Positions 1 to 64,000 of a DNA stretch of 64,000 bases are shown here, one piece after another. The position numbers and the translations under genes are program-made. This DNA is from Candidatus Rokuibacteriota bacterium. Its GTDB lineage: Bacteria; Methylomirabilota; Methylomirabilia; Rokubacteriales; CSP1-6. How positions within the stretch are numbered: position 1 is the first letter of the stretch; each line of letters starts with the position of its first letter. The notes beneath the pieces are model-generated. The model made no database searches. It saw only the letters and a program-made list of their open reading frames with translations, and had not been told where the DNA came from. Location: NCBI GenBank assembly GCA_016866775.1, contig VGLJ01000004.1, positions 62,001 through 126,000 on the forward strand. Reading direction: 5' to 3'.

Positions 1-366
1 ACGGACACGAAAGCCGTGTGGAGCGGCGTCAGGAACGCGCTCGCGCAGAAGCATCTGCGCGCGATCGAGAAGGGCGACCGGGTCTTCTATTACCACACCG
101 GCGATGAGAAGGCGGTCGTCGGGATCGCGAAAGCGCTCTCGAGCGCGTATCCGGATCCCGACGACAAGAGCGGGAAGTACGTCGCGGTGGATCTCGCTCC
201 GGTGAAGCGGTTGGCGAGACCGGTCCGCCTCGCCGAGATCAAGGCCGACGCGGCCTTCAAAAACTTTCCCCTCGTCCGGATCGCGCGGCTGTCGGTGATG
301 CCGGTCACCGACGCGGAGTGGGCGCGGATCGAGCGCCTGGCCGGGAAGGCGCGGGCCGAGGCGTGA
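1..366 (+). CDS. EVE-domain protein, 5' end outside window
   Basis: The reading frame is open from the first base and ends at 366. The residues (T-D-T-K-A-V-W-S-G-V-R-N, then a K-G-D-R-V-F-Y-Y-H-T segment) match the middle and end of an EVE domain. This is a PUA-like fold of about 140-150 residues thought to bind modified bases or nucleotides. Family members normally begin with a M-x-Y-W-L-x-K-S-E-P segment some 30 residues before this point, so the true start lies upstream of the window and the GTG at 16 is probably not the start. The stop is followed by an untranslated stretch before the amidase. The fold assignment is confident; the cellular role is not known. Confidence 0.85.
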   Translation, partial: TDTKAVWSGVRNALAQKHLRAIEKGDRVFYYHTGDEKAVVGIAKALSSAYPDPDDKSGKYVAVDLAPVKRLARPVRLAEIKADAAFKNFPLVRIARLSVMPVTDAEWARIERLAGKARAEA

Positions 367-474
367 GGCCATGCCGGAATGCCCGGCGCCACGCCCATCA
401 GGAGGCTGGATGGAGGGGCTGACGCGGCCCGTGTGGGCGGCGAACCTCCTGCACCTGCGCTAAAGGAGACACTC

Positions 475-1989
475 ATGGCCATCAAGCGGCCCACGCCATC
501 CCAGCTCCGCGCCGTCGCCGACGATCTCGGCTTCACGCTGACCGACGCCGACGTCCAGTCGTACCTCGCGTTGATGGAAGGCAGCCTCGGCGCCTACGAC
601 GCGGTCGACGCGATGCCGGACTACCTGCCGCAGGTCACGTACCCGCGCACGCCCGGCTACCGGCCGGAAGGCGACGAGAACCCGCACAACGCCTGGTACG
701 TCAAGACCACGGTGAAGGGCGCGCCCGGCGGCAAGCTCGCGGGCAAGCGGATCGCGCTGAAGGACAACGTCTGCCTGGCCGGCGTGCCGATGATGAACGG
801 GGCCTCGACGCTCGAGGGCTACGTGCCCGACGTCGACGCCACCATCGTCACGCGCATCCTCGACGCGGGCGGCGCCATCCTCGGCAAGGCGCACTGCGAG
901 TACTTCTGCTTCTCCGGCGGCAGCCACACGAGCGCTGCCGGGCCCGTGCAGAACCCGCGCAAGCCCGGCTACTCCGCGGGCGGCTCCTCCTCGGGTTCGG
1001 CCGCGCTCGTCGCCGCGGGCGAGGTGGACATGGCGATCGGCGGCGACCAGGGTGGGTCGATCCGCATCCCGTCCGCCTACTGCGGGATCTACGGCATGAA
1101 GCCGACGCACGGGCTCGTGCCCTACACGGGGATCATGCCGATCGAGCTGACGCTCGACCACACGGGGCCGATGACGGCCACCGTGCGCGACAACGCGCTG
1201 CTCCTCGAGGTGATCGCCGGCGCCGACGGGCTCGACCCGCGGCAGTACGCGCCGCAGGTCGCTCCCTACACGCAGGCGCTGGGGCAGGGCGTGGACGGCC
1301 TCCGGATCGGCGTCGTCACCGAGGGCTTCGGGCACCCGAACTCGGAGCCGGACGTCGACGCCCGCGTGCGCGGCGCGGCCGCGATGCTCGGCAAGATGGG
1401 CGCGAAGGTCACCGAGGTCGCGCTGCCGATGCACCGGCTCGGGCCCGCGATCTGGACGCCGATCGCGCTCGAGGGCGCGACCGAGCTGATGATGAAGGGC
1501 AACGGCCTCGGCACCAACTGGCGCGGGCTCTTCGTCACGAGCCTGCTGGATGCGCACGCGGCGTGGCGGCACCGCGCCGACGAGCTGTCCGACACGCTCA
1601 AGCTCTCGATGTTCCTCGGGCACTACGCGATCAAGCACTACCGCGGCCACTACTATGCGAAGGCGCAGAACCTCTCCCGCAAGCTGCGCGCCGCCTACGA
1701 CGCCGCGCTCGCCGAGCACGACCTGCTGCTGATGCCCACGCTGCCGCTCAAGGCGACACCGCTGCCGCCCGCGCACGCGCCGCGCGAGCTCGTCATCCAG
1801 CGCGCGTTCGAGATGATCGCGAACACGGCGCCGTTCGACGCCACCGGGCATCCGGCGATGAGCGTGCCGTGCGGCCAGACCGACGGCCGCCCGATCGGGA
1901 TGATGCTGATCGGCAAGCACTGGGACGAGTCGACGATCTACCGCGCCGCGCAGGCATTCGAGGTCGCCGGCGACTGGCGGCAGATGTAG
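475..1989 (+). CDS. Amidase, amidase-signature family
   Basis: Hydrolyses a carboxylic amide to acid and ammonia, probably in the cytoplasm as there is no signal peptide. At 504 residues it has the usual length. The Ser-cisSer-Lys triad is visible: Lys96 in K-R-I-A-L-K-D-N, the cis-serine in G-G-S-S-S-G-S (about residues 169-175), and the nucleophile Ser195 in G-G-D-Q-G-G-S-I-R-I-P. The G-G-D-Q-G-G-S form and the extra N-terminal helical region resemble Rhodococcus-type enantioselective amidases. I chose ATG 475 because an AAGGAG ribosome site lies 6 bases upstream and the next residues (M-A-I-K-R-P-T) look like family N-termini; an open stretch upstream from 379 has no such site. It stands alone, so the substrate is unknown. 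Confidence 0.9.
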   Translation: MAIKRPTPSQLRAVADDLGFTLTDADVQSYLALMEGSLGAYDAVDAMPDYLPQVTYPRTPGYRPEGDENPHNAWYVKTTVKGAPGGKLAGKRIALKDNVCLAGVPMMNGASTLEGYVPDVDATIVTRILDAGGAILGKAHCEYFCFSGGSHTSAAGPVQNPRKPGYSAGGSSSGSAALVAAGEVDMAIGGDQGGSIRIPSAYCGIYGMKPTHGLVPYTGIMPIELTLDHTGPMTATVRDNALLLEVIAGADGLDPRQYAPQVAPYTQALGQGVDGLRIGVVTEGFGHPNSEPDVDARVRGAAAMLGKMGAKVTEVALPMHRLGPAIWTPIALEGATELMMKGNGLGTNWRGLFVTSLLDAHAAWRHRADELSDTLKLSMFLGHYAIKHYRGHYYAKAQNLSRKLRAAYDAALAEHDLLLMPTLPLKATPLPPAHAPRELVIQRAFEMIANTAPFDATGHPAMSVPCGQTDGRPIGMMLIGKHWDESTIYRAAQAFEVAGDWRQM

Positions 1990-2011
1990 GCGGCGGGGAG
2001 CCGACGGCCGC

Positions 2012-3190
2012 TCACGCCGGCGGCGCGCCGGCGCGCAGGGACCGCAGGCGAGCGAGCGCGAGCACGACGGCGGCGGCGACGATGGCCGTCGCGACCAGGA
2101 AGGCGTCGCCAAACGCCGCGTCGAAGCCGACGAGCGGCCTGCGCGACGCGAAGACCGCCGCCAGCAGCCACACGCCCGAGACGAGACCGAGCGTGCGCGC
2201 GAGGAAGATGAGGCCGCCCGCGGCGCCCTGGAGCGCCGACGGGAAGCCGCCCATCACCAGCGTCATCATCGGCACCTGGAACGCGCCGAGCCCGAAGCCC
2301 GCCACGAAGAGCGCCGTCGCCACGATCGCGAGCGGGGTGTCGACGTCGGCGAGCGCGAGGGCGCCGAGCCCCAGCGTCTCGAGCGCGAGGCCCGCGATCA
2401 GGGGCGTGAACGCCCCGAGCCGGTCCGCGACGCGGCCGGCGAGCCGCGCCGCGATCGACGTCCCGAGCGGCGCCAGCGTGAAGATCACGCCCGCGACGCC
2501 GGCGTCGAATCCGCGGCGCTCGATCAGATGGAACGGGGCGAGCAGCCAGATGGCGAACACGCCGGCCTGCGAGAGGAAGGCGAGCGCGCACGCGACCGGC
2601 ACCGGCCGCCGCCGCAGGTCGGCGAGCCCGACGAGCCGCCGCGTTCCCGCCCCGCCGTGTACGGCCGGCAACGCGCGCGTGGCGACGAGGACCAGCACGG
2701 CCACCGGCAGCCGCGCGAAGAAGACGACGCGCCAGCCGAAGACGTGCACGAGAACGCCGGCCACGAGCGGCCCGATCGCGAGCCCGAGCGCCATCGCCGC
2801 CGCCAGCGATCCCAGCGCGCGCCCGCGCCGGTCGGGCGCCACCGCGAGCGTGACGATGCCGGGCGCCGTGCCGTAGACGAGACCGCTCGCGACCCCCTGC
2901 GCGACGCGCGCGGCCAGGAGCCATTCGAAGCTGAGGGCGAGCCCGCCGGCCACGAACGCGAGCGCCGTGAGCGCGAGGCCGGCGCGAAACACGCGCCCGT
3001 GCCCGACGAGGTCCGCCACCACGCCGCCCGCGAACGCGGTGACGGCGTACACGCCCGTGTAGCAGATGATGACCCAGCGGATCTGCTCGGGAGGCACCGC
3101 GAACGCGGCCGCGATCGCGGGGAACCCGATGTTCATCATCGAATCGAGCGAGACGAGGAAGGCGCCGGCCGCCGCGAGCCTGGGGATCAT
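2012..3190 (-). CDS. MFS transporter, probable efflux
   Basis: A 392-residue, very hydrophobic protein with about 12 membrane segments. It starts M-I-P-R-L-A-A-A-G-A-F and has the W-V-I-I-C-Y segment typical of the first helices in drug-efflux members. A D-x-x-G-R-x-x-R-type loop (D-L-V-G-H-G-R-V-F-R) follows helix 2, and R-R-G-R-A-L-G occurs in the mid loop. It would use the proton gradient to move a small molecule across the inner membrane; the substrate cannot be told. It converges on the amidase with only 22 bases between stops and diverges from the nucleotidyltransferase at 3244 with 53 bases between starts. Confidence 0.85.
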   Translation of the reverse strand: MIPRLAAAGAFLVSLDSMMNIGFPAIAAAFAVPPEQIRWVIICYTGVYAVTAFAGGVVADLVGHGRVFRAGLALTALAFVAGGLALSFEWLLAARVAQGVASGLVYGTAPGIVTLAVAPDRRGRALGSLAAAMALGLAIGPLVAGVLVHVFGWRVVFFARLPVAVLVLVATRALPAVHGGAGTRRLVGLADLRRRPVPVACALAFLSQAGVFAIWLLAPFHLIERRGFDAGVAGVIFTLAPLGTSIAARLAGRVADRLGAFTPLIAGLALETLGLGALALADVDTPLAIVATALFVAGFGLGAFQVPMMTLVMGGFPSALQGAAGGLIFLARTLGLVSGVWLLAAVFASRRPLVGFDAAFGDAFLVATAIVAAAVVLALARLRSLRAGAPPA

Positions 3191-3231
3191 TCGGACGTCG
3201 AGACTCTACACCGTCATCCTCCGGGCCCTGC

Positions 3232-3237
3232 TACGAT
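3232..3237 (+). promoter_or_regulatory. Putative -10 element, TACGAT
   Basis: TACGAT ends six bases before the GTG start at 3244, so transcription would begin at or next to the start codon and give a leaderless message. No good -35 box is visible. The same spacing recurs at several other genes in this window. Confidence 0.4.
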
Positions 3238-3243
3238 CGCTTC

Positions 3244-3915
3244 GTGAGCGTCCCATGCGCCTTCGAGCCCCGCCTCGACGTGCTCCCCGAGCCGCAGCGG
3301 CGAGTCTTCCGTGAGCTCGGCACCGTGCCGCGCCGCTTCGTGCTCTACGGTGGAACGGCGATCACGCTGCGCCTCGGCCATCGGCGATCGCTCGACTTCG
3401 GCTTCTTCTCGAACGGTCATTTCCAGCCGGATGCGCTCGAGCGAGAGATCCCCCTGCTGCGCGGCGCCGTGCGGTCGCGGTCGGAGCCCGACACGCTTGT
3501 CAGCGTCGTGGAGCGCAGTGGCCCGGTGACCGGGTCGTTCTTCGGTCGGCTGCTGCTGCGCCGTGTCGGTGATCCTGGCATCGCCGCCGGCGATGGTCCG
3601 CTGGTCGCGTCGTTGCTCGATCTGGCGGCAACGAAGGTGAAGGTCGTTCAGGATCGTGCGGAGGCCAAGGACTATCTCGATGTCGCCTGCCTGCTCGCCG
3701 AGGGGATCGCGCTTCGCGAAGCACTCGGCGCGGCGCTCGCCGTCTACGGGCCGACGTTCAACCCGCTGCCGTCGCTCAAGGCGCTGGCGTATTTCGAAGA
3801 CGGCGATCTTCCGAGTCTGTCGAAGGAGATCCGGGAGGCCCTCGAGCGCGCGGTGCGCGAGACGCCGCTGGCGACGATTCGTGCGCTGCCTCCGCGTGGC
3901 GGGCTCGCGACGTGA
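3244..3915 (+). CDS. AbiEii-like nucleotidyltransferase
   Basis: A 223-residue protein of the nucleotidyltransferase family that includes AbiEii toxins (DUF1814-like). The G-G-T-A-I-T-L-R-L-G-H-R-R-S-L-D-F segment (about residues 38-54) is the nucleotide-binding G-G and first catalytic Asp region. A conserved A-x-K-V-K-x-x-x-x-R-A-E-A-K-D-Y-L-D segment follows near residue 130. One oddity: the metal-binding D-F-D-F of relatives reads D-F-G-F here, so the second catalytic Asp is Gly (GGC rather than GAC). It may be inactive or carry a one-base error. The downstream gene overlaps by four bases, as expected for a two-gene toxin-antitoxin-like unit. The start is GTG, probably leaderless. Confidence 0.75.
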   Translation: MSVPCAFEPRLDVLPEPQRRVFRELGTVPRRFVLYGGTAITLRLGHRRSLDFGFFSNGHFQPDALEREIPLLRGAVRSRSEPDTLVSVVERSGPVTGSFFGRLLLRRVGDPGIAAGDGPLVASLLDLAATKVKVVQDRAEAKDYLDVACLLAEGIALREALGAALAVYGPTFNPLPSLKALAYFEDGDLPSLSKEIREALERAVRETPLATIRALPPRGGLAT

Positions 3916-4325
3916 GTCTCACGCTCGAAGCGATCGCTGAGCGGATCGTGTGGTGGAAGCCCGCCGCCGAGGCGATCGCAGACCGGCGACACTTTCTCGC
4001 GCGCGTGATGGCAACGGGAACGTTCGACGAGGTCCGCTTCGTGGCGGAGATCTTCCCTCCCGACGCCTTTCGCGACGTCCTGGAAAATCCGCCGGCCGGC
4101 GTGTTCGATGCCCGCTCGTGGGCGTACTGGAATGTCCTGTTCGAGCGAGACGCTGGGCAGCTTCCTGGCAGACGACTGCCTGCGACCCCGCGAGTGGGCC
4201 GCGTCGCAGCGCGACACGCCACCGCGCCAGGCGACGACGTCAAGAGCGAGGTGCGCCGGATGAGGCGCTCGATCAGCTCCTCGGCGCGGGCGGGGCGAGC
4301 GGGGCCGTGCCGAAGTTCACGCTGA
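3912..4325 (+). CDS. Companion protein of nucleotidyltransferase
   Basis: It starts with GTG overlapping the upstream stop by four bases. The first 80 or so residues (M-S-L-T-L-E-A-I-A-E-R-I-V-W-W-K-P ... R-S-W-A-Y-W-N-V-L-F) look like the small proteins often encoded beside this nucleotidyltransferase type. Relatives end soon after the S-W-A-Y-W segment with a proline-rich P-L-P tail. Here the frame runs on through P-G-R-R-L-P into about 45 arginine- and serine-rich residues that overlap the end of the convergent DM13 gene. The natural stop may have been lost to a small indel near 4150-4200. Its role as antitoxin or partner is inference from position only. Confidence 0.55.
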   Translation: MSLTLEAIAERIVWWKPAAEAIADRRHFLARVMATGTFDEVRFVAEIFPPDAFRDVLENPPAGVFDARSWAYWNVLFERDAGQLPGRRLPATPRVGRVAARHATAPGDDVKSEVRRMRRSISSSARAGRAGPCRSSR

Positions 4326-4773
4326 AGCGGCGGCACCAGACGGTGACGGCGCGGTACTTCGCGAGGTCGACGTCGGCCGCGAGCTCGTAGTTGGGGTCGC
4401 CGATGTTGCCCTTGAGCGCGCCGACGTGGACGAAGCCGGCGCGCGTGACCGTGGCGTCGTCCTTCGCATCGTCGGCGGCGACGAGGTAGACCTGCACGTC
4501 GGGGCCGTTGGAGGTCTCGAACTCCGTGAAGCGGAGCAGGCGCTTGCCTTCGGGCAGCGTGTAGATCGTCGCGCGGCCGCGGGTCTCGTGGGCGACGCTG
4601 TGGAACCGGCCGGCGGCGAGCTCGACGGGAGCGGCCACGCCGGTCGGGGAGGCGCTGGTCGGCAGCGTCTCGCTCACCGTGCGGTCGATGAAGAGCCGTT
4701 CGGGGCGGAAGAGATACCATCCGAGACCGGCCACGACGAGGACGCCCAGCGCGACGACGACGCGCATGCGCAT
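4273..4773 (-). CDS. DM13-domain exported protein
   Basis: A 166-residue protein with an N-terminal hydrophobic segment (V-V-V-A-L-G-V-L-V-V-A-G-L-G-W-Y-L-F, residues 5-22) that would anchor or export it. One DM13 domain follows (about residues 55-160). The domain signature is clear: L-A-A-G-x-F-H-S-V, R-x-T-E-F-E-T-x-N-G-P-D-V-x-V-Y-L, L-K-G-N-I-G-D-P-N-Y-E-L, and V-W-C-R-R-F-S-V-x-F with the conserved cysteine. DM13 domains are proposed electron-transfer or redox modules; the partner here is unknown. ATG 4773 was chosen because a GGAGG site lies 7 bases upstream. Its end overlaps the nucleotidyltransferase companion on the other strand. Confidence 0.85.
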   Translation of the reverse strand: MRMRVVVALGVLVVAGLGWYLFRPERLFIDRTVSETLPTSASPTGVAAPVELAAGRFHSVAHETRGRATIYTLPEGKRLLRFTEFETSNGPDVQVYLVAADDAKDDATVTRAGFVHVGALKGNIGDPNYELAADVDLAKYRAVTVWCRRFSVNFGTAPLAPPAPRS

Positions 4774-4826
4774 GGAAAACCTCCCCGGCGGCCCGGCGGC
4801 GCCGCCCCTGCGACCGGCCTGATCGT

Positions 4827-6445
4827 TCAGTGCGCGGGTCGAAGCGCGAGCAGGCGCGAACATCGACGGACGAGCGGACGCATGCCGGCGGCCGTGGCCA
4901 TCGCGAGGGCTTCGCCGATCGCCGCTCGGCCACGCTCGCGCTCGGACGGCGCCTGGAGGCCGATCTCGCCGAGGAGCGCCAGCGCCCACGCGCGAGATCC
5001 CCACGCTCCGCGCGCCTCCGCGAGCGCGCGGGCGTCGTCCGAGCGTCCGGCGCGCCGGTACGCCTCGGCGAGGCACGTCACGCGATGGGCGAGAGTGTAC
5101 GACTCCTGCGCCGCCGCCGCGTCGGAGGCCGCCCATTCCAGGAGCGGGAGTCCCTCGTCGACCCGCCCGAGCCGCGCCTTCGCGAGACCGAGCGTGGCGG
5201 AGATGGAGGGCGCCTGCTCGGGGAAGTCGCCGTCGCCGCAGAGCGCGAGCGCGCGCTCGGCCGCCTCGCGCGCGGCCTCGGCGTCGTCGAAGAGCAGGGC
5301 GACGGCGGCCACCGTGCCGGCGGCGACGACGAGGCTGAACCGGTGGTCGATCCGCGTGCCGAGGGCGAGCGCCTTCGCCGCGACCTCTCGCGCCGCCGCA
5401 CGTGTGGGCGCGCGAGTGCGACGGCGCCGCGAAAGTCGCCGCTCGCGTAGGCGACGAACGCCAGGCAGTGCTCCGCGTAAACGACGAGCCGGTCGTCGGG
5501 CCCGCTCTGGCCGATTTCGGCGGCCCGCCGCGCCGACTCCTCGGCGCGCGCCGGATCGCCGGCGATCATGAGCGCGTACGCACGGTACGCGGTGACCCAC
5601 GCGCCGCGCCGCCGGTCTCCGACGCGCGCGGCGATCGCCTCGGCCTCGGCGCGGACGGTCCGGATGCGCGTCGCGTCGTGCAGCGGCACGAGCGCCTGGC
5701 GCAGGTCGAGGCGGAGATCCACGCCCTGGGCCATGCGCGCCGGTGTCTCGGGCAGGCGTTCCAGCATGGTGAGCGCTTGCTCGAGGTCCGCCGCCGCAGT
5801 GCGGAACGCCGCGCGCGCCAGGGCGCGGCGTCCGGCCCGCTGGAAGCCGTCGGCGGCTTCCTGCCAGGCGCCCATGCCGCGATGGTGGAACGCGAGGTTT
5901 AGCGCAAGCGTCTCGTCATCGCCTGACCGCTGCGCGAGCGCGCGCGCCACCGCGGCGTGGAGCGCGGGACGGAGCGGCGGCACGATCTCCTCGTACGCCA
6001 CCTCGCGGAGGCGGTCGTGCGTGAAGTCGAGCTTCTCGCCACTCACCCCGAGCACGCCCCGCCTGATCAGCTCGTCCACCCGCGCCGCCGTCTCGTCGTT
6101 CGACAGCCCCGCCGCCTCGCGCAGCAGCGTGAAGTCGAACGGCCGCCGGATGACGGCGGCCACCGCCGCCAGCCGGTGGCTCGCCTCGCCGAGTCGCGCG
6201 AGGCGCCGGGCCGCCAGATCGCGCACGCGAGGCGGTAAGCCGCCGCGGGCCAGGCGTTCTGCTCGAGCGCGCGCACGGTCTCGACGATCATGAACGGATG
6301 GCCGAGGCTCAGGGCCCAGACGTCGTCGGCCACGCGCGGCATCGCGCCGGCGGTCGTGGCCGAGACGAGGGCCTCGACGAGGCGGCCGGTGTCCTGCCGG
6401 TCGAGCGCGCCCAGCACGACGCGCTCGAACCCGTGCTCGCCCACA
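4827..6445 (-). pseudogene. Broken AAA-ATPase/TPR regulator
   Basis: Three frames must be joined to read this gene. At the left end (high coordinates) comes the end of an ATPase module (G-F-E-R-V-V-L-G-A-L-D, then W-A-L-S-L-G-H-P-F-M-I-V-E-T). Near 6240 the frame shifts to R-D-L-A-A-R-R-L followed by helical repeats. Near 5400 it shifts again to A-A-R-E-V-A-A-K-A-L and runs to the stop at 4827 through TPR-like repeats rich in Ala, Leu and Glu. Such proteins pair an N-terminal cyclase, kinase or DNA-binding domain with an ATPase and TPR tail. Here the N-terminal half, including any Walker A motif, is missing; homology ends near 6445, where an unrelated gene begins on the other strand. Confidence 0.75.
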
Positions 6446-6456
6446 TGGCGGGCGCG

Positions 6457-6549
6457 GGTCCAGCCGGCCCTCAGGGCCCCCAGGGCCTCAAGGGCGACAA
6501 AGGGGACAAGGGGGACAAGGGCGAGCAGGGGCTGCCGGGGAAGGACGGC
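6457..6549 (+). repeat. Collagen-like Gly-X-Y repeat, 10 triplets
   Basis: Ten uninterrupted Gly-X-Y triplets (GPA GPQ GPQ GLK GDK GDK GDK GEQ GLP GKD) are encoded in one frame. The DNA has a short 9-bp tandem around the GDK triplets. Lys-Gly-Asp and Lys-Gly-Glu pairs are typical of stable bacterial collagen-like triple helices. Confidence 0.85.
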
Positions 6550-7110
6550 ACCGCCGCCGACCTCGGCCCGCTCACGGAGCGCGTGGCCTCGCTCGAGGCC
6601 TCGCTCGAACTGATCCTCGCTCCGCACGTGTACGTCACGATTTCGTCGCCGGTACGGTCTCGGTCATCGATCCCGTGAAAAACGCGGTGGTAGCTACGAT
6701 CGTCGTCGGCGCCAATCCGTACGGGGTCGCGATGAACCCGGCGGGCACGCGCGTGTACGTCGCGAATCAGGGCAGCTCCATGGTGTTGGTGATCGACACG
6801 GCGACCAACGAGGTGACGGACACGATCGCGGTCGGGTTGGGGCCGAGAGGCGTCGCGGTGAACCCGGCGGGCACCCGCGTATACGTCGGGAATTCGCAGG
6901 AGCAGAGCGTGTCCGTGATCGACACTGCGGCGAACCAGATCGAGAAGACGATTCACGTTGTCAACAGTCCGATAGGCGTCGCGGTGAACCCTGCGGGCAC
7001 CCAGGTGGACGTTGCGGGCCATCATGTCTCGGTGCCAGTGATCGACACGGCGACGAAGGCGGTGGTGGCCACGTCGGCGTCGGCCGCGCCCCGGTCGGGG
7101 TCGCCGCCCG
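6457..7110 (+). pseudogene. Collagen-like/YVTN beta-propeller protein, truncated
   Basis: After the collagen repeat comes a short coiled-coil-like stretch (L-G-P-L-T-E-R-V-A-S-L-E-A-S-L-E-L) and then propeller repeats. Near 6640 one base is missing. Restoring it turns the sequence into Y-V-T-N-F-V-A-G-T-V-S-V-I-D, the signature of the YVTN family, joined to the open frame from 6675. Three more blades follow (N-P-A-G-T-R-V-Y-V-A-N..., ...V-Y-V-G-N..., N-P-A-G-T-Q-V-D-V-A). Near 7068 another shift cuts off a G-V-G-R-A-P-V-G-V-A segment. No signal peptide or start is present upstream; the sequence before 6450 is antisense to the ATPase remnant. The intact form would be a trimeric secreted or surface protein. 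As it stands this is a fragment. Confidence 0.7.
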
Positions 7111-7114
7111 ACCC

Positions 7115-7466
7115 CCGAATCGCTTCGCTGGCCGGCCGGCGCTCCTACGGGCGCCGGCCGGTCGCCCCACTTCCTCCCTCGGCGCCGTGCTCGGGCGACG
7201 AGGCGAATGCCGAGCCGCGGGAGCTATGCGTCACAGCCCGGATCCGGACTCTGGCCGCCGCGCGGGTCTGGCCCGCCGACGCAGCGCCCGTCTCGGTCTC
7301 CGCCTCGTCCTTCAACGGCACTCCCATCCCGGAGGGGGACAATTCGGGCGGCACGGTCACGGTCCATCCGTCGTTCACGACGGCGATCACGTTGTTCGAC
7401 GACGGGACCGACCACTTGAGGGAAAAACTTTTCACACGGCGCGCGCCGTGCCAAGCGCCCGTATGA
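7115..7466 (+). other. Unrecognised coding remnant
   Basis: Between the propeller fragment and 7466 the plus-strand frame stays open to a TGA. From about 7290 it reads V-S-V-S-A-S-S-F-N-G-T-P-I-P-E-G-D-N-S-G-G, then T-V-T-V-H-P-S-F-T-T-A-I-T-L-F-D-D-G. Third codon positions there are almost all G or C, which argues for real coding sequence, but I recognise no family. It may be the displaced tail of another gene. Confidence 0.3.
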
Positions 7467-7566
7467 TGGCGCTCGATGAGCGCCACCAACGTCGACCACT
7501 TGCAGTTCCTGCTCCGCCACCTGACCACCGTGATCCACCACCTGCCGTCGGCGCGTCGTGCGGCTA

Positions 7567-7860
7567 TTCGCCGCGACCGTCGGCATGCCGATGAGGAGAT
7601 CGCCGACGAGCCCGGGAATTCGCCGGCGCCGCGCCACCACGCGGTCGACGACGATCGCGAGGAGCACCGCGAAGGCCGCGAAGCCGGTGCCCGCGGCCGC
7701 CTCCGGCGTGACGCCACTCGCCAGTGCGGCCAGGGGAATCGCGAGCACCATCAGCGTGAGCCAGAGCCGCCCGCGCGCCACGGCGATCTCGCCCTGCGCG
7801 CTCGCCACCGCGAGCGCGGGATCCGGCGCGGGCCAGATCCGCTGCCACCGCGAGGATGGG
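7567..7860 (-). pseudogene. Membrane-sensor N-terminal stub
   Basis: Read on the minus strand, this gives A-S-A-Q-G-E-I-A-V-A-R-G-R-L-W-L followed by two hydrophobic helices (T-L-M-V-L-A-I-P-L-A-A-L-A-S-G and F-A-A-F-A-V-L-L-A-I-V-V) and a basic loop. This resembles the first membrane segments of membrane-bound cyclases, GGDEF proteins or histidine kinases. Similarity stops near 7567 and no catalytic domain follows. From about 7470 to 7560 nothing is recognisable. I take it as the left-over N-terminus of a deleted gene; the exact family is uncertain. Confidence 0.4.
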
Positions 7861-7943
7861 GCCGAGCGATGCGGGACGGCAGGGCTCACGTTCCCGGATG
7901 GTAGCCGATGATCTCTCGCGCAGGTGATCGAGCGACGCTGCCC

Positions 7944-7949
7944 TATCCT
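7944..7949 (+). promoter_or_regulatory. Putative -10 element, TATCCT
   Basis: TATCCT ends seven bases before the ATG at 7957, again implying a leaderless message for the nucleotidyltransferase remnant that follows. Confidence 0.35.
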
Positions 7950-7956
7950 GACAGTG

Positions 7957-8345
7957 ATGGATGCGCGGACGCTGGAAACGATCAGGCGGCTCACGACTCG
8001 TGAACGACGACTGATCGCGTCGCTGCGGGGAACACCCATGGACGAATCCGCCGACGAGCTCGCGGACCTCGCCGATGTCGCGCGGGCCCTCGACGCTCTT
8101 GGCGCATCGCCGTCGGTCCGGAGTGCCCGTGCAGATCATCTTCGAGGCCGGGTTCGATCCCATGCCCGACCGCGCCGAGTCCCCTGCGATCGCCGGCGCA
8201 CGCATTCGCGTCGTGACGACGGCGGATCGCGATGAAGGAGCGTGCGGCCTCCGACCCGGCGCGGCGACGCAGCAGGGCGCTGCAGGATCGCGCCGACATC
8301 GAGCTCGTGCGGCGAGACGTTCCCGACCAGAACGAAGGCTGGGAG
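7957..8345 (+). pseudogene. Nucleotidyltransferase remnant, core deleted
   Basis: The first 45 or so residues (M-D-A-R-T-L-E-T-I-R-R-L-T-T ... A-R-A-L-D-A-L-G-A) look like the N-terminal helix of a nucleotidyltransferase. After about 8105 the frame must change to read V-P-V-Q-I-I-F-E-A-G-F-D-P, and near 8230 again to read M-K-E-R-A-A-S-D-P-A-R-R-R ... D-R-A-D-I-E-L-V-R-R. That is the usual C-terminal L-I-A-x-K-x-x-A ... D-x-x-D-I motif. The G-G and D-x-D catalytic core, about 100 residues, is absent between the two parts. Its end touches the stop of livF on the other strand. Confidence 0.6.
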
Positions 8346-8348
8346 CGG

Positions 8349-9074
8349 TCACAGCGCGAGGTCGCCGAGGAAGATCCGCTTCACCTCGGCCGACTGCAGC
8401 AGCTCGGCCGACGCGCCGTCGAGGATCGTGCGGCCGCTCTCGAGGATGCAGCCGCGATCGGCGAGCCGGAGCGCCAGCTCCACGTTCTGCTCGATGAAGA
8501 GCACGCTGAGGCCTTCCTCGTCGCGCAGCCGGCGGATGAGGATGCCGATCTCGTGCACGATGGCCGGCGCGAGCCCGAGAAACGGCTCGTCGATCATGAG
8601 GAGCTTCGGACGCGCCATGTACCCGCGCGCGATCGCGACCATCTGCTGCTCGCCACCGGAGAGCGTGTGCGCGAGCTGATTGCGCCGGGCGCGAACGATG
8701 GGGAACAGCGCCTCGACGCGCGCGAGCGTCTCGGCGCGGCGCGGCCGCGCGTGCGGGTTGTGCGCGCCGAGGAGCACGTTGTCGCGGACGGTGAGGAACG
8801 GAAAGAGCCGGCGCCGCTCGAGCACGTGCGCGATGCCGTCGCCGACCGTGACGTGCGCGGCGGCGCCGTCGATGCGCTTGCCGAGGAACGTGATCCGGCC
8901 GGCCCGCGGCGTGATGAGCCCGGAGATGGTGTTCATCAGCGTGGACTTTCCGGCACCGTTCGGGCCGAGCACCGCGACGATCTCCCCGGCCTCGACGCGC
9001 ATCGCCGCCTCCCAGAGCGCCTGGAAGTCGCCGTACGCCACGTCGAGGCCCTCGACCGTCAGCATCCCGCTCAC
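8349..9074 (-). CDS. livF: Branched-chain amino acid-type ABC ATPase LivF
   Basis: A 241-residue cytoplasmic ATPase of a HAAT-family importer. Walker A is G-P-N-G-A-G-K-S-T, the signature is L-S-G-G-E-Q-Q-M, and Walker B is L-L-M-I-D-E-P-F. The short form without the extra LivG insertion, the I-A-H-V-L-E-R-R-R-L-F-P-F-L-T-V segment and the L-F-I-E-Q-N-V switch region mark it as LivF. It starts with GTG overlapping the livG stop as GTGA. It is last in a five-gene operon, so it pairs with LivG under LivH and LivM. Substrate is not fixed by sequence; amino acids, amides and small acids are all known for this family. Confidence 0.92.
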   Translation of the reverse strand: MSGMLTVEGLDVAYGDFQALWEAAMRVEAGEIVAVLGPNGAGKSTLMNTISGLITPRAGRITFLGKRIDGAAAHVTVGDGIAHVLERRRLFPFLTVRDNVLLGAHNPHARPRRAETLARVEALFPIVRARRNQLAHTLSGGEQQMVAIARGYMARPKLLMIDEPFLGLAPAIVHEIGILIRRLRDEEGLSVLFIEQNVELALRLADRGCILESGRTILDGASAELLQSAEVKRIFLGDLAL

Positions 9075-9793
9075 CGCGTGTACGCCTGCCCGAGATAGGC
9101 TTCGACGACCGCGCGGTCGCGGGCGACGACGTCCGGCGGGCCGTCCGCGATGACCTCGCCGAGGTGGAGCGCGATGATCCGCTGCGTCACGGCGGTGATC
9201 ACCCGCATGTTGTGCTCGATGACGAGCAGCGTGAGGCCGCTCGCGTGCAGCTCGCGCACGAGCTGGACGAGCGCGGGGATCGTCCGCTGGTCGACCCCGC
9301 CGGTCACTTCGTCGAGGAGCAAGAGACGCGGCCGGGTGGCCAGCGCGCGCGCCAGCTCCAGCCGCTTGCGCTGGCCGGTGGAGAGCGTTCGCGCGTGCGC
9401 ATCGGCCTTGTCCTCGAGTCCCACGCGCGCCACGATCTCGCGCGCCTGCTCTCGCGCGTGACGCACGTCCTTCGTGCGCGTCAGCGCGCCGACCATGACA
9501 TTGCCGAGCACGGTCAGGCCGGCGAACGGTCTGAGCTTCTGAAACGTCCGCGCGACGCCGAGCCGGCAGACGCGGTCGGGCGAGAGGCCGGTGAGCCGCA
9601 CGCCGTCGAGCCGCACGTCGCCTTCTTCGGGCCGATAGAAGCCGCTGATGATCTCGAACAGCGTCGACTTGCCGGCGCCGTTGGGACCGATGATGCCGAC
9701 GAGCTCGCCCGGCGCCACGTCGAAGGAGATGCCGCGGTTGGCGGTGATGCCGCCGAACCGCTTGGTGACGCCGGCGACGGACAGGAGGCTCAC
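9071..9793 (-). CDS. livG: Branched-chain amino acid-type ABC ATPase LivG
   Basis: A 240-residue ATPase partner of LivF. Walker A is G-P-N-G-A-G-K-S-T-L, the signature is L-S-T-G-Q-R-K-R-L-E-L-A-R-A-L, and Walker B is L-L-L-L-D-E-V with G-G in place of the commoner A-G, so D-E-V-T-G-G. The D-R-V-C-R-L-G-V-A-R-T-F-Q segment is typical of LivG. It starts with GTG at 9793, overlapping the livM stop as GTGA. The signature S-T-G-Q differs from S-G-G-Q but is seen in LivG proteins. Confidence 0.92.
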   Translation of the reverse strand: MSLLSVAGVTKRFGGITANRGISFDVAPGELVGIIGPNGAGKSTLFEIISGFYRPEEGDVRLDGVRLTGLSPDRVCRLGVARTFQKLRPFAGLTVLGNVMVGALTRTKDVRHAREQAREIVARVGLEDKADAHARTLSTGQRKRLELARALATRPRLLLLDEVTGGVDQRTIPALVQLVRELHASGLTLLVIEHNMRVITAVTQRIIALHLGEVIADGPPDVVARDRAVVEAYLGQAYTR

Positions 9794-10728
9794 GACCGGC
9801 GCAGCCAACCGACCAATCCCTGCGGCGCGAACCGCACCATCACGATGAGCGCGGTGCCGTAGACGACGAGGTAGATGCCGACGAGGCCGGCGCCGATCCC
9901 GCCGAACTGCGCGCGGAGGTACGTCTCGACGGTCGTGACGAGCACCGCGCCGAGGAACGGCCCGAGCGCGGTGCCGAGCCCGCCGATGATGGACGCGAGC
10001 GCGAAGCGGACGGACAGATCGACGGAGAAGACGTAGAACGGGTCCACGAAGCCGACGTATTGCGCCCACAGTGCGCCCGTCACGGCGGTGAGCGCCGCGC
10101 TCACGGCGATCGCCGCGACCTTCAGGCGTCGTGCCGCGACACCCAGCGACAGCGCGGCGTCCTCGTCTTCGCGTACGGCCGCGAGCTGGTACCCACGTCG
10201 CGAGACGTCGAGGTAGCGCTGCAACAGATACGCGAGGACCGCGACCACCAGCACGATCCAGACCCATACCCGCTTGTCCGCGAGGCCCAGCGTCCAGAAT
10301 CCCGGACGGAACGGAACCGGAATCCCTTCCGACCCGGCGGTGAATGCTCGCAGGCGGCTGGCGACGATCAGCAGGACCTGCGAGAACGCGATGGTCGCGA
10401 GCACGAAGTACGGGCCACGGAGCCGGTTGCTGAGGAACCCCAGCACGAGGCCCGCCGCGGTCGCGACGACGGCGCCGACGGCGAGACCGATCCACGCCGA
10501 GAGATCCCACCGCGTGCCGAGCACCGCCGCCCCGTACGCGCCGAGCCCGAAGAACGCCGAGTGTCCGAGCGAGATCTGCCCGGCGTAGCCCCCTGCCACG
10601 TTCCACGCCGCGGCCGCGGAGCCCCACAGGAGGATCAGGATCAGGCTGTCGAGGAGAAAAGCGTCGCGCACGACGAACGACGCGAGCGCCGCGAGCGCGA
10701 AGAAGACCGCCGCCGGCGCGGCGCTCAC
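9790..10728 (-). CDS. livM: Branched-chain amino acid-type permease LivM
   Basis: A 312-residue inner-membrane permease with about 9-10 helices. The G-Y-A-G-Q-I-S-L-G-H-S-A-F-F-G-L-G-A-Y segment (about residues 38-56) is the LivM hallmark, and R-E-D-E-D-A-A-L-S-L-G-V is the cytoplasmic coupling loop. The GTG start at 10728 overlaps the livH stop as GTGA and gives a normal N-terminus (V-S-A-A-P-A-A-V-F-F-A-L). It forms the membrane channel with LivH. Confidence 0.92.
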   Translation of the reverse strand: MSAAPAAVFFALAALASFVVRDAFLLDSLILILLWGSAAAAWNVAGGYAGQISLGHSAFFGLGAYGAAVLGTRWDLSAWIGLAVGAVVATAAGLVLGFLSNRLRGPYFVLATIAFSQVLLIVASRLRAFTAGSEGIPVPFRPGFWTLGLADKRVWVWIVLVVAVLAYLLQRYLDVSRRGYQLAAVREDEDAALSLGVAARRLKVAAIAVSAALTAVTGALWAQYVGFVDPFYVFSVDLSVRFALASIIGGLGTALGPFLGAVLVTTVETYLRAQFGGIGAGLVGIYLVVYGTALIVMVRFAPQGLVGWLRRS

Positions 10729-11606
10729 GTGCCGAGCGCTTCGGCGCCGCGCTGACCGAAGAGTCCGGCGGGACGCACCATCAGGATGGCGATGAAGAGC
10801 AGGAGGTAGAGCACTTCTTTCCATGCCGTGCCGATCACGTACGAGCCCGCGACCTCCACGGCGGCGACGATGAGGCTGGCGAGCAGCGCGCCCGCCATGT
10901 CGCCCAGCCCGCCGAGGACGACCGCGACGTAGGCGATCAGCACGAACTGCAGCCCCGCCGTCGGATATACGGGATAGACCGGGGCCAGCAGCACGCCGGC
11001 AACACCGACGCAGGCGATGCCGATCGTCCAGGTGAGCGCGTACACGCGATCGGTGTCGATGCCCATGAGCGCGGAGGCCTGGCGGTCCTGCGCGGTCGCG
11101 CGCATCACTTTCCCGGTGTAGGACCACCGCATGAACGCGAACAGTGCGGCGGTGCAGGCGACGGCGACGCCGAACGCGACGAACTGCGCGACGTTGAACG
11201 CGGCGTCGGCGACGCGCACCACCACCGCGTAGTAGCTCGTGCGGACGAAGCGCGCGTCCGCGGTCCACAGCACGAGCGCGATGTTCTGCAAGGCGATCGA
11301 GAGCCCGACCGTGGTGAAGACCTGGACGTTGTGCGAGGCGTGGACGACGGGACGCATGATGAGGCGATAGCTGACCCACCCGAGGGCGAAGAAGAGCGGC
11401 AGCGAGACGATCAGCGTCACGTACGGATCGAAGTGGAGGAGCGCGAACGCCCAGAACGCGACGTACATCCCGAGCATGAGGAACTCGCCGTGCGCGAAGT
11501 TGACCACGCGCATCACGCCGAAGATCAGCGTGAGACCCACGGCGATGAGCGCGTAGATCCCGGCGAGGAGGATCGTCGAGACGACGAGCTGCGGGAGCGC
11601 CTGCAG
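10725..11606 (-). CDS. livH: Branched-chain amino acid-type permease LivH, probable CTG start
   Basis: Inner-membrane permease with the motif V-G-L-T-L-I-F-G-V-M-R-V-V-N-F-A-H-G-E-F. The first usual start codon in frame is GTG 11540, but that would remove the first membrane helix. In frame upstream lies L-Q-A-L-P-Q-L-V-V-S-T-I-L-L-A-G-I-Y-A-L-I-A-V, exactly the expected N-terminus, bounded by the stop of the binding-protein gene. No ATG, GTG or TTG is available there. CTG 11606, six bases after GGGAAGAG, is the best candidate and gives 293 residues, the usual length. A non-standard start or a base error at the start codon should be considered. Confidence 0.88.
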   Translation of the reverse strand: MQALPQLVVSTILLAGIYALIAVGLTLIFGVMRVVNFAHGEFLMLGMYVAFWAFALLHFDPYVTLIVSLPLFFALGWVSYRLIMRPVVHASHNVQVFTTVGLSIALQNIALVLWTADARFVRTSYYAVVVRVADAAFNVAQFVAFGVAVACTAALFAFMRWSYTGKVMRATAQDRQASALMGIDTDRVYALTWTIGIACVGVAGVLLAPVYPVYPTAGLQFVLIAYVAVVLGGLGDMAGALLASLIVAAVEVAGSYVIGTAWKEVLYLLLFIAILMVRPAGLFGQRGAEALGT

Positions 11607-11621
11607 TGGCCGCTCTTCCCG

Positions 11622-12893
11622 CTACTTCCTCTGGTCCCACGCGCCGAGCGGAATCCACTTGGCGCGATGGGTCGTGAACTCTTCCGGCCACACGGTCACG
11701 AGCTGGCCGTTCTGCCACTGCAGCATGTAGTGCTGCACGCGGGCGTTCGAGTTCTGGCCGGTCTCGTCGAACTTCACACCCCAGCCGTTGACGGCGGAGC
11801 CGACGGGCAGGTCGAGCGACATGACGGCTGAGCGGAACTTCTCGAGCTCGTCGGTCTTCGCGGCGTCGAGCACGAGCTTCAGGACCCACAGCCCGCCGCC
11901 GGCCAGCTGATGGTCGCCGGTGATGTCGGAGCCCGTCTTCGCCTTCACGGCGTCCCGGAACGCGCGCTCGATCCGCTGGCCTTCCGGGCGCAGCTTCTCG
12001 AGGATCAGGCCGGGGCCGGGCTCGAGCAGCGCGAACGGTCCGTTGGCGTCGTTGCCGAACGCCTTGCCGAAGCCCGGGTTGCCGTAGCCCGTCGCGCCGG
12101 CGTGCACGACGGCCTTCACCTGGAAGTTCTGCTCGCGCGCCTGCCGCCAGAAGAGGATGGCGTCCTGGTCGCGCGCGATGTGGTGGAGGATGTCGGGGTT
12201 CGCGTTCTTCAGCTTGAGGATGATCGGCGTGAGGTCGTTCGTGGTGAACGTGTAGTACTCGGGCGCCGCCACCTCCTGCATCCCGAATTCCTGCTTCGCG
12301 CGCTGTCGCGCGGACTCGGTCACGCTCTGGCCGTACGACGAGTCCTCGGAGAGGTAGGCGATGCGCAGCTCGTTCGGCTTCTTGCCGAGGCGGTGCGAGA
12401 GGTGCTTCGCGATGAACTCGATGTTGTACCAGCCGAACCCCGTGCCGTCGATCTCCGTGCGGAACACGTTCTTCAGCCCACGGCGCGTGAAGCGCGGGTC
12501 GACGCAGGAGGTCTCCCAGTAGATGACGTTCTGGCGGGACGCCGCTTCGCTCGCGGCGCCGCAGAGCGTGGACGAGAACGTGCCCGTGATGATCTTGACA
12601 CCTTCGCGCGTCGCGAGCCGCGTGGCCTCGGAGGTCGCGGCCGTCGGGTCGGGGCCGTCGCCGACCGCGAAGACCAGCTTCTTGCCCATCACGCCGCCGA
12701 ACTTCTCGTTGATGAGGTCGCGCATGATCTCGTAGCCCTCGAGGTGTCCCTTGCCCCGTACCGCGAGGTTGCCGGTGAGCGGCTCCAGCACGCCGATCTT
12801 GTACTCCCCGCTGAGCGCCTGCTGACCCTGCACGGCGCTCACACCCACCGCCAGCGCGACGAGACCGATCACGGCCATCCACGTCTTCTTCAT
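11622..12893 (-). CDS. Branched-chain amino acid-type binding protein
   Basis: A 423-residue periplasmic type-I solute-binding protein. The signal peptide is clear (M-K-K-T-W, hydrophobic core, cleavage near V-Q-G-Q-Q). The mature part starts I-G-V-L-E-P-L-T-G-N-L-A and has the V-G-D-G-P-D-P-T-A-A-T-S-E-A-T-R-L and I-I-T-G-T-F-S-S segments of LivJ/amide-binding relatives. It delivers substrate to LivHM. A ribosome site AGGAG lies 9 bases before ATG 12893, and a TATCAT -10-like element lies on this strand at 12926-12931. It is first in the operon. Two cysteines in the first half could form a disulfide. Confidence 0.9.
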   Translation of the reverse strand: MKKTWMAVIGLVALAVGVSAVQGQQALSGEYKIGVLEPLTGNLAVRGKGHLEGYEIMRDLINEKFGGVMGKKLVFAVGDGPDPTAATSEATRLATREGVKIITGTFSSTLCGAASEAASRQNVIYWETSCVDPRFTRRGLKNVFRTEIDGTGFGWYNIEFIAKHLSHRLGKKPNELRIAYLSEDSSYGQSVTESARQRAKQEFGMQEVAAPEYYTFTTNDLTPIILKLKNANPDILHHIARDQDAILFWRQAREQNFQVKAVVHAGATGYGNPGFGKAFGNDANGPFALLEPGPGLILEKLRPEGQRIERAFRDAVKAKTGSDITGDHQLAGGGLWVLKLVLDAAKTDELEKFRSAVMSLDLPVGSAVNGWGVKFDETGQNSNARVQHYMLQWQNGQLVTVWPEEFTTHRAKWIPLGAWDQRK

Positions 12894-12944
12894 GCGGTGA
12901 CTCTCCTCTTGCGAAGGTGCCAGGATGATACGACAAACCTGGGC

Positions 12945-12950
12945 TATGCT
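12945..12950 (+). promoter_or_regulatory. Putative -10 element, TATGCT
   Basis: TATGCT lies 29 bases before the GTG start of the dehydrogenase at 12980, leaving room for a leader that holds the ribosome site GGAGGA. The minus-strand TATCAT for the Liv operon lies 14 bases further left, so the two divergent promoters are separate. Confidence 0.35.
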
Positions 12951-12979
12951 CGGCGCACACCATTCGGCCGGAGGACAGC

Positions 12980-13804
12980 GTGGGACAGCTCGAGGGCAAG
13001 GTCGCGATCGTGACAGGCTCGGGGCGCGGGATCGGACAGCAGGTGGCGCTGCGGCTGGCGCGCGACGGCGCCGCGGTGGTCGTGAACGACCTCGACGACG
13101 CGCCGGCGAAAGAGACCATCGCGCTCATCGAGAAGCTCGGCGGCCGCGCCGTCGCCTGCAACGGCGACGTCACCGCGAAGGACTTCGGCGAGCGCATCGT
13201 CCAGACGGCGGTGAAGCAGCTCGGCGGCCTGCACATCGTCGTCAACAACGCCGGCTACACGTGGGACAACGTGATCCAGAAGATGACCGACGAGCAGTGG
13301 TACGCGATCATGGACGTGCACGTCACCGCGCCGTTCCGGATCCTGCGCGCATTCCAGCCCTTCCTCAAGGAAGCCTTCGAGGCGGAATCGAGGGGCGGCC
13401 AGCGCGTCGTGCGCAAGGTGGTCCAGATCTCGTCGACGTCCGGTGTGCGCGGCAACGCGGGGCAGGTGAACTACTCGTCGGCGAAGGCGGCCGTGACGGG
13501 CATGACGCGCACGCTCGCGAAGGAGTGGGGGCGCTACGCGTGCACCGTGAACTGCGTGGCGTTCGGCTACATCCAGACGCGGCTGACGAAGCCGCTCGCC
13601 GAGGGCGAGGCCGGCACGATCGACGTCGCCGGGCGCACGGTGAAGGTGGGCGTGCAGGGCGCGCGCATCGCGGCGATGAACCAGATGATCCCGCTCGGGC
13701 GCGGCGGGTTCCCCGAGGAAGCCGCCGGCGCCATCTATCTCTTCTGCAGTCCGGACAGCGACTTCGTGAGCGGCCAGACGCTGGTCGTGACCGGAGGGGC
13801 CTAG
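12980..13804 (+). CDS. Short-chain dehydrogenase/reductase
   Basis: A 274-residue NAD(P)-dependent oxidoreductase. The cofactor motif is T-G-S-G-R-G-I-G (residues 12-19), followed by N-N-A-G, the active Ser in I-S-S-T-S-G and Y-S-S-A-K. An Asp at the end of the second strand (V-V-N-D-L-D-D) suggests NAD. An insertion near residues 130-140 (F-L-K-E-A-F-E-A-E-S-R-G-G-Q-R-V-V-R) is typical of the group next to acyl-CoA enzymes. The GTG start follows GGAGGACAGC. Its stop shares CTAG with the convergent GrpB gene. The substrate is unknown. Confidence 0.85.
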   Translation: MGQLEGKVAIVTGSGRGIGQQVALRLARDGAAVVVNDLDDAPAKETIALIEKLGGRAVACNGDVTAKDFGERIVQTAVKQLGGLHIVVNNAGYTWDNVIQKMTDEQWYAIMDVHVTAPFRILRAFQPFLKEAFEAESRGGQRVVRKVVQISSTSGVRGNAGQVNYSSAKAAVTGMTRTLAKEWGRYACTVNCVAFGYIQTRLTKPLAEGEAGTIDVAGRTVKVGVQGARIAAMNQMIPLGRGGFPEEAAGAIYLFCSPDSDFVSGQTLVVTGGA

Positions 13805-14343
13805 CGCTGCGCGATCTCGGCGCGCGCCTTCGCCACGACCGACTGGACGAAGGCGTTCTTGCCCGTGCGATAGCACGCGATGTCCTCGCCGCACGTTTCC
13901 GCGAGGGTCTTCTTCAGCTCGGCGTAGGCGCGCGCGACGTCCGCGTGTGCGCGGAGATAGTCGCGGAACAGGAGCCACTCCTGTCGCCGCGCGTGCGATG
14001 GCTCCACGACGTGGACGTGATGCGTCCACGGGGCGGGCATGCGCTTGCGGAAGAACAGCTCTTCCGGCAGCCACGACTCGTATTCGGGCATGTACGTGTA
14101 GCCGAGCGCCTCGAGCGGCGCGACGCAGAACGTCCGTGCTTCCGCGAGGCTGCGGACGGTCACGAGCAGGTCGATGATCGGCTTGGACGGGAGGCCCTCG
14201 ACGGCGGTGCTTCCGATGGGCTCGATGTTCACGACGAGCGCGCCGAGCGTTCGGCGGATCACCGCGCGCTCGTCCTCGAACATCGCGGGCCAGGCTGGAT
14301 CGTACTCGACGATCGCGATCCGGCCGCCGCCGTACCGCTCCAC
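13801..14343 (-). CDS. GrpB-family (UPF0157) nucleotidyltransferase-fold protein
   Basis: A 180-residue protein of the GrpB/UPF0157 family. The signature is complete: I-V-E-Y-D-P-A-W-P-A-M-F-E near the start, then I-E-P-I-G-S-T-A-V-E-G-L-P-S-K-P-I-I-D-L-L, where G-S-T and D resemble nucleotidyltransferase catalytic positions. Some members are linked to CoA or nucleotide chemistry; function is otherwise poorly known. The GTG start overlaps the MOSC stop by one base, so it is third in a coupled operon with the Rieske oxygenase and MOSC genes. Confidence 0.85.
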   Translation of the reverse strand: MERYGGGRIAIVEYDPAWPAMFEDERAVIRRTLGALVVNIEPIGSTAVEGLPSKPIIDLLVTVRSLAEARTFCVAPLEALGYTYMPEYESWLPEELFFRKRMPAPWTHHVHVVEPSHARRQEWLLFRDYLRAHADVARAYAELKKTLAETCGEDIACYRTGKNAFVQSVVAKARAEIAQR

Positions 14344-14879
14344 TAGACGGGTTCCAGACTCCGATGCGGCTCGGGGGGGAGCTCGACGCGGAGCGTATCG
14401 CCCGCGTGGACCTCTCCGCCGACGAGCACGATCGCCATGATCCCGGCCTTCCGCACCAGCGCGCCGGTCGCGTGGCGTTCCAGCGTCGCTTCCATCAGCC
14501 CGGGCTGAATCCCGTCGAGCTGGTGGCAGGGATTGCGAAGTCCGGTGACTTCGACGACCGCGCTGTCGCCGAGATGTAGACGCGTCCCCGTCGGCAGCCC
14601 GAGGAGATCGACGCCGCGCGTGGTGATGTTCTCGCCCATCTGACCGGCGACGATCTTGAAACCCGCGCGCGCGAGCTCCTCGTGAAGCTCGGCATGGATC
14701 AGGTGGACCTGGCGGAGGTTCGGCGCCGTCGGATCGCGCTTCACGCGGGAGCGGTGCTTCACGGTCGCGCCGTGATGCGCGTCGCCTTCGACGCCGAGAC
14801 CTTCGAGCAAGCGGATGCTCGCCTGCGTCGGCTTGCTCATCGTGTGCGTCGCGCTGCGGTGGACCGCCGTGACGATCAC
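14343..14879 (-). CDS. MOSC-domain protein
   Basis: A 178-residue free-standing MOSC domain. The motif G-Q-M-G-E-N-I-T-T-R-G and the conserved cysteine in G-L-R-N-P-C-H-Q-L-D are visible. MOSC domains handle sulfur-bearing molybdenum cofactor or act as molybdenum-dependent reductase parts. The gene starts with GTG overlapping the Rieske oxygenase stop as GTGA. The operon gives no molybdoenzyme partner, so the electron or sulfur partner is unknown; a role with the Rieske oxygenase is possible but unproved. Confidence 0.88.
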   Translation of the reverse strand: MIVTAVHRSATHTMSKPTQASIRLLEGLGVEGDAHHGATVKHRSRVKRDPTAPNLRQVHLIHAELHEELARAGFKIVAGQMGENITTRGVDLLGLPTGTRLHLGDSAVVEVTGLRNPCHQLDGIQPGLMEATLERHATGALVRKAGIMAIVLVGGEVHAGDTLRVELPPEPHRSLEPV

Positions 14880-16177
14880 GGCTTCACCCGACCGAGTGGG
14901 TCGCCGAAGCGCTTGATCATCGTGTCCGCGAACGAGAGCGAACGGTCGGCAACGATGCTGCCGCCACGTACGCGGTAGCCGGCGCCGTTACGCGCGGCGG
15001 GCGGTTCCACGCCCGCGCGCAGCTCGCGGGCCGCGCGCAGGATCAGCGTGCGGAACTCGATCACCGCGATGTCCGTGGGGCCCAGGTGCTCGCGCGTACG
15101 GTCCGCGATGAAACCCTGGCTGTCCTGGATCATCGCGTCCTGCTCGGACACGCCCTGGATGCCGGTGAACGTCCGGAGCTTCTGATCGGCGCGGTCGACG
15201 AGGTAGTCGTTGTCGCGGTTGCGCAGCGGCACCCATCGCGCGTCGACCTGCGCGTGGACGCTGCGGCCCGCGCGGAATCCCGCGCGCTCGGCCTCGGTGA
15301 GGGGGCGATCCGGATTCCACGTGGCGCAGAACACCCAGCAGAGCTCGTCGGCGATCGGCACCCAGCTCTGGCTGTGGATGTTCTCGCCCGGGAGCGCGTT
15401 CGGTGTGAGCGCGTGGTTCGGCAGCATGTACTGCGCGATCCGCCAGTAGAGGTCGTCGCCGTCGGCCTTGCGCGCGGCGCCGGCGACGAAGCCGACGTCG
15501 TGCGCCACCACCTCGAACTGCGGCCGCGGATCGTCCCGCATCCACCGCGTGCGCTCGACGTCGACCGACGAGCGGCGCACCGCCGTGTCGATCCCGTCCT
15601 GCGCGGTCCACACGGGCATGTGGAGGAACGAGAAGTGGGCGGTGTCGATCGCGCCCTCGCACGCCTGCGCCCAGTTGCACTGCTGGAGCTTCTTGGAGAC
15701 GAAGCGGTGCGACGGCGGCATCAGCGCGAACTCCAGCTCGGGCAGCGGCGGCTCGTGCTCCGGCGGGCCGAAGTACGCCCATACGAAGTCGCCCCACTCG
15801 CGCGCCGGATACGCGCCGGCCCGTACCTTGTCGCGGAAGCGGCTCTCGGGCGGCATCGTCGGCATGTCGAGGCAGCGGCCGGCGACGTCGAACTTCCAAC
15901 CGTGGTATGCGCAGCGGATGCCGCCCTGCTCGTTGCGGCCGAAGAAGAGGTTGGCGCCGCGGTGCGGACAGACGGGATCGAGCAGCCCGACGCGCCCACC
16001 GCTGTCGCGGAACGCGATCAGGTCCTCGCCGAAGATCTTCACGCGGAGCGGCGGGCCGTCGGGCTCGGGAAGCTCTTGCGACAGGAGAACGGGCTGCCAG
16101 AACCGGCGGAAGAGGTCGCCCATCGCGGTGCCCGCGCCGGTGCGCGTGAGGAGGGCGTTGTCTTCCGCGCTGAGCAT
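14876..16177 (-). CDS. Rieske [2Fe-2S] ring-hydroxylating oxygenase, alpha subunit type
   Basis: A 433-residue oxygenase of the phthalate/vanillate-type family that uses reduced iron-sulfur centres and O2 to oxidise an organic acid or ring. Rieske ligands are C-P-H-R-G (about residue 67) and C-A-Y-H-G-W (about residue 88). The mononuclear iron site is D-T-A-H-F-S-F-L-H near residue 180. I chose ATG 16177 (M-L-S-A-E-D-N-A-L-L-T-R-T-G) because relatives start this way; an ATG three codons upstream at 16186 lies inside the likely -10 element. No reductase is encoded beside it, so a reductase elsewhere must supply electrons. It heads the operon with MOSC and GrpB. Confidence 0.88.
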   Translation of the reverse strand: MLSAEDNALLTRTGAGTAMGDLFRRFWQPVLLSQELPEPDGPPLRVKIFGEDLIAFRDSGGRVGLLDPVCPHRGANLFFGRNEQGGIRCAYHGWKFDVAGRCLDMPTMPPESRFRDKVRAGAYPAREWGDFVWAYFGPPEHEPPLPELEFALMPPSHRFVSKKLQQCNWAQACEGAIDTAHFSFLHMPVWTAQDGIDTAVRRSSVDVERTRWMRDDPRPQFEVVAHDVGFVAGAARKADGDDLYWRIAQYMLPNHALTPNALPGENIHSQSWVPIADELCWVFCATWNPDRPLTEAERAGFRAGRSVHAQVDARWVPLRNRDNDYLVDRADQKLRTFTGIQGVSEQDAMIQDSQGFIADRTREHLGPTDIAVIEFRTLILRAARELRAGVEPPAARNGAGYRVRGGSIVADRSLSFADTMIKRFGDPLGRVKP

Positions 16178-16181
16178 GTGC

Positions 16182-16191
16182 ACCATACTGT
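16182..16191. promoter_or_regulatory. Symmetric bidirectional -10 element (Rieske / binding protein)
   Basis: ACCATACTGT fits A-N3-TA-N3-T. The plus hexamer TACTGT serves the binding protein at 16212 and leaves a 20-base leader with its ribosome site. The minus hexamer TATGGT ends four bases before ATG 16177 of the Rieske gene. The two hexamers share the central TA. Confidence 0.4.
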
Positions 16192-16211
16192 GCCACAAGG
16201 GAGGATTGCCC

Positions 16212-17834
16212 ATGGACCTCAGTCGTCGTGACCTCATCGCACTCGGGGCGGCGGCGGCCGCGGTGGGAGCGCTGGACATCCAGCCCGCCGACGCGCAGAC
16301 GCCGAAGCGCGGCGGCGTGTTCAAGGTACGGCACCACGTGCAGCCGGTCCATTTCGACCCCCAGCAGACCATCGCGTTCTCCACCATGATGGCGCTGTCG
16401 TACTGCATGAGCCGGCTCGTGAAGGTGAAGGCCGGTCCGTCGGTCGTCCCCGGCACGCAGCCCGTCGAGAACGATCTCGCGGAGTCGTGGCAGCGGACGG
16501 ACGACAGGACGTACGTCGTCAAGCTCCGCAAGGGCGTGCGATGGCACACCAAGCCGCCGGTCAACGGGCGCGAGCTGACCGCCGAGGACGTCAAGTACTC
16601 CTACGACCGCTTCCTCACCATCAAGGGCAATCCCAACCGCTACCTGCTCGAGGCCGTCGAGAAGATCGAGACGCCCGACAAACACACCGTCGTCTTCAAG
16701 CTCAGCCAGCCGAACGCGTGGTTCGCCGATCAGCTCGCGTCGACCGCGACCTGGATCCTGCCGAAGGAGTCGATCGAGAAGTACGGCGACATGAAGAAGC
16801 CGGAAGCCGTCATCGGTACCGGGCCCTGGATGCTCGAGCGCTACGATCCCGGCACGCGGCTCACGTACGTCCGGAACCCGAACTACTTCCTCCCCGGCCA
16901 GCCGTACGCGGACGGCGTCGACGTCACGATCGAGTCCGACCCGGCGTCCGCCTTCGCCAACTTCATCGTGAACGGCGGCTACGACCTCGCGCCGGAGTAC
17001 GGCTTCGTCGTGCGCCGCATCGACCTCGACCTCGCGAAGCAGAAGATCTCCGGACTGCAGACGCGTGACTACACCGTCATGTTCGGCGGCTTCACCGCGA
17101 TGAAGCTCGACCAGGACCCATTCAAGGACGTGCGCGTGCGGCGCGCGGTCGCCATGGCGCAGAACTGGAAGGAAGTGCTCGAGACGAACGCGTGGTCGCA
17201 GGGCCACGGCTCGCCGAATCCCGTCATTCCCGCGGCGCTCAAGGAATGGTCGATCCCGATCGGCCAGCTGCCGCAGGAAGGCCGCATGCTGTACGAGTTC
17301 GACCCGGTCGCCGCGAAGAAGCTCCTCGCCGAGGCCGGCCATCCGCGCGGGATCAAGGTGCCGATCGAGACGACGCCGGGCTACGGTCCGGACTGGATGG
17401 ACGCCGTTCAGGTGGCGCTCAAGAACTGGAAGGACGCCGGCATCGAGGGCGACCTGAAGCTGAAGGAGTTCGGCGCGTTCATCTCGAGCACGATCTTCGG
17501 CAAGTTCGACAAGGTCATGTATACGTTGCGCGGCGGCCAGTCCGACATCGACAGCTACCTGCGTCCCTTCGTGCCCGGCGAGCCGCTCAACTCGGCGGGC
17601 GTGAACGATCCCAAGCTCACGGAGATGATCGCGCTCTCCAAGCGCACGCACGACGTGGCGAAGCGCCGGGAGATCATCTTCGACATCCAGCGCTTGATCT
17701 CGCAGCAGGTCTACTACGCCTACAACGCGTCGGTCAGCTGTGTCAGCGCCTGGAAGCCGTACGTGAAGGGCTACGGCCCGAACATCGGCCACGACGTCGG
17801 CGGCCGGCTGCAGGTCGCCTGGCTGGATCGGTAG
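16212..17834 (+). CDS. Family-5 (peptide/nickel type) solute-binding protein
   Basis: A 540-residue periplasmic binding protein of the DppA/OppA family. The N-terminus has a twin-arginine style leader (S-R-R-D-L-I-A-L-G-A-A-A-A-A-V-G-A-L) ending near P-A-D-A, so it may be exported folded by Tat. Family blocks seen are L-A-E-S-W-Q-R-T-D-D-R-T-Y-V-V-K-L-R-K-G-V-R-W-H, V-I-G-T-G-P-W and D-V-R-V-R-R-A-V. A strong AAGGGAGGA site lies before ATG 16212. No permease or ATPase genes are nearby, so it must work with subunits elsewhere or as an orphan receptor. It diverges from the Rieske oxygenase, which suggests import of that substrate. Confidence 0.88.
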   Translation: MDLSRRDLIALGAAAAAVGALDIQPADAQTPKRGGVFKVRHHVQPVHFDPQQTIAFSTMMALSYCMSRLVKVKAGPSVVPGTQPVENDLAESWQRTDDRTYVVKLRKGVRWHTKPPVNGRELTAEDVKYSYDRFLTIKGNPNRYLLEAVEKIETPDKHTVVFKLSQPNAWFADQLASTATWILPKESIEKYGDMKKPEAVIGTGPWMLERYDPGTRLTYVRNPNYFLPGQPYADGVDVTIESDPASAFANFIVNGGYDLAPEYGFVVRRIDLDLAKQKISGLQTRDYTVMFGGFTAMKLDQDPFKDVRVRRAVAMAQNWKEVLETNAWSQGHGSPNPVIPAALKEWSIPIGQLPQEGRMLYEFDPVAAKKLLAEAGHPRGIKVPIETTPGYGPDWMDAVQVALKNWKDAGIEGDLKLKEFGAFISSTIFGKFDKVMYTLRGGQSDIDSYLRPFVPGEPLNSAGVNDPKLTEMIALSKRTHDVAKRREIIFDIQRLISQQVYYAYNASVSCVSAWKPYVKGYGPNIGHDVGGRLQVAWLDR

Positions 17835-17837
17835 GGC

Positions 17838-18503
17838 TCAGCCGACCACGACGTATTCCGTCGTCAGCAGGAACGGGGGCTGACCGGGCGCCAGGAAGTG
17901 CGCCCGGTCGGCCACGAGAGCCTTGTACTCCGCCGATCCGCCCGCCGCTTTGAGCGCGTCGCCCGACTCGAACCACATCAGCGCGGCGCCGTCGTACGCC
18001 GGCTGCCGGCCGCCGGTGTAGGCCGACGGCCGCGTGGCGCTGATCACGTAGCGGCGCACGCCGGGGACGCGCGTGACGAGCGCGGCGTGCTCGCCGCGCC
18101 AGCGGCGCTGGAAGTCCTCGACGCTGAGATCCGGCCGGCGCGAGAAGAACTCGATCGCCTTCAACGCGCCCGCGCCTTCGTCCTTCGCGACGTGCTCCTC
18201 GGTGATGATGAGGCCCATCTTCGAGCGGTCGATGAACTTCGCCTCGTCGGCCACGACGTCGGCATACGCGGGGCCCTGGGACATCGCGCGGAGCGGGTTG
18301 GTGTCGTCGGCCCAGACTTCCGCGATGCCGTCGTGCACCGGCTCGCCCTTGGCGTAGGCCGCCGGCAGCACGTGCGACTGCACGTAGCGCCGGATGCCCG
18401 GGAGCTTCGTCACGGCGTCGGGGTGGCGCGTGCGCCAGTACGTCTGGAACTCGTCGACGGGCATGCCGGCCTTGCGCGTGACGAACGTGAGGACTTTGAC
18501 CAT
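17838..18503 (-). CDS. Tandem EthD-domain protein
   Basis: A 221-residue protein made of two EthD-type ferredoxin-like domains. The first (M-V-K-V-L-T-F-V-T-R-K-A-G-M-P-V-D-E-F) has F-x-x-Y-W-R-x-x-H-P and L-P-G-I-R-R-Y-V-Q. The second (about residues 112-215) repeats F-S-R-R-P-D-L-S-V-E-D-F-Q-R-R-W-R-x-x-H and V-P-G-V-R-R-Y-V. Single-domain EthD proteins assist degradation of ethers and related compounds; a catalytic role is not proved. It ends 3 bases from the binding-protein stop and starts 22 bp from the divergent acyl-CoA ligase. Confidence 0.82.
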   Translation of the reverse strand: MVKVLTFVTRKAGMPVDEFQTYWRTRHPDAVTKLPGIRRYVQSHVLPAAYAKGEPVHDGIAEVWADDTNPLRAMSQGPAYADVVADEAKFIDRSKMGLIITEEHVAKDEGAGALKAIEFFSRRPDLSVEDFQRRWRGEHAALVTRVPGVRRYVISATRPSAYTGGRQPAYDGAALMWFESGDALKAAGGSAEYKALVADRAHFLAPGQPPFLLTTEYVVVG

Positions 18504-18510
18504 GCCCGAC

Positions 18511-18520
18511 AGGCTACACT
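18511..18520. promoter_or_regulatory. Symmetric bidirectional -10 element (EthD / ligase)
   Basis: AGGCTACACT fits A-N3-TA-N3-T. The plus hexamer TACACT ends five bases before ATG 18526. The minus hexamer TAGCCT ends seven bases before the start at 18503. Both messages would be leaderless or nearly so. The whole space between the two start codons is only 22 bp. Confidence 0.5.
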
Positions 18521-18525
18521 GCGGC

Positions 18526-20160
18526 ATGCCCGCGAGCGACTGGTTCCCCAAGCGGACGCTCGGGCTGCTGCCGCGCGATGCGGCGCGCGAGCACGGCGCG
18601 CGCGAGGCGCTCCTGTTCAAGGGCAAGCGATGGTCGTTCGCCGACCTCGCGTCCGAGATCGACACCGCCGCCCGCGGTCTCATGGCGCTCGGCATCGCGC
18701 CGGGCGAGAAGGTCGCGCTGTGGATGGTCAACCGGCCGGAGTTCATCACCGCCGCGTTCGCGGTGATGAAGGTCGGCGCGGTGCTCGTCCCGATCAACAC
18801 GCGCTTCCGCTCCGAAGACACCGCGTACGTGCTCGCGCAGTCCGATGCCTCGACGCTCATCCTCGGCGCGCGCTCGGGACCGGTCGATTACTTCGCGATG
18901 CTCCGCGAGCTCGCGCCGTCCGTCGGCACGGGACGTGTGAGCGAGACGCGGTTCCCCCATCTCCGGCGCGCGATCGCGCTCGGCGACGTCGCCGCGGCAG
19001 GCGCGGTGTCGTGGGACGCGATGCTCGCAGGCGCGGCGGCCGCCGGCCAACGCGCGCTCGAAGCGCGAGCGGAGGCCGTCGATCCCGAGGCGACAGCGTT
19101 CCTCATGTACACGTCGGGGACGACCGGCTTCCCCAAAGGCGTGATGCACAGCCACCGGATCGTCCGCAACGTGGTGGACCGCGCGTTCCGGATGGCGATC
19201 ACCGCCTCGGACACGATCCTGATGTACCTGCCGCTCTTCCACCTCTTCGGGTTCTCCGAAGGGATGCTGATGTCGATGGTGACCGGCGCGCGGCAGGTCC
19301 TCACGGAGACGTTCGACGCCGACGAGAGCCTCGCACTGCTCGCCGACGAGCGGGCGACGATCCTCCACGGCTTCGACACGCACTACAAGGGGCTGATCGA
19401 GGCGCTCGAACGCGCGCCGCGCGCGCTGCCGCGGATCCGCACGGGGATCTGCGCGGCCGGGATGTCGAGCTCGACGACCATTGCGCGCAAGGCGCGCGCC
19501 GCGTTCGGGCCGCTCGTGTCCGGCTACGGGATGAGCGAGTTCGGCGCGGGCGCGTCGATCGGCGCGCTCGATTCGACGGAGGAGCAGTGTGTCGAAGCCT
19601 CCGGCGAGCCGGCGCCGGGCTACGAGATCGCGATCCTCGATCCCGACACCGGCAAGCGCCAGCCGATCGGCGTGCCCGGCGAGATCCTCGTGCGCTCCTA
19701 CATGCTCATGCGGGGCTACTACGACAAGCCCGAGGAGACGGCGCGCGCGATCGACGCCGACGGCTTCATGCACACGGGTGACATGGGCGTCATGCGGCCC
19801 GACGGCCACCTGCGCTTCCTCGGCCGCTATAGGGACATGCTGAAGATCGGCGGCGAGAACGTCGACCCGATGGAGGTCGAGGCGTTCCTGATGACGCACC
19901 CGGCGATCAATCTCGCGGCCGTGGTGAGCCTGTCGGACGCGCGCCTGTCGGAAGTGGCGGTCGCGTTCGTGCGCGTGGAGCCGGGCCGCGCGCTCACCGA
20001 GGCCGACGTGGTCGAGTACTGCCGCGGCAAGATCGCGAGCTTCAAGATCCCGCGGCGTGTCGCGTTCGTCGACGACTTTCCGATGACCGGCTCCGGCAAG
20101 ATCCAGAAGGTGAAGCTGCGCGACGAGGCGGGGCGGCGGTTCAGCGGAAGCGGGGGATGA
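18526..20160 (+). CDS. AMP-forming acyl-CoA synthetase
   Basis: A 544-residue adenylate-forming ligase that activates a carboxylic acid with ATP and CoA. The P-loop-like motif is M-Y-T-S-G-T-T-G-F-P-K-G-V-M-H-S-H, followed by G-Y-G-M-S-E-F-G, T-G-D-M-G-V-M-R-P-D-G and R-Y-R-D-M-L-K-I-G-G-E-N-V. The catalytic Lys sits in G-S-G-K-I-Q-K near the end. Chain length preference is not evident. No ribosome site precedes ATG 18526; with the -10 five bases upstream this looks like a leaderless gene. Its 3' end overlaps the convergent monooxygenase by 20 bases. Confidence 0.9.
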   Translation: MPASDWFPKRTLGLLPRDAAREHGAREALLFKGKRWSFADLASEIDTAARGLMALGIAPGEKVALWMVNRPEFITAAFAVMKVGAVLVPINTRFRSEDTAYVLAQSDASTLILGARSGPVDYFAMLRELAPSVGTGRVSETRFPHLRRAIALGDVAAAGAVSWDAMLAGAAAAGQRALEARAEAVDPEATAFLMYTSGTTGFPKGVMHSHRIVRNVVDRAFRMAITASDTILMYLPLFHLFGFSEGMLMSMVTGARQVLTETFDADESLALLADERATILHGFDTHYKGLIEALERAPRALPRIRTGICAAGMSSSTTIARKARAAFGPLVSGYGMSEFGAGASIGALDSTEEQCVEASGEPAPGYEIAILDPDTGKRQPIGVPGEILVRSYMLMRGYYDKPEETARAIDADGFMHTGDMGVMRPDGHLRFLGRYRDMLKIGGENVDPMEVEAFLMTHPAINLAAVVSLSDARLSEVAVAFVRVEPGRALTEADVVEYCRGKIASFKIPRRVAFVDDFPMTGSGKIQKVKLRDEAGRRFSGSGG

Positions 20161-21286
20161 CCTTCTCGGCGAAGAGCTCGAGCGTCTTCTTGCAGCGGTC
20201 GGGCTCGAGGATGCCCTGGCCGAAGAGACAGAAGACCTCGCGGAACGGGACGTGCTTGAGCGCGTTCTCGATCATCCGCGTGACGTGGTCCGGATCGCCG
20301 ATCAAGAGCGGCGGGCGGTCCTGGCCGAACGGCACCGACCACGTGTCCCACATCCACAGACAGTCTTCCGCCCAGGCTTCGGCCTCGGCCCTGGTGTCGG
20401 CGAGCACGAGGTAGCCGCCCCACGCGGCTTCCTCGCCGCGCGGCACGTCGCGGCCGTGCTGCTCGGCCACCTCGCGATACTTGCTCCACAGCATCTCGCA
20501 GAACCCCATCTCGCTCGCCATCACGATCGGCTTGCCGCCCTCGCGCGCCCAGTAGAGCGACGTCTGGAGGCTGTGCGTGAAGCCGGAGTAGATGGGGATC
20601 GGGTTCTGCAGCGGCCGCGGCGCGATGCCGACCTCGCGGATCGTGCCGTCCGGATCGACGCCGCGCCCGTACTTCAGGTAGACCGGATGGAGATGCGGCT
20701 GCTTCTGACCCTCGGGCGGGAACGACCAGTACTTGCCCCTGAACGAGAAGGTGTCGTGCGCCCACGCGGTCTTGATGATCGCGACGCACTCCTCGAACAG
20801 CTCGCGATTCATCGCGTCTTCGTCGGTCTTGCGGTTCCACGGGCCCGTCGCCTTCGCCCCGGCGACGGCGGCGTAGTTCTCGAACCAGCGCGCCTGATAG
20901 CCCCGCACGAACGCGACATTGAGCCGGCCGCCCAGCAAGTGATCGAGCGTCGCGGCGTGCTCGGCGACGCGCAGCGGATTGTGCGTCGGCAGCACGTAGC
21001 CGAACTGGTTGATGCGCAGCCGCGGCGCGTGCTGGCCGAGGAACATCGCCATCAGTCCGGGGTCCTGGCCGAGCTCGAAGCCTTCGATCTGCAGGTGATG
21101 CTCGGGAATGCCGTAGCCTTGCCAGCCGCTCGCGTCGCAGAGCCGCGCGTAGTCTGCGATCTCTCCGAGCATGCGCTGGTACAGCACGGGATCCTTGCCG
21201 GCCATGCCGCGCTCGAGCTCGGCCCGGCGGCCGATCGTCACGTACATGAAGGCGTGGAAGTCGATCGGCGCCGCGAGACCGCTCAT
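20141..21286 (-). CDS. Luciferase-like FMN-dependent monooxygenase
   Basis: A 381-residue TIM-barrel flavin oxidoreductase of the bacterial luciferase-like family. The motifs G-I-P-E-H-H-L-Q (about residue 60), R-I-N-Q-F-G-Y-V-L-P-T-H-N-P-L-R-V-A-E and L-D-H-L-L-G-G-R-L-N-V-A-F-V-R-G-Y are typical. It would need reduced FMN from a separate reductase. It is third in a coupled operon after a cupin and a MaoC-like dehydratase, with ATGA overlaps, which suggests one pathway for an organic acid or its CoA thioester. Substrate unknown. Confidence 0.85.
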   Translation of the reverse strand: MSGLAAPIDFHAFMYVTIGRRAELERGMAGKDPVLYQRMLGEIADYARLCDASGWQGYGIPEHHLQIEGFELGQDPGLMAMFLGQHAPRLRINQFGYVLPTHNPLRVAEHAATLDHLLGGRLNVAFVRGYQARWFENYAAVAGAKATGPWNRKTDEDAMNRELFEECVAIIKTAWAHDTFSFRGKYWSFPPEGQKQPHLHPVYLKYGRGVDPDGTIREVGIAPRPLQNPIPIYSGFTHSLQTSLYWAREGGKPIVMASEMGFCEMLWSKYREVAEQHGRDVPRGEEAAWGGYLVLADTRAEAEAWAEDCLWMWDTWSVPFGQDRPPLLIGDPDHVTRMIENALKHVPFREVFCLFGQGILEPDRCKKTLELFAEKVIPRFR

Positions 21287-22146
21287 GCGAGCTCGGCGAC
21301 CGCGCTCATCGCGACCGTGCCTTCCGGAGTGACCGCCCACAGCTCGCAGCCGGACGCGGTCGGCCGCCCGCGCAGCTCGAACGGCGCGCCCTCGAACAGC
21401 GGCGCGCGCGCGTGCGTGGTGAAGCTCTTGAACGCACCCCCGGCGGCGTGATCACGCGCGAAGTCGATCAACAGCGTCTGGGTCAGTGGACCGTGGACGA
21501 CCAGGGCCGGGTATCCTTCGGTGCGCGTCGCCCAGTCGCGGTCGTAGTGGATCTTGTGGCTGTTGAACGTGAGCGCGGAGAAGCGGAACAACAGGATCGG
21601 ATCCACCGTCACCGTGCGCCGCCAGGGCGTGTCGGCAGGAGCAGGGTCGCGCTTCGGCGCCCGGTTCCTTTCGCCGGCCTTCACTTCCTCGCGGTACACG
21701 ATGCGCCGCTCGTCTTCGACCGCGAGTCCCTCTGGTCCGTAGATGCGGCTGACGACCGTCGTGAAGACCATCGTCCCGGTGCTGCCGCTCTTCAGCGCGA
21801 TGTCGGCGAGCTCGTTCTCCTGTCTGAGCGTCTGGCCGATGCGCAGCGGGCGATGGAACCGGAACGCCTGCCCGGCGAACATCCGTCGCGGCAGCGGCAT
21901 GTCCGGCATCAGCGCGCTGCGCGCGGGCGTGCCGTCGGGGCGGAGGTCGCTCGGCGCGATGCGCGGTGTGAAGTAGATGACGTGCCACCCGGGCGGCAGC
22001 GCGTCGGCGTCCTTGAATTCGGGCTCGGGGCGCCCGAAGGCGAGCCGCATGAGATTCGCCTGCGCGGCGGTGGCGACGTCGGTGGCGGTCTCCGTGCGGC
22101 CGACGCTGCGCTTGAGATCGGCGAGGTCGATCGTCGCGACGCTCAT
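21283..22146 (-). CDS. MaoC/HTD2-like acyl dehydratase
   Basis: A 287-residue double hot-dog dehydratase or hydratase. The first half has the M-P-L-P-R-R-M-F-A-G and L-R-I-G-Q-T-L-R-Q-E segments of the FAS1-like dehydratase N-domain. The second has F-R-F-S-A-L-T-F-N-S-H-K-I-H-Y-D-R-D-W-A-T, where Asn, His and the following Tyr/Asp region form the hydratase-2 site, and H-G-P-L-T-Q-T-L. Relatives include mesaconyl-CoA hydratase and mitochondrial HTD2. It shares ATGA overlaps with both the cupin and the monooxygenase, so they are made together. Confidence 0.85.
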   Translation of the reverse strand: MSVATIDLADLKRSVGRTETATDVATAAQANLMRLAFGRPEPEFKDADALPPGWHVIYFTPRIAPSDLRPDGTPARSALMPDMPLPRRMFAGQAFRFHRPLRIGQTLRQENELADIALKSGSTGTMVFTTVVSRIYGPEGLAVEDERRIVYREEVKAGERNRAPKRDPAPADTPWRRTVTVDPILLFRFSALTFNSHKIHYDRDWATRTEGYPALVVHGPLTQTLLIDFARDHAAGGAFKSFTTHARAPLFEGAPFELRGRPTASGCELWAVTPEGTVAMSAVAELA

Positions 22147-22535
22147 CGCGGCTCCTCGCCCGCGGGGCGATCGAGGCGATGGAACTCGCCGGGCGGCGTG
22201 ATCGCGAGGCGGATCGACGGCCCGGAGCCCGTCGGCTTGATGTGGTGGTAATGGCGCGCGGGTGCGAAGACGAAATCGCCGGCGCGCGCGCGCACCGGTG
22301 CCGCGCCTTCGATCTCCCAGTCGATCTCGCCTTCGAGCACGACCCACCACTCGTCGGTGAGGTGATAGTGCGTGTCGGTCTTATGGCCAGCCGGCTGGCA
22401 GATCAGCGTGCCGACGATCTGATCGTTGACGACGAGCTTCTCGACCCACGGCGGCGCGCCCTTCGCCTGCGTGATGTCCGCGATGCGCGCGTGCAGCGTG
22501 TCTTTCCCGAGCAATCCCGCGACCGTCGCTTGCAT
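22143..22535 (-). CDS. Small cupin protein
   Basis: A 130-residue single-domain cupin. Metal-binding motif 1 is G-H-K-T-D-T-H-Y-H-L-T-D-E-W-W (His, His, Glu) and motif 2 is P-A-R-H-Y-H-H-I-K-P. It may be a dioxygenase, isomerase or ligand-binding protein. It is the first gene of the cupin-dehydratase-monooxygenase operon, with a GGAGGG ribosome site before ATG 22535 and a TATGCT -10-like element a short distance upstream. Its start diverges from the PRC-barrel gene by 72 bases. Confidence 0.8.
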   Translation of the reverse strand: MQATVAGLLGKDTLHARIADITQAKGAPPWVEKLVVNDQIVGTLICQPAGHKTDTHYHLTDEWWVVLEGEIDWEIEGAAPVRARAGDFVFAPARHYHHIKPTGSGPSIRLAITPPGEFHRLDRPAGEEPR

Positions 22536-22607
22536 GACGTCCCTCCGGGGTCGAAGCATACCTCGCAGGCACAGCGCTTGCCTCAGCAGTTGCCGGGAGG
22601 GTCTGCC

Positions 22608-23102
22608 ATGACCATGACGAAGCGAATCACGACCTTTGCGCTGGCCGGACTCGTGGCCGGCGCGTGGGGTACGGCGACGGCAGCGGACAAGTCGCGAGCG
22701 ACCAGCGTCGACAAGCCGGCGGAGACGCGCACGGAGAGCACGGCGCGCGACGATCGCCGCGAGATGCGGCCGCATCCGGGCGGGCTGGTCGAGGCGAAGT
22801 GGCTGCTCGGCGCGAAGCTCCACGACGCCGACGGCAAGGACCTCGGCAAGATCGAGGAGTTCTGGATCGACCCGAAGACCGGCCAGATCAAGGAAGCGAT
22901 CGTGGCGATCGGTGCCACGATGGGTGTGGTCGGCGGCAAGGACAAGGTCGTCGCCTGGAACGACCTGAAGATCAACTGGAAGGATCAGAAGCTGCACGTG
23001 AGCGTGGACCCGCGCGCGCTGCGCGACGCCTACCAGACGAAGATGGATCGCGAGGACCGCGGCCCGGCGGCGAGCCCGCGCACGCCCGACAAGAAGCGCT
23101 GA
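22608..23102 (+). CDS. Exported PRC-barrel protein
   Basis: A 164-residue protein with a signal peptide (M-T-M-T-K-R-I-T-T-F-A-L-A-G-L, cleavage near T-A-T-A-A-D). A charged linker and one PRC-barrel domain follow (about residues 60-135; L-L-G-A-K-L-H-D-A-D-G-K-D-L-G-K-I-E-E-F-W-I-D). Exported PRC-barrel proteins are common and poorly understood; they may bind envelope or protein partners. A strong GGGAGGG site precedes ATG 22608. A hairpin follows the stop by 8 bases. Confidence 0.85.
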   Translation: MTMTKRITTFALAGLVAGAWGTATAADKSRATSVDKPAETRTESTARDDRREMRPHPGGLVEAKWLLGAKLHDADGKDLGKIEEFWIDPKTGQIKEAIVAIGATMGVVGGKDKVVAWNDLKINWKDQKLHVSVDPRALRDAYQTKMDREDRGPAASPRTPDKKR

Positions 23103-23103
23103 T

Positions 23104-23756
23104 CTAGTCGAGGGGGGCCGCGAGGGCCCCCCTCGCGCGAAGATCGCGTCGATGCTGATGGCGACGTCGGGGAAAGCCAGCGGCGCGACGCGTTGACCGT
23201 GCGAGAAGCGCACCGTCTCGGCATATCGGTCGCCGTTCGGCGAGCGGTAGACCTCGACGACCTCCGCGTTCGTGTCGACGATCCAGTATTCCGGCACGCC
23301 CGCCCGCGCATAGATCCGTAGTTTCGTCGTCCGGTCGTAGCGAAGCGTTGTGTCGGCGGCCTCGATGAAGAGCAGGGCGTCTTCGGTCGAGGCGCCCTGG
23401 CGCTTGTACGAGCGCACGCGCAAGAGTGCCGCATCGGGCTGCGGCTTGGAGAGCGGCGGAATCTTGACCGGGCCTTGAACCCACGCCCACGCGCGGCCCA
23501 CGAAGAGCGTCACGAGGAGATGGGTCAAGCTGCCGACGCACGCCGCATGAGCGTCACCGATCGGGCTCATCTCGACGATCTCGCCCTCGATGAGCTCGAC
23601 GCGGTCGTACTTCGTGAGAATCCCCGTCTCCACCATCTTCTCGTATTCCTCGATGGTGAAGAGCCGGCGCGGGCGCTCGACCTCGACCGGCCGCGTCGCC
23701 GCGGGTGGTATGATCCGGTCGCTTTTGCGAACCGGTCGTGAACCTTGACGGCCCAT
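23104..23756 (-). CDS. Uma2-family putative endonuclease
   Basis: About 217 residues of the Uma2 (DUF820) PD-(D/E)XK nuclease-fold family. Seen are L-F-T-I-E-E-Y-E-K-M-V-E-T-G, R-V-E-L-I-E-G-E-I-V-E-M-S-P-I-G, Q-P-D-A-A-L-L (catalytic Asp) and A-L-L-F-I-E-A-A-D-T-T-L-R-Y-D (catalytic Glu), then Y-A-R-A-G-V-P-E-Y-W-I-V-D. The domain ends around 23140 at S-I-D-A-I-F-A, but the frame has no stop: it crosses the hairpin and stays open through the antisense of the PRC gene into the cupin frame. A TAG at 23104-23106 is one base out of frame, so a homopolymer indel in the hairpin is the likely cause. Uma2 genes spread horizontally; their biology is unclear. Confidence 0.75.
23110..23134. terminator. 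Perfect 10-bp hairpin between convergent genes
   Basis: GAGGGGGGCC pairs with GGCCCCCCTC around a GCGAG loop, 8 bases after the PRC-barrel stop. It can serve both strands. It lacks a long T-run. Two six-base homopolymers make this spot prone to base-count errors. Confidence 0.6.
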
Positions 23757-23786
23757 GGCCGTCGACTGTTTCCAGGAGGACGGCGG

Positions 23787-24128
23787 ATGGGAACGTGGCG
23801 GCTCTACACGGGAAGCGACGGGCAGTCGCACGTCGAGAAGATCGACTACAAGGATCACTCGGACTGGGTGAAGGGGATCCCGGTCACCGAGATCAAGTTC
23901 AGCGAGTGGCACGTCGGCCGGTTCTACGACTGGCATCCGGCGCCGCGGCGCCAGTTCGTGATCATCCTCTCCGGGCAGCTCGAGATCGGCTGTGGTGACG
24001 GCAGCAAGCATCTCTTCGGCCCCGGCGACGCGCGCCTCGTCGAGGACACCACCGGCCAGGGCCACACGACGCGCCAGATCGGCCCCGAGCCCTGCGTGAC
24101 CGCCACCATCCCGCTCGCGAATCAATAA
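23787..24128 (+). CDS. Small cupin protein, paralogue of the 53 kb cupin
   Basis: A 113-residue cupin starting M-G-T-W-R-L-Y-T-G-S-D-G-Q-S-H-V-E-K. The core reads W-H-P-A-P-R-R-Q-F-V-I-I-L-S-G-Q-L-E-I-G, then F-G-P-G-D-A-R-L-V-E-D-T-T-G-Q-G-H-T-T-R. The His and Gln/Glu positions fit a metal site. It shares A-P-R-R-Q, G-P-G-D and E-D-x-T-G-Q-G-H-x-T-R with the cupin at 53007. An AGGAGG site sits 7 bases before ATG 23787. It is first in a seven-gene plus-strand operon that ends in an ABC transporter, so it may act on or sense the same substrate. Confidence 0.8.
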   Translation: MGTWRLYTGSDGQSHVEKIDYKDHSDWVKGIPVTEIKFSEWHVGRFYDWHPAPRRQFVIILSGQLEIGCGDGSKHLFGPGDARLVEDTTGQGHTTRQIGPEPCVTATIPLANQ

Positions 24129-24138
24129 GGAGCCGCCG

Positions 24139-25107
24139 ATGGCCAGCAAGATCCTCTTCTGCCCGAAGCAGCCGCCCGTCATCATGGAGCTCGTGCACAA
24201 GCTCACGCCGGCCGGCTTCGAGCTGATCCCGGCCGACGTCGACACGCCGGAGTTCTACGAGGCCGCCGCGCAGGCGGAGTACTATCTCGGCTTCGCGCGA
24301 CGGATGGGCAACGAGTTCTTCCGCGCCGCGCCGAATCTCAAGCTCGTCCAGCTCACCAGCGCGGGCTACGACCAGGTCGATCCGGAGGCGGCGCACAAGG
24401 CGAAGGTGCCGGTCTCGAACAACGGCGGCGCCAACGCCATCGCCGTGGCCGAGCACGCGATGATGCTGATGCTCGCCGTCTACAAACGCGTGGTGCAGTT
24501 CCACAACCACATCGTCGCGGGCAACTGGCGCGTCGGCAACCCGGCGGACATCCGCGTGCACGAGCTCTCGGGCGCGACGCTCGGCATCGTGGGCCTCGGC
24601 AACATCGGCAAGAAGGTCGCGCGCCGCGCGAAGGCGTTCGACATGAAGGTGCAGTACTACGACATCAAGCGGCTCACCGAGGACCAGGAGGACGCGCTGG
24701 GCGTCCGCTTCGTGCTCTACGACGAGCTGCTGCGCACGTCCGACGTCGTCAGCCTCCACGTGCCGCTCGACGACACCACGCGCAAGATGATCGGCCCGCG
24801 CGAGCTCGCCATGATGAAGCCCGAGTCCATCATCATCAACACGTGCCGCGGGCCCGTCATCGACGAGGACGCCCTCCACGACACGCTGAAGGCGGGCAAG
24901 ATCTTCGGCGCCGGCCTCGACGTGATGGTGGAGGAGCCGCCGTCGCCCAAGCACAAGCTCTTCTCGCTGCCGAACGTCATCTTCACGCCGCACAGCGCCG
25001 GCCCGACGTGGGAGAACTACATCGCGCGGTTCCGCAACGGCTTCGACAACATCCAGCGGGTGGCCTCGGGCCGCGCGCCGCTCTGGGTCGTCGCGGGGCA
25101 AGAGTGA
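24139..25107 (+). CDS. D-isomer 2-hydroxyacid dehydrogenase
   Basis: A 322-residue NAD(P)-dependent enzyme that interconverts 2-hydroxy and 2-oxo acids. The nucleotide motif is G-I-V-G-L-G-N-I-G (about residue 152). The catalytic Arg is in N-T-C-R-G-P-V-I-D-E-D-A-L, Glu in the following A-G-L-D-V-M-V-E-E-P-P segment, and His in F-T-P-H-S-A-G. The residues after the second strand (Y-Y-D-I-K-R) suggest NAD. It begins 10 bases after the cupin stop (AAGGAGCC site) and overlaps the next dehydrogenase as GTGA. In this operon it probably reduces or oxidises an imported 2-oxo or 2-hydroxy acid. Confidence 0.9.
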   Translation: MASKILFCPKQPPVIMELVHKLTPAGFELIPADVDTPEFYEAAAQAEYYLGFARRMGNEFFRAAPNLKLVQLTSAGYDQVDPEAAHKAKVPVSNNGGANAIAVAEHAMMLMLAVYKRVVQFHNHIVAGNWRVGNPADIRVHELSGATLGIVGLGNIGKKVARRAKAFDMKVQYYDIKRLTEDQEDALGVRFVLYDELLRTSDVVSLHVPLDDTTRKMIGPRELAMMKPESIIINTCRGPVIDEDALHDTLKAGKIFGAGLDVMVEEPPSPKHKLFSLPNVIFTPHSAGPTWENYIARFRNGFDNIQRVASGRAPLWVVAGQE

Positions 25108-25904
25108 CGATCCCGGACGACTGGGGGCTTTCGGGCAAGGTCGCGATCGTCACCGGAGGCGGTGCTCACGGCGACGGCATCGGCAACGGCCGTGCCGCCG
25201 CCATCCTGCTGGCGCGGGCGGGCGTGAAGGTGGTCGTCGTCGATCGTGACGGCGGCCTCGCCAAGCGCACCGTCGAGATGCTCCAGGAGGCCGGCGGCGA
25301 GGGCATGGCCTTCGAGGCCGACGTCACCAGGAGTGCCGATTGCGCCGCCATGGTCGCCGCCGCGGTCCAGCGGTTCGGCGCGCTCCACCTCCTCGACAAC
25401 AACGTCGGCATCGGCAGCCGCGGCTCGGTGGTTGACGAGAGCGAGGAGGCGTGGCGCCGCGTCATGCAGGTGAACGTGGAGAGCATGTTCCTCTCGTCCA
25501 AGCACGCCATCCCGGCCATGCGGAAGGCCGGCGGCGGCGCCATCGTCAACGTGTCCTCGATCTCGGCCATCCGGCCGCGCGGGCTCACGACGTACACGGT
25601 CTCGAAGAGCGCGGTGATCGGGCTCACGAAGGCCATGGCGGTCGACCACGGCAAGGACGGCATCCGGGTGAACTGCGTGGCCCCGGGCCCGGTCTACACG
25701 CCGATGGTCTACGCCGGCGGCATGTCCCCGGCGGCGCGCGAGACACGCAAGAACGCCTCCACGCTCAAGGTGGAGGGCACCGGCTGGGACATCGGCGCCG
25801 CCGTCCGGTTCCTCCTCTCCGAGCAGGCGCGCTACATCACCGGCCAGGTCCTCGTGGTCGACGGCGGCACGTCCCTGACGGCCCCGGAACGGGACTCCCG
25901 ATAG
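25104..25904 (+). CDS. Short-chain dehydrogenase/reductase
   Basis: A 266-residue SDR with a GTG start overlapping the upstream stop. The cofactor motif is expanded, T-G-G-G-A-H-G-D-G-I-G-N-G; V-V-V-D-R-D points to NAD. The usual N-N-A-G reads N-N-V-G. The active residues are S-S-I-S and Y-T-V-S-K, with the C-terminal V-D-G-G. The N-terminus V-T-I-P-D-D-W-G-L-S-G-K-V fits relatives acting on hydroxyacids or polyols. It sits between the 2-hydroxyacid dehydrogenase and MmgE/PrpD. Confidence 0.85.
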   Translation: MTIPDDWGLSGKVAIVTGGGAHGDGIGNGRAAAILLARAGVKVVVVDRDGGLAKRTVEMLQEAGGEGMAFEADVTRSADCAAMVAAAVQRFGALHLLDNNVGIGSRGSVVDESEEAWRRVMQVNVESMFLSSKHAIPAMRKAGGGAIVNVSSISAIRPRGLTTYTVSKSAVIGLTKAMAVDHGKDGIRVNCVAPGPVYTPMVYAGGMSPAARETRKNASTLKVEGTGWDIGAAVRFLLSEQARYITGQVLVVDGGTSLTAPERDSR

Positions 25905-27298
25905 CCGCGAGCACGCCGGCGCAACGACTCGCGCGGTTCGTCGCCCGGTTGAAGCTCGACGCGGTGCCGGCGCCCGCCGTCGCCACCGCCGCGGATCTCG
26001 TCCTCGACACCCTGGGCAACGCGCTCGCCGCCGCGCGTGACGACTTCGGCGTCGCGGTCCTCGACGTCGCGCGCGCGCTCGGCGGCCGGCCCGAGAGCTC
26101 GCTGCTCGGCACGCGCGACCACGCCGCCGCGGCCAACGCGGTGCTCGCCAACGCGACGCTCGCGCACGGGCTCGACTTCGACGACACGCGCGAGGACGCG
26201 ATCGTCCACACGAGCTGCGTGGCCGTGACGACCGCGCTCGCGGTCGGCGAGGCGACGCACGCGACGGGGCGCGGCTTGCTCGAGGCGGCGATCGCGGCCG
26301 TCGAGGTCATGTGCCGTGTCGGCCTCGCCGTGCCCGGCGCGCTGCACGCGCGTCACTTCCATCCGACGGCCATCACCGCGAGCTTCGCCGCCGCCGCCGC
26401 GGCCGGGAAGCTCTACCGACTGTCGGAAACGGAGCTCACGCACGCGTTCGGGATCTGCGGCAGCCAGGCCTCGGGGATCATCGAATACCTCGCGGACGGC
26501 TCGTGGACGAAGCGGCTGCACCCGGGATGGAACGCGCACGCCGGCGTGATCGCCACGCACCTCGCGCGCGCCGGCTTCACGGGCCCGGCCACGGTGTTCG
26601 AAGGCACGCACGGGCTCTACCAGGCGTTCGCCGGCGGCCACGATGCCGCGAAGCTCGACGCGCTGCTCGCGAGCTTCGGCCGCGAGTGGGAGATCGCGCA
26701 GCTCACGCTGAAGCCGTATCCGTGCGGATCGATCGCACAGCCGTACATGGACTGCGCCGCGCGCCTGCGCGTCGAGCACGGCATTCGCCCGGACGCGATC
26801 AGGGGCATCCGGTGCAAGACCTCGCCCGGGCCGGTGCCGCGCCTCTGGGAGCCGCTCGCCGCGAAGCACGCGCCGCCGAACGGCTACGCCGCGAAGTTCA
26901 GCCTGCCGTACCTGATCGCGTCGATCCTCGTGCGCGGCCGCGCGAGTCTCGCGGAGTTCGCGGACCCCGCCGTGCACGACCCCGACGTCCTGCGCGTGGC
27001 GAAGCTCGTCACGTACGAGCTCGACCCCACGATCGACTATCCGCGCCAGTTCGTCGGCGACGTCACGATCGCGCTCGCCGACGGCCGCACGCTGCACGCG
27101 CGCCAGGACCGGCCGCGCGGCGGCCCCGACGCGCCCCTCACACGCGCCGAGCTCGAGGCGAAGTTCCGTGGCAATGCCGCGCTCGTCCTGCCCGAGCGGC
27201 AGGTCGAGCGCGTGATCCGACACGTCGACGACCTGAGCAACGACCCGCCGCTGACCGGGCTGGTGTCCGCGCTCACGATGGAGGACCCCCACGCATGA
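25901..27298 (+). CDS. MmgE/PrpD-family protein, probable ATA start
   Basis: A 465-residue member of the 2-methylcitrate dehydratase family. Seen are L-V-L-D-T-L-G-N-A-L-A-A near the start, H-G-L-D-F-D-D-T-R-E-D-A-I-V-H-T-S (conserved Asp/His region), H-A-R-H-F-H-P-T-A and T-K-R-L-H-P-G-W-N-A-H-A-G-V. Members dehydrate or isomerise tricarboxylates and related acids. There is no ATG, GTG or TTG in the required place. Codon ATA 25901 overlaps the upstream stop as ATAG, exactly mirroring the ATGA/GTGA joints elsewhere, and would give the expected N-terminus. ATA or a base error at the start is likely. It overlaps the transporter gene as ATGA. Confidence 0.85.
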   Translation: MAASTPAQRLARFVARLKLDAVPAPAVATAADLVLDTLGNALAAARDDFGVAVLDVARALGGRPESSLLGTRDHAAAANAVLANATLAHGLDFDDTREDAIVHTSCVAVTTALAVGEATHATGRGLLEAAIAAVEVMCRVGLAVPGALHARHFHPTAITASFAAAAAAGKLYRLSETELTHAFGICGSQASGIIEYLADGSWTKRLHPGWNAHAGVIATHLARAGFTGPATVFEGTHGLYQAFAGGHDAAKLDALLASFGREWEIAQLTLKPYPCGSIAQPYMDCAARLRVEHGIRPDAIRGIRCKTSPGPVPRLWEPLAAKHAPPNGYAAKFSLPYLIASILVRGRASLAEFADPAVHDPDVLRVAKLVTYELDPTIDYPRQFVGDVTIALADGRTLHARQDRPRGGPDAPLTRAELEAKFRGNAALVLPERQVERVIRHVDDLSNDPPLTGLVSALTMEDPHA

Positions 27299-28317
27299 TC
27301 CGTCGCATCCTCTCGCTCACCGGGCTCGTGGCGCTGATGCTCGCCGTCGCCGTGCCCGTCCTCGCGCAGGACGCGCGCGTCGAGGCGGCGAAGAAGGAAG
27401 GCAAGGTCGTCTGGTACACGTCGCTCGTGCTCCCGAGCGCCGAGAAGGTCGCCAAGCTGTTCGAGGCGGCGTATCCCGGCGTCAAGGTCGAGGTGCATCG
27501 CACGGGTTCCGAGCGCATCCTCCAGCGCGTCATGCAGGAGCTGACCGCCAACATCAAGAACGCCGACGTCGTCCACACCTCGGACGCCGGGCACTTCGTG
27601 TTCCTGAAAGACAAGAAGCTGCTGATGCCGTACACGCCCGCGGGTGTCGACAAGTTCCCGCCGGGGTTCAAGGACAAGGACGGCTACTACTTCGGGCTGC
27701 GTGCCACGGTCACCGCCATCTTCTACAACACCAAGCTGATGTCCGCGGCCGAGGCGCCGAAGACGTGGAAGGATCTTCTCGACCCGAAGTGGAAGGGCAA
27801 GCTGGTCACCGCGCATCCGAGCTACAGCGGCGTGGTCGCCACGCACGTCCTCGCGCTCGAAAAGCAGTACGGGTGGGACTACTTCAAGCAGCTCGGGCAG
27901 AACAAGCTGATGATCGTGCAGTCCGCGGCCGATACGCCGACCACGGTGGTGTCGGGCGAGCGCATCGTCGCGGTCAACGGCGGCGAGTACAGCGCCTACC
28001 AGCTCAAGAAGAAGGGCAACCCGATCGAGATCATCTATCCGAAGGAAGGCGTGCCGCTGATCGTCTCGCCGACGGCGATCACCTCGTTCGCGCCGCATCC
28101 GAACGCCGCCAAGCTCTTCACCGACTTCACGTTCACGCGCGAGATCCAGCAGGTGATGGCGGACAGCGAGGGCCTCTACACCGGGCATCCCGACGTGAAG
28201 TACCCGACCGACAAGCCGAAGCTCGGTGACCTGAAGCTCCTCAGCGCCGACGCCGAGGAACTGCAGAAGCGCAACGAGGAGATCAAGAAGCGCTTCGTGG
28301 AGTTCTTCGGGGCGTGA
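27295..28317 (+). CDS. Iron-type (FbpA/PhnS-like) ABC binding protein
   Basis: A 340-residue periplasmic binding protein. The signal peptide is residues 1-25 (M-I-R-R-I-L-S-L-T-G-L, cleavage V-L-A-Q-D). The mature start K-K-E-G-K-V-V-W-Y-T-S-L and the K-W-K-G-K-L, N-G-G-E-Y-S-A-Y-Q and P-L-I-V-S-P-T-A-I blocks are typical of the family holding FbpA and 2-aminoethylphosphonate or sugar-acid binders. The adjacent Tyr pair that holds iron late in FbpA is not seen at the expected place. With four catabolic genes just upstream, an organic acid or phosphonate is a better guess than iron. It overlaps neighbours as ATGA and GTGA. Confidence 0.85.
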   Translation: MIRRILSLTGLVALMLAVAVPVLAQDARVEAAKKEGKVVWYTSLVLPSAEKVAKLFEAAYPGVKVEVHRTGSERILQRVMQELTANIKNADVVHTSDAGHFVFLKDKKLLMPYTPAGVDKFPPGFKDKDGYYFGLRATVTAIFYNTKLMSAAEAPKTWKDLLDPKWKGKLVTAHPSYSGVVATHVLALEKQYGWDYFKQLGQNKLMIVQSAADTPTTVVSGERIVAVNGGEYSAYQLKKKGNPIEIIYPKEGVPLIVSPTAITSFAPHPNAAKLFTDFTFTREIQQVMADSEGLYTGHPDVKYPTDKPKLGDLKLLSADAEELQKRNEEIKKRFVEFFGA

Positions 28318-30035
28318 GCGTCTCCACACACAGGCGCGCCTCCGGCGCGACGCTGCGCGGCCGCCTCGAGGGCGTCGACCGCTCGCTGCCGGTCTGGGTG
28401 GCGACGGCGCTGGCGATCGTCGCCCTCATGGCGCTGCCGCTCGCGTGGCTCGGCTACATGAGCGTCGGCGCCGAGCAGGGAACGACGTTCGGCCATTATC
28501 GCGAGGTCTTTCGCGACGAGGCCCTGCGCAAGGCGCTGTGGCACACGCTCGTGCTCGCGTTCTGGACCGGGCTCGTTTCTGTTGCGCTCGGGGCGCCGCT
28601 CGCGTGGCTCACCGCGCGCACGAACGTGCCGGGCAAGAAGCTGATCCGGGCGCTGGTGATGGCGTCGTTCGTCACGCCGCCGTTCCTCGGCGCCTTCGCG
28701 TGGGTGATGCTGGCCGGGCCCAACGCCGGCCTCCTGAACCGGATGTGGCGCGACCTCACCGGCGCCACCGATCCGCTCCTCGACATCTTCACGATGTCGG
28801 GACTCGTGTTCGTGGTCACGATGTACACGTTCCCGTACGTCTACATCATGCTCGCCAACACGCTGGCGCTGATCGCGTCGGATCTCGAGGACGCGGCCGC
28901 GATCCACGGCGCCGGGCGGCTGGGCGTGGCGCTCACGATCACGCTGCCGCTCGTCGCGCCGGCGATCGTGAGCGGGTTCATCCTCGCCGTGTTGCAGGCG
29001 CTCGCGCTGTTCGGCTCGCCCGCGATCCTCGCGCTGCCCGCCGGCTTTCACACGATCACGACCCAGGTGTGGTCCTTCTTCCACTTCCCGCCGAAGGTCG
29101 AGCAGGCGGCCGCGGTCTCCATTCCGCTGCTGCTCGCCACCGCGCTCCTGCTGCTGATGCAGAAGCGGCTGCTCGGGCGCCGGGGGTACGCGACGGTCGG
29201 GGGCAAGGGCGGGCAGCGGCGGACGATCGCGCTCGGGATCTGGCGCTATCCGGCGCTCGCGGCCGTCTTCGTCGTGATGGCCGGCTCGATCTTCCTGCCC
29301 TATGCCGTCCTCGCGAAGGCGGCGTTCGCCAGGGCGTGGGCGCAGCCGCTCACGTGGAGCAACGTCACGCTCGCCAACTTCACGTTCACGCTGTTCGAGT
29401 ACAGCTCGACCAAAGCCGCGATCCTCAACACGGTCGAGCTCGGGCTGGCGACGGCCACCATGGGCGCGGGCCTGGCGGCGCTGCTCTCGTACGTCACGAA
29501 CCGGCGGCTCGTGGTCGGTCACCAGCTCGTCGCGTTCCTCGCGCTGGCGCCCGTCGTCATTCCCGGCGTGGTGCTCGCGGTGGCGCTCTTCATCGCGTAC
29601 ACGCGGCCGCCGTTCGTGCTCTACGGCACGCTCGCCATTCTGTTCGTCGCGTACCTCACGAAGGAGATGCCGGTCGGCTACGCGCAGTCCGACGCGACCT
29701 TCCGGAGCATCCCGCCCGACCTCGAGGAAGCGGGCCGCATCCTCGGCGCGGGGCGCCTGCGCGTCCTCCGCGACGTGACCGCGCCGCTCGCGCGCAGCGG
29801 CATCATTGCCGCGTGGTGCTTCATCTTCATCGGCGTGATCCGCGAGCTCTCCGCCTCCATCATCCTGTTCACGCCGAACACCAGGGTGATGTCGGTCGTG
29901 ATCTTCGACCTGAAGGAAGAGGGCCAGTTCGGCGCCATCGCCGTGCTCGGCCTGGCGATGCTCGCGATGACGTTCGCGACCGTGTCGGTGGTGCAGGCGG
30001 CGCTCGGCCGCGACGTGCTCGGGGTGAAGGAGTGA
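28314..30035 (+). CDS. ABC permease, FbpB-like fused double domain
   Basis: A 573-residue inner-membrane permease with two copies of the binding-protein-dependent transport domain and about 12 helices. The coupling motifs are E-D-A-A-A-I-H-G-A-G-R-L-G-V-A-L-T-I-T-L-P-L (first half) and L-E-E-A-G-R-I-L-G-A-G-R-L-R-V-L-R-D-V-T-A-P-L (second half). Such fused permeases occur in iron and aminoethylphosphonate importers. The GTG start overlaps the binding-protein stop. It is membrane partner of the proteins at 27295 and 30040. Confidence 0.9.
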   Translation: MSVSTHRRASGATLRGRLEGVDRSLPVWVATALAIVALMALPLAWLGYMSVGAEQGTTFGHYREVFRDEALRKALWHTLVLAFWTGLVSVALGAPLAWLTARTNVPGKKLIRALVMASFVTPPFLGAFAWVMLAGPNAGLLNRMWRDLTGATDPLLDIFTMSGLVFVVTMYTFPYVYIMLANTLALIASDLEDAAAIHGAGRLGVALTITLPLVAPAIVSGFILAVLQALALFGSPAILALPAGFHTITTQVWSFFHFPPKVEQAAAVSIPLLLATALLLLMQKRLLGRRGYATVGGKGGQRRTIALGIWRYPALAAVFVVMAGSIFLPYAVLAKAAFARAWAQPLTWSNVTLANFTFTLFEYSSTKAAILNTVELGLATATMGAGLAALLSYVTNRRLVVGHQLVAFLALAPVVIPGVVLAVALFIAYTRPPFVLYGTLAILFVAYLTKEMPVGYAQSDATFRSIPPDLEEAGRILGAGRLRVLRDVTAPLARSGIIAAWCFIFIGVIRELSASIILFTPNTRVMSVVIFDLKEEGQFGAIAVLGLAMLAMTFATVSVVQAALGRDVLGVKE

Positions 30036-30039
30036 CGGC

Positions 30040-31116
<1,077 letters not shown>

Positions 31117-31164
31117 TCGCGCAGCCGCACTGTGTAGAAACTTCAGCGTCCCTCGCGCAAGTTG

Positions 31165-31608
31165 ATGGCAGCGCGACTGCAGCCTTTTCCCGGGATGCAG
31201 AACCCGCGCCCAGAGCCGTCGCCTCTGGTCCTCGTCGTGGACGACAACGGCGACCTCCGCGATCTCTACGCCACGTACTTCCTCGCCGCCGGTTTCCGGG
31301 TCGACACCGCGAGCGACGGGATCAGCGGCCTGGCCCACGCTCGGCTCGACGCCCCCGATCTGATCGTGGCGGACCTCTCGATGCCGCATCTCGACGGGTG
31401 GGAGATGGCGCGCCGGTTGAAGGACGACCAGCGAACCATGCGGATTCCCATCATCGCGGTTACGGGCCGCGCGTTCGGGGGCTCGGCGGAGCGCGCGCTC
31501 GATGCCGGGTGCGACGCCTACGTGGTGAAGCCGTGCCTGCCCGAGGATCTGCTCCGCGAAGCACGGCGCCTGCTCGCCGCCCGGCTCCGGCGCCGCCGAT
31601 CGGCGTGA
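31165..31608 (+). CDS. Stand-alone response-regulator receiver
   Basis: A 147-residue protein with one receiver domain and no output domain. The acidic pair is in V-V-D-D-N, the phosphorylation Asp in L-I-V-A-D-L-S-M-P-H-L-D-G-W, Thr in I-A-V-T-G-R-A-F and Lys in Y-V-V-K-P-C. It may pass phosphate on, like CheY or DivK, or be a phosphate sink. ATG 31165 was chosen; a TTG just before it is less likely. No kinase is adjacent. Confidence 0.88.
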   Translation: MAARLQPFPGMQNPRPEPSPLVLVVDDNGDLRDLYATYFLAAGFRVDTASDGISGLAHARLDAPDLIVADLSMPHLDGWEMARRLKDDQRTMRIPIIAVTGRAFGGSAERALDAGCDAYVVKPCLPEDLLREARRLLAARLRRRRSA

Positions 31609-31644
31609 GACCGCGGGCAGCAATCGTGCCAGCGAACGTGAACG

Positions 31645-32052
31645 CTACGCGTGCGGGTAGACCGTGAGCTCGACGAGGTTGTCGTCGGGATCACGGAAGT
31701 AGACGCTGGTCGACGGGCCCCGCGCGCACGAGCGCGTGCCCGGTCCCGCCTCGGGCTTGATGCCCACGCGCGCGAGCAGGTCGAGCACTTCTTGCACGGT
31801 GCCGTCCCATTCGAGGCAGAAGTCCGCGCCGCCGACCGACGGCTGGCGCGCGCCCAGATACCCGAGGCGGTCCGGCCAGTCGCGCGCGTGCACGTTGATC
31901 TTCTGCGCCTCGCCGATGCGGATGGTCGGCATGTCGGCCCGCCCGGGGCGTGGCTCCCACGCGATCGTGAACCCGAGCCGCTGATAGAACGCGAGCGTCG
32001 TCTCGACGTCGCCGACCACCATCACCCAGTGATCGATCCCTTTGACCGGCAT
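31645..32052 (-). CDS. VOC-family (glyoxalase-fold) protein
   Basis: A 135-residue vicinal-oxygen-chelate protein. It starts M-P-V-K-G-I-D-H-W-V-M-V-V-G-D-V (metal His8) with T-L-A-F-Y-Q-R-L-G-F. It ends Y-F-R-D-P-D-D-N-L-V-E-L-T with the metal Glu. A third ligand in the K-I-N-V-H-A segment fits a dioxygenase or lyase site. Its start overlaps the monooxygenase stop (TGATG), so the two are co-translated and may act on one substrate. Confidence 0.88.
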   Translation of the reverse strand: MPVKGIDHWVMVVGDVETTLAFYQRLGFTIAWEPRPGRADMPTIRIGEAQKINVHARDWPDRLGYLGARQPSVGGADFCLEWDGTVQEVLDLLARVGIKPEAGPGTRSCARGPSTSVYFRDPDDNLVELTVYPHA

Positions 32053-33152
32053 CAGGAGTAGACCCGCGTGAAGGCCGGCATGACGTCGCGGGCGAGCAGC
32101 ACCATCGACCGGCGCCAGAGCTTCGGCTGGTCCCAGTCGTGGCCCGCCATCAAGAGCGTGCCGAAGGGGCCCGTCTCCTCGCGCAGCGCCACGAGCTGTT
32201 CGAGCACGCGCGCGGGCGAGCCGGCGATGATCATGCCGCGCTTGACCGTGTCCACCGATATCGACTCATCCGGTGCCTCGAGATCGGGCTTCACCATGAA
32301 CAGCGCCTTCCGGAGCTGGCTGAAGCTGAACAGGAAGAACTTGTAGTAGAAGGACAGACCATTCTCGGGATCGGCGAGATAGTCTTCGGCCTCCGCGTCG
32401 CTCTCGGTCACGAGCACGCTGCGCGACACGCGCCAGATGCTCGGGTCCGGGCGGCGTCCCGCGGCTTCGCAGCCCTCGACGTACTTCTCCCAGTGCCCGC
32501 GCAGGTAGCGTCGGTGGAAGAAGTTGCCGGACACCGGAATGAAACCGCGCTCGCCGGCCGTCTTCGCGCTGTGCGAATTCGGCGTGAGCAGCGAGATCGC
32601 GATGGGCGGGTGCGGCTGCTGATACGGTCTTGGCACCCAGCCCACCTTGAATTCGGGATAGACGTGCTTCTCGAGCGAGAACTTCCAGAACGTGCCGTCG
32701 ACACGATACGGCGGATCCTCACGCCACAGCTTCAGGATCGTGTCGATCGACTCGAGCACCATCTTCGGCCGTGCATCCGCGGCCTGGCCGAGGTCGAACA
32801 TCTCGAGATCGCTCGCGAGCCCGCCGGGCCCGATGCCCATGATGAAGCGTCCGCGCACGAGGTGATCGAACATCGCCGCGTGCGCCGCGACGGTGGCCGG
32901 GTGGAACTGCGGCAGGTTGATGACGCCCGTGCCGAACGTGATCTGCGTCGTGCGGGCCGCGAGGCTCGCGAGGAACATCAGCGGCGAAGTGATGCGCTCG
33001 CTCCAGGAGCTGAAGTGCTCGCCGACGAACGCCTCGCTGAAGCCGAGCTGGTCGGCGAGGACGATCGCGTCCTGGTCCTCTTCGAGGATCGTCGTGTAGT
33101 CGCGCGCCGGGTGGTGGAACGGCATCGTGAACATGCCGAGCTTGATCGTCAT
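32052..33152 (-). CDS. Luciferase-like FMN-dependent monooxygenase
   Basis: A 366-residue luciferase-like oxidoreductase. The N-terminus M-T-I-K-L-G-M-F-T-M-P-F-H-H-P, then F-V-G-E-H-F-S-S-W, I-T-F-G-T-G-V-I-N-L-P-Q-F-H-P-A-T-V-A and R-G-R-F-I-M-G-I-G-P-G-G are family blocks. It needs reduced flavin. It is leaderless by prediction (TAGCCT six bases before ATG), is followed by a coupled VOC gene, and diverges by 21 bp from the CMD selenoprotein gene. Confidence 0.87.
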   Translation of the reverse strand: MTIKLGMFTMPFHHPARDYTTILEEDQDAIVLADQLGFSEAFVGEHFSSWSERITSPLMFLASLAARTTQITFGTGVINLPQFHPATVAAHAAMFDHLVRGRFIMGIGPGGLASDLEMFDLGQAADARPKMVLESIDTILKLWREDPPYRVDGTFWKFSLEKHVYPEFKVGWVPRPYQQPHPPIAISLLTPNSHSAKTAGERGFIPVSGNFFHRRYLRGHWEKYVEGCEAAGRRPDPSIWRVSRSVLVTESDAEAEDYLADPENGLSFYYKFFLFSFSQLRKALFMVKPDLEAPDESISVDTVKRGMIIAGSPARVLEQLVALREETGPFGTLLMAGHDWDQPKLWRRSMVLLARDVMPAFTRVYS

Positions 33153-33158
33153 GGGGCG

Positions 33159-33168
33159 AGGCTATCAT
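33159..33168. promoter_or_regulatory. Symmetric bidirectional -10 element (monooxygenase / CMD)
   Basis: AGGCTATCAT fits A-N3-TA-N3-T. The plus hexamer TATCAT ends five bases before ATG 33174; the minus hexamer TAGCCT ends six bases before the start at 33152. The two start codons are 21 bp apart, so both messages would be leaderless. Confidence 0.5.
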
Positions 33169-33173
33169 GGGCC

Positions 33174-33755
33174 ATGGCCAACGAGCGGGGACTCCTGCCG
33201 AAAGCGCGGCGCGAGGATCTCGACGACCACCTGCAGCGCCAGCTCCAGCGCTGGTACGCGAACGCGTACAAGGACGACAACCTCTTCCTGACGATGGCGC
33301 GCCGGCCGGGCCTTCTCGACGCCACGTGGAGCTTCATCAAGTACATCTACGGCGGGGGCTCGAGCGTCGAGCCGGAGCTCTTCGAGCTGGTGCGGGTGAA
33401 GCTCGCCTGGAACAACCGCTGCGTGCACTGAAGCCTCGCGCGCTCCTCCTCGGCCGTGAGCCGGGGCGCGACGGAAGACCTGGTGGCGAAGCTCGCGGAC
33501 TACGAGCAGTCGGACCTGCCGGAGCGCACGAAGGTCGCGCTGCGCTTCGCGGACCGGATGACGGGCCCCGCGCCGACCACGCTGGGTCCCGCGCTGGAGG
33601 CGGAGCTCAAGCAATATTTCACCGAGGACGAGATCCTCGACCTCGGAATGACGATCGGGTTCGCGAGCGGCTGGCAACGCTTCATCGAGGCGGTCGGCAT
33701 CGTGCCCGACCGGTGGACGGACGGCGCACCTCCGCCGTTCCGGCCGCTCGACTAG
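33174..33755 (+). CDS. CMD/AhpD-like protein, probable selenoprotein (C-V-H-Sec)
   Basis: 193 residues if TGA 33429-33431 is read through. The part before it ends E-L-V-R-V-K-L-A-W-N-N-R-C-V-H. The part after it continues in the same frame as S-L-A-R-S-S-S-A-V-S-R-G, then A-T-E-D-L-V-A-K-L-A-D-Y-E-Q-S-D-L-P-E-R and on to a normal end. Together this is one carboxymuconolactone-decarboxylase/AhpD-like domain. Relatives have C-x-x-C here, so the TGA stands exactly at the second cysteine, residue 86, giving C-x-x-U. A hairpin with a GU-containing loop lies just downstream. The protein would be a thiol/selenol peroxidase-type redox enzyme. ATG 33174 was chosen because the putative -10 is five bases upstream and no ribosome site exists. 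If Sec is not inserted, the gene is a nonsense pseudogene. Confidence 0.75.
33437..33470 (+). promoter_or_regulatory. Bacterial SECIS-like hairpin
   Basis: CCTCGGC (33448-33454) pairs with GCCGGGG (33460-33466), seven pairs including one G-U, around the five-base loop CGTGA. A lower CGCG/CGCG pairing can extend the stem after a bulge. The loop has the GU typical of bacterial SECIS elements, about 25 bases after the TGA, within the usual distance for SelB binding. Confidence 0.6.
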
Positions 33756-33828
33756 GGCACTCGCGGAGGGCCCGGATTATTCCGGGCCCGCAGCGTCGGG
33801 GGCGTGGGGAGGTCGTCTCGGGCCCCCC
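33756..33828 (+). repeat. Dispersed palindromic element, copy 1
   Basis: It begins at the base after the CMD stop with GGCACTCGCGGAGGG. The main hairpin is GGGCCCGGA (33768-33776), loop TTAT, TCCGGGCCC (33781-33789), then G-C-A-G-C-G and a second, degenerate GTCTCGG palindrome. The same arrangement occurs on the minus strand at 52926-52996 with paired base changes. It probably ends transcripts of the CMD gene and of the convergent nucleotidyltransferase, whose last codons lie inside it. Confidence 0.65.
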
Positions 33829-34287
33829 ATCTTCGACAATCGCGCGATGTCGGCGATGTCCTTCGGCCGGCCCGTCGCCGCCTTGTTCTTCAGGAGCGCG
33901 TCGCGTCCGATGAAGAAGACCGTGCGACCGTCGACCTCGGCGTCCACCCGAGAGGCCCACGCTTCGTCGAAACCGACGCCCGAGAGACTCCGTGAGCAGA
34001 TCGATGCGGCGCGGCGGAAGTCCCAGCTGAGAGACCATCCCCGCCTGTTCGAACTCCGCGGCGGTGACGCCCGCGGCTTGCAGCGGCGCGCCGAAGCGTC
34101 GCAAGGCTTCGAAGACGCGTCGGGCATTGTCCTCGGAAGGCCGGACGAAGACGTCGATGTCGCCGCTGGCCCGGGGAGCCCCATGGAACGCGAGCGCGTA
34201 GGCACCGACGACGAGGAACTCGACACCGAGATCAGCGAGAAGGACGAGCAGGTCGCGAAAATCCTCGTTCAGGCCCTCAAGCGTCAT
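33777..34287 (-). pseudogene. Nucleotidyltransferase with one-base frameshift
   Basis: Starts M-T-L-E-G-L-N-E-D-F-R-D-L-L-V-L-L. The catalytic core is intact: V-G-A-Y-A-L-A-F-H-G, then P-R-A-S-G-D-I-D-V-F-V with the D-x-D pair. Near 33990 one extra base breaks the frame after R-I-D-L-L-T. The other frame resumes S-L-S-G-V-G-F-D-E-A-W and ends with the family C-terminal motif F-I-G-R-D-A-L-L-K-N-K-A-A-T-G-R-P-K-D-I-A-D-I. The final tail is encoded by the palindromic element. The upstream small gene overlaps by 11 bases, as in a toxin-antitoxin-like pair. A single indel may be an assembly error. Confidence 0.7.
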
Positions 34288-34510
34288 CGTCGGATGGGCG
34301 TGGTGTTCCCCGACGGAAGAGCACGCCCGGGATGTTGCGACGCTCGTACGTCGGCAAGGGGCGCCCCGCGATCTTCCAGGCGGCTTCCGAGAGCGCCCAC
34401 ATCATCGCGATGCGCTCGGCGGGCGTCGTGCGCTCCGAAAGGTCGTCGGAAGGCTCCTCGCCGAGGCGGTAGCGCGCGATGGGCCATCGCGAGCGCTCGG
34501 TCGAGCTCAT
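34277..34510 (-). CDS. Small companion of nucleotidyltransferase
   Basis: 77 residues from ATG 34510 (M-S-S-T-E-R-S-R-W-P-I-A-R-Y-R-L-G-E-E-P), with R-T-T-P-A-E-R-I-A-M-M-W-A-L-S-E-A-A-W in the middle. A GGGAAG ribosome site favours this ATG over the one at 34519. The A-E-R-I-x-M-M-W-x-L segment is typical of short proteins encoded next to this nucleotidyltransferase type, where they are thought to form a two-part module. No catalytic motif. Function as antitoxin is inference. Confidence 0.65.
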   Translation of the reverse strand: MSSTERSRWPIARYRLGEEPSDDLSERTTPAERIAMMWALSEAAWKIAGRPLPTYERRNIPGVLFRRGTPRPSDDDA

Positions 34511-34583
34511 CGCGACCATCTTCCCACGCGCCGCGCTGTCCCAGGAAGATATCCTACGGTGAGGTTGCTCCGTCCCCAGGGCG

Positions 34584-36275
34584 TCAGTCGCCGCAGTCGC
34601 GGAGGACGAAGCCCGGACGGCCGCACTCCGCGATCAAGCCCTTCTCGTCGACGGTTCGCGTGCCGTTGACCCACACGCCGTGGACGCCGAGACCGGGCGT
34701 GTCGAGACGATCGGCGCCCGTCGGCAGGTCGTGCACGCGACGTTTCGGGCCACGGGCGACGCTCTTCGGATCGAAGAGCAGCAGGTCGGCCCACGCGCCG
34801 GGGACCAGCCGGCCCCGGTCCGTGATGCGATAGGCCGAGGCGACGTCGCTCGTGACGCGCTTCACCGCTTCCTCGAGCGTCAGGTCGCCGCGCTCGCGCA
34901 CCCAGTGGCCGAAGAGGTGGAGGCCAAAGCCGGCGTCGCAGAGGAACGACAGGTGCGCGCCGGCGTCCGAGAGCGCGACGGCCGCGTGCGGGTGACGCAG
35001 GAGCTTCTTCACCTCGTCCTCGTCGGTGTTGAAGAGCCGGCAGTCGAACATCGCGTCCAGCTCGCCGTCCAGGCCGAAATCGAGGAAGACGTCGAAGGGG
35101 TCGCGGCCGGATTCGCGCGCGAGCTCGCCGATGGTCTTGCCGACGAGATGGCGATGCTCGGGCCGCGTGACCGCCATGATCGTGAGGTGCGGCCACGTCT
35201 TGTTGCTGAACCGGTTGGGAACGCCCGTGGTCGCGGCCTCGTCCTTCAGACGCTTGCGGAACGACGGGTCGGCGAGCACCCGGCGGTAGTCGGCTTCGTC
35301 CTTCGCCTGGATGGCCGGCCGCCACGCGAGGAACGCCTCGAGCGGGTAGGGGTGCCGCAGCGCGAACTCCATGCCGAGCGGGAAGCAGCCCACCTGCGCC
35401 CAGAGCTCACGCCCCCGGCTCCGCGCGGCGTCGATCTCGGCGAGCTCGCGGAAGACGCGCGTGGGATCGCCCGGGTCGACGAACATCGCCGCGATCATCA
35501 CCGGGCGCGCGTTGTTCGCCGCGATCTTCTCGAGCCAGGGGATCGTCGACGTCATGCCCTTGGTGAGCATGAAGACGCCGCGGCCTGCCTCGCCGAGCGC
35601 GCCGGTGAGCGCCAGCATCTCGCGCTCGTCGGCGAGGCGCGACGGCATCGGGATGCCGTTCTCGCCGTTGTGCTGCTCGAGCGTGGAGGTGGCGAAGCCG
35701 ATGGCGCCGGCATGCATCGCTTCGACCACCAGGCGGCGCATCTCGGCGATCTCGGCCTCGGTCGCCGGACGCTTCGTCGCGTCCTCACCGAGCACGTACG
35801 TGCGTACCGACGAGTGGCCGACGAACGAGCCGACGTTCGGCACGACGCCGCGCCGCTCCATCGCGTCCAGGAACTGCGGATAGGTCTCGAAGTCCCAGCG
35901 CACGCCGGCGCGGAGCGCGTCGAGCGACATGCCTTCGACGTGCGTGAGGTTGCGCAGGGTCAGGTCGCGGTCCGCGGGGCGGCACGGCGCGATCGTGAAG
36001 CCGCAGTTGCCGATCACGACCGTGGTGACGCCGAGCGCGGTCGAGGGCGTGGCGAAGGGATCCCACGTGAGCTGCGCGTCGTAGTGGGTGTGGATGTCGA
36101 CGATGCCGGGCGCCAGCACGAGGCCGCGCGCGTCGACGCGCTCGCGCGCGGCGCCCAGGTCCGTCCCGACGGCGACGATGCGTCCGTCCTGCACGGCGAC
36201 GCCGCCCGCGCGCGCCGCGCCGCCGAGCCCGTCGACGACCGTGGCGTTCTCGACGACGAGGTCGTGCATCGTCAT
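34584..36275 (-). CDS. N-acyl-D-amino-acid deacylase family amidohydrolase
   Basis: A 563-residue metal-dependent amidohydrolase. The metal site H-T-H is His62 and His64 in D-I-H-T-H-Y-D-A-Q-L-T-W-D-P. The D-aminoacylase cysteine is Cys91 in V-V-I-G-N-C-G-F. A later S-D-A-G-A-H region carries the catalytic Asp. The enzyme releases D-amino acids from N-acyl forms; relatives also act on other N-acyl compounds and the exact substrate is open. It is translationally coupled (ATGA) to the flavin reductase gene upstream. Confidence 0.88.
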   Translation of the reverse strand: MTMHDLVVENATVVDGLGGAARAGGVAVQDGRIVAVGTDLGAARERVDARGLVLAPGIVDIHTHYDAQLTWDPFATPSTALGVTTVVIGNCGFTIAPCRPADRDLTLRNLTHVEGMSLDALRAGVRWDFETYPQFLDAMERRGVVPNVGSFVGHSSVRTYVLGEDATKRPATEAEIAEMRRLVVEAMHAGAIGFATSTLEQHNGENGIPMPSRLADEREMLALTGALGEAGRGVFMLTKGMTSTIPWLEKIAANNARPVMIAAMFVDPGDPTRVFRELAEIDAARSRGRELWAQVGCFPLGMEFALRHPYPLEAFLAWRPAIQAKDEADYRRVLADPSFRKRLKDEAATTGVPNRFSNKTWPHLTIMAVTRPEHRHLVGKTIGELARESGRDPFDVFLDFGLDGELDAMFDCRLFNTDEDEVKKLLRHPHAAVALSDAGAHLSFLCDAGFGLHLFGHWVRERGDLTLEEAVKRVTSDVASAYRITDRGRLVPGAWADLLLFDPKSVARGPKRRVHDLPTGADRLDTPGLGVHGVWVNGTRTVDEKGLIAECGRPGFVLRDCGD

Positions 36276-36886
36276 CCGCGGTAGTCGGGATTCGGGCGCT
36301 TCATCTCGAAGATCTGGTGGATGTGACTGTAGAGGTTGCCGCAGAGCCGGCCGAGCGGACGGAGCGCGTGCATGTCGAGGCGGCCGGTCTTCGGATCGTA
36401 GACGTCGTCGCGCACGTGCCACTGGACGATCTCGCCCAGCACGAGGTGGGCCTTCTTGCCGACGGGCAGGATCTGCACCACGCGGCACTCCATGTTGATC
36501 GGCGCCTCCGCCACGCGCGGCGCCGTCACCACCGCGCTCGGCACGGGCGTGAGTCTTGTGACGAGGAACTCGTCGACGTCGGCCGGGTAGTCGCCCGAGG
36601 AGAGATTCATCCGCTCGGCACAGTCGTCGTCGACGATGTTGACGACGAACTCGCCGACGGCTTCGACGTTCCTCAACGTGTCTTTCTTTCCGGTCTCGCG
36701 CGCCGAGCACGAGAACGCGATGGTCGGCGGCGTGTCGGTGATCGCCATGAAGTAGCTGAACGGCGCGAGGTTCCTGACCCCGTCCGCGTCGACGCTCGAA
36801 ACCCACGCGATCGGGCGGGGGACGACCGAGCTGATGAGCAGCTTGTAGACCGACGTGGGGTCGAGCGTCCGCGGATCGAGCTGCAT
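36272..36886 (-). CDS. Flavin reductase-like, FMN-binding split barrel
   Basis: A 204-residue protein of the flavin reductase-like split-barrel family. It starts with S-V-V-P-R-P-I-A-W-V-S-S-V-D-A-D-G-V-R-N-L-A-P-F-S-Y-F, the flavin-binding strand region, and contains K-K-D-T-L-R-N and E-F-V-V-N-I-V. Such proteins give reduced FMN or act as oxidases. It lies 3 bases after the metallo-hydrolase gene and overlaps the amidohydrolase, so the three form an operon. It could feed the luciferase-like monooxygenases in the window. Confidence 0.86.
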   Translation of the reverse strand: MQLDPRTLDPTSVYKLLISSVVPRPIAWVSSVDADGVRNLAPFSYFMAITDTPPTIAFSCSARETGKKDTLRNVEAVGEFVVNIVDDDCAERMNLSSGDYPADVDEFLVTRLTPVPSAVVTAPRVAEAPINMECRVVQILPVGKKAHLVLGEIVQWHVRDDVYDPKTGRLDMHALRPLGRLCGNLYSHIHQIFEMKRPNPDYRG

Positions 36887-36889
36887 GCG

Positions 36890-38329
36890 TTACCGTCCGA
36901 TCGTCCGGTCGAGCTCGCCGTACGGCACGATCCGGCCGTGGAGCGGCAGGATCTGCGCCACGTCCAGCTTGAGCTTACGGAGATGATCGGCGAAGCCGAG
37001 GGTATAGGGGCTCGGCGGCGTCGGCGGCGCGACGTTCGGCGCGAGCGGTGTGAAGACGTCGGCCTCGACGAGCAGCTTTTCCTTCGGCAGGTAGACCATC
37101 AGGAGATCGTCGGCGTGGCCATTGCCGGCGATGTGGTGGATCTCGACCGTCCGCGTGCCGTCGTCGAGCACCCGGCGGCTTCTCACACCTTCGACCGAGC
37201 CCGTGCGCCCCGCCTTCGCGAGCGCGTCCGGCCTCACCGTGGCGCGCGCCGCGAGGGCTCGGCCGACGAACTCCCGGGCGCTCTCGTGCGTGATCACGGT
37301 GACGTTGCGCGCGGCGAAGCCGCGGATGCCACCGAGGTGATCGAAGTGATGATGGCTCACGACCACGTAGCGGATCGGCTTCGACGGCGGCAGCGCGCGC
37401 GCCTCGCCGATGACCGCGAACGCGCGCTCGTCGTTCAGCGGTCCTTCCACCACGATGCCGTAGTCCTTCATCTCGATCAGCACACTGTGATGCGTGCCGC
37501 CCGTGATGTACCAGACACCGTCCGCCACCATCTGGCTCGCGACGCGCGCGTAGGGCTGCGGCGTCTGCCGCACCGGGGCGGGGACCGCGGCGTCGAAGAC
37601 GACGTTCGGCTGCACGTCGGTGACGACGACGTCGGCGCTCGGATGCCCGCCGGAGGACTGGCGGATCTTCGTCGGAAACTTCCCGCCGCCGAAGTCCTTG
37701 TAGTCGCCGTAGACGATCTCCGTCCGGATGTCGCCGAGCACCGCGTTCGGCACCGTCCCGACCACCTTCTCGATGAGGTTCTGGTCGTTGACGAGCGCCT
37801 CGGCCTTGAAGCGCTCCGGCACGGCGACGGTGATCGTGCGGCCTTGCATCGAGCCCTTGCCGGCGAGCGCGGCCTTCACGATGCCGTGGGGCGTCGCCCA
37901 GAGCTGGAACTGCCGGTCGGCGACGGTGATCGGCGCGGGGACGGCGGCGTCGCCCACCATGTTCCAGGCATGATCGCCACGCAGGACGAACTCCTGCCGG
38001 CGCTCACCGCGCGCCGGCTGGACGCCACCACCGCGCGGCGGATTCTCGGCCTGGGTCGTCACGATGACGTCGCGCATCGCGCCGGTGTCATAGTCGAGCG
38101 AGCGCGAGGAGCTCTTGAGGTTGAAGCGTGGCCACGGCCCGCCCGGTGTCGCGCTCTGACCGACGGCGTGGATCACCCCGGATCCCTCGTAGGCGATCGA
38201 CGTCACGCGGTCGGCGCCGAGCGCGTTGGCGACGGCGTCGAGCGCGGCTTTGTCGCTCTGGGCGTGGACGGCAAGGGGCGACGACAGCAGGATGACCGCG
38301 GCGATGACCGTCACCGAAAGCGTGCGCAT
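36890..38329 (-). CDS. Exported metallo-beta-lactamase-fold hydrolase
   Basis: A 479-residue protein with a signal peptide (M-R-T-L-S-V-T-V-I-A-A-V-I-L-L, cleavage V-H-A-Q-S). About 240 residues of unassigned domain come first. The C-terminal metallo-beta-lactamase fold carries H-H-H-F-D-H-L-G-G (about residue 325), a later I-A-G-N-G-H-A-D-D and a final P-L-H-G-R. It is a periplasmic zinc or iron hydrolase of unknown substrate. A TAGCAT -10-like element lies 28 bases before the start at about 38363. It heads an operon with the flavin reductase and D-aminoacylase-like genes. Confidence 0.85.
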   Translation of the reverse strand: MRTLSVTVIAAVILLSSPLAVHAQSDKAALDAVANALGADRVTSIAYEGSGVIHAVGQSATPGGPWPRFNLKSSSRSLDYDTGAMRDVIVTTQAENPPRGGGVQPARGERRQEFVLRGDHAWNMVGDAAVPAPITVADRQFQLWATPHGIVKAALAGKGSMQGRTITVAVPERFKAEALVNDQNLIEKVVGTVPNAVLGDIRTEIVYGDYKDFGGGKFPTKIRQSSGGHPSADVVVTDVQPNVVFDAAVPAPVRQTPQPYARVASQMVADGVWYITGGTHHSVLIEMKDYGIVVEGPLNDERAFAVIGEARALPPSKPIRYVVVSHHHFDHLGGIRGFAARNVTVITHESAREFVGRALAARATVRPDALAKAGRTGSVEGVRSRRVLDDGTRTVEIHHIAGNGHADDLLMVYLPKEKLLVEADVFTPLAPNVAPPTPPSPYTLGFADHLRKLKLDVAQILPLHGRIVPYGELDRTIGR

Positions 38330-38491
38330 GGCTGATCCCCCGTCTCACGAATGAGCGGCCGGATGCTACCACACGGAAAGACACGCGGGCTTGGTTGGCG
38401 GCGACCTCGCCCCCGGTCGTTGCCCACCGACGCAGGCGCCGCTCCCTTGCCGGCGATGCCCGCGCCGATCGGAACGTGAGCGCGAAGCGGA

Positions 38492-38497
38492 TATAGT
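38492..38497 (+). promoter_or_regulatory. Putative -10 element, TATAGT
   Basis: TATAGT lies 32 bases before the chromate transporter start and is the best -10 match in the 200-base divergent gap. The rest of 38330-38529 shows nothing I can name. Confidence 0.35.
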
Positions 38498-38529
38498 CCT
38501 CGCGTGGTTCGCCGTGAGCGAGGTGAACG

Positions 38530-39717
38530 ATGAGCGGTCGTGGGTCCGTTCTGGAAGTTCTCGCGGTCTCGACGAGGCTCGGACTCACCTCGTTCGGTGG
38601 ACCCGTCGCGCACCTCGGATACTTCCGCGAGGAATACGTGCGGCGGCGCAAATGGCTCACGGAGGACGCGTACGCCGACCTCGTCGCCCTCTGTCAGTTC
38701 CTGCCAGGACCGACCAGCAGCCAGGTCGGCGTCGCCATCGGGATTCTCCGCGCGGGACTGCCGGGCGCCGTCGCCGCGTGGCTCGGCTTCACCGTGCCCT
38801 CCGCCATCGCGCTGGTGGTCTTCGCGTTCGGGCTGCAGCGGCTGGGTGTCAGCGATGCGGGGTGGCTGCACGGGCTGAAAATCGCCGCCGTCGCCGTGGT
38901 GGCGAATGCCGTCTGGGGCATGGCGCGCTCGCTCGCTCCCGATCGGGAACGCGCGACACTCGCGCTCGCCGCGGCGATCATCGTCCTCTCCTGGCCGGGC
39001 GCGCCGGGGCAAGTTCTCGTGATCGCCCTCGCCGGTCTCGTGGGCTGGCGCCTGCTCGGCGGTTCACGCCACGACGAGCGCGTCGCGCTTGCCACGACGG
39101 TCGGCCGGGGGACCGCCGTCGCGTCGCTCACGATCTTTTTCGCGCTCCTCCTCCTGTTGCCCGTCATTCGCCAGGCCTCGCCGAGCCCGGCGCTCGACGT
39201 CTTCGACAGCTTCTTCCGCGTCGGATCGCTGGTGTTCGGCGGTGGACACGTCGTGCTGCCGCTGTTGCAGGCGGAAGTCGTTCCTTCAGGGTGGGTGACC
39301 AACGAAGAGTTCGTCGCGGGCTACGGCGCCGCCCAGGCGGTGCCGGGGCCATTGTTCACGTTCGCAGCGTACCTCGGCGCGGTGATGCATCGGCCGCCCA
39401 ACGGCATCGCGGGCGCCGCGCTCGCGCTCGGCGCCATCTTCCTTCCGACATTCCTCATGGTCGTGGGCGCGTTGCCGTTCTTGAGCGCGCTCCGCACGCG
39501 TCCCGCGTTCCAGGCGGCGCTTCGCGGCATCAACGCCGGGGTGGTCGGGCTCCTGCTCGCGGCGCTCTACCATCCCGTCTGGACCAGCGCGATCACCGCG
39601 CCGGCGGACGTCGCGCTCGCGCTCGTGACGTTCGCGCTGCTCGCGCTCTGGAACCTCCCGGCGTGGCTCGTCGTCGTGATCGCCGCGCTCGGCGGCGCGG
39701 CGCTCGGGCTCGTGTGA
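38530..39717 (+). CDS. chrA: Chromate transporter ChrA, full length
   Basis: A 395-residue inner-membrane CHR-family transporter with both homologous halves. The first half has S-F-G-G-P-V-A-H-L-G-Y-F-R-E-E-Y-V and C-Q-F-L-P-G-P-T-S-S-Q-V-G. The second has F-G-G-G-H-V-V-L-P-L-L and G-A-A-Q-A-V-P-G-P-L-F-T-F. It exports chromate, or a related oxyanion, at the expense of the proton gradient. Its stop abuts the convergent response-regulator stop. Confidence 0.92.
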   Translation: MSGRGSVLEVLAVSTRLGLTSFGGPVAHLGYFREEYVRRRKWLTEDAYADLVALCQFLPGPTSSQVGVAIGILRAGLPGAVAAWLGFTVPSAIALVVFAFGLQRLGVSDAGWLHGLKIAAVAVVANAVWGMARSLAPDRERATLALAAAIIVLSWPGAPGQVLVIALAGLVGWRLLGGSRHDERVALATTVGRGTAVASLTIFFALLLLLPVIRQASPSPALDVFDSFFRVGSLVFGGGHVVLPLLQAEVVPSGWVTNEEFVAGYGAAQAVPGPLFTFAAYLGAVMHRPPNGIAGAALALGAIFLPTFLMVVGALPFLSALRTRPAFQAALRGINAGVVGLLLAALYHPVWTSAITAPADVALALVTFALLALWNLPAWLVVVIAALGGAALGLV

Positions 39718-40050
39718 CTACGCGGCGGGAATCTCGCTCGTGAACGTCCAGTGCCGGACCAGCGACGTCCGCTTCTCGACGAACTCGCCGAGCTTCAACG
39801 GCTTGGTGACGTACCCGTTCGCTCCCGCGCGACAGGCGGCCGCGATCGCCTCTTTCCGCACGACGAGGGGCCGTGCGGGTGCCGTGTGCCGTTCCTCGAC
39901 GTAACGACGGAGGAAATCCAGCGCGGCCTCGCCCTCCTTCACCCGCGACGTCCGAACCCCGGTGTTTTCCTGGAGCGCGCGCAGGACGAAACGCGCGTGG
40001 TCGGAATTGTCTTCGACCAGGAGGATGTCGAGCTTGCCTCGCGTCGTCAC
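39718..40050 (-). CDS. Response regulator with phospho-acceptor region deleted
   Basis: 110 residues; relatives are about 145. The start I-L-L-V-E-D-N-S-D-H-A-R-F-V-L-R-A-L and the middle E-G-E-A-A-L-D-F-L-R-R-Y match Rcp1/CheY-like regulators. The end G-A-N-G-Y-V-T-K-P-L-K-L carries the conserved Lys. Between A-P-A-R-P-L and V-V-R-K-E-A-I-A, some 35 residues are absent in frame. That segment would hold the phosphorylated Asp (L-L-D-L-x-L-P) and the Thr/Ser. The protein therefore cannot be phosphorylated in the usual way. The GTG start overlaps the kinase stop (GTGA). The loss could be biological or an assembly error. Confidence 0.75.
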   Translation of the reverse strand: MTTRGKLDILLVEDNSDHARFVLRALQENTGVRTSRVKEGEAALDFLRRYVEERHTAPARPLVVRKEAIAAACRAGANGYVTKPLKLGEFVEKRTSLVRHWTFTSEIPAA

Positions 40051-41166
40051 GACGTCTGCGGCCACGTGAAGCAGAACGTCGCGCCCTTGCCCCGGGCCGA
40101 TTCGACGCGCAGCCGTCCGTCGACGCCGTCCACGATCTTCTTGACGATCGTGAGGCCGACGCCCGTGCCGTCCACCGGCAGCTCCTTGAGGCGCTGGAAT
40201 GGCTCGAAGATCTTGGCGTGGTACGCGGGATCGATGCCGATGCCGTTGTCGCGCACGTAATACTCGACGACACCGCTGTCCGCGCGCCGGCCGATCTCGA
40301 TCGACGCCTCCGCCACCGGGCCCAGGTACTTCACGGCGTTGCCGACGAGGTGGCCGAAGACCTGCTCGAGCTGCACGCGGAGCCCGCGCACCTCGCCGAG
40401 CTCGCCGCGCGTGACTTTCACGTCGCGCTTCCGGATCGTCGCCGCGTGACGCTCGATCGACAGGTCCGCGACCTCGTCGAGCGAGACCTTCTCGATCGCG
40501 CCTTCTTCGCGGCCGATCCGCGACAGCGCGAGCACGTTGCTCAGGAGCGCGCCCATCTCGCCGACCGTGGCCGCGATGCGCCCGACGTAGTGCTGCGCCT
40601 GCTCGCCGATCTCGTCGCTGCACTCCTCGACGAGGAGGCCGGCCATCCCTTGCAGGCTCACGAGCGGCGTCTTGAGGTCGTGCGAGAGCGCCCACGCGAA
40701 GCTGTCGAGCTCGGCGTTCCGCGCCTGCAGCACGACCGCCTGCTCGCGGAGGTTCGCCTCGCTGACCGCCAGGTTCTCGCGCGTGCGCGCGGCGCGCAGC
40801 ACGTACCGCAGGCGATAGCCGAGGAGCACCCAGTTCAGGGGCTTGGTGATGAAGTCGGTGGCGCTGACCTCGTAGGCCTTGTGGATCGCGTCGACGTCCT
40901 CGGCGCCGGTCATCATCATCACGGGGGTGTTCGCGCCTTCGGGCATCTGCCGGATCTGGCCGCAGACCGAGAAGCCGTCGGCCTTCGGCATGTTGACGTC
41001 CAGGAGGACGATGTCGGGGGCGGCAGCGGGAGAACGCCTCCACGCCCGCCGCCCCGTCGGTCGCCGCTTCCACCGCGAAGCCGTCCTGCTCCAGCGCGGC
41101 GCGCGCGAGCATCTGCAATGCCGCGTCGTCGTCCACCACCAGGACAAGGGGCTTCGCGTCGCTCAT
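40047..41166 (-). CDS. Receiver-histidine kinase hybrid, one frameshift
   Basis: Reading M-S-D-A-K-P-L-V-L-V-V-D-D-D-A-A from ATG 41166, the frame breaks near 41031 and resumes A-A-P-D-I-V-L-L-D-V-N-M-P-K-A-D-G-F, so one receiver domain is complete when corrected. A coiled-coil linker follows, then HisKA with S-H-D-L-K-T-P-L (catalytic His), and an ATPase domain with N-A-V-K-Y, D-N-G-I-G-I-D and G-T-G-V-G-L-T-I-V. The protein is soluble, about 373 residues, and resembles kinases partnered with Rcp1-type regulators, which is what follows it. It starts 5 bases after the PstS-like stop. Confidence 0.8.
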
Positions 41167-41171
41167 TCCTT

Positions 41172-41980
41172 CTAGCCCTCGACCGGAACGTGGTTGGTCT
41201 TGCGCATGATCGTGCGCGCAATGTCGGTCTTGAGGAAGTCGAGGAACGCCTTCATGCCGGGCGTGAAGTCGGTCTTGTAGACGAAGCCGAGCCCGATGCC
41301 GAGCTTGTACTCTTCTTCGTCGGAGCGACGCCACCGACCGTCACGGTCTGGAAGCGGTGCATCTCGGCCTCGCTGAGCGGCATGAAGCCGATCGCGCCGG
41401 GGAACTTCTTCATCGACTCGACCAGATCGGGGTTGCGGAGGTTCGGGTGCGCGGCCCCCGTGATCTCGAGCTTGGTGAAGCACGCCATGTGCTGGCGGAT
41501 CGCCTTCATGTTCGACCCGTCCTCGGGGCGCGCCTGCACCTCGACCGGCAGGTCGTTGCCGCCCACCTGCTTCCAGTTCGTCACCTTGCCGCTGTAGAGA
41601 TCGCAGATCTGCGCCTCCGAGAGGTCACGCACGCCGGCCTTCGCGCCCACCACAAACGCGACGGGCACGCGCGCGAACTCGAGGTACTTGAAGTCTCCGT
41701 ACTTCGCGACTTCCTCGGGCGTCGGCTTGCGCGCCACGCGCCCGATCGGGAACTCGCCCGTGCCGACGACGCGCACGCCGCCGTCCGAGCCGATCGAGTT
41801 CGGCACGACGACCTTGCGGTCCGGATACTGCGCGGTGTAGTGCGCGACCAGCTCGCGGAGCAGGTCGGTGAGGTCGCCGCTGCCGGGCAGCGTCACGGGC
41901 TCCATGCTCGACGCCTGCAGGGCGGGCGCCAGCGCCGCGAGGGCCAGGGCGGCGACGAGGGCGATCACGTATTTCCGCAT
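41172..41980 (-). CDS. PstS-like periplasmic binding protein, one frameshift
   Basis: The signal peptide is M-R-K-Y-V-I-A-L-V-A-A-L-A-L (cleavage near L-Q-A-S). The mature part V-T-L-P-G-S-G-D-L-T-D-L-L-R-E-L-V, Y-S-G-K-V-T-N-W-K-Q-V-G-G, and P-G-A-I-G-F-M-P belong to the phosphate-binding PstS/PBP-like family. Near 41318 one base breaks the frame; the other frame resumes Y-K-L-G-I-G-L-G-F-V-Y-K and ends at 41172. There is no pst permease here. It lies between a cytochrome-like gene and a kinase, so a sensing rather than transport role is likely. A GGAGGAG site precedes ATG 41980. Confidence 0.75.
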
Positions 41981-42007
41981 GTCGTTCTCCTCCTTTGTTC
42001 GCGATGC

Positions 42008-43489
42008 CTACGGCTGCAGGACCACGCGCACCGGCTTGATGTGCTCGCTGTGCCGGGTCTGCACGCGGTTGTAGAGCGCGACGGTGATGTAGACCGGCTC
42101 GCCGGGCACGAACGGCACGTCGTACTTGCTGGCGGTGTCGAGCGCGCGACGGGTCTCGAGCGTCCAGCGTCCGTCCTTCCACTGCGCCTTGCCCCGGACG
42201 TGGCCGCGGTCGCCGGTCAGCGGGCCGATCACGATGTTCGGGATCAGCGTGCCGACCGGGAACGTGTCCGCCTCCTTCGTGTACGGAATCGCCTCCGCCT
42301 TGTGGATCCACCAGATCCGGCCGTAACTCCGACGTGCTCGCATCGGGGTTCACGTGGACGGCGGCGCCGAGCGGCGGCGGCAGGAACTTCGGAACGACGT
42401 ACGTGTCCCGCAGCGGCTTCTTCGCGTCGACCTTCATGAAGTTGTACGCGTAGCCGCCGCCCTGGTCGGGATCGGCGTAGTAGCCGCCCGTATAGCGCTC
42501 GCCGGCCTTGATCGGCTGCGCGGGGCCGATGTGCTGGTCGTCCACGTAGCCCGGCTCGCCGGTGAGCTCACCGACCGGATTCGTGCGCACGGACTTCCAG
42601 TGCCAGATGTCGCCCGGGGTGCCGTCGGTCGTGTAGTGCAGACCGTGCTTGTCACCCGTGGCGCTCAGCGGGCCGGCGCCGAGGTGGCACGTCGAGGCAC
42701 AGCTGCCGTTGCGGACCTTGGTGATGTACATCGACAGCTTGTCTTCGTAGTAGCGGTTCTCGTCCGCGTTCTCGAGCGCGGTCTGGAGCACCTTCCAGCC
42801 CTGCTCGGTCTTGAGCAGCGGGTAGCGCTTGTAGCTGACGTCCGGATCCGTCCACTGGAACTGGAAGTAGACGTGCGCGCCGTCGTGCACGGCCTTGACG
42901 GAGACGTCCGCGACGTCGACCACAGCGCGGGCTTGCTCTTGAAGAAGCGGCGGTGGCGCAGTCCGTCGACGAGCTTCCGGAGGTCGGAGCGCGAGATGCG
43001 CAGCTTGCGGGCGGTGCCCGACTTGAAGAGGTAGCCAACGTAGACGCCCGCGACGAGCAGCATCAGGAACGCCGACCACACGTGCAGGACGATCAGGTTG
43101 ATCCCGAACATCGCCCCGGCGGGCGAGACGGTCGCGAGGACCTTCGACCACATCCCCATGTGAAGGCCGCCGAACGGACTTTCCTCGTAGCCCCACCCGA
43201 TTCGCATACCCGACAAAAGGTTCAGCGCGAGGAGCAGCGTCATCGACCAGTGACAGACGGTGACGAACAGCCGCGCCTTGGCGCTGCGCGAAGCACGGCG
43301 CCGATCCGCCTTCGGATTGCGCTCGAGGATCTCGTCCAGGCTGACCTTGCCGAGCGTGTGCGGCAGGTCGCTCGCGGGGCGCCGTGGGCCGTGGTGGCGA
43401 TCGGTCTCCGGACGCGGGCGATGCTTGTGGGTCCGGTCGACCTCGGAATGCCCCGACCTGCGTCGAACGTCGAGCTCTTCGTCCCGCAC
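42008..43489 (-). CDS. Cytochrome b-type/ethylbenzene dehydrogenase-related heme protein, two frameshifts
   Basis: From GTG 43489 (seven bases after AAAGGAG) the protein has a basic N-terminus. Helices with conserved His follow (F-V-T-V-C-H-W-S-M-T-L-L-L-A-L-N and L-I-V-L-H-V-W-S-A-F-L-M), as in b561/NarI-type membrane cytochromes. Near 42925 one base breaks the frame; the next part (V-D-V-A-D-V-S-V-K-A-V-H-D-G-A-H-V-Y-F-Q-F-Q-W-T-D) is the heme-binding domain of ethylbenzene dehydrogenase relatives. It contains C-A-S-T-C-H, a Cys-x3-Cys-His motif. A second break near 42330 leads to the end. About 490 residues when corrected; two genes rather than one cannot be excluded. It is first in the minus-strand operon with the PstS-like and kinase genes. 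Confidence 0.7.
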
Positions 43490-43691
43490 GGGCGACTCCT
43501 TTCGCGACGCTGAGATAGCGGCACGCGGGCGTGCTGCCGTCCCTTGCATCATCGGCCCGAATGCTCGAAGCATGAGCAGACGGAAAAAGTTTCTCTGGCG
43601 CTCATGCCCGGGCGCGGCGCGGCCGATACGCGTGGCGAGGGACCGCGTCTACCAGCAGCCAAACTGCGTGGTCCGGAAGGGTCAGAACGTC

Positions 43692-44405
43692 ATGGAACGA
43701 CATGCGCCGTCACCGATTCGCGCGCTCATGCCGTGCGCCGTCGCGCTGCTCCTCGTGGCCGGCGCCCCGGCGGGGCTGTCGGCGGGCCAGCTCGTCGGTG
43801 ACACGTCACCGAAGCTGAGCGGCTCGGCGCTGATCTCCGAGCTTCAGAAGGGCGGCTACGTCATCTACTTCCGTCCCGGGATCACCAGCGAGAGCGGCGA
43901 GAAGGACGTCTCGGACGCCGACCTCAGCGACTGCGTGCGCCAGCGCAATCTCTCGGACGCGGGCGTGGCCCAGACGAAGGAGATCGGCGGGGCGTTCAGG
44001 GCCCTGCGGATCCCCGTCGGCGACGTGTTCTCGAGCCCGTACTGCCGCTGCCTCGACACCGCGCGCCACATCTTCGGCAAGGGCACGCCGTCGAAGGCCC
44101 TGCACTTCGCCATTCACCTTCGCACGGCCGACCGCGGCAACGTGACCTCGCAGCTCCTCGATCTGCTCGCGACCGTGCCCGCGCAGGGCACGAACATCGG
44201 CCTCGTCTCGCACACCGCGAACCTCCAGGAAGCGGTCGGCGTGTGGCCCAAGCCGGAGGGCGTCGCGCACGTCTTCAAGCCGAAGGGCGACGGGACGTTC
44301 ACCTACGTGGGCGTCGTGCAGCCGGAAGTGTGGTCGGCGGAAGCGAAGAAGTCGGGCAGCGGCCAGGCCTCGCCCGGCTGGATGGACTGGCTCAAGCGCC
44401 GGTAG
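43692..44405 (+). CDS. Histidine phosphatase-like protein lacking the catalytic His
   Basis: A 237-residue exported protein (signal peptide to about residue 38, G-L-S-A-G). The histidine-phosphatase fold is clear from F-S-S-P-Y-C-R-C-L-D-T-A and L-V-S-H-T-A-N-L. The catalytic R-H-G, expected at residues 61-63 in Y-V-I-Y-F-R-H, reads R-P-G (codon CCC instead of CAC). It should not form the phospho-histidine. It may bind phospho-ligands as a sensor, or the base call may be wrong. It is first in the plus-strand operon, divergent by 202 bases from the cytochrome gene. Confidence 0.8.
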   Translation: MERHAPSPIRALMPCAVALLLVAGAPAGLSAGQLVGDTSPKLSGSALISELQKGGYVIYFRPGITSESGEKDVSDADLSDCVRQRNLSDAGVAQTKEIGGAFRALRIPVGDVFSSPYCRCLDTARHIFGKGTPSKALHFAIHLRTADRGNVTSQLLDLLATVPAQGTNIGLVSHTANLQEAVGVWPKPEGVAHVFKPKGDGTFTYVGVVQPEVWSAEAKKSGSGQASPGWMDWLKRR

Positions 44406-44427
44406 ACCAGACGAAAGGAGACCAGCG

Positions 44428-45488
44428 ATGAGGCTTCGCACGTCCGTGCTCGCTCTGTGTCTCGGTCTCGTCGCCGTCGGCGGCTGCAACGACGCGCAGC
44501 CCGAGGCGCCGAAAGTGTCGAAGCCGCCGACGAGCGCTCCGGTCGCGGCCACTCCGGTGGCGGTCGCTCCGGCCGCCGGGAAGGCCGGCGAGAACGAAGA
44601 CGGCGGGATGGCGCTTCCCGGGCAAACGACCGACAAGTATCGCAACTACGTCGCGCCGAGGCGCGAGCCGCGCGAGATGACCCTCGTGTCGGCGCCCGTC
44701 ACCGCGGCGCCCGTGATCGACGGGAAGGTGGAGGAGGGTGTCTGGGGCGGCGCGACGCCGATCACGACGCTCGACTTCTCGTCACAGCGCCCGATTACGC
44801 TGCGCTCGGTTCACACGAAGGACGAGGTCTTCTTCCTCGTGACGTTCCCGGAGGAGATCCCGCACGAGACGCACAAGACGTGGGTCTGGGACAAGAAGGA
44901 AGAGATCTATCGCGAGGGGATGGACCGCGAGGACGTCTTCATCTTCAAGTTCAGCATGTCTGGCAACACCGTGAACCTCCGGCTCCGCGAGCCCGAGCCG
45001 CACGTGGCCGACATCTGGTTCTGGAAGGCGCACCGGTCGAACCCCTCGGGCTACGCGGACGACAAGGGCCAGAGCATCTCCACGAAGCCGAGCCCCAGCG
45101 CGCGGAAGATCTCCACGCCACGTCACGGAACGCTCTACTTCGATCGCTACGGCGACGAAGGCAAGCCGCCCTGGAACAACCACATGTACTTCGAGCACAA
45201 GGGCGAGAAGGTCGATCAGTTCTCCCCCCGCCCGCCGTCGGGCAGCCGCGGCGACATCCGGGCGAAGGGCGTGTGGGCGAAGGGGCAGTGGACGATCGAG
45301 TTCGGCCGCAAGCTCAAGACCGGCCACGATGACGACGTCGCGTTCACGCCGGGCAACGTGTACCTCTTCGCGGTGAGCTGCTACGCGATGGCCATGGACA
45401 CGCCGCACCAGGAATGGTCGCGCCCGCTGTATCGCACGGGCGACGCGTTCGACAAGCTGTTCCTCAGCTTCGGGGCGAGGACGGCTCG

Positions 45489-45492
<4 letters not shown>
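44428..45492 (+). CDS. Ethylbenzene dehydrogenase-related lipoprotein
   Basis: A 354-residue lipoprotein: lipobox V-A-V-G-G-C with Cys20, a Pro/Ala-rich linker, then an ethylbenzene-dehydrogenase gamma-like heme-binding domain (about residues 85-350; [24 protein letters not shown] and [11 protein letters not shown]). It shares layout with the second half of the protein at 42008. No CxxCH is present, so heme, if bound, is non-covalent. It follows the phosphatase-like gene by 22 bases and overlaps the sensor kinase as ATGA, so it is a good candidate for the kinase input. Confidence 0.82.
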
Positions 45493-48391
<2,899 letters not shown>

Positions 48392-48393
48392 GG

Positions 48394-48909
48394 TCAGCCG
48401 ATCAGCCAGCCCGCCAATCCGCCGGCGGCGAGCAGGGCGACCGGATGAATCCGGGTCAGCGCTCCGAACAGGAGCGCGCCCGTGGCGATCGCGACCTGAG
48501 GCCAGCCCACGAGGGCGTCGCGACCGAGATCGAGCGCCGTCACCCCGAGCAGGCCGATGACGGCGGGTGTCGCGCCGGCGCCGAACGAGCGCAAGCCGCG
48601 ATGATCGACAAAGCGCGCGATCTGCCGTGCCACCGTCGTCGCGAGCATCCACGGCATCAGGAACGCGCCCAGCGTGGCGGCGAAGGCGCCCCTGATGCCG
48701 CTCACGTGGTAACCGACGAACGTCGCCACGCTCAGGATCGGACCCGGCGTGATGTAGCTGCACGCGACGGCCGAGGCGAATGTCGCCGGCGCGAGCCATC
48801 CCGTGTCCTCGACGGCCATCCGCTCGACCAGGGGCAGGGCAGCTTGACCGCCGCCGAAGGCCAGGAGGCTGACCAGCACGAAGCGGGCAAACAGCTCAGC
48901 GTGGACCAC
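48394..48909 (-). CDS. chrA: Short-chain chromate transporter, second subunit
   Basis: 171 residues, one CHR half-domain: L-L-A-F-G-G-G-Q-A-A-L-P-L-V-E-R-M and C-S-Y-I-T-P-G-P-I-L-S-V-A-T-F-V-G-Y. It starts with GTG inside the end of the gene at 48896, a 14-base overlap, so the two halves are made together and would pair in the membrane in opposite orientations. It converges on the sensor kinase with 2 bases between stops. Confidence 0.88.
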   Translation of the reverse strand: MVHAELFARFVLVSLLAFGGGQAALPLVERMAVEDTGWLAPATFASAVACSYITPGPILSVATFVGYHVSGIRGAFAATLGAFLMPWMLATTVARQIARFVDHRGLRSFGAGATPAVIGLLGVTALDLGRDALVGWPQVAIATGALLFGALTRIHPVALLAAGGLAGWLIG

Positions 48910-49444
48910 GACCGGTGTCCCGTACCACCAGGAACCCGATGAGTCCGGCGGTGGCGACCACCCACGGCGACGATCGTGGGAATGCGACGCCGACGACGAA
49001 CGCGCACAGCGCGACCGCGCGCGCGACGTGGCCGCTCAAGGCTTGGCGGGCGAGGCGCGCCATCGTCCCGAGCAGCAGCGCGGTCACGACGGCCACGATG
49101 CCGCGGCGGACCGACTCGAAGCCCGGAAAGTCCGAGGCCGCGGCGTAGCCGTAGGCGAGGAGGCCCATGGAGATCGCGGACGGCAGGACGAAGCTTGCCG
49201 TCGCGGTCGCCGAGCCGGTCCAGCCGCGGAGCCGCCAGCCGAGATAGCCGACGACCTGCACGACCGTCGAGCCGGGCAACGGCTTGGTATGGGTCAATGC
49301 GTCGGCGACGTCGCGGGCACTGACGACTCCCAGCCGCGTGACGAGCAACTTCTCGATCAGCGTCAACGCGACCCCTAGCCCACCGAACGAAAGCGTCCCG
49401 ATCTGAAGGAACGTCCAAGCGAGGCGAGGCAGAGACGTCGTCAT
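48896..49444 (-). CDS. chrA: Short-chain chromate transporter, first subunit
   Basis: 182 residues from ATG 49444 (M-T-T-S-L-P-R-L-A-W-T-F-L-Q-I-G-T-L-S-F-G-G-L-G). The half-domain motif K-P-L-P-G-S-T-V-V-Q-V-V-G-Y-L-G-W-R-L is present. It is the first gene of a split ChrA pair, while a full-length ChrA lies 9 kb away. Longer upstream start choices exist but lack family sequence. Confidence 0.88.
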   Translation of the reverse strand: MTTSLPRLAWTFLQIGTLSFGGLGVALTLIEKLLVTRLGVVSARDVADALTHTKPLPGSTVVQVVGYLGWRLRGWTGSATATASFVLPSAISMGLLAYGYAAASDFPGFESVRRGIVAVVTALLLGTMARLARQALSGHVARAVALCAFVVGVAFPRSSPWVVATAGLIGFLVVRDTGRGPR

Positions 49445-49473
49445 CACCCGGCGCTGACGGACGCGCGGGGCGG

Positions 49474-49483
49474 ATGCTAGCAT
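49474..49483. promoter_or_regulatory. Symmetric bidirectional -10 element (ChrA / amidohydrolase)
   Basis: ATGCTAGCAT is a perfect 10-base palindrome fitting A-N3-TA-N3-T, with TAGCAT on both strands. It lies 29 bases from the ChrA start and 68 bases from the amidohydrolase start, so both messages would have leaders. Confidence 0.45.
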
Positions 49484-49551
49484 ACGCGGGCTGCGATGAG
49501 ACTTCGCATCGACACTACGAGTTCCTGCCGAAGGGCCAGTGAGGTCCGACC

Positions 49552-50997
49552 ATGCGCACACTGATTCGGGGCGGGTGGGTCGTCGGGTTCGACGGGCGTA
49601 GCCACGAGCTGATCCCGAATGGCAGCGTCGTCTTCGACGACGATCGGATCGTGCACGTCGGGCGCGCGTTCGACGGCGCGGTCGATCGCACGATCGACGC
49701 CACGGGCAAGCTGGTCTCGCCCGGGTTCATCAACTGTCACCTCCATGCCGCGGTCAACGCCGGCCAGACCGTGTTCATCGCGGACGGCAAGGCGGACTAC
49801 TTCGGCAGCAACTTCATCGGCTACGTGGCGCCGCGCCGCGGCGCGCAGCCGCCGCGCACCATGGCCAACGCGGAGATCGGTGGCCGGTATGGCATGTGGT
49901 CCGCCGTGCGCGCGGGGGCCACGACGATCCTCGACGTCGGGACGATGCCCGGCGGTCCCGAAGCGTTCACGAAGCTCGTCGGCGATCTCGGCGTGCGCGC
50001 GTACCTCGGACCCGGCTTCCGCTCGGCGGAGTACGTGTTCGACGGCGACCGCGTCGTGTGGGAGTGGAACGAGGCGCAGGGGAAGGCCGGGCTCGCGCGC
50101 GCGATCGACTACGTCCGGAAGTTCGACGGCGCCTACGACGGCCGCATTCGCGCCATGATCTATCCCGGCCAGATGGACACGTGCACGGTCGACCTGCTTC
50201 GCGAGGCGCGGCGGGCCGCGGACGAGCTGGGCGTCCCCGTGCAGTTCCACACGGCCATGAACCAGCGCGAGTTCCACAAGATCCTCGAGCAGCACGGCAA
50301 GACGCCGATCCAGCTCCTGCACTCGATCGGCTTCCTCAAGGAGCGCACGGGCCTCGGTCACTGCGTTTTCCACAACGCGCACTCGTGGTGCCATTACCCC
50401 TATGGCGACGATCTGCAGATCCTCGCCGACACCGGCGCCACCGTGGTCCACGCGCCGTACAAGTACGCGAAGATGGGCATCACGTTCGAGTCCTTCGCGC
50501 GGTACCGCGCGCGCGGCATCAACATCGCGCTCGGCACCGACACGTATCCCCAGGACATCGTTCACGAGATGCGGTGGGCGGCGCTGATGTGCCGCATGGC
50601 CGACGAGAGCTTCATGGTCGGCAAGCCGCGCGACGTCTTCGACGCGGCGACGCTCGGCGGCGCGCGCCACCTCGGCCGCGACGACATCGGGCGCCTGGTC
50701 CCGGGCGCGAAGGCCGACATCATCGTCGTGGATCTGTTGAAGATGCACTACGGCGCCGTCCACGATCCGATCAAGGCGCTGGTGGAGTGTGGGAGCGGCA
50801 GCGACGTCGAGACCGTGATCGTCGACGGCCAGCCGCTGATCGAGGGCGGCACGGCCGTGCGCGTGGACGAAGCCGCGCTGCTCCGCGACGTCCAGGCGGA
50901 AGCCGAGCGGCTCTGGCACGCGGTCCCGCAGTGGCACTGGACCGGCAAGGGCGTCGACGAGGTCGTCCCACCTTCGTATCCGATCCGGGAGTCATGA
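49552..50997 (+). CDS. ATZ/TRZ-type metal-dependent amidohydrolase
   Basis: A 481-residue amidohydrolase of the chlorohydrolase/cytosine-deaminase-like group. The metal ligands are in F-I-N-C-H-L-H-A (H-x-H, about residue 64), V-Q-F-H-T-A-M-N-Q-R-E-F, C-V-F-H-N-A-H-S-W, and the catalytic Asp in A-L-G-T-D-T-Y-P-Q-D. The C-terminal G-A-K-A-D-I-I-V-V-D closes the small beta domain. It hydrolyses C-N or C-Cl bonds on a ring or amide; the substrate is open. It is followed by an SDR and an alcohol dehydrogenase on the same strand, suggesting a degradation path. Confidence 0.87.
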   Translation: MRTLIRGGWVVGFDGRSHELIPNGSVVFDDDRIVHVGRAFDGAVDRTIDATGKLVSPGFINCHLHAAVNAGQTVFIADGKADYFGSNFIGYVAPRRGAQPPRTMANAEIGGRYGMWSAVRAGATTILDVGTMPGGPEAFTKLVGDLGVRAYLGPGFRSAEYVFDGDRVVWEWNEAQGKAGLARAIDYVRKFDGAYDGRIRAMIYPGQMDTCTVDLLREARRAADELGVPVQFHTAMNQREFHKILEQHGKTPIQLLHSIGFLKERTGLGHCVFHNAHSWCHYPYGDDLQILADTGATVVHAPYKYAKMGITFESFARYRARGINIALGTDTYPQDIVHEMRWAALMCRMADESFMVGKPRDVFDAATLGGARHLGRDDIGRLVPGAKADIIVVDLLKMHYGAVHDPIKALVECGSGSDVETVIVDGQPLIEGGTAVRVDEAALLRDVQAEAERLWHAVPQWHWTGKGVDEVVPPSYPIRES

Positions 50998-51042
50998 CGA
51001 AGACGTGACGCTGAAGAAATCATCACTCGACGGGAGAGATCG

Positions 51043-51822
51043 ATGGGTTTGCTCGACGGCAAGGTCGCGATCATCACCGGCGCATCGAAGGGCATCGGCC
51101 GCGCGCTCAGCGTACGCTTCGCCCAGGAGGGCGCGGCCGTCGTCTGCACGGCGCGCTCGGCGGATCTCGTGAAGGAGACGGCGGCTCAGGTCACCAAGGC
51201 GGGCGGCAAGGCGATCGCGCTCGTCTGCGACGCCGCGGAGGAAGACCAGGTCCGCCGGATGGTCGCCGACGGCGTGAAGGCGTTCGGCAAGATCACCACG
51301 CTCGTCAACAACGCGGGCGACGGCGGTCCGACGAAGAAGGTCGAGGAGTACACGATGGAGGACTGGCGCTACACCGTCGACTCGTGCTTGACCAGCTCGT
51401 ATCTCTGCACGCGCTTCGTCGTGCCGGAGATGCGCAAGGCGGGCGGCGGATCGATCGTGAACATCTCCTCGGGTGCCGGGCGTCGCGGCCTGCCGTATCG
51501 CATCGGCTACTGCGCGTCGAAGGCGGGGCAGGTGGGGATGACGTACGGCATGGCGCTGGAGCTCGCGCCCACGATTCGCGTCAACTGCGTCGCGCCCGGC
51601 GCGGTCGAGGGCGACCGCATCGACCGCGTGATCGCGGGCCAGGCCGAGGTGCGCGGGATCTCGCCCGAGCAGATGCGCACGGCGATGATCGAGCGCAACC
51701 CGCTCAAGCGCTTCGTCACGGCCGACGACATCGTCGACGCGACGGTGTTCTTCTGCAGCGACATGGCGAAGAGCATCTCGGGCCAGGTCCTCGCCGTGAA
51801 CGCCGGCGAGCCCGCGGGTTAA
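51043..51822 (+). CDS. Short-chain dehydrogenase/reductase
   Basis: A 259-residue SDR. Cofactor motif T-G-A-S-K-G-I-G, then N-N-A-G, active Ser in N-I-S-S-G-A-G and Y-C-A-S-K. Cys-Thr-Ala-Arg after strand two (V-C-T-A-R-S) suggests NADP. A GGGAGA site lies before ATG 51043. It is spaced 4 bases from the alcohol dehydrogenase, so they are co-transcribed. Confidence 0.87.
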   Translation: MGLLDGKVAIITGASKGIGRALSVRFAQEGAAVVCTARSADLVKETAAQVTKAGGKAIALVCDAAEEDQVRRMVADGVKAFGKITTLVNNAGDGGPTKKVEEYTMEDWRYTVDSCLTSSYLCTRFVVPEMRKAGGGSIVNISSGAGRRGLPYRIGYCASKAGQVGMTYGMALELAPTIRVNCVAPGAVEGDRIDRVIAGQAEVRGISPEQMRTAMIERNPLKRFVTADDIVDATVFFCSDMAKSISGQVLAVNAGEPAG

Positions 51823-51826
51823 AGGG

Positions 51827-52918
51827 ATGAAAGCCGCCGTCTTCCGGAAGGTGCACGCGCCCCTGACGATCGAGGACGTCGACGTCGACAAGCCGTGGCG
51901 ACGCGAAGTCGTCGTGCGCACGGTGGCCACAGGTGTCTGCCACAGCGACCTGCACGTCGTCGATGGCCTTGGCAGGTACGCGCTCGACCGGCCGTTCGTG
52001 CTCGGTCACGAAGGCGCGGGGGTCGTCGAAGCGGTCGGCGCCGACGTCGCGACGGTGCGACCCGGTGATCACGTCGTCGCGTGTCTCTCCGGCTTCTGCG
52101 GAACCTGCGAGCAATGTCTGTCGGGCCATCCGAACCTGTGCGTCGGCGGCGTCGTCACGCGTCCGGATCGCGAGGCCCCGCGGATCTCGCAGCGCGGCGA
52201 GCCGTTCCGGCAGTTCGCGGGCATCGGAAGCTACGCCGAGCGGATGCTCCTGCACGAGAACTCCGTGGTGAAGATCGACCAGGACCTGCCGCTCGACCGT
52301 GCCGCGCTCGTCGGGTGCGGCGTGCTCACCGGCGTCGGCGCGGCGCTGCGCAGCTCCGGGCTCGAGGCGGGACAGACCGTCGCGGTGTTCGGCTGCGGCG
52401 GCGTCGGGCTCTCGATCGTCCAGGGCGCGCGCATCGGCGGCGCGCGGCGGATCATCGGCGTCGATCAATTCGACGGCAAGCTCGAGATGGCCAGGCGCGT
52501 CGGCGCGACGGACGTGGTGAACAGCGTCAAGGACGATCCGGTCGCGGCGATCCGCGCGCTCACCGGCGGCGCGGGCGTCGATCACGCGTTCGAGGCGGTC
52601 GGCAACACCACGCTCGTGCGCCAGGCGATCGAGAGCCTCGCGATCCGCGGCACGGCGACGATCGTGGGCGTCCTGCCGCCGGACGCGACGATCGAGTTCC
52701 CGTGGATGGCGATCCGGCCGGAGTGCAAGGTGCAGACGTCGCGCATGGGCTCGAACCGCTTCCGCACCGACATCCCGCGCTACCTCGACTTCTACCGGCA
52801 GGGCCGCCTGCTGCTCGACGAGATGGTGACGCGCCGCGGCCGCCTCGACGACATCAACGACGCCTTCCGCGCGATGAAGGCCGGCGAGGTCGCCCGCACG
52901 GTCCTGACGTTCGACTGA
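51827..52918 (+). CDS. Zinc-dependent alcohol dehydrogenase
   Basis: A 363-residue medium-chain dehydrogenase. Catalytic zinc: Cys38 in G-V-C-H-S-D, His61 and Glu62 in G-H-E-G-A-G. Structural zinc: four cysteines in S-G-F-C-G-T-C-E-Q-C-L-S-G-H-P-N-L-C. The cofactor motif is G-C-G-G-V-G-L-S and the residue after strand two is Asp (G-V-D-Q-F), so NAD is likely. It resembles the class III-like group. The start follows AAAGGG in the previous stop region. Two hairpins follow its stop. Confidence 0.9.
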   Translation: MKAAVFRKVHAPLTIEDVDVDKPWRREVVVRTVATGVCHSDLHVVDGLGRYALDRPFVLGHEGAGVVEAVGADVATVRPGDHVVACLSGFCGTCEQCLSGHPNLCVGGVVTRPDREAPRISQRGEPFRQFAGIGSYAERMLLHENSVVKIDQDLPLDRAALVGCGVLTGVGAALRSSGLEAGQTVAVFGCGGVGLSIVQGARIGGARRIIGVDQFDGKLEMARRVGATDVVNSVKDDPVAAIRALTGGAGVDHAFEAVGNTTLVRQAIESLAIRGTATIVGVLPPDATIEFPWMAIRPECKVQTSRMGSNRFRTDIPRYLDFYRQGRLLLDEMVTRRGRLDDINDAFRAMKAGEVARTVLTFD

Positions 52919-52925
52919 TTGACAT

Positions 52926-52948
52926 GGGGGATCCGAGACGGATCCCCC
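52926..52948. terminator. Perfect 10-bp hairpin after alcohol dehydrogenase
   Basis: GGGGGATCCG pairs with CGGATCCCCC around AGA, 8 bases after the stop. It is the second palindrome of the dispersed element and can serve both converging genes. Confidence 0.7.
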
Positions 52949-52996
52949 AAGCCCCCTCCGCTGCGGGCTCGGAGTGAATCCGAGCCCTCCGCGAGT
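52926..52996 (-). repeat. Dispersed palindromic element, copy 2
   Basis: Read on the minus strand it begins GGCACTCGCGGAGGG, then hairpin GGGCTCGGA / TCCGAGCCC (52965-52973 with 52979-52987), G-C-A-G-C-G, G-G-G-G-G-C-T-T and the GGATCCGTCTCGGATCC palindrome. Compared with copy 1 at 33756, the stem changes C to T on one arm and G to A on the other, keeping the pair. It begins shortly after the cupin stop, in the cupin's direction, as copy 1 does after the CMD gene. Confidence 0.65.
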
Positions 52997-53006
52997 GCCG
53001 AAGGCC

Positions 53007-53372
53007 TCAAGTTAAAGGGACGATCGCGGAGAGTCGGGGCTCGGTGCCCACCACGCGCGTGACGTGGCCCTGGCCGGTGAGATCTTCCGCGAGCACGATG
53101 TCGCCGGGACCGACGCGCGCCACCGTGCCGTCGCCCACCTCGATCTCCGCGGCGCCCGAGAGCGTGATCGAATACTGCCGGCGCGGCGCGCAGTGCCAGT
53201 GGAGGACGTAGCCCGGCGGGAACACCCGGAACGCGATGCCCGTTGCGCTCTGCATCGGCGTGCCTTCACCGTACGAGCCCTCGACGTCCTTGAACGGCTT
53301 CAGGTCCATCGGCTCCTCGGCGATGTGCGATTTCCCGTCGGCTCCGCTGTACACGCGAAAGATCTTGGGCAT
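53007..53372 (-). CDS. Small cupin protein, paralogue of the 23.8 kb cupin
   Basis: 121 residues, starting M-P-K-I-F-R-V-Y-S-G-A-D-G-K-S-H-I. The cupin core is Y-V-L-H-W-H-C-A-P-R-R-Q-Y-S-I-T-L-S-G-A-A-E-I with G-P-G-D-I-V-L-A-E-D-L-T-G-Q-G-H-V-T-R. It shares these blocks with the cupin at 23787. As there, a Uma2-family gene lies next to it. A ribosome site CCGGAGAG precedes the start. Confidence 0.8.
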   Translation of the reverse strand: MPKIFRVYSGADGKSHIAEEPMDLKPFKDVEGSYGEGTPMQSATGIAFRVFPPGYVLHWHCAPRRQYSITLSGAAEIEVGDGTVARVGPGDIVLAEDLTGQGHVTRVVGTEPRLSAIVPLT

Positions 53373-53397
53373 GTCGCTCTCCGGTCAGGTGGATGGT

Positions 53398-53846
53398 CTA
53401 GGGAAGCAGGTCGGCGACGGCGATGACCGCCGCCGGCGCGGCGAGCGGCGAGGCCGTCGCGCTTTCTCTCAGGGAGCGAACGCTTGCGTAGCTCCATCCG
53501 AAACGCGCGGATGGCGAGGCGACCGGCTCGCGGTACACCTCGAGGACGCGTCGCTGCAGGTTGACGATCCAGCAATCCTCGAGCGCCGCTCGGGCATAAA
53601 GGCTCCCCTTGTAACGGCGATCGCGACGGCGTCTTGCACCCGGATGACCCATCCCGGCCCGAACGCCGCACGGAGCGCTTCCGCGGTCAAGCCGACAGCG
53701 GTCGAGTGCGGACTGCCCTTTGGCTCCGCGACGATCATCTGCCCGCCGATGAGCTCGATCCGCTCGTCCGGCTTGATGACGCCGAGCTCGATCAGCCGGT
53801 CGTATTCCTTGCGCGTCCAGTGCCGGTAGGCGAGTTGGGTCGCCAT
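53398..53846 (-). pseudogene. Uma2-family gene with core deletion
   Basis: Start M-A-T-Q-L-A-Y-R-H-W-T-R-K-E-Y-D-R-L-I-E-L-G-V, then R-I-E-L-I-G-G-Q-M-I-V-A-E-P-K-G and W-V-I-R-V-Q-D-A. In relatives about 45 residues follow with the catalytic Asp and Glu-x-Lys. Here they are missing and a shifted frame joins directly to D-R-R-Y-K-G-S-L-Y-A-R-A-A-L-E-D-C-W-I-V-N-L and the normal end. The nuclease must be inactive. Its start is preceded by TACGAT with seven bases between, a leaderless arrangement. Confidence 0.75.
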
Positions 53847-53853
53847 CGGCGGG

Positions 53854-53863
53854 ATCGTACGGT
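53854..53863. promoter_or_regulatory. Symmetric bidirectional -10 element (Uma2 / thioesterase)
   Basis: ATCGTACGGT fits A-N3-TA-N3-T. The minus hexamer TACGAT ends seven bases before the Uma2 ATG at 53846; the plus hexamer TACGGT points toward the truncated thioesterase. Confidence 0.4.
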
Positions 53864-53945
53864 CGGCGCGAACAGCGGTCAATGTCCGAGATCGGATACG
53901 GTACGCTAGCGCATTACCTCGCGGGGCCGTGTTGCTCAGTACCGC

Positions 53946-54284
53946 ATGGCCGAGCGGCCCGGATGGATGCGAGGCCGGCCGAGCGGGGACCCGACCATGA
54001 GCTTCTGGATCCGCTTCAAGGACGGCCGCGCGCCGGACCCGATCGCGCTCGTCGCGATCGTCGATGCCGCGTATCCCGCGATCCTCGAGATCGGCGAGCC
54101 CACGTCGTCCACGATCGAGCTCACCGTGCACGTGCGCGCGCGGCCGGCGCCGGGCTGGCTCGCGTGCCGCGTCGTGACCCGGCACGTGATCGGCGGCTAC
54201 CACGAGGAGGATTTCGAGATCTGGGACGCCGACGGTAAGCTCGTCGCGCAATCGCGACAGCTGGGGCTGCTCGCGCCGGGCTAG
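53946..54284 (+). pseudogene. Acyl-CoA thioesterase, C-terminal domain only
   Basis: 112 residues. The end (R-P-A-P-G-W-L-A-C-R-V-V-T-R-H-V, I-G-G-Y-H-E-E-D-F-E-I-W-D, G-K-L-V-A-Q-S-R-Q-L) is the second hot-dog domain of TesB-like thioesterases. Family members are about 260 residues; the first domain is absent. In-frame sequence upstream is open only to a TAG at 53907. The start ATG 53946 or a later ATG is possible. It may be a fragment, or a short active protein that pairs with itself. The SDR gene follows by 11 bases. Confidence 0.55.
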
Positions 54285-54295
54285 GAGGCACCTGC

Positions 54296-55153
54296 ATGGC
54301 CGTCGTCCTCGTCACCGGGAGCAGCAGCGGCATCGGGCTCGCGACCGCGCTGCACTTCGCGCGCGCGGGCCATGACGTCTACGCCGGTGTCCGCGCTCCG
54401 AGCGCCGCCACCGAGCTCGCGGCGGCCGTCGACGCCGAGAAGCCGCGGGTGCGGATCGTCACGCTCGACGTGGACGACGACGCGTCGGTGGCGCGGGCCG
54501 CGCGCGCGGTCCTCGACGGCAGCGGCCGGATCGACGTGCTGGTCAACAACGCGGGCATCGGCGGCGGCGGACCGATCGCCGACGTGCCCGTCGACTTCGC
54601 GAAGGCCATGTTCGAGACGAACTACTTCGGGGCCATCCGGATGACGCAGGCCGTGCTGCCGGCGATGCGCGCGCAGCGCGGCGGCGCCATCGTCAACGTG
54701 AGCTCGGTGTGGGGCCGCGTGGCGGTCGCGGGCCACGGCCACTACTGCGCGGCGAAGCACGCGCTCGAAGCGGCGAGCGAAGCGCTCGCGCAGGAAGTCT
54801 TCGCGCTCGGGATCCGCGTGGCGATCGTCGAGCCGGGCGTGGTCATCACGCCGATCTTCAAGAAGGCGCGGCGCTTCACCGACCCCGCGTCACCCTACGC
54901 GGTGCACGTCCGAAGGCTCCTGCTCCTCTATCAGCTCGTGAAGACGCCGAGCCAGCCCGAGGACGCCGCGCGGGTGATCCACGACGCGGCGCTCGGGGAT
55001 GCGCCGAAGCTGCGCCACGTCGTCGGTGAGGACGCGCGCAAGGTGCTGAGCGGGCGCACCCGCGTCAGCGACGAGGAGTACGTCGCCACCGGCGGCGAGA
55101 TGACGGACGCGGACTTCGTCGATCTCAACCGCCGGCGGTACGGGTTCGACTAG
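54296..55153 (+). CDS. Short-chain dehydrogenase/reductase, classical type
   Basis: A 285-residue SDR: T-G-S-S-S-G-I-G, N-N-A-G-I-G, active Ser in N-V-S-S-V-W-G, Y-C-A-A-K. Arg after strand two (A-G-V-R-A) suggests NADP. The long C-terminal region (F-K-K-A-R-R-F-T-D, Y-V-A-T-G-G) is typical of 17-beta-hydroxysteroid dehydrogenase-like members. An AGGAGG site precedes ATG 54296. Its stop shares CTAG with the convergent flavin reductase. Confidence 0.87.
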   Translation: MAVVLVTGSSSGIGLATALHFARAGHDVYAGVRAPSAATELAAAVDAEKPRVRIVTLDVDDDASVARAARAVLDGSGRIDVLVNNAGIGGGGPIADVPVDFAKAMFETNYFGAIRMTQAVLPAMRAQRGGAIVNVSSVWGRVAVAGHGHYCAAKHALEAASEALAQEVFALGIRVAIVEPGVVITPIFKKARRFTDPASPYAVHVRRLLLLYQLVKTPSQPEDAARVIHDAALGDAPKLRHVVGEDARKVLSGRTRVSDEEYVATGGEMTDADFVDLNRRRYGFD

Positions 55154-55656
55154 CCGCCGTAGAAGAGCTTGTCGCCGAGCTCCTTCAGCCAGAGCGTCGC
55201 GTCGTCGGCGCGGCCCTCGGGCTGCTTGGTCACGCCGGCGTCGACGACCTTGCCGACGAAGACCGAGTGGTCGCCGAGCTCGACGGTGCTCTCGAGCGTG
55301 CACTCGACGTACGCCGGCGTGCTCGCGAGGATCGGCGCACCGGTCGTGCCGCGCCGGAACGCCTCGCCGGAGATCTTGCCGTCCTTCAGCTCCGCCGGCT
55401 TGAAGAACGTGAAGGCGAGCGCCTGCTGCCCCTTGCCCAGCACGTTGAGCGCGAACGACTTCGATTCCTTGATCAGCGGGTGCGCGTGCGAGTCCTTCTT
55501 CACGCCCACCACGACCAGCGGCGGCTCGAACGAGGTCTGCGTCACCCAGTTCACGGTGGCGGCGGACACCTCGCTGCCGTCGTGCTTGGCCGCGGTCAGG
55601 ACGAAGAGACCGTAGGGGATCATCCGCAGCGCGGTCTTCTTGACGTTGGGATCCAT
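55150..55656 (-). CDS. Flavin reductase-like, FMN-binding split barrel
   Basis: 168 residues: M-I-P-Y-G-L-F-V-L-T-A, then S-A-A-T-V-N-W-V-T-Q-T-S-F-E-P-P-L-V-V-V-G-V and F-A-L-N-V-L-G, all from the flavin-binding barrel. It supplies reduced flavin to a partner. The gene diverges by 81 bases from an HpaB/acyl-CoA-dehydrogenase-like monooxygenase, the usual partner type. GGAGGAC precedes ATG 55656. Confidence 0.87.
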   Translation of the reverse strand: MDPNVKKTALRMIPYGLFVLTAAKHDGSEVSAATVNWVTQTSFEPPLVVVGVKKDSHAHPLIKESKSFALNVLGKGQQALAFTFFKPAELKDGKISGEAFRRGTTGAPILASTPAYVECTLESTVELGDHSVFVGKVVDAGVTKQPEGRADDATLWLKELGDKLFYGG

Positions 55657-55708
55657 CGCGTCCTCCAGAGTGGTGTGGGGCTCCCGGATTGTGCGGCTCG
55701 CGGCGTTC

Positions 55709-55718
55709 ACTGTACCAT
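55709..55718. promoter_or_regulatory. Symmetric bidirectional -10 element (reductase / monooxygenase)
   Basis: ACTGTACCAT fits A-N3-TA-N3-T. The plus hexamer TACCAT lies 19 bases before the monooxygenase start, leaving a ribosome site; the minus hexamer TACAGT faces the reductase gene. Shared control would couple the two subunits. Confidence 0.4.
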
Positions 55719-55737
55719 CGCGCCCGGAGGCGCGCCG

Positions 55738-56928
55738 ATGCCACGAGGATTCGCGGACGTGACGTACGACGAGGCGATGCGCCGCGCGCGCGATCTCGTG
55801 CCCGTCCTCCGCGAGCGCGCGGCGGGCGCGGAAGGCGCGCGCCGGATGCAGAAGGAGACGCTCGACGACCTGCATCGCACCGGCCTGCTGCGGTTCCACC
55901 AGCCCAAGCGCTGGGGCGGGATGGAGCTGCCGTTCGTGGCCATCTTCGACATCCCGGACGAGGTCGCGCGCGGCTGCGCGTCGACCGCGTGGAACGTCGG
56001 CAACCTCGCCATCCACCACTGGCTCCTGGCGCTCTACGACCCGCGCGCGCAGGAGGAGGTGTGGGGCGCGAACCCCGACGCGCTCATCGCTTCGGGCATC
56101 GCGTACCCGCAGGGCCGCGGGCGCCGCGTCGACGGCGGGTTCGTCGTGAGCGGCTTCTGGAACTTCTCGAGCGGTGTCGATCACTGCGAGTGGAACATGC
56201 TCGCGGTGATGGTGCGCGACGGCGACCGCGTGGTCGATCACCGCATGTGCCTCGTGCCCCGCGGCGACTACGAGATCGTCGACGACTGGCACGTGCTCGG
56301 CATGCGGAGCACCGGCTCGAAGTCGGTCCGTGCGAAGGAGCTCTTCGTGCCGGAGCATCGCGCGCTCTGCATGTACCTCGCGCGGGGCGGCAGCGAGTTT
56401 CCCGGCGCGTCGGCGAACCCCGGCGCGATCTATCGCGTGCCGATCTCGGGCCTGAGCTCGCATTGCCTCGCCGGCTCCGGGATCGGCAACGCGCAGGGCG
56501 CGCTCGAGCAGACGATCGCCGCGATCAAGGAGCGGAGCACGAGCTACACGGCGATGCGCATGCGCGACTTCCAGGCCGTGCAGCTCCGCGTGGCGCGTGC
56601 CGGCGCGACGATCGACGCCGCCCGCCTCGTGTGCCGCGGCGATTGTCTCGAAGGCGATCGCATCGCCGGGGCGGGCGGGGTGCCGTCGATCGAGGAGAAG
56701 CTGCGCTATCGCCGCAACGTCGCGTGGGCGGTGGAGCAGAGCACCGACGCCGTCGACGCGCTCCACGCGCTCGCCGGCGCGAACGGAATCTACGACAGCT
56801 ATCCGATCCAGCGCCTCTTCCGCGACCAGCACGCGCTGGCCGCGCACATCGGCTTCAGCTTCGACGCGCAGGGCGGCCCGTGGGCGCTCGTCGCGATGGG
56901 CGGGGAGTTCAGCTCGCCGACGATGTAG
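55738..56928 (+). CDS. Acyl-CoA dehydrogenase-fold flavin monooxygenase, HsaA/HpaB-like
   Basis: A 396-residue group D flavoprotein monooxygenase. Blocks: L-H-R-T-G-L-L-R-F-H-Q-P-K-R-W-G-G, C-A-S-T-A-W-N-V-G-N-L-A-I-H-H-W, V-V-S-G-F-W-N-F-S-S-G-V-D-H-C-E-W and G-M-R-S-T-G-S-K-S-V. Relatives hydroxylate phenolic rings using reduced flavin from a separate reductase, encoded divergently here. The active-site base expected of true acyl-CoA dehydrogenases is not needed in this group. The substrate is probably aromatic but unknown. Confidence 0.86.
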   Translation: MPRGFADVTYDEAMRRARDLVPVLRERAAGAEGARRMQKETLDDLHRTGLLRFHQPKRWGGMELPFVAIFDIPDEVARGCASTAWNVGNLAIHHWLLALYDPRAQEEVWGANPDALIASGIAYPQGRGRRVDGGFVVSGFWNFSSGVDHCEWNMLAVMVRDGDRVVDHRMCLVPRGDYEIVDDWHVLGMRSTGSKSVRAKELFVPEHRALCMYLARGGSEFPGASANPGAIYRVPISGLSSHCLAGSGIGNAQGALEQTIAAIKERSTSYTAMRMRDFQAVQLRVARAGATIDAARLVCRGDCLEGDRIAGAGGVPSIEEKLRYRRNVAWAVEQSTDAVDALHALAGANGIYDSYPIQRLFRDQHALAAHIGFSFDAQGGPWALVAMGGEFSSPTM

Positions 56929-57465
56929 TCAGCGCGTCGGGGTGATCTCCTCGATCAGCCCATACGCCAGCGCTTCCTGGGCGTCGAGATACCGGCTCCG
57001 GCGAACGTCTTCCGCGATCTCTTCGGCGGGGCGGCCGGTCGCGCGCGCCAGGCGTGCGTAGAGCTGCCACAAGAGATCCTGCTGCTCGCGGTTCTGCGAC
57101 GCGATGTGGTGAGGCGTGCCCGAGAACCCGCCTCGCGGTTGGGCGAGACTTAACCGCGCGTGCGGCGTCGCGATCCGCCGATCGGCCGACGCCACGATCC
57201 CGAGCGCCGGGCCGCCGATCTGGCCGCGGCAGAGCGCGTGCACGGGCGCGCGCAGCCGCTCGACCGCGTCGATCACGACGAACACCGCGGAGAGGGTGCC
57301 GTCGGCGCTGTCGACGTGCAGGGTGACGGGATCGTCCCCGCCGCCGTCCAGCGCGATGAGCTGCGCCTCGACCTGCGTGGCCAGCGCGTGATCGAGCGGA
57401 CCGGTGAGCATCACGATCCGGCGCTCGAACAGCTTCTCGCGCAGCCAGTCCGGCGCGCCGCTCAC
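56929..57465 (-). CDS. ClpP-like protein without catalytic triad
   Basis: 178 residues of ClpP/crotonase fold: L-F-E-R-R-I-V-M-L-T-G-P-L-D, V-T-L-H-V-D-S-A-D-G and R-S-R-Y-L-D-A-Q-E-A-L-A-Y-G-L-I-E-E-I. The serine position (ClpP A-A-S-M-G) reads G-Q-I-G-G-P-A-L-G, residues 81-89, so Ser is Gly. The His in A-R-I-x-x-H-Q-P is Ala108 in A-R-L-S-L-A-Q-P. The Asp region is S-R-Y. It cannot be a serine protease; a ClpR-like structural or regulatory role is likely. It is coupled (GTGA) to the cyclic-nucleotide-domain gene. Confidence 0.82.
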   Translation of the reverse strand: MSGAPDWLREKLFERRIVMLTGPLDHALATQVEAQLIALDGGGDDPVTLHVDSADGTLSAVFVVIDAVERLRAPVHALCRGQIGGPALGIVASADRRIATPHARLSLAQPRGGFSGTPHHIASQNREQQDLLWQLYARLARATGRPAEEIAEDVRRSRYLDAQEALAYGLIEEITPTR

Positions 57466-58289
57466 GGCCGCGCGAGGTCCCGGTGGATGTCGTCGAGCCG
57501 GTCCTCGATGCGGTTGAGCTTCGCGGCGAGCTGCGTGATCTCGGACTCGGCCTTGCGGTTCACCGCGAAGTCGAGCTCGCTGCGCAGCCGGTCCTTCGCG
57601 TCCTGCCGGTTCTGGCTCATCATGATGATCGGTGCCTGCACGGCGGCGAGCATCGAGAGGAACAGGTTCAGCAGGATGAACGGGTAGGGATCCCACGCGC
57701 GCACGGCGAGGGCCACGTTCGCCGTCGCCCAGGCGACGAGGACCACGGCGAACGCGATGATGAACGACCACGAGCCGCCGAAGCGCGCCACCCCGTCCGC
57801 GAGGCGGTCGCCGACCGTGAAGGTCTCGGCGATCACCTCGTTGGGGTTGCGCGCCGCCCGCGCGCGCACGAGGTCCTGCGCCGCCCGGAACTGCCGCGCC
57901 GACATCGTCAGCATGTCGAGGCCCGCCAGCGGCTTGCGCTGCAGCAGCCCCGCGATGTCGTTGCGGTCGATCTCGATGGCCGTCGTCTCCTCGAGCGCCG
58001 TCGCCGTCGTCTGGTGCGTCGCGGCGGAGAGCATCGACGACATCCCGAAGATCTCCCCGGCCAGCGGCTGGTCGAGCACGACCTCCTGGTTGTCCTCGTC
58101 GATCACGATGACTTCCACCCGGCCGCTGACGACGACGTAGGCCTTCTCCCCGACGTCGCCGGCGCGGTAGATGCGCTGGCGGGCCGCGAAGCGCCGCATT
58201 TCGACCTGCTCGGCGAGGACCGCCCGCTCGTCCGCGTCGAGGAGCGAGAAGATCGGAATGTCCGCGAACAGCTTGGGATCACATGGCAT
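57462..58289 (-). CDS. Cyclic nucleotide-binding domain / DUF1003 membrane protein
   Basis: 275 residues. A cNMP-binding domain comes first (about residues 8-125; F-S-L-L-D-A-D-E-R, G-E-K-A-Y-V-V-V-S-G-R-V-E-V and G-E-I-F-G-M-S-S-M-L). A DUF1003 domain follows with two membrane helices (W-S-F-I-I-A-F-A-V-V-L-V-A-W and P-Y-P-F-I-L-L-N-L-F-L-S-M-L-A) and the P-I-I-M-M-S-Q-N-R-Q motif, then a coiled coil. The phosphate-cassette Arg of true cAMP binders is not obvious (A-A-T-H-Q-T), so the ligand is unclear. It is leaderless by prediction (TATCAT six bases before ATG). Confidence 0.85.
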   Translation of the reverse strand: MPCDPKLFADIPIFSLLDADERAVLAEQVEMRRFAARQRIYRAGDVGEKAYVVVSGRVEVIVIDEDNQEVVLDQPLAGEIFGMSSMLSAATHQTTATALEETTAIEIDRNDIAGLLQRKPLAGLDMLTMSARQFRAAQDLVRARAARNPNEVIAETFTVGDRLADGVARFGGSWSFIIAFAVVLVAWATANVALAVRAWDPYPFILLNLFLSMLAAVQAPIIMMSQNRQDAKDRLRSELDFAVNRKAESEITQLAAKLNRIEDRLDDIHRDLARP

Positions 58290-58295
58290 GGCCCA

Positions 58296-58305
58296 ATGAT
58301 AATCT
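58296..58305. promoter_or_regulatory. Symmetric bidirectional -10 element (DUF1003 / YcaQ-like)
   Basis: ATGATAATCT fits A-N3-TA-N3-T. The plus hexamer TAATCT ends seven bases before ATG 58313 and the minus hexamer TATCAT ends six bases before the start at 58289. Starts are 23 bp apart, so both transcripts would be leaderless. Confidence 0.5.
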
Positions 58306-58312
58306 CCGGCGG

Positions 58313-59599
58313 ATGCCACGCCGCCCGATTCCCGTGCGCGCGGCTCGCGGGCTCTTCCTCCGGCGCCAGCACCTCGTGGCGCCGCGCGCGGCGGCGCTCA
58401 CGGCCCCCCGCCTCGTCCGCTTCGTCGAGGACGCCGGCGGCCTCCAGCTCGATTCCATCAACGTGCTGGAGCGCGCGCACTACCTGACGCTGTGGGCGCG
58501 CTTCGGCCCGTACGATCGCGCGCGCCTCGATCGCCTCGTCTACGGCCGCCGGCTCTTGTTCGAGTACTGGGCGCACGCGGCGTGTCTCGTCCCCACGTCG
58601 GCGTTGCCGTGGTGGCGCCGCGCGATGCTCGACTACCGCATCCGCCACACCGGCTGGTCGGACTGGCTCCAGCGCAACACGCGCGTCGTCGCGCGCGTCA
58701 AGGCGGCCGTCGCCGCGAACGGCCCGATGGGCAACACCGACTTCGAGCACCGGCGCGTCGCCGGCGGCAGGAGCGGGTGGTGGGACTGGACCCCGACCCG
58801 GCACGCGCTCCATTACCTCTGGATGACGGGCGCGTTCACGGTCCACTCGCGCCGCCACTTCCACAAGCGCTTCGACCTGCTCGAGCGTGCGCTGCCCGGC
58901 GTGGCCGGCGTGGTCCCGGCCACGCGCGACGCGTTCGTGCGCTGGCACGTCGAGCGCTCGCTGCACGCGATGGGAGCCGCGACCGGGGCCGATCTGCGGT
59001 GCTACCTGACGTTCCCCCGATTCGCGCCGGGCGCCCGCCGCGCGGCCCTGCGCGCGCTGCTCGCGGAGGGCGTGGTGCGCGAGGTCGCGGTGGACGGGTC
59101 GTCGGCGCCGTGGTTCGCGCTCGCGCGTGATGTGCCCGCGCTCGCGCGCGAGGCGCGCATCCGGGCGCCGTCACGCGGGACGACCTTCCTCGCGCCGTTC
59201 GATTCGCTCCTCTGGTATCGCGAGCGCGTGGCGCGGCTCTTCGGCTTCGACTACCGGATCGAGGTCTACACGCCGGGCGACAAGCGCGTGCACGGCTACT
59301 ACACGCTGCCGATCCTCCACGACGGCCACCTCATCGGCCGGGTTGACGCGAAGACGCACCGCGCGGAGGGCCGCCTCGAAGTCCGCCACGTGCACTTCGA
59401 GCCGTGGTTCGCGGCCGGCGCGCCGTCGCCGGTGGCGGGCGAGCGGGTCGATCAGGACGCGGCGCTGGCCGGTGTCGCCGACGCGTGCCGCTCGCTGGCC
59501 GCGTTCGTCGGTGCGAGCGAGACGGTCATCGGCCGCGTGACGCCGTCTCGCCTCCGTACACTGTCGCGTATTGTGGACACGTCACCAGGTGGTCGTTGA
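58313..59599 (+). CDS. YcaQ-like winged-helix DNA glycosylase family protein
   Basis: 428 residues of the HTH_42/YcaQ family, which repairs interstrand cross-links. Seen: D-S-I-N-V-L-E-R-A-H-Y-L-T-L-W-A-R-F-G-P-Y, then Y-W-A-H-A-A-C-L-V-P and F-L-A-P-F-D-S-L-L-W-Y-R-E-R-V-A-R-L-F-G-F-D-Y-R-I-E-V-Y. The Q-x-D/Q-x-Q active-site region reads Q-L-D-S-I-N. ATG 58313 was preferred over an upstream choice at 58283 from the family start. It converges on tag with a 74-base overlap; both are DNA-repair genes. Confidence 0.85.
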   Translation: MPRRPIPVRAARGLFLRRQHLVAPRAAALTAPRLVRFVEDAGGLQLDSINVLERAHYLTLWARFGPYDRARLDRLVYGRRLLFEYWAHAACLVPTSALPWWRRAMLDYRIRHTGWSDWLQRNTRVVARVKAAVAANGPMGNTDFEHRRVAGGRSGWWDWTPTRHALHYLWMTGAFTVHSRRHFHKRFDLLERALPGVAGVVPATRDAFVRWHVERSLHAMGAATGADLRCYLTFPRFAPGARRAALRALLAEGVVREVAVDGSSAPWFALARDVPALAREARIRAPSRGTTFLAPFDSLLWYRERVARLFGFDYRIEVYTPGDKRVHGYYTLPILHDGHLIGRVDAKTHRAEGRLEVRHVHFEPWFAAGAPSPVAGERVDQDAALAGVADACRSLAAFVGASETVIGRVTPSRLRTLSRIVDTSPGGR

Positions 59600-60113
59600 C
59601 CATGCCGACCGCCTGCATGAACGCGTAGCAGATCGTCGAGCCGACGAAGCTGAAGCCGCGCCGCTTGAGGTCCTTGCTGAGCGCGTCGGACTCGCCCGTC
59701 CGCACGGGGATCTGCCGCGGGCGTCGCCACGCGTTCCGCTTCGGCGCGCCGCCGACGAATCCCCAGACGTAGCGATCGAACGAGCCGTGCTCCTGCTGCG
59801 CCTTCAGGAACGCACGCGCGTTGCTCACCGCGCTTTCGACCTTCTGACGATGACGCACGATGCCGGCGTCCTGCATGAGCCGGTCCCTGCGCGCCGCGGT
59901 GAACCGCGCGACCTTCGCCGGGTCGAACTCCGCGAACGCCCGCCGGTATGCCGCGCGCTTGTTGAGGATGGTGGACCAGCTCAGCCCGGCCTGCGCGCCT
60001 TCGAGGATCAGGAACTCGAAGAGCACGCGGTCATCGTGGACGGGCACGCCCCACTCGGCGTCGTGATACGCGATGTCGAGCGGGCTCCGCGCCCACGCGC
60101 ACCGCTCCGTCAT
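59526..60113 (-). CDS. tag: DNA-3-methyladenine glycosylase I
   Basis: 195 residues of Tag, which removes 3-methyladenine from DNA. Zinc ligands: Cys5 (T-E-R-C-A-W), His17 (Y-H-D-A-E-W-G-V-P), and His/Cys in V-N-D-H-L-V-T-C-P-Q-Y near the end. Also F-E-F-L-I-L-E-G-A-Q-A-G-L-S-W and R-N-R/K-type base-pocket segment D-A-G-I-V-R-H-R-Q-K. It overlaps the DUF488 gene as ATGA and ends a five-gene operon. Confidence 0.92.
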   Translation of the reverse strand: MTERCAWARSPLDIAYHDAEWGVPVHDDRVLFEFLILEGAQAGLSWSTILNKRAAYRRAFAEFDPAKVARFTAARRDRLMQDAGIVRHRQKVESAVSNARAFLKAQQEHGSFDRYVWGFVGGAPKRNAWRRPRQIPVRTGESDALSKDLKRRGFSFVGSTICYAFMQAVGMVNDHLVTCPQYATVYGGETASRGR

Positions 60114-60499
60114 GCGAGCGTGGCGCCGTGGTCCGCGAGCAGGTCGCGCAGGATCGAGCGGTGGCAGCGATCCTCGCGCTCGCAGTAGCAGCCGACCGAC
60201 AGGTTCGCCTGGTGCGAGAGGCGCGCGAGCATCTCCAGGAGCCGCTGTCGCCCGGGCGTCCGCATCTCGCGGCGATAGCGCTTCGCGTAGCTCGCCCACC
60301 GCGTATCGGTCCACGGCGTCGACAGGGCCCAGCTCACGAGCGGGGCGCTGGGCGCGAGGTCGGGAAGCCAGACGTCGTAGAAGTCGCGGCGCGCGTAGTC
60401 GGTCTTCTTCACGCCCCGCGGCGGCCGGCGGACCGTTCCGAGCCGCAGGCCTTCGTCCTTCGCGCGCGGCGAGCCGAGCCGGACCACGCGGAGGCTCAC
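60110..60499 (-). CDS. DUF488-family protein
   Basis: 129 residues. The C-terminal C-Y-C-E-R-E-D-R-C-H-R-S-I-L motif and the internal W-A-S-Y-A-K-R-Y-R-R-E-M segment are typical of the short DUF488 form. The cysteine-rich motif may hold metal or be redox-active. Function unknown. GTG start overlapping the lactonase stop; the same joint leads into tag. Confidence 0.85.
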   Translation of the reverse strand: MSLRVVRLGSPRAKDEGLRLGTVRRPPRGVKKTDYARRDFYDVWLPDLAPSAPLVSWALSTPWTDTRWASYAKRYRREMRTPGRQRLLEMLARLSHQANLSVGCYCEREDRCHRSILRDLLADHGATLA

Positions 60500-61515
60500 G
60501 GGAGGTCCACGATCTCGATCCAGTTCGGGTTCTTGCCCATCGGGTACTCGCGGAGCTTCGTCAGCGTGCCGCGCTCGGGATCGATCCGATACGCCGACAT
60601 CGCGCGCGAGAGCTGGCCCACGGCGAAGAGATAGCGGCTCGAGGACTCGATCGCGAAGCCGCGCGGCTGCGTTTCCGTCGGGAAGTTTCCGACCGGCGTC
60701 AGCGTGCTGCTCGCGGGATCGAGCCGGAAGCCGGCGAGGGTGCTCGAGCGGCGCTCCGACGCGTAGAGGAACTTGCCGTCGGGCGTGACGTGGATGTCCG
60801 CCGCCGCCGTCTTCTCCTGGAACCCGGGCGGGATCGCGCTGATCCGCTGCTTCTCCTTCAGCGCCGCCGTCGCGGGGTCGTAATCGAAGACGTAGACGGC
60901 GGCGTCGGTCTCGCCGAGCAAGTACACGATCCGGCCGTTCGGATGGAACCGGAAGTGCCGGGGCCCGGCCTTGTCCTGCACGCGCGCCGGCGCGATCGGG
61001 GTCAGCGTGCCCGCGGACGCGTCGAACCGGAACACGGTGATCTGATCGTTGCCGAGCGTCGGCACGAGGACGTGCCGGTTCGCGGGGTCGGCGAGGATCG
61101 AGTGCGCCTTCGGATGCCCTTCGAGGACCTGGTGCGCCGGCTGCACCGTGCCCGGCGGATCGACGCGGCTCACCGTCACCTTGTTCCCCGGATACGACGC
61201 GCCGAGAAGGTAGCGGCCCGTCCGGTCGAGCGCGATGTACGCCATGCTGTCGGCGAGGGGACCGCTGGCGACGTGCTTCAGCGTGCCCTTCGCCGGGTCG
61301 ATGGCGAACGCGGCCGCGATTTTCGGCTCGTCGCGCGTGCCCGCGTAGAGGAGCGTCTTGTCCGGGCTCACCGCCATCGGCGTCGAGCCGCCCGGCGTCG
61401 TGACGCCGGGAATGGCGACCTTCTCCACCGGCGTCAGGTCGCCGTTCGGCCGGTCGAGCCGCAGGACGATGATCTCGTTGCTCTCGGTGTTGCCGACGTA
61501 GAGGAACGTGCTCAT
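60496..61515 (-). CDS. Lactonase-type beta-propeller, 6-phosphogluconolactonase family
   Basis: 339 residues, seven-blade propeller of the YbhE/lactonase family: M-S-T-F-L-Y-V-G-N-T-E-S-N-E-I, D-K-T-L-L-Y-A-G-T-R, G-P-R-H-F-R-F-H-P-N-G-R-I-V-Y and P-D-G-K-F-L-Y-A-S-E-R. The conserved Arg, Glu and His positions of lactonases are seen in P-R-H and S-E-R. No signal peptide, so cytoplasmic. It follows the HAD gene with an ATGA joint. Confidence 0.88.
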   Translation of the reverse strand: MSTFLYVGNTESNEIIVLRLDRPNGDLTPVEKVAIPGVTTPGGSTPMAVSPDKTLLYAGTRDEPKIAAAFAIDPAKGTLKHVASGPLADSMAYIALDRTGRYLLGASYPGNKVTVSRVDPPGTVQPAHQVLEGHPKAHSILADPANRHVLVPTLGNDQITVFRFDASAGTLTPIAPARVQDKAGPRHFRFHPNGRIVYLLGETDAAVYVFDYDPATAALKEKQRISAIPPGFQEKTAAADIHVTPDGKFLYASERRSSTLAGFRLDPASSTLTPVGNFPTETQPRGFAIESSSRYLFAVGQLSRAMSAYRIDPERGTLTKLREYPMGKNPNWIEIVDLP

Positions 61516-62102
61516 AGGCACTCCAGCGCGCGCAGCGCGCGCTCGCAGCGCGCGGCGCTCTCGAGGCGGATGGTGTGAATGCCGAGGCGCGCGGCGGCCT
61601 CGACGTTGACGTCCACGTCGTCGATGAACACCGTGGCGGCGGCGTTCAGCCCGAAGCGCTCGAGCACGTGCGCGAAGATCTCGCGCTCCGGCTTGCACAG
61701 GCCGACGCGGCGCGAGACCACGATGCCGTCGAACGCGTCCCAGAAGGTCTGCGTGACGTCCAGGTACTCGATCGAATCGACGCCCATGTTCGACAGGCAG
61801 AAGAGCCGATGCCCCTTGTCCTTCAAGCGGTACAGCAGATCGATCGACTCCGGCATGCCGACCCAGCGATGTGACATCCCGCGGAAGATGTGCGCGACGT
61901 CGCGCTCGGACATGCCGGCTCGCGTCGCCGCACGCGTGATCGCGTCATCGAGCGCGAGCGTGCCACGGTCGACCTCGACCCAGTCGGCGTAGAGCGCGCC
62001 GTGGACACGATCGTGCGCGGCCGGATCGCTGAAGATCTCGGCGAGGAGCGCGGGCCGGTCGTACGTGACCAGGACGCCGCCGAGATCGAAAATCAGATTC
62101 AC
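61512..62102 (-). CDS. HAD-family hydrolase
   Basis: 196 residues of HAD subfamily IA with the phospho-Asp6 in I-F-D-L-G-G-V-L-V, Ser in C-L-S-N-M-G, Lys in L-C-K-P-E-R-E-I-F, and F-I-D-D-V-D-V-N. As in YihX-type members, the second Asp of motif I is Gly. It is a small phosphatase of sugar phosphates or nucleotides. It is coupled to AOR by GTGA. Confidence 0.88.
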   Translation of the reverse strand: MNLIFDLGGVLVTYDRPALLAEIFSDPAAHDRVHGALYADWVEVDRGTLALDDAITRAATRAGMSERDVAHIFRGMSHRWVGMPESIDLLYRLKDKGHRLFCLSNMGVDSIEYLDVTQTFWDAFDGIVVSRRVGLCKPEREIFAHVLERFGLNAAATVFIDDVDVNVEAAARLGIHTIRLESAARCERALRALECL

Positions 62103-63916
62103 ACTGCCAGCGCCGCGTCCTGCTCGATCTCCAGTTTCCGGATCGTCTCCGGCGTCGGCACGCCCGTCGCCGGGTCCCAGCCGTACTCCACGTAGTAGTC
62201 GGTGACGATCTTGTCCTGCTGCTCGCGCGTGAGCCCCGGGTGCTTCGGCAGCGGCTCGCTGAACCGCGCGGGCAGCCGGTCGTCGGCCCGGCTGAAGCCC
62301 TCGCGCAGGTTGAAGAGCCGCGCGAGCGTGAGCCCGCGATGCGCGGTCGTGACGACCTCGTCCTGCGTCGCGTTCCACCCGGTGACGGCGTTGAGGATCG
62401 TGAGCGTCTGGTCGTCCTCGTAGGCGAGGAAGTGGCAGAGCGCGATCTGGTTGCGCACGCCGTTGCGGTTGCCGCTCTGGCGCATGTGGTCGCCGCCCGT
62501 CGGCGCCATCATGTACGAGGCGCGCATGACCGGCATGTGCCGCGGGTCGTGCATGGCCATCTCCATGCCCTTCACGGTGGTGAGGAACGCCTCCGAGCCG
62601 CGGCCGAGCTTCTTCGCCGCGCGCTGCGAGCCTTCCGCGAGCAGGTCGCCCACGCCCCGGCGGTGCGCGATCATCTCGACGAGCGTGATCACCCCGTCGG
62701 CGTCGTGGAACTTGATCGGCACGCCGCCCGTGTCCGCGAGCGTCAACACGCCCTTCTCGAACGCTTCCATCGCCCACGCGAGCGTGGAGCCGAGCGAGAC
62801 CGTGTCCATGCCGAGGTAGTTGCACATCTCGTTCGACTTCGCGATCGCGATGATGTCGTCGAGGCCGAGGTTCACGCCCATCGCCGCCAGCGACTCGTAC
62901 TCCGGCCCGCCGTACTTCGGATCGACGCTGTAGCGGCCGAAGGGATCGAAGCCGACCGTGCCCTTGCCCCCGTGGACCTTCTCCTGCGCCTCGCGCGCGA
63001 GCTCTTCCTTCTTCTCGATATGGACGACCTTCTTGCAGCGCACGGAGCAGGCGTAGCAGGCTTCCATCTTCACGCGCATCTGGTCGCGCACCGCGATCGC
63101 GTCGACCTTCGCGGTGTGCTCGAAGCTGCCGAGGCGGTAGTTGAGCGTCGGCATGCCGCCCTCGAGGCTCTTGCCCTGCATCGCGGCGCCCGTGCCGAAC
63201 TCGTGGAACGCGCGGTGCTTCTCGTCCATCGTCGACGAGACCCACTTCGCGACCGCGTTGAGGCCCTTCGCGTCGGCGAGCTTCACCGCGGTCTTGCCGC
63301 GCACGGCGATCGCCTTGAGCTTCTTCGCGCCCATGACCGCGCCCATGCCCGTGCGTCCGGCGACCTCGTTCAGCTCGTTCGCGATGCACGCGAAGCGCAC
63401 GAGGTTCTCGCCGGCGGGACCGATCGTCGCCACGCGCGCGCGCGGATCGCCGACTTCCGCCAGCACCGCGTCCTGCACGTCCCCGGTGATCTTGCCCCAG
63501 AGGTGCGCGGCGTCGCGGATCTCGACCCGGCCCTCGTTGATCCCGACGTAGACCGGGGCGGGGGAGACACCGTGGACGACGATGGCGTCCCACCCGGCAC
63601 GCTTGAGCTCGGCGCCCCAGAAGCCGCCGGACTCCGATTCGCCGAAGCCGCCGGTCAGCGGCGACTTCGCGCCGACGCTGTGGCGGCCGGCGCCCGGCAC
63701 CGGCGCGCCCGTGAGCACGCCCGGGGCGAAGATCAGCACGTTGTCGGGACCGAGCGGATCGGCGCCCTTGGGGACGTACTTGAGGAGGTAGTGCGCGATG
63801 ATGCCGCGCCCGCCGCCGTACCTGCGGAAGAACACGTCGCCCGGCTCCTCGATCCACGTGCGGCGCTCGGTCAGGTTCACGTGCAGGATCTTGTTCCAGT
63901 AGCCGTAGCGGTCCAT
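62099..63916 (-). CDS. Aldehyde:ferredoxin oxidoreductase-family tungstoenzyme
   Basis: 605 residues, usual length. N-terminal G-Y-W-N-K-I-L-H-V-N-L-T, Y-G-G-G-R-G-I-I-A-H-Y-L-L and L-T-G-A-P-V-P-G-A-G-R-H are the tungstopterin region. The [4Fe-4S] ligands are C-Y-A-C-S-V-R-C (about 285-292) and the late Cys in Q-I-A-L-C-H-F (about 492). The enzyme oxidises an aldehyde to acid or, in reverse, reduces acids or aromatic rings with low-potential ferredoxin. A GGAAAGG site precedes ATG 63916. It leads the operon with HAD, lactonase, DUF488 and Tag. Confidence 0.9.
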   Translation of the reverse strand: MDRYGYWNKILHVNLTERRTWIEEPGDVFFRRYGGGRGIIAHYLLKYVPKGADPLGPDNVLIFAPGVLTGAPVPGAGRHSVGAKSPLTGGFGESESGGFWGAELKRAGWDAIVVHGVSPAPVYVGINEGRVEIRDAAHLWGKITGDVQDAVLAEVGDPRARVATIGPAGENLVRFACIANELNEVAGRTGMGAVMGAKKLKAIAVRGKTAVKLADAKGLNAVAKWVSSTMDEKHRAFHEFGTGAAMQGKSLEGGMPTLNYRLGSFEHTAKVDAIAVRDQMRVKMEACYACSVRCKKVVHIEKKEELAREAQEKVHGGKGTVGFDPFGRYSVDPKYGGPEYESLAAMGVNLGLDDIIAIAKSNEMCNYLGMDTVSLGSTLAWAMEAFEKGVLTLADTGGVPIKFHDADGVITLVEMIAHRRGVGDLLAEGSQRAAKKLGRGSEAFLTTVKGMEMAMHDPRHMPVMRASYMMAPTGGDHMRQSGNRNGVRNQIALCHFLAYEDDQTLTILNAVTGWNATQDEVVTTAHRGLTLARLFNLREGFSRADDRLPARFSEPLPKHPGLTREQQDKIVTDYYVEYGWDPATGVPTPETIRKLEIEQDAALAV

Positions 63917-63963
63917 CGATGTCCTTTCCCATGGGGCCCCGCGACTGAGGGAGCCCACACCCC

Positions 63964-64000
63964 TTACGTTTTCTCGGCGGTGGCCTGGACGACGACGATG
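63964..64000 (-). CDS. C-terminal end of an upstream gene, cut by window edge
   Basis: On the minus strand the last bases read I-V-V-V-Q-A-T-A-E-K-T and then TAA at 63964-63966, 47 bases before the AOR start. This may be the end of the preceding gene in the AOR operon. Too short to identify. Confidence 0.3.
   Translation of the reverse strand, partial: IVVVQATAEKT

Follow-up and report, generated by a model that had tools for sequence, protein, structure and literature searches.

This locus raises the question whether the TGA that interrupts an otherwise open reading frame is decoded as selenocysteine (Sec) or whether it ends or breaks the gene. The frame lies in the window, i.e., the whole stretch of 64,000 nucleotides that was analyzed. 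Standard annotation would split or discard such a gene. Judged from comparisons at the sequence level, it is almost certainly a genuine bacterial selenoprotein gene, in which the UGA at codon 86 would specify Sec. The features concerned are:

33174-33755, forward strand: predicted selenoprotein gene of the AhpD/CMD superfamily, 193 amino acids with Sec, TAG stop
33429-33431, forward strand: putative Sec codon TGA in place of the second Cys of the C-x-x-C motif, assigned from TGA in 25 of 25 orthologues and from the Cys that distant relatives and PDB homologues have here

Conservation of the reading frame and of the TGA

The frame runs from an ATG at 33174 to a TAG at 33753-33755, and its translation contains a single in-frame TGA, at residue 86, within the redox motif C83-V84-H85-U86. 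The original prediction had described one TGA in an otherwise open frame, with both halves in the same frame and the TGA at the second Cys of a C-x-x-C motif. Start, TGA and stop all lie where it had placed them, 33174-33755 translates as one 193-residue frame, and relatives carry Cys in the column concerned. The base composition is of the coding type on both sides of the TGA; in a six-frame scan of the whole window, the residue-86 TGA ranks first in this respect, with a GC3-GC2 margin of 0.44 vs. 0.34 for the runner-up, which lies in a short reverse-strand frame. The C-terminal half of the protein is conserved and contains invariant residues, e.g., GWQRFI.

Orthologues were sought with a version of the protein in which Cys was written at position 86, so that Cys forms were, if anything, favored. 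When one genome was scanned for each species, 21 relatives were obtained, and TGA was found in all 19 of them that cover residue 86. Further orthologues came from a phylum search in 95 genomes, and the removal of duplicates left 25 distinct orthologues, the window gene counted among them. None of these has Cys at codon 86. The other 24 are 41-86% identical to the window protein and are encoded by Rokubacteria, Acidimicrobiales and other Actinomycetota, one Chloroflexi MAG and one Desulfobacteraceae MAG. They form a single clade in a maximum-likelihood tree (support 100/99). Cys does occupy the Sec column in distant homologues, i.e., PA0269 and plasmid-borne AhpD proteins of Sphingobium, Novosphingobium, and Sinorhizobium, which confirms the Cys/Sec exchange that had been anticipated at this residue. 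One Rokubacteria orthologue (L073, on G070:C88), which is 53% identical, groups with the Acidimicrobiales and not with the other Rokubacteria (100/98); horizontal transfer and an old paralogue are candidate readings of this placement.

The window sequence alone is compatible with a pseudogene or with a sequencing or assembly error, with the TGA arising from nonsense mutation or from the miscalling of a Cys codon, and the lone hairpin discussed below is statistically ordinary. However, the exact TGA is common to 25 orthologues from independent assemblies, which excludes sequencing error or decay, and the coding composition and the conservation of the protein persist downstream of the TGA. The chance that the gene is a pseudogene or an artifact is therefore negligible. 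Global reassignment of UGA was also rejected, since TGA is the ordinary stop codon of most neighboring genes checked; moreover, 33174-33755 is the sole well-supported gene in the window with a TGA interruption. A nucleotidyltransferase-like gene on the reverse strand at 33682-34287 is spread over two overlapping frames, one for its N-terminal part and one (33777-34226) for its C-terminal part, which suggests a frameshift near 33980. Unlike the gene with the TGA, it looks broken.

The host genome (5.13 Mb in 159 contigs) is 97.5% complete with 1.6% contamination. It was searched for the Sec machinery, as had been proposed together with the prediction, which named the absence of selB or selC as the finding that would speak against a selenoprotein. 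All four components were detected over their cut-offs:

Contig C43, 30823-32703: selB, on the same strand as selA and the tRNA-Sec gene, 380.8 bits
Contig C43, 32741-34093: selA, on the same strand as selB and the tRNA-Sec gene, 592.3 bits
Contig C43, 34974-35067: tRNA-Sec with anticodon UCA, on the same strand as selA and selB, 70 bits
Contig C31 (G000:C31, L059), 24695-25639: selD, 335.5 bits, over the NCBIfam cut-off

The first three are clustered within about 4.3 kb. Across the bacterial family, 51 of 57 genomes have selA over its cut-off, so that the presence of the machinery is not due to contamination. The selD gene itself contains one in-frame TGA, and its product is probably a selenoprotein too. 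Together with the Cys/Sec exchange and the invariable TGA, the machinery supports the earlier interpretation of the locus as a probable selenoprotein gene.

The hairpin downstream of the TGA

Insertion of Sec, which we infer here, would be directed by a SECIS element within the coding region. A candidate is present:

33448-33466, forward strand: bacterial SECIS-like hairpin with a 7-bp stem and the 5-nt loop CGTGA, G at loop position 2, assigned from orthologue comparison and the published bSECIS model

This is the seven-pair hairpin with a CGTGA loop that had been described downstream of the TGA. CCTCGGC pairs with GCCGGGG, with about -11 kcal/mol for the hairpin alone. Its stem starts 16 nt and its loop 23 nt downstream of the TGA, and it fits the published bacterial SECIS model (PMC13188914).

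Folding of the 47-nt region 33429-33475, which had been suggested as a check, gave no support as long as the single sequence was considered: the fold is no better than that of shuffled sequences (z = -0.65), and the minimum free energy (MFE) structure is a different, longer pairing than the proposed hairpin. Against synonymous resampling, the mean z is about -0.8. Single-sequence RNA folding was therefore rejected as proof of a SECIS element. Comparable hairpins (6 bp or more, with GU in the loop) follow 78 of the 1334 TGA trinucleotides in the window (about 6%); the DNA is 70% GC here, and such hairpins are not rare. Rfam gave no match at gathering scores in the whole window. Thus, the earlier argument that random nonsense would hardly hit this one position and be followed by such a hairpin holds for the position of the TGA but not for the hairpin alone. 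Weak when read from one window, the putative SECIS element becomes convincing solely through the comparison of orthologues.

A hairpin of the same definition follows the TGA in 25 of 25 orthologues, vs. 4.3 expected under synonymous resampling, figures that do not amount to a formal probability because the orthologues are related. Four-fold degenerate sites were compared in a set made up of the window gene plus nine orthologues from Rokubacteria that are 72-79% identical to it. At these sites, third positions are identical in 85% for codons 87-99 and in 92% for codons 92-104, vs. 55% upstream and 58% downstream in the gene, and this peak at the hairpin points to purifying selection on the RNA. 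The stem positions are invariant or nearly so, whilst loop position A33459 varies between A, C, and G, a variation that leaves the proposed stem unaffected, whereas it would break up the competing MFE structure in several sequences. The orthologues from Acidimicrobiales, Desulfobacteraceae, and one of the Rokubacteria have another stem sequence, located a few nt nearer to the TGA, but the 7-bp stem is kept. In the seven sequences that were aligned, the loop is GTT or GGT, 100% of the cells pair, and both partners have changed in two of the pairs; when the partner is slid by 1-3 columns, pairing drops to 12-51%.

These data also bear on the possibility that the UGA terminates translation or is decoded as Trp or Arg, the functional product being a truncated protein of 85 amino acids or two pieces, the second of them restarted at the GTG at 33456. 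A downstream frame of 99 amino acids does begin with a GTG, and some termination is to be expected at Sec UGA codons in general. However, the genome encodes the full Sec machinery, the relatives have Cys and not Trp or Arg at this residue, the conservation of the hairpin exceeds coding needs, and the TGA falls inside a conserved helical hairpin bearing the active site, which a stop would split. Termination or read-through with an ordinary amino acid is, therefore, very improbable. In the favored reading, SelA and SelD would supply the tRNA-Sec, and SelB together with this tRNA (UCA) would decode the UGA at codon 86 as Sec, directed by the SECIS hairpin.

Protein family and putative activity

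Knowledge of AhpD-like and CMD-like selenoproteins with a CxxU motif dates from the Sargasso Sea survey (PMC1088965); the AhpD-like ones (COG2128 YciW/TIGR01926) are also listed in later work (PMC9312934, PMC13188914). The window protein shares with the AhpD-like group the AhpD/CMD fold, the CxxU motif, the bSECIS-like element just downstream, and a YciW/TIGR01926-like domain. It differs in that it scores 34 bits with TIGR01926, for which the cut-off is 81.8; it thus appears related to these peroxidase-related enzymes but is not a member by the cut-off rule. Its best NCBIfam match, over most of its length (residues 9-176), is NF053654 (GroundWater_YciW, "YciW-related (seleno)protein"), but with 47.6 bits vs. 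a cut-off of 310, it is not a member of this equivalog either. With the CMD-like selenoproteins, it shares CxxU and the Pfam CMD domain PF02627, found at 23.1 bits, just above the gathering score of 23, whereas its full-length similarity is to YciW/AhpD-like proteins and not to decarboxylases.

An AlphaFold2 model (pLDDT 83.6, pTM 0.82) gave Foldseek matches at probability 1.00 to the AhpD-like structures 2prr (E 6.9e-6), 6k40, 3c1l, 2oyo, and PA0269. Hence, both the PF02627 domain and the AhpD-like fold that characterize the AhpD/CMD superfamily are present. PA0269 (PDB 2o4d/2ijc) is a clear match in sequence and fold, whereas M. tuberculosis AhpD (1gu9) gave no significant overall fold match because its topology differs (PMC3141380). 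Both share with the window protein the two-helix active-site motif with the spacing E-12-C-2-H/Y-1-C-4-x. The relay of M. tuberculosis AhpD consists of Glu118, Cys130, His132, Cys133, and His137 (PMC3141380); the residues at the same spacing in the window protein are E71, C83, H85, U86, and R90. Apart from the Sec codon, they are encoded at:

33384-33386, forward strand: Glu71, equivalent of AhpD Glu118, invariant
33420-33422, forward strand: Cys83, putative resolving Cys, equivalent of AhpD Cys130, invariant
33426-33428, forward strand: His85, equivalent of AhpD His132, invariant
33441-33443, forward strand: Arg90, at the position of AhpD His137; Arg, with Lys in two members

Invariance refers to an alignment of 19 sequences with Sec written as Cys, in which U86 is invariant as well. 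Four of the five relay residues (Glu, Cys, His [Tyr in PA0269], Cys, and His) are thus kept, with Sec replacing Cys133, but the complete relay is not present, as Arg90 stands in the place of His137 of AhpD and His55 of PA0269. The confidence of the model is low at residues 90-96, so that Arg90 can be placed in the active site only tentatively. Other Sec-containing CMD paralogues also commonly have Arg here.

The product would be an all-helical thiol/seleno-oxidoreductase of the AhpD fold (CMD superfamily, TIGR01926/YciW-like). Sec86, as a selenolate at neutral pH, would most likely attack a peroxide or a similar oxidized substrate, after which Cys83 may resolve the intermediate to a selenenylsulfide that could be re-reduced by a cellular dithiol. 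Glu71 and His85 would form the proton relay, with Arg90 in the place of AhpD His137. Peroxide is the default substrate by homology, and a peroxide or thiol-disulfide redox activity is somewhat favored. Another electrophile might be used instead, as Arg or Lys stands in for the relay His and none of the neighbors is conserved that could point to a substrate.

An enzyme that contains Sec but reduces, e.g., a halogenated or other electrophilic organic compound, like the CMD-fold debrominase Bmp8, is an unlikely alternative. Bmp8 (6ohi, 6ohj) is among the structural matches, although weaker than those above and weaker still in sequence; the Arg or Lys at the His137 position implies an altered relay, and the further CMD genes of the host described below suggest divergent substrates. 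However, the Arg is shared by many Sec-containing paralogues, and no dehalogenation or catabolic gene is conserved next to the gene. The gene's neighbors, among which Pfam identifies a luciferase-like monooxygenase, a glyoxalase-like protein, and an amidohydrolase, are not conserved beside the orthologues, and prediction of function from operon context was rejected. A broader version of this idea is rather doubtful: an AhpD-fold enzyme that apparently always has Sec, and whose relay is modified by Arg, would act on a non-peroxide substrate (e.g., in reductive dehalogenation) and be one of at least 11 CMD selenoenzymes in a lineage that diversified the fold mainly as selenoproteins.

Other CMD-family genes of the host and of the phylum

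The family of the window gene is apparently a new, Sec-only subfamily of the already known AhpD-like selenoproteins. It differs from these in its CVHU motif, in the Arg or Lys replacing the relay His, in the lack of a Cys form among 25 orthologues, and in its occurrence in soil and freshwater MAG lineages. In Rokubacteria and Acidimicrobiales, no NCBIfam model matches the subfamily over its cut-off. A literature search on selenoproteins of Rokubacteria retrieved passing mentions and no describing paper in the library searched.

The most notable aspect is the scale of the apparent use of CMD selenoproteins in Rokubacteria. At least ten further CMD-family genes of the host genome have an in-frame TGA at the CxxU position (once SxxU, once NxxU):

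Host genome G000, loci L043, L044, L046, L047, L051, L055, L057, L095, L096, and L097: additional genes of the CMD family, each with a likely Sec codon

Their motifs are CFDU, CRYU, CHYU, CPFU, CEYU, CDYU, SAYU, CAYU, CHRU, and NTHU; the resolving Cys is missing in two of the ten. In each, the TGA is followed by a hairpin that agrees with simple bSECIS constraints. For these ten, the assignment draws only on the motif, the coding composition, and the hairpin of the individual gene. In the phylum search, the closest CMD matches (E <= 1e-10) that span the site number 68, of which 66 contain an internal TGA, as counted by hand with three partial matches left out and with the position of the TGA checked only in the loci that were read. 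With at least 11 CMD-fold genes with a likely Sec codon in one genome, this hints at a possible dependence on selenium, and the Rokubacteria of soil may need selenium for a whole enzyme repertoire.

Double-Sec proteins, which rows with two TGAs in the phylum search might have indicated, were rejected: in the loci read, the counts include the gene's own terminal TGA stop. The two site-spanning relatives among the 68 that have no internal TGA (G084:C108:15446-15844 and G059:C141:84755-85183) are candidate Sec-to-Cys conversions.
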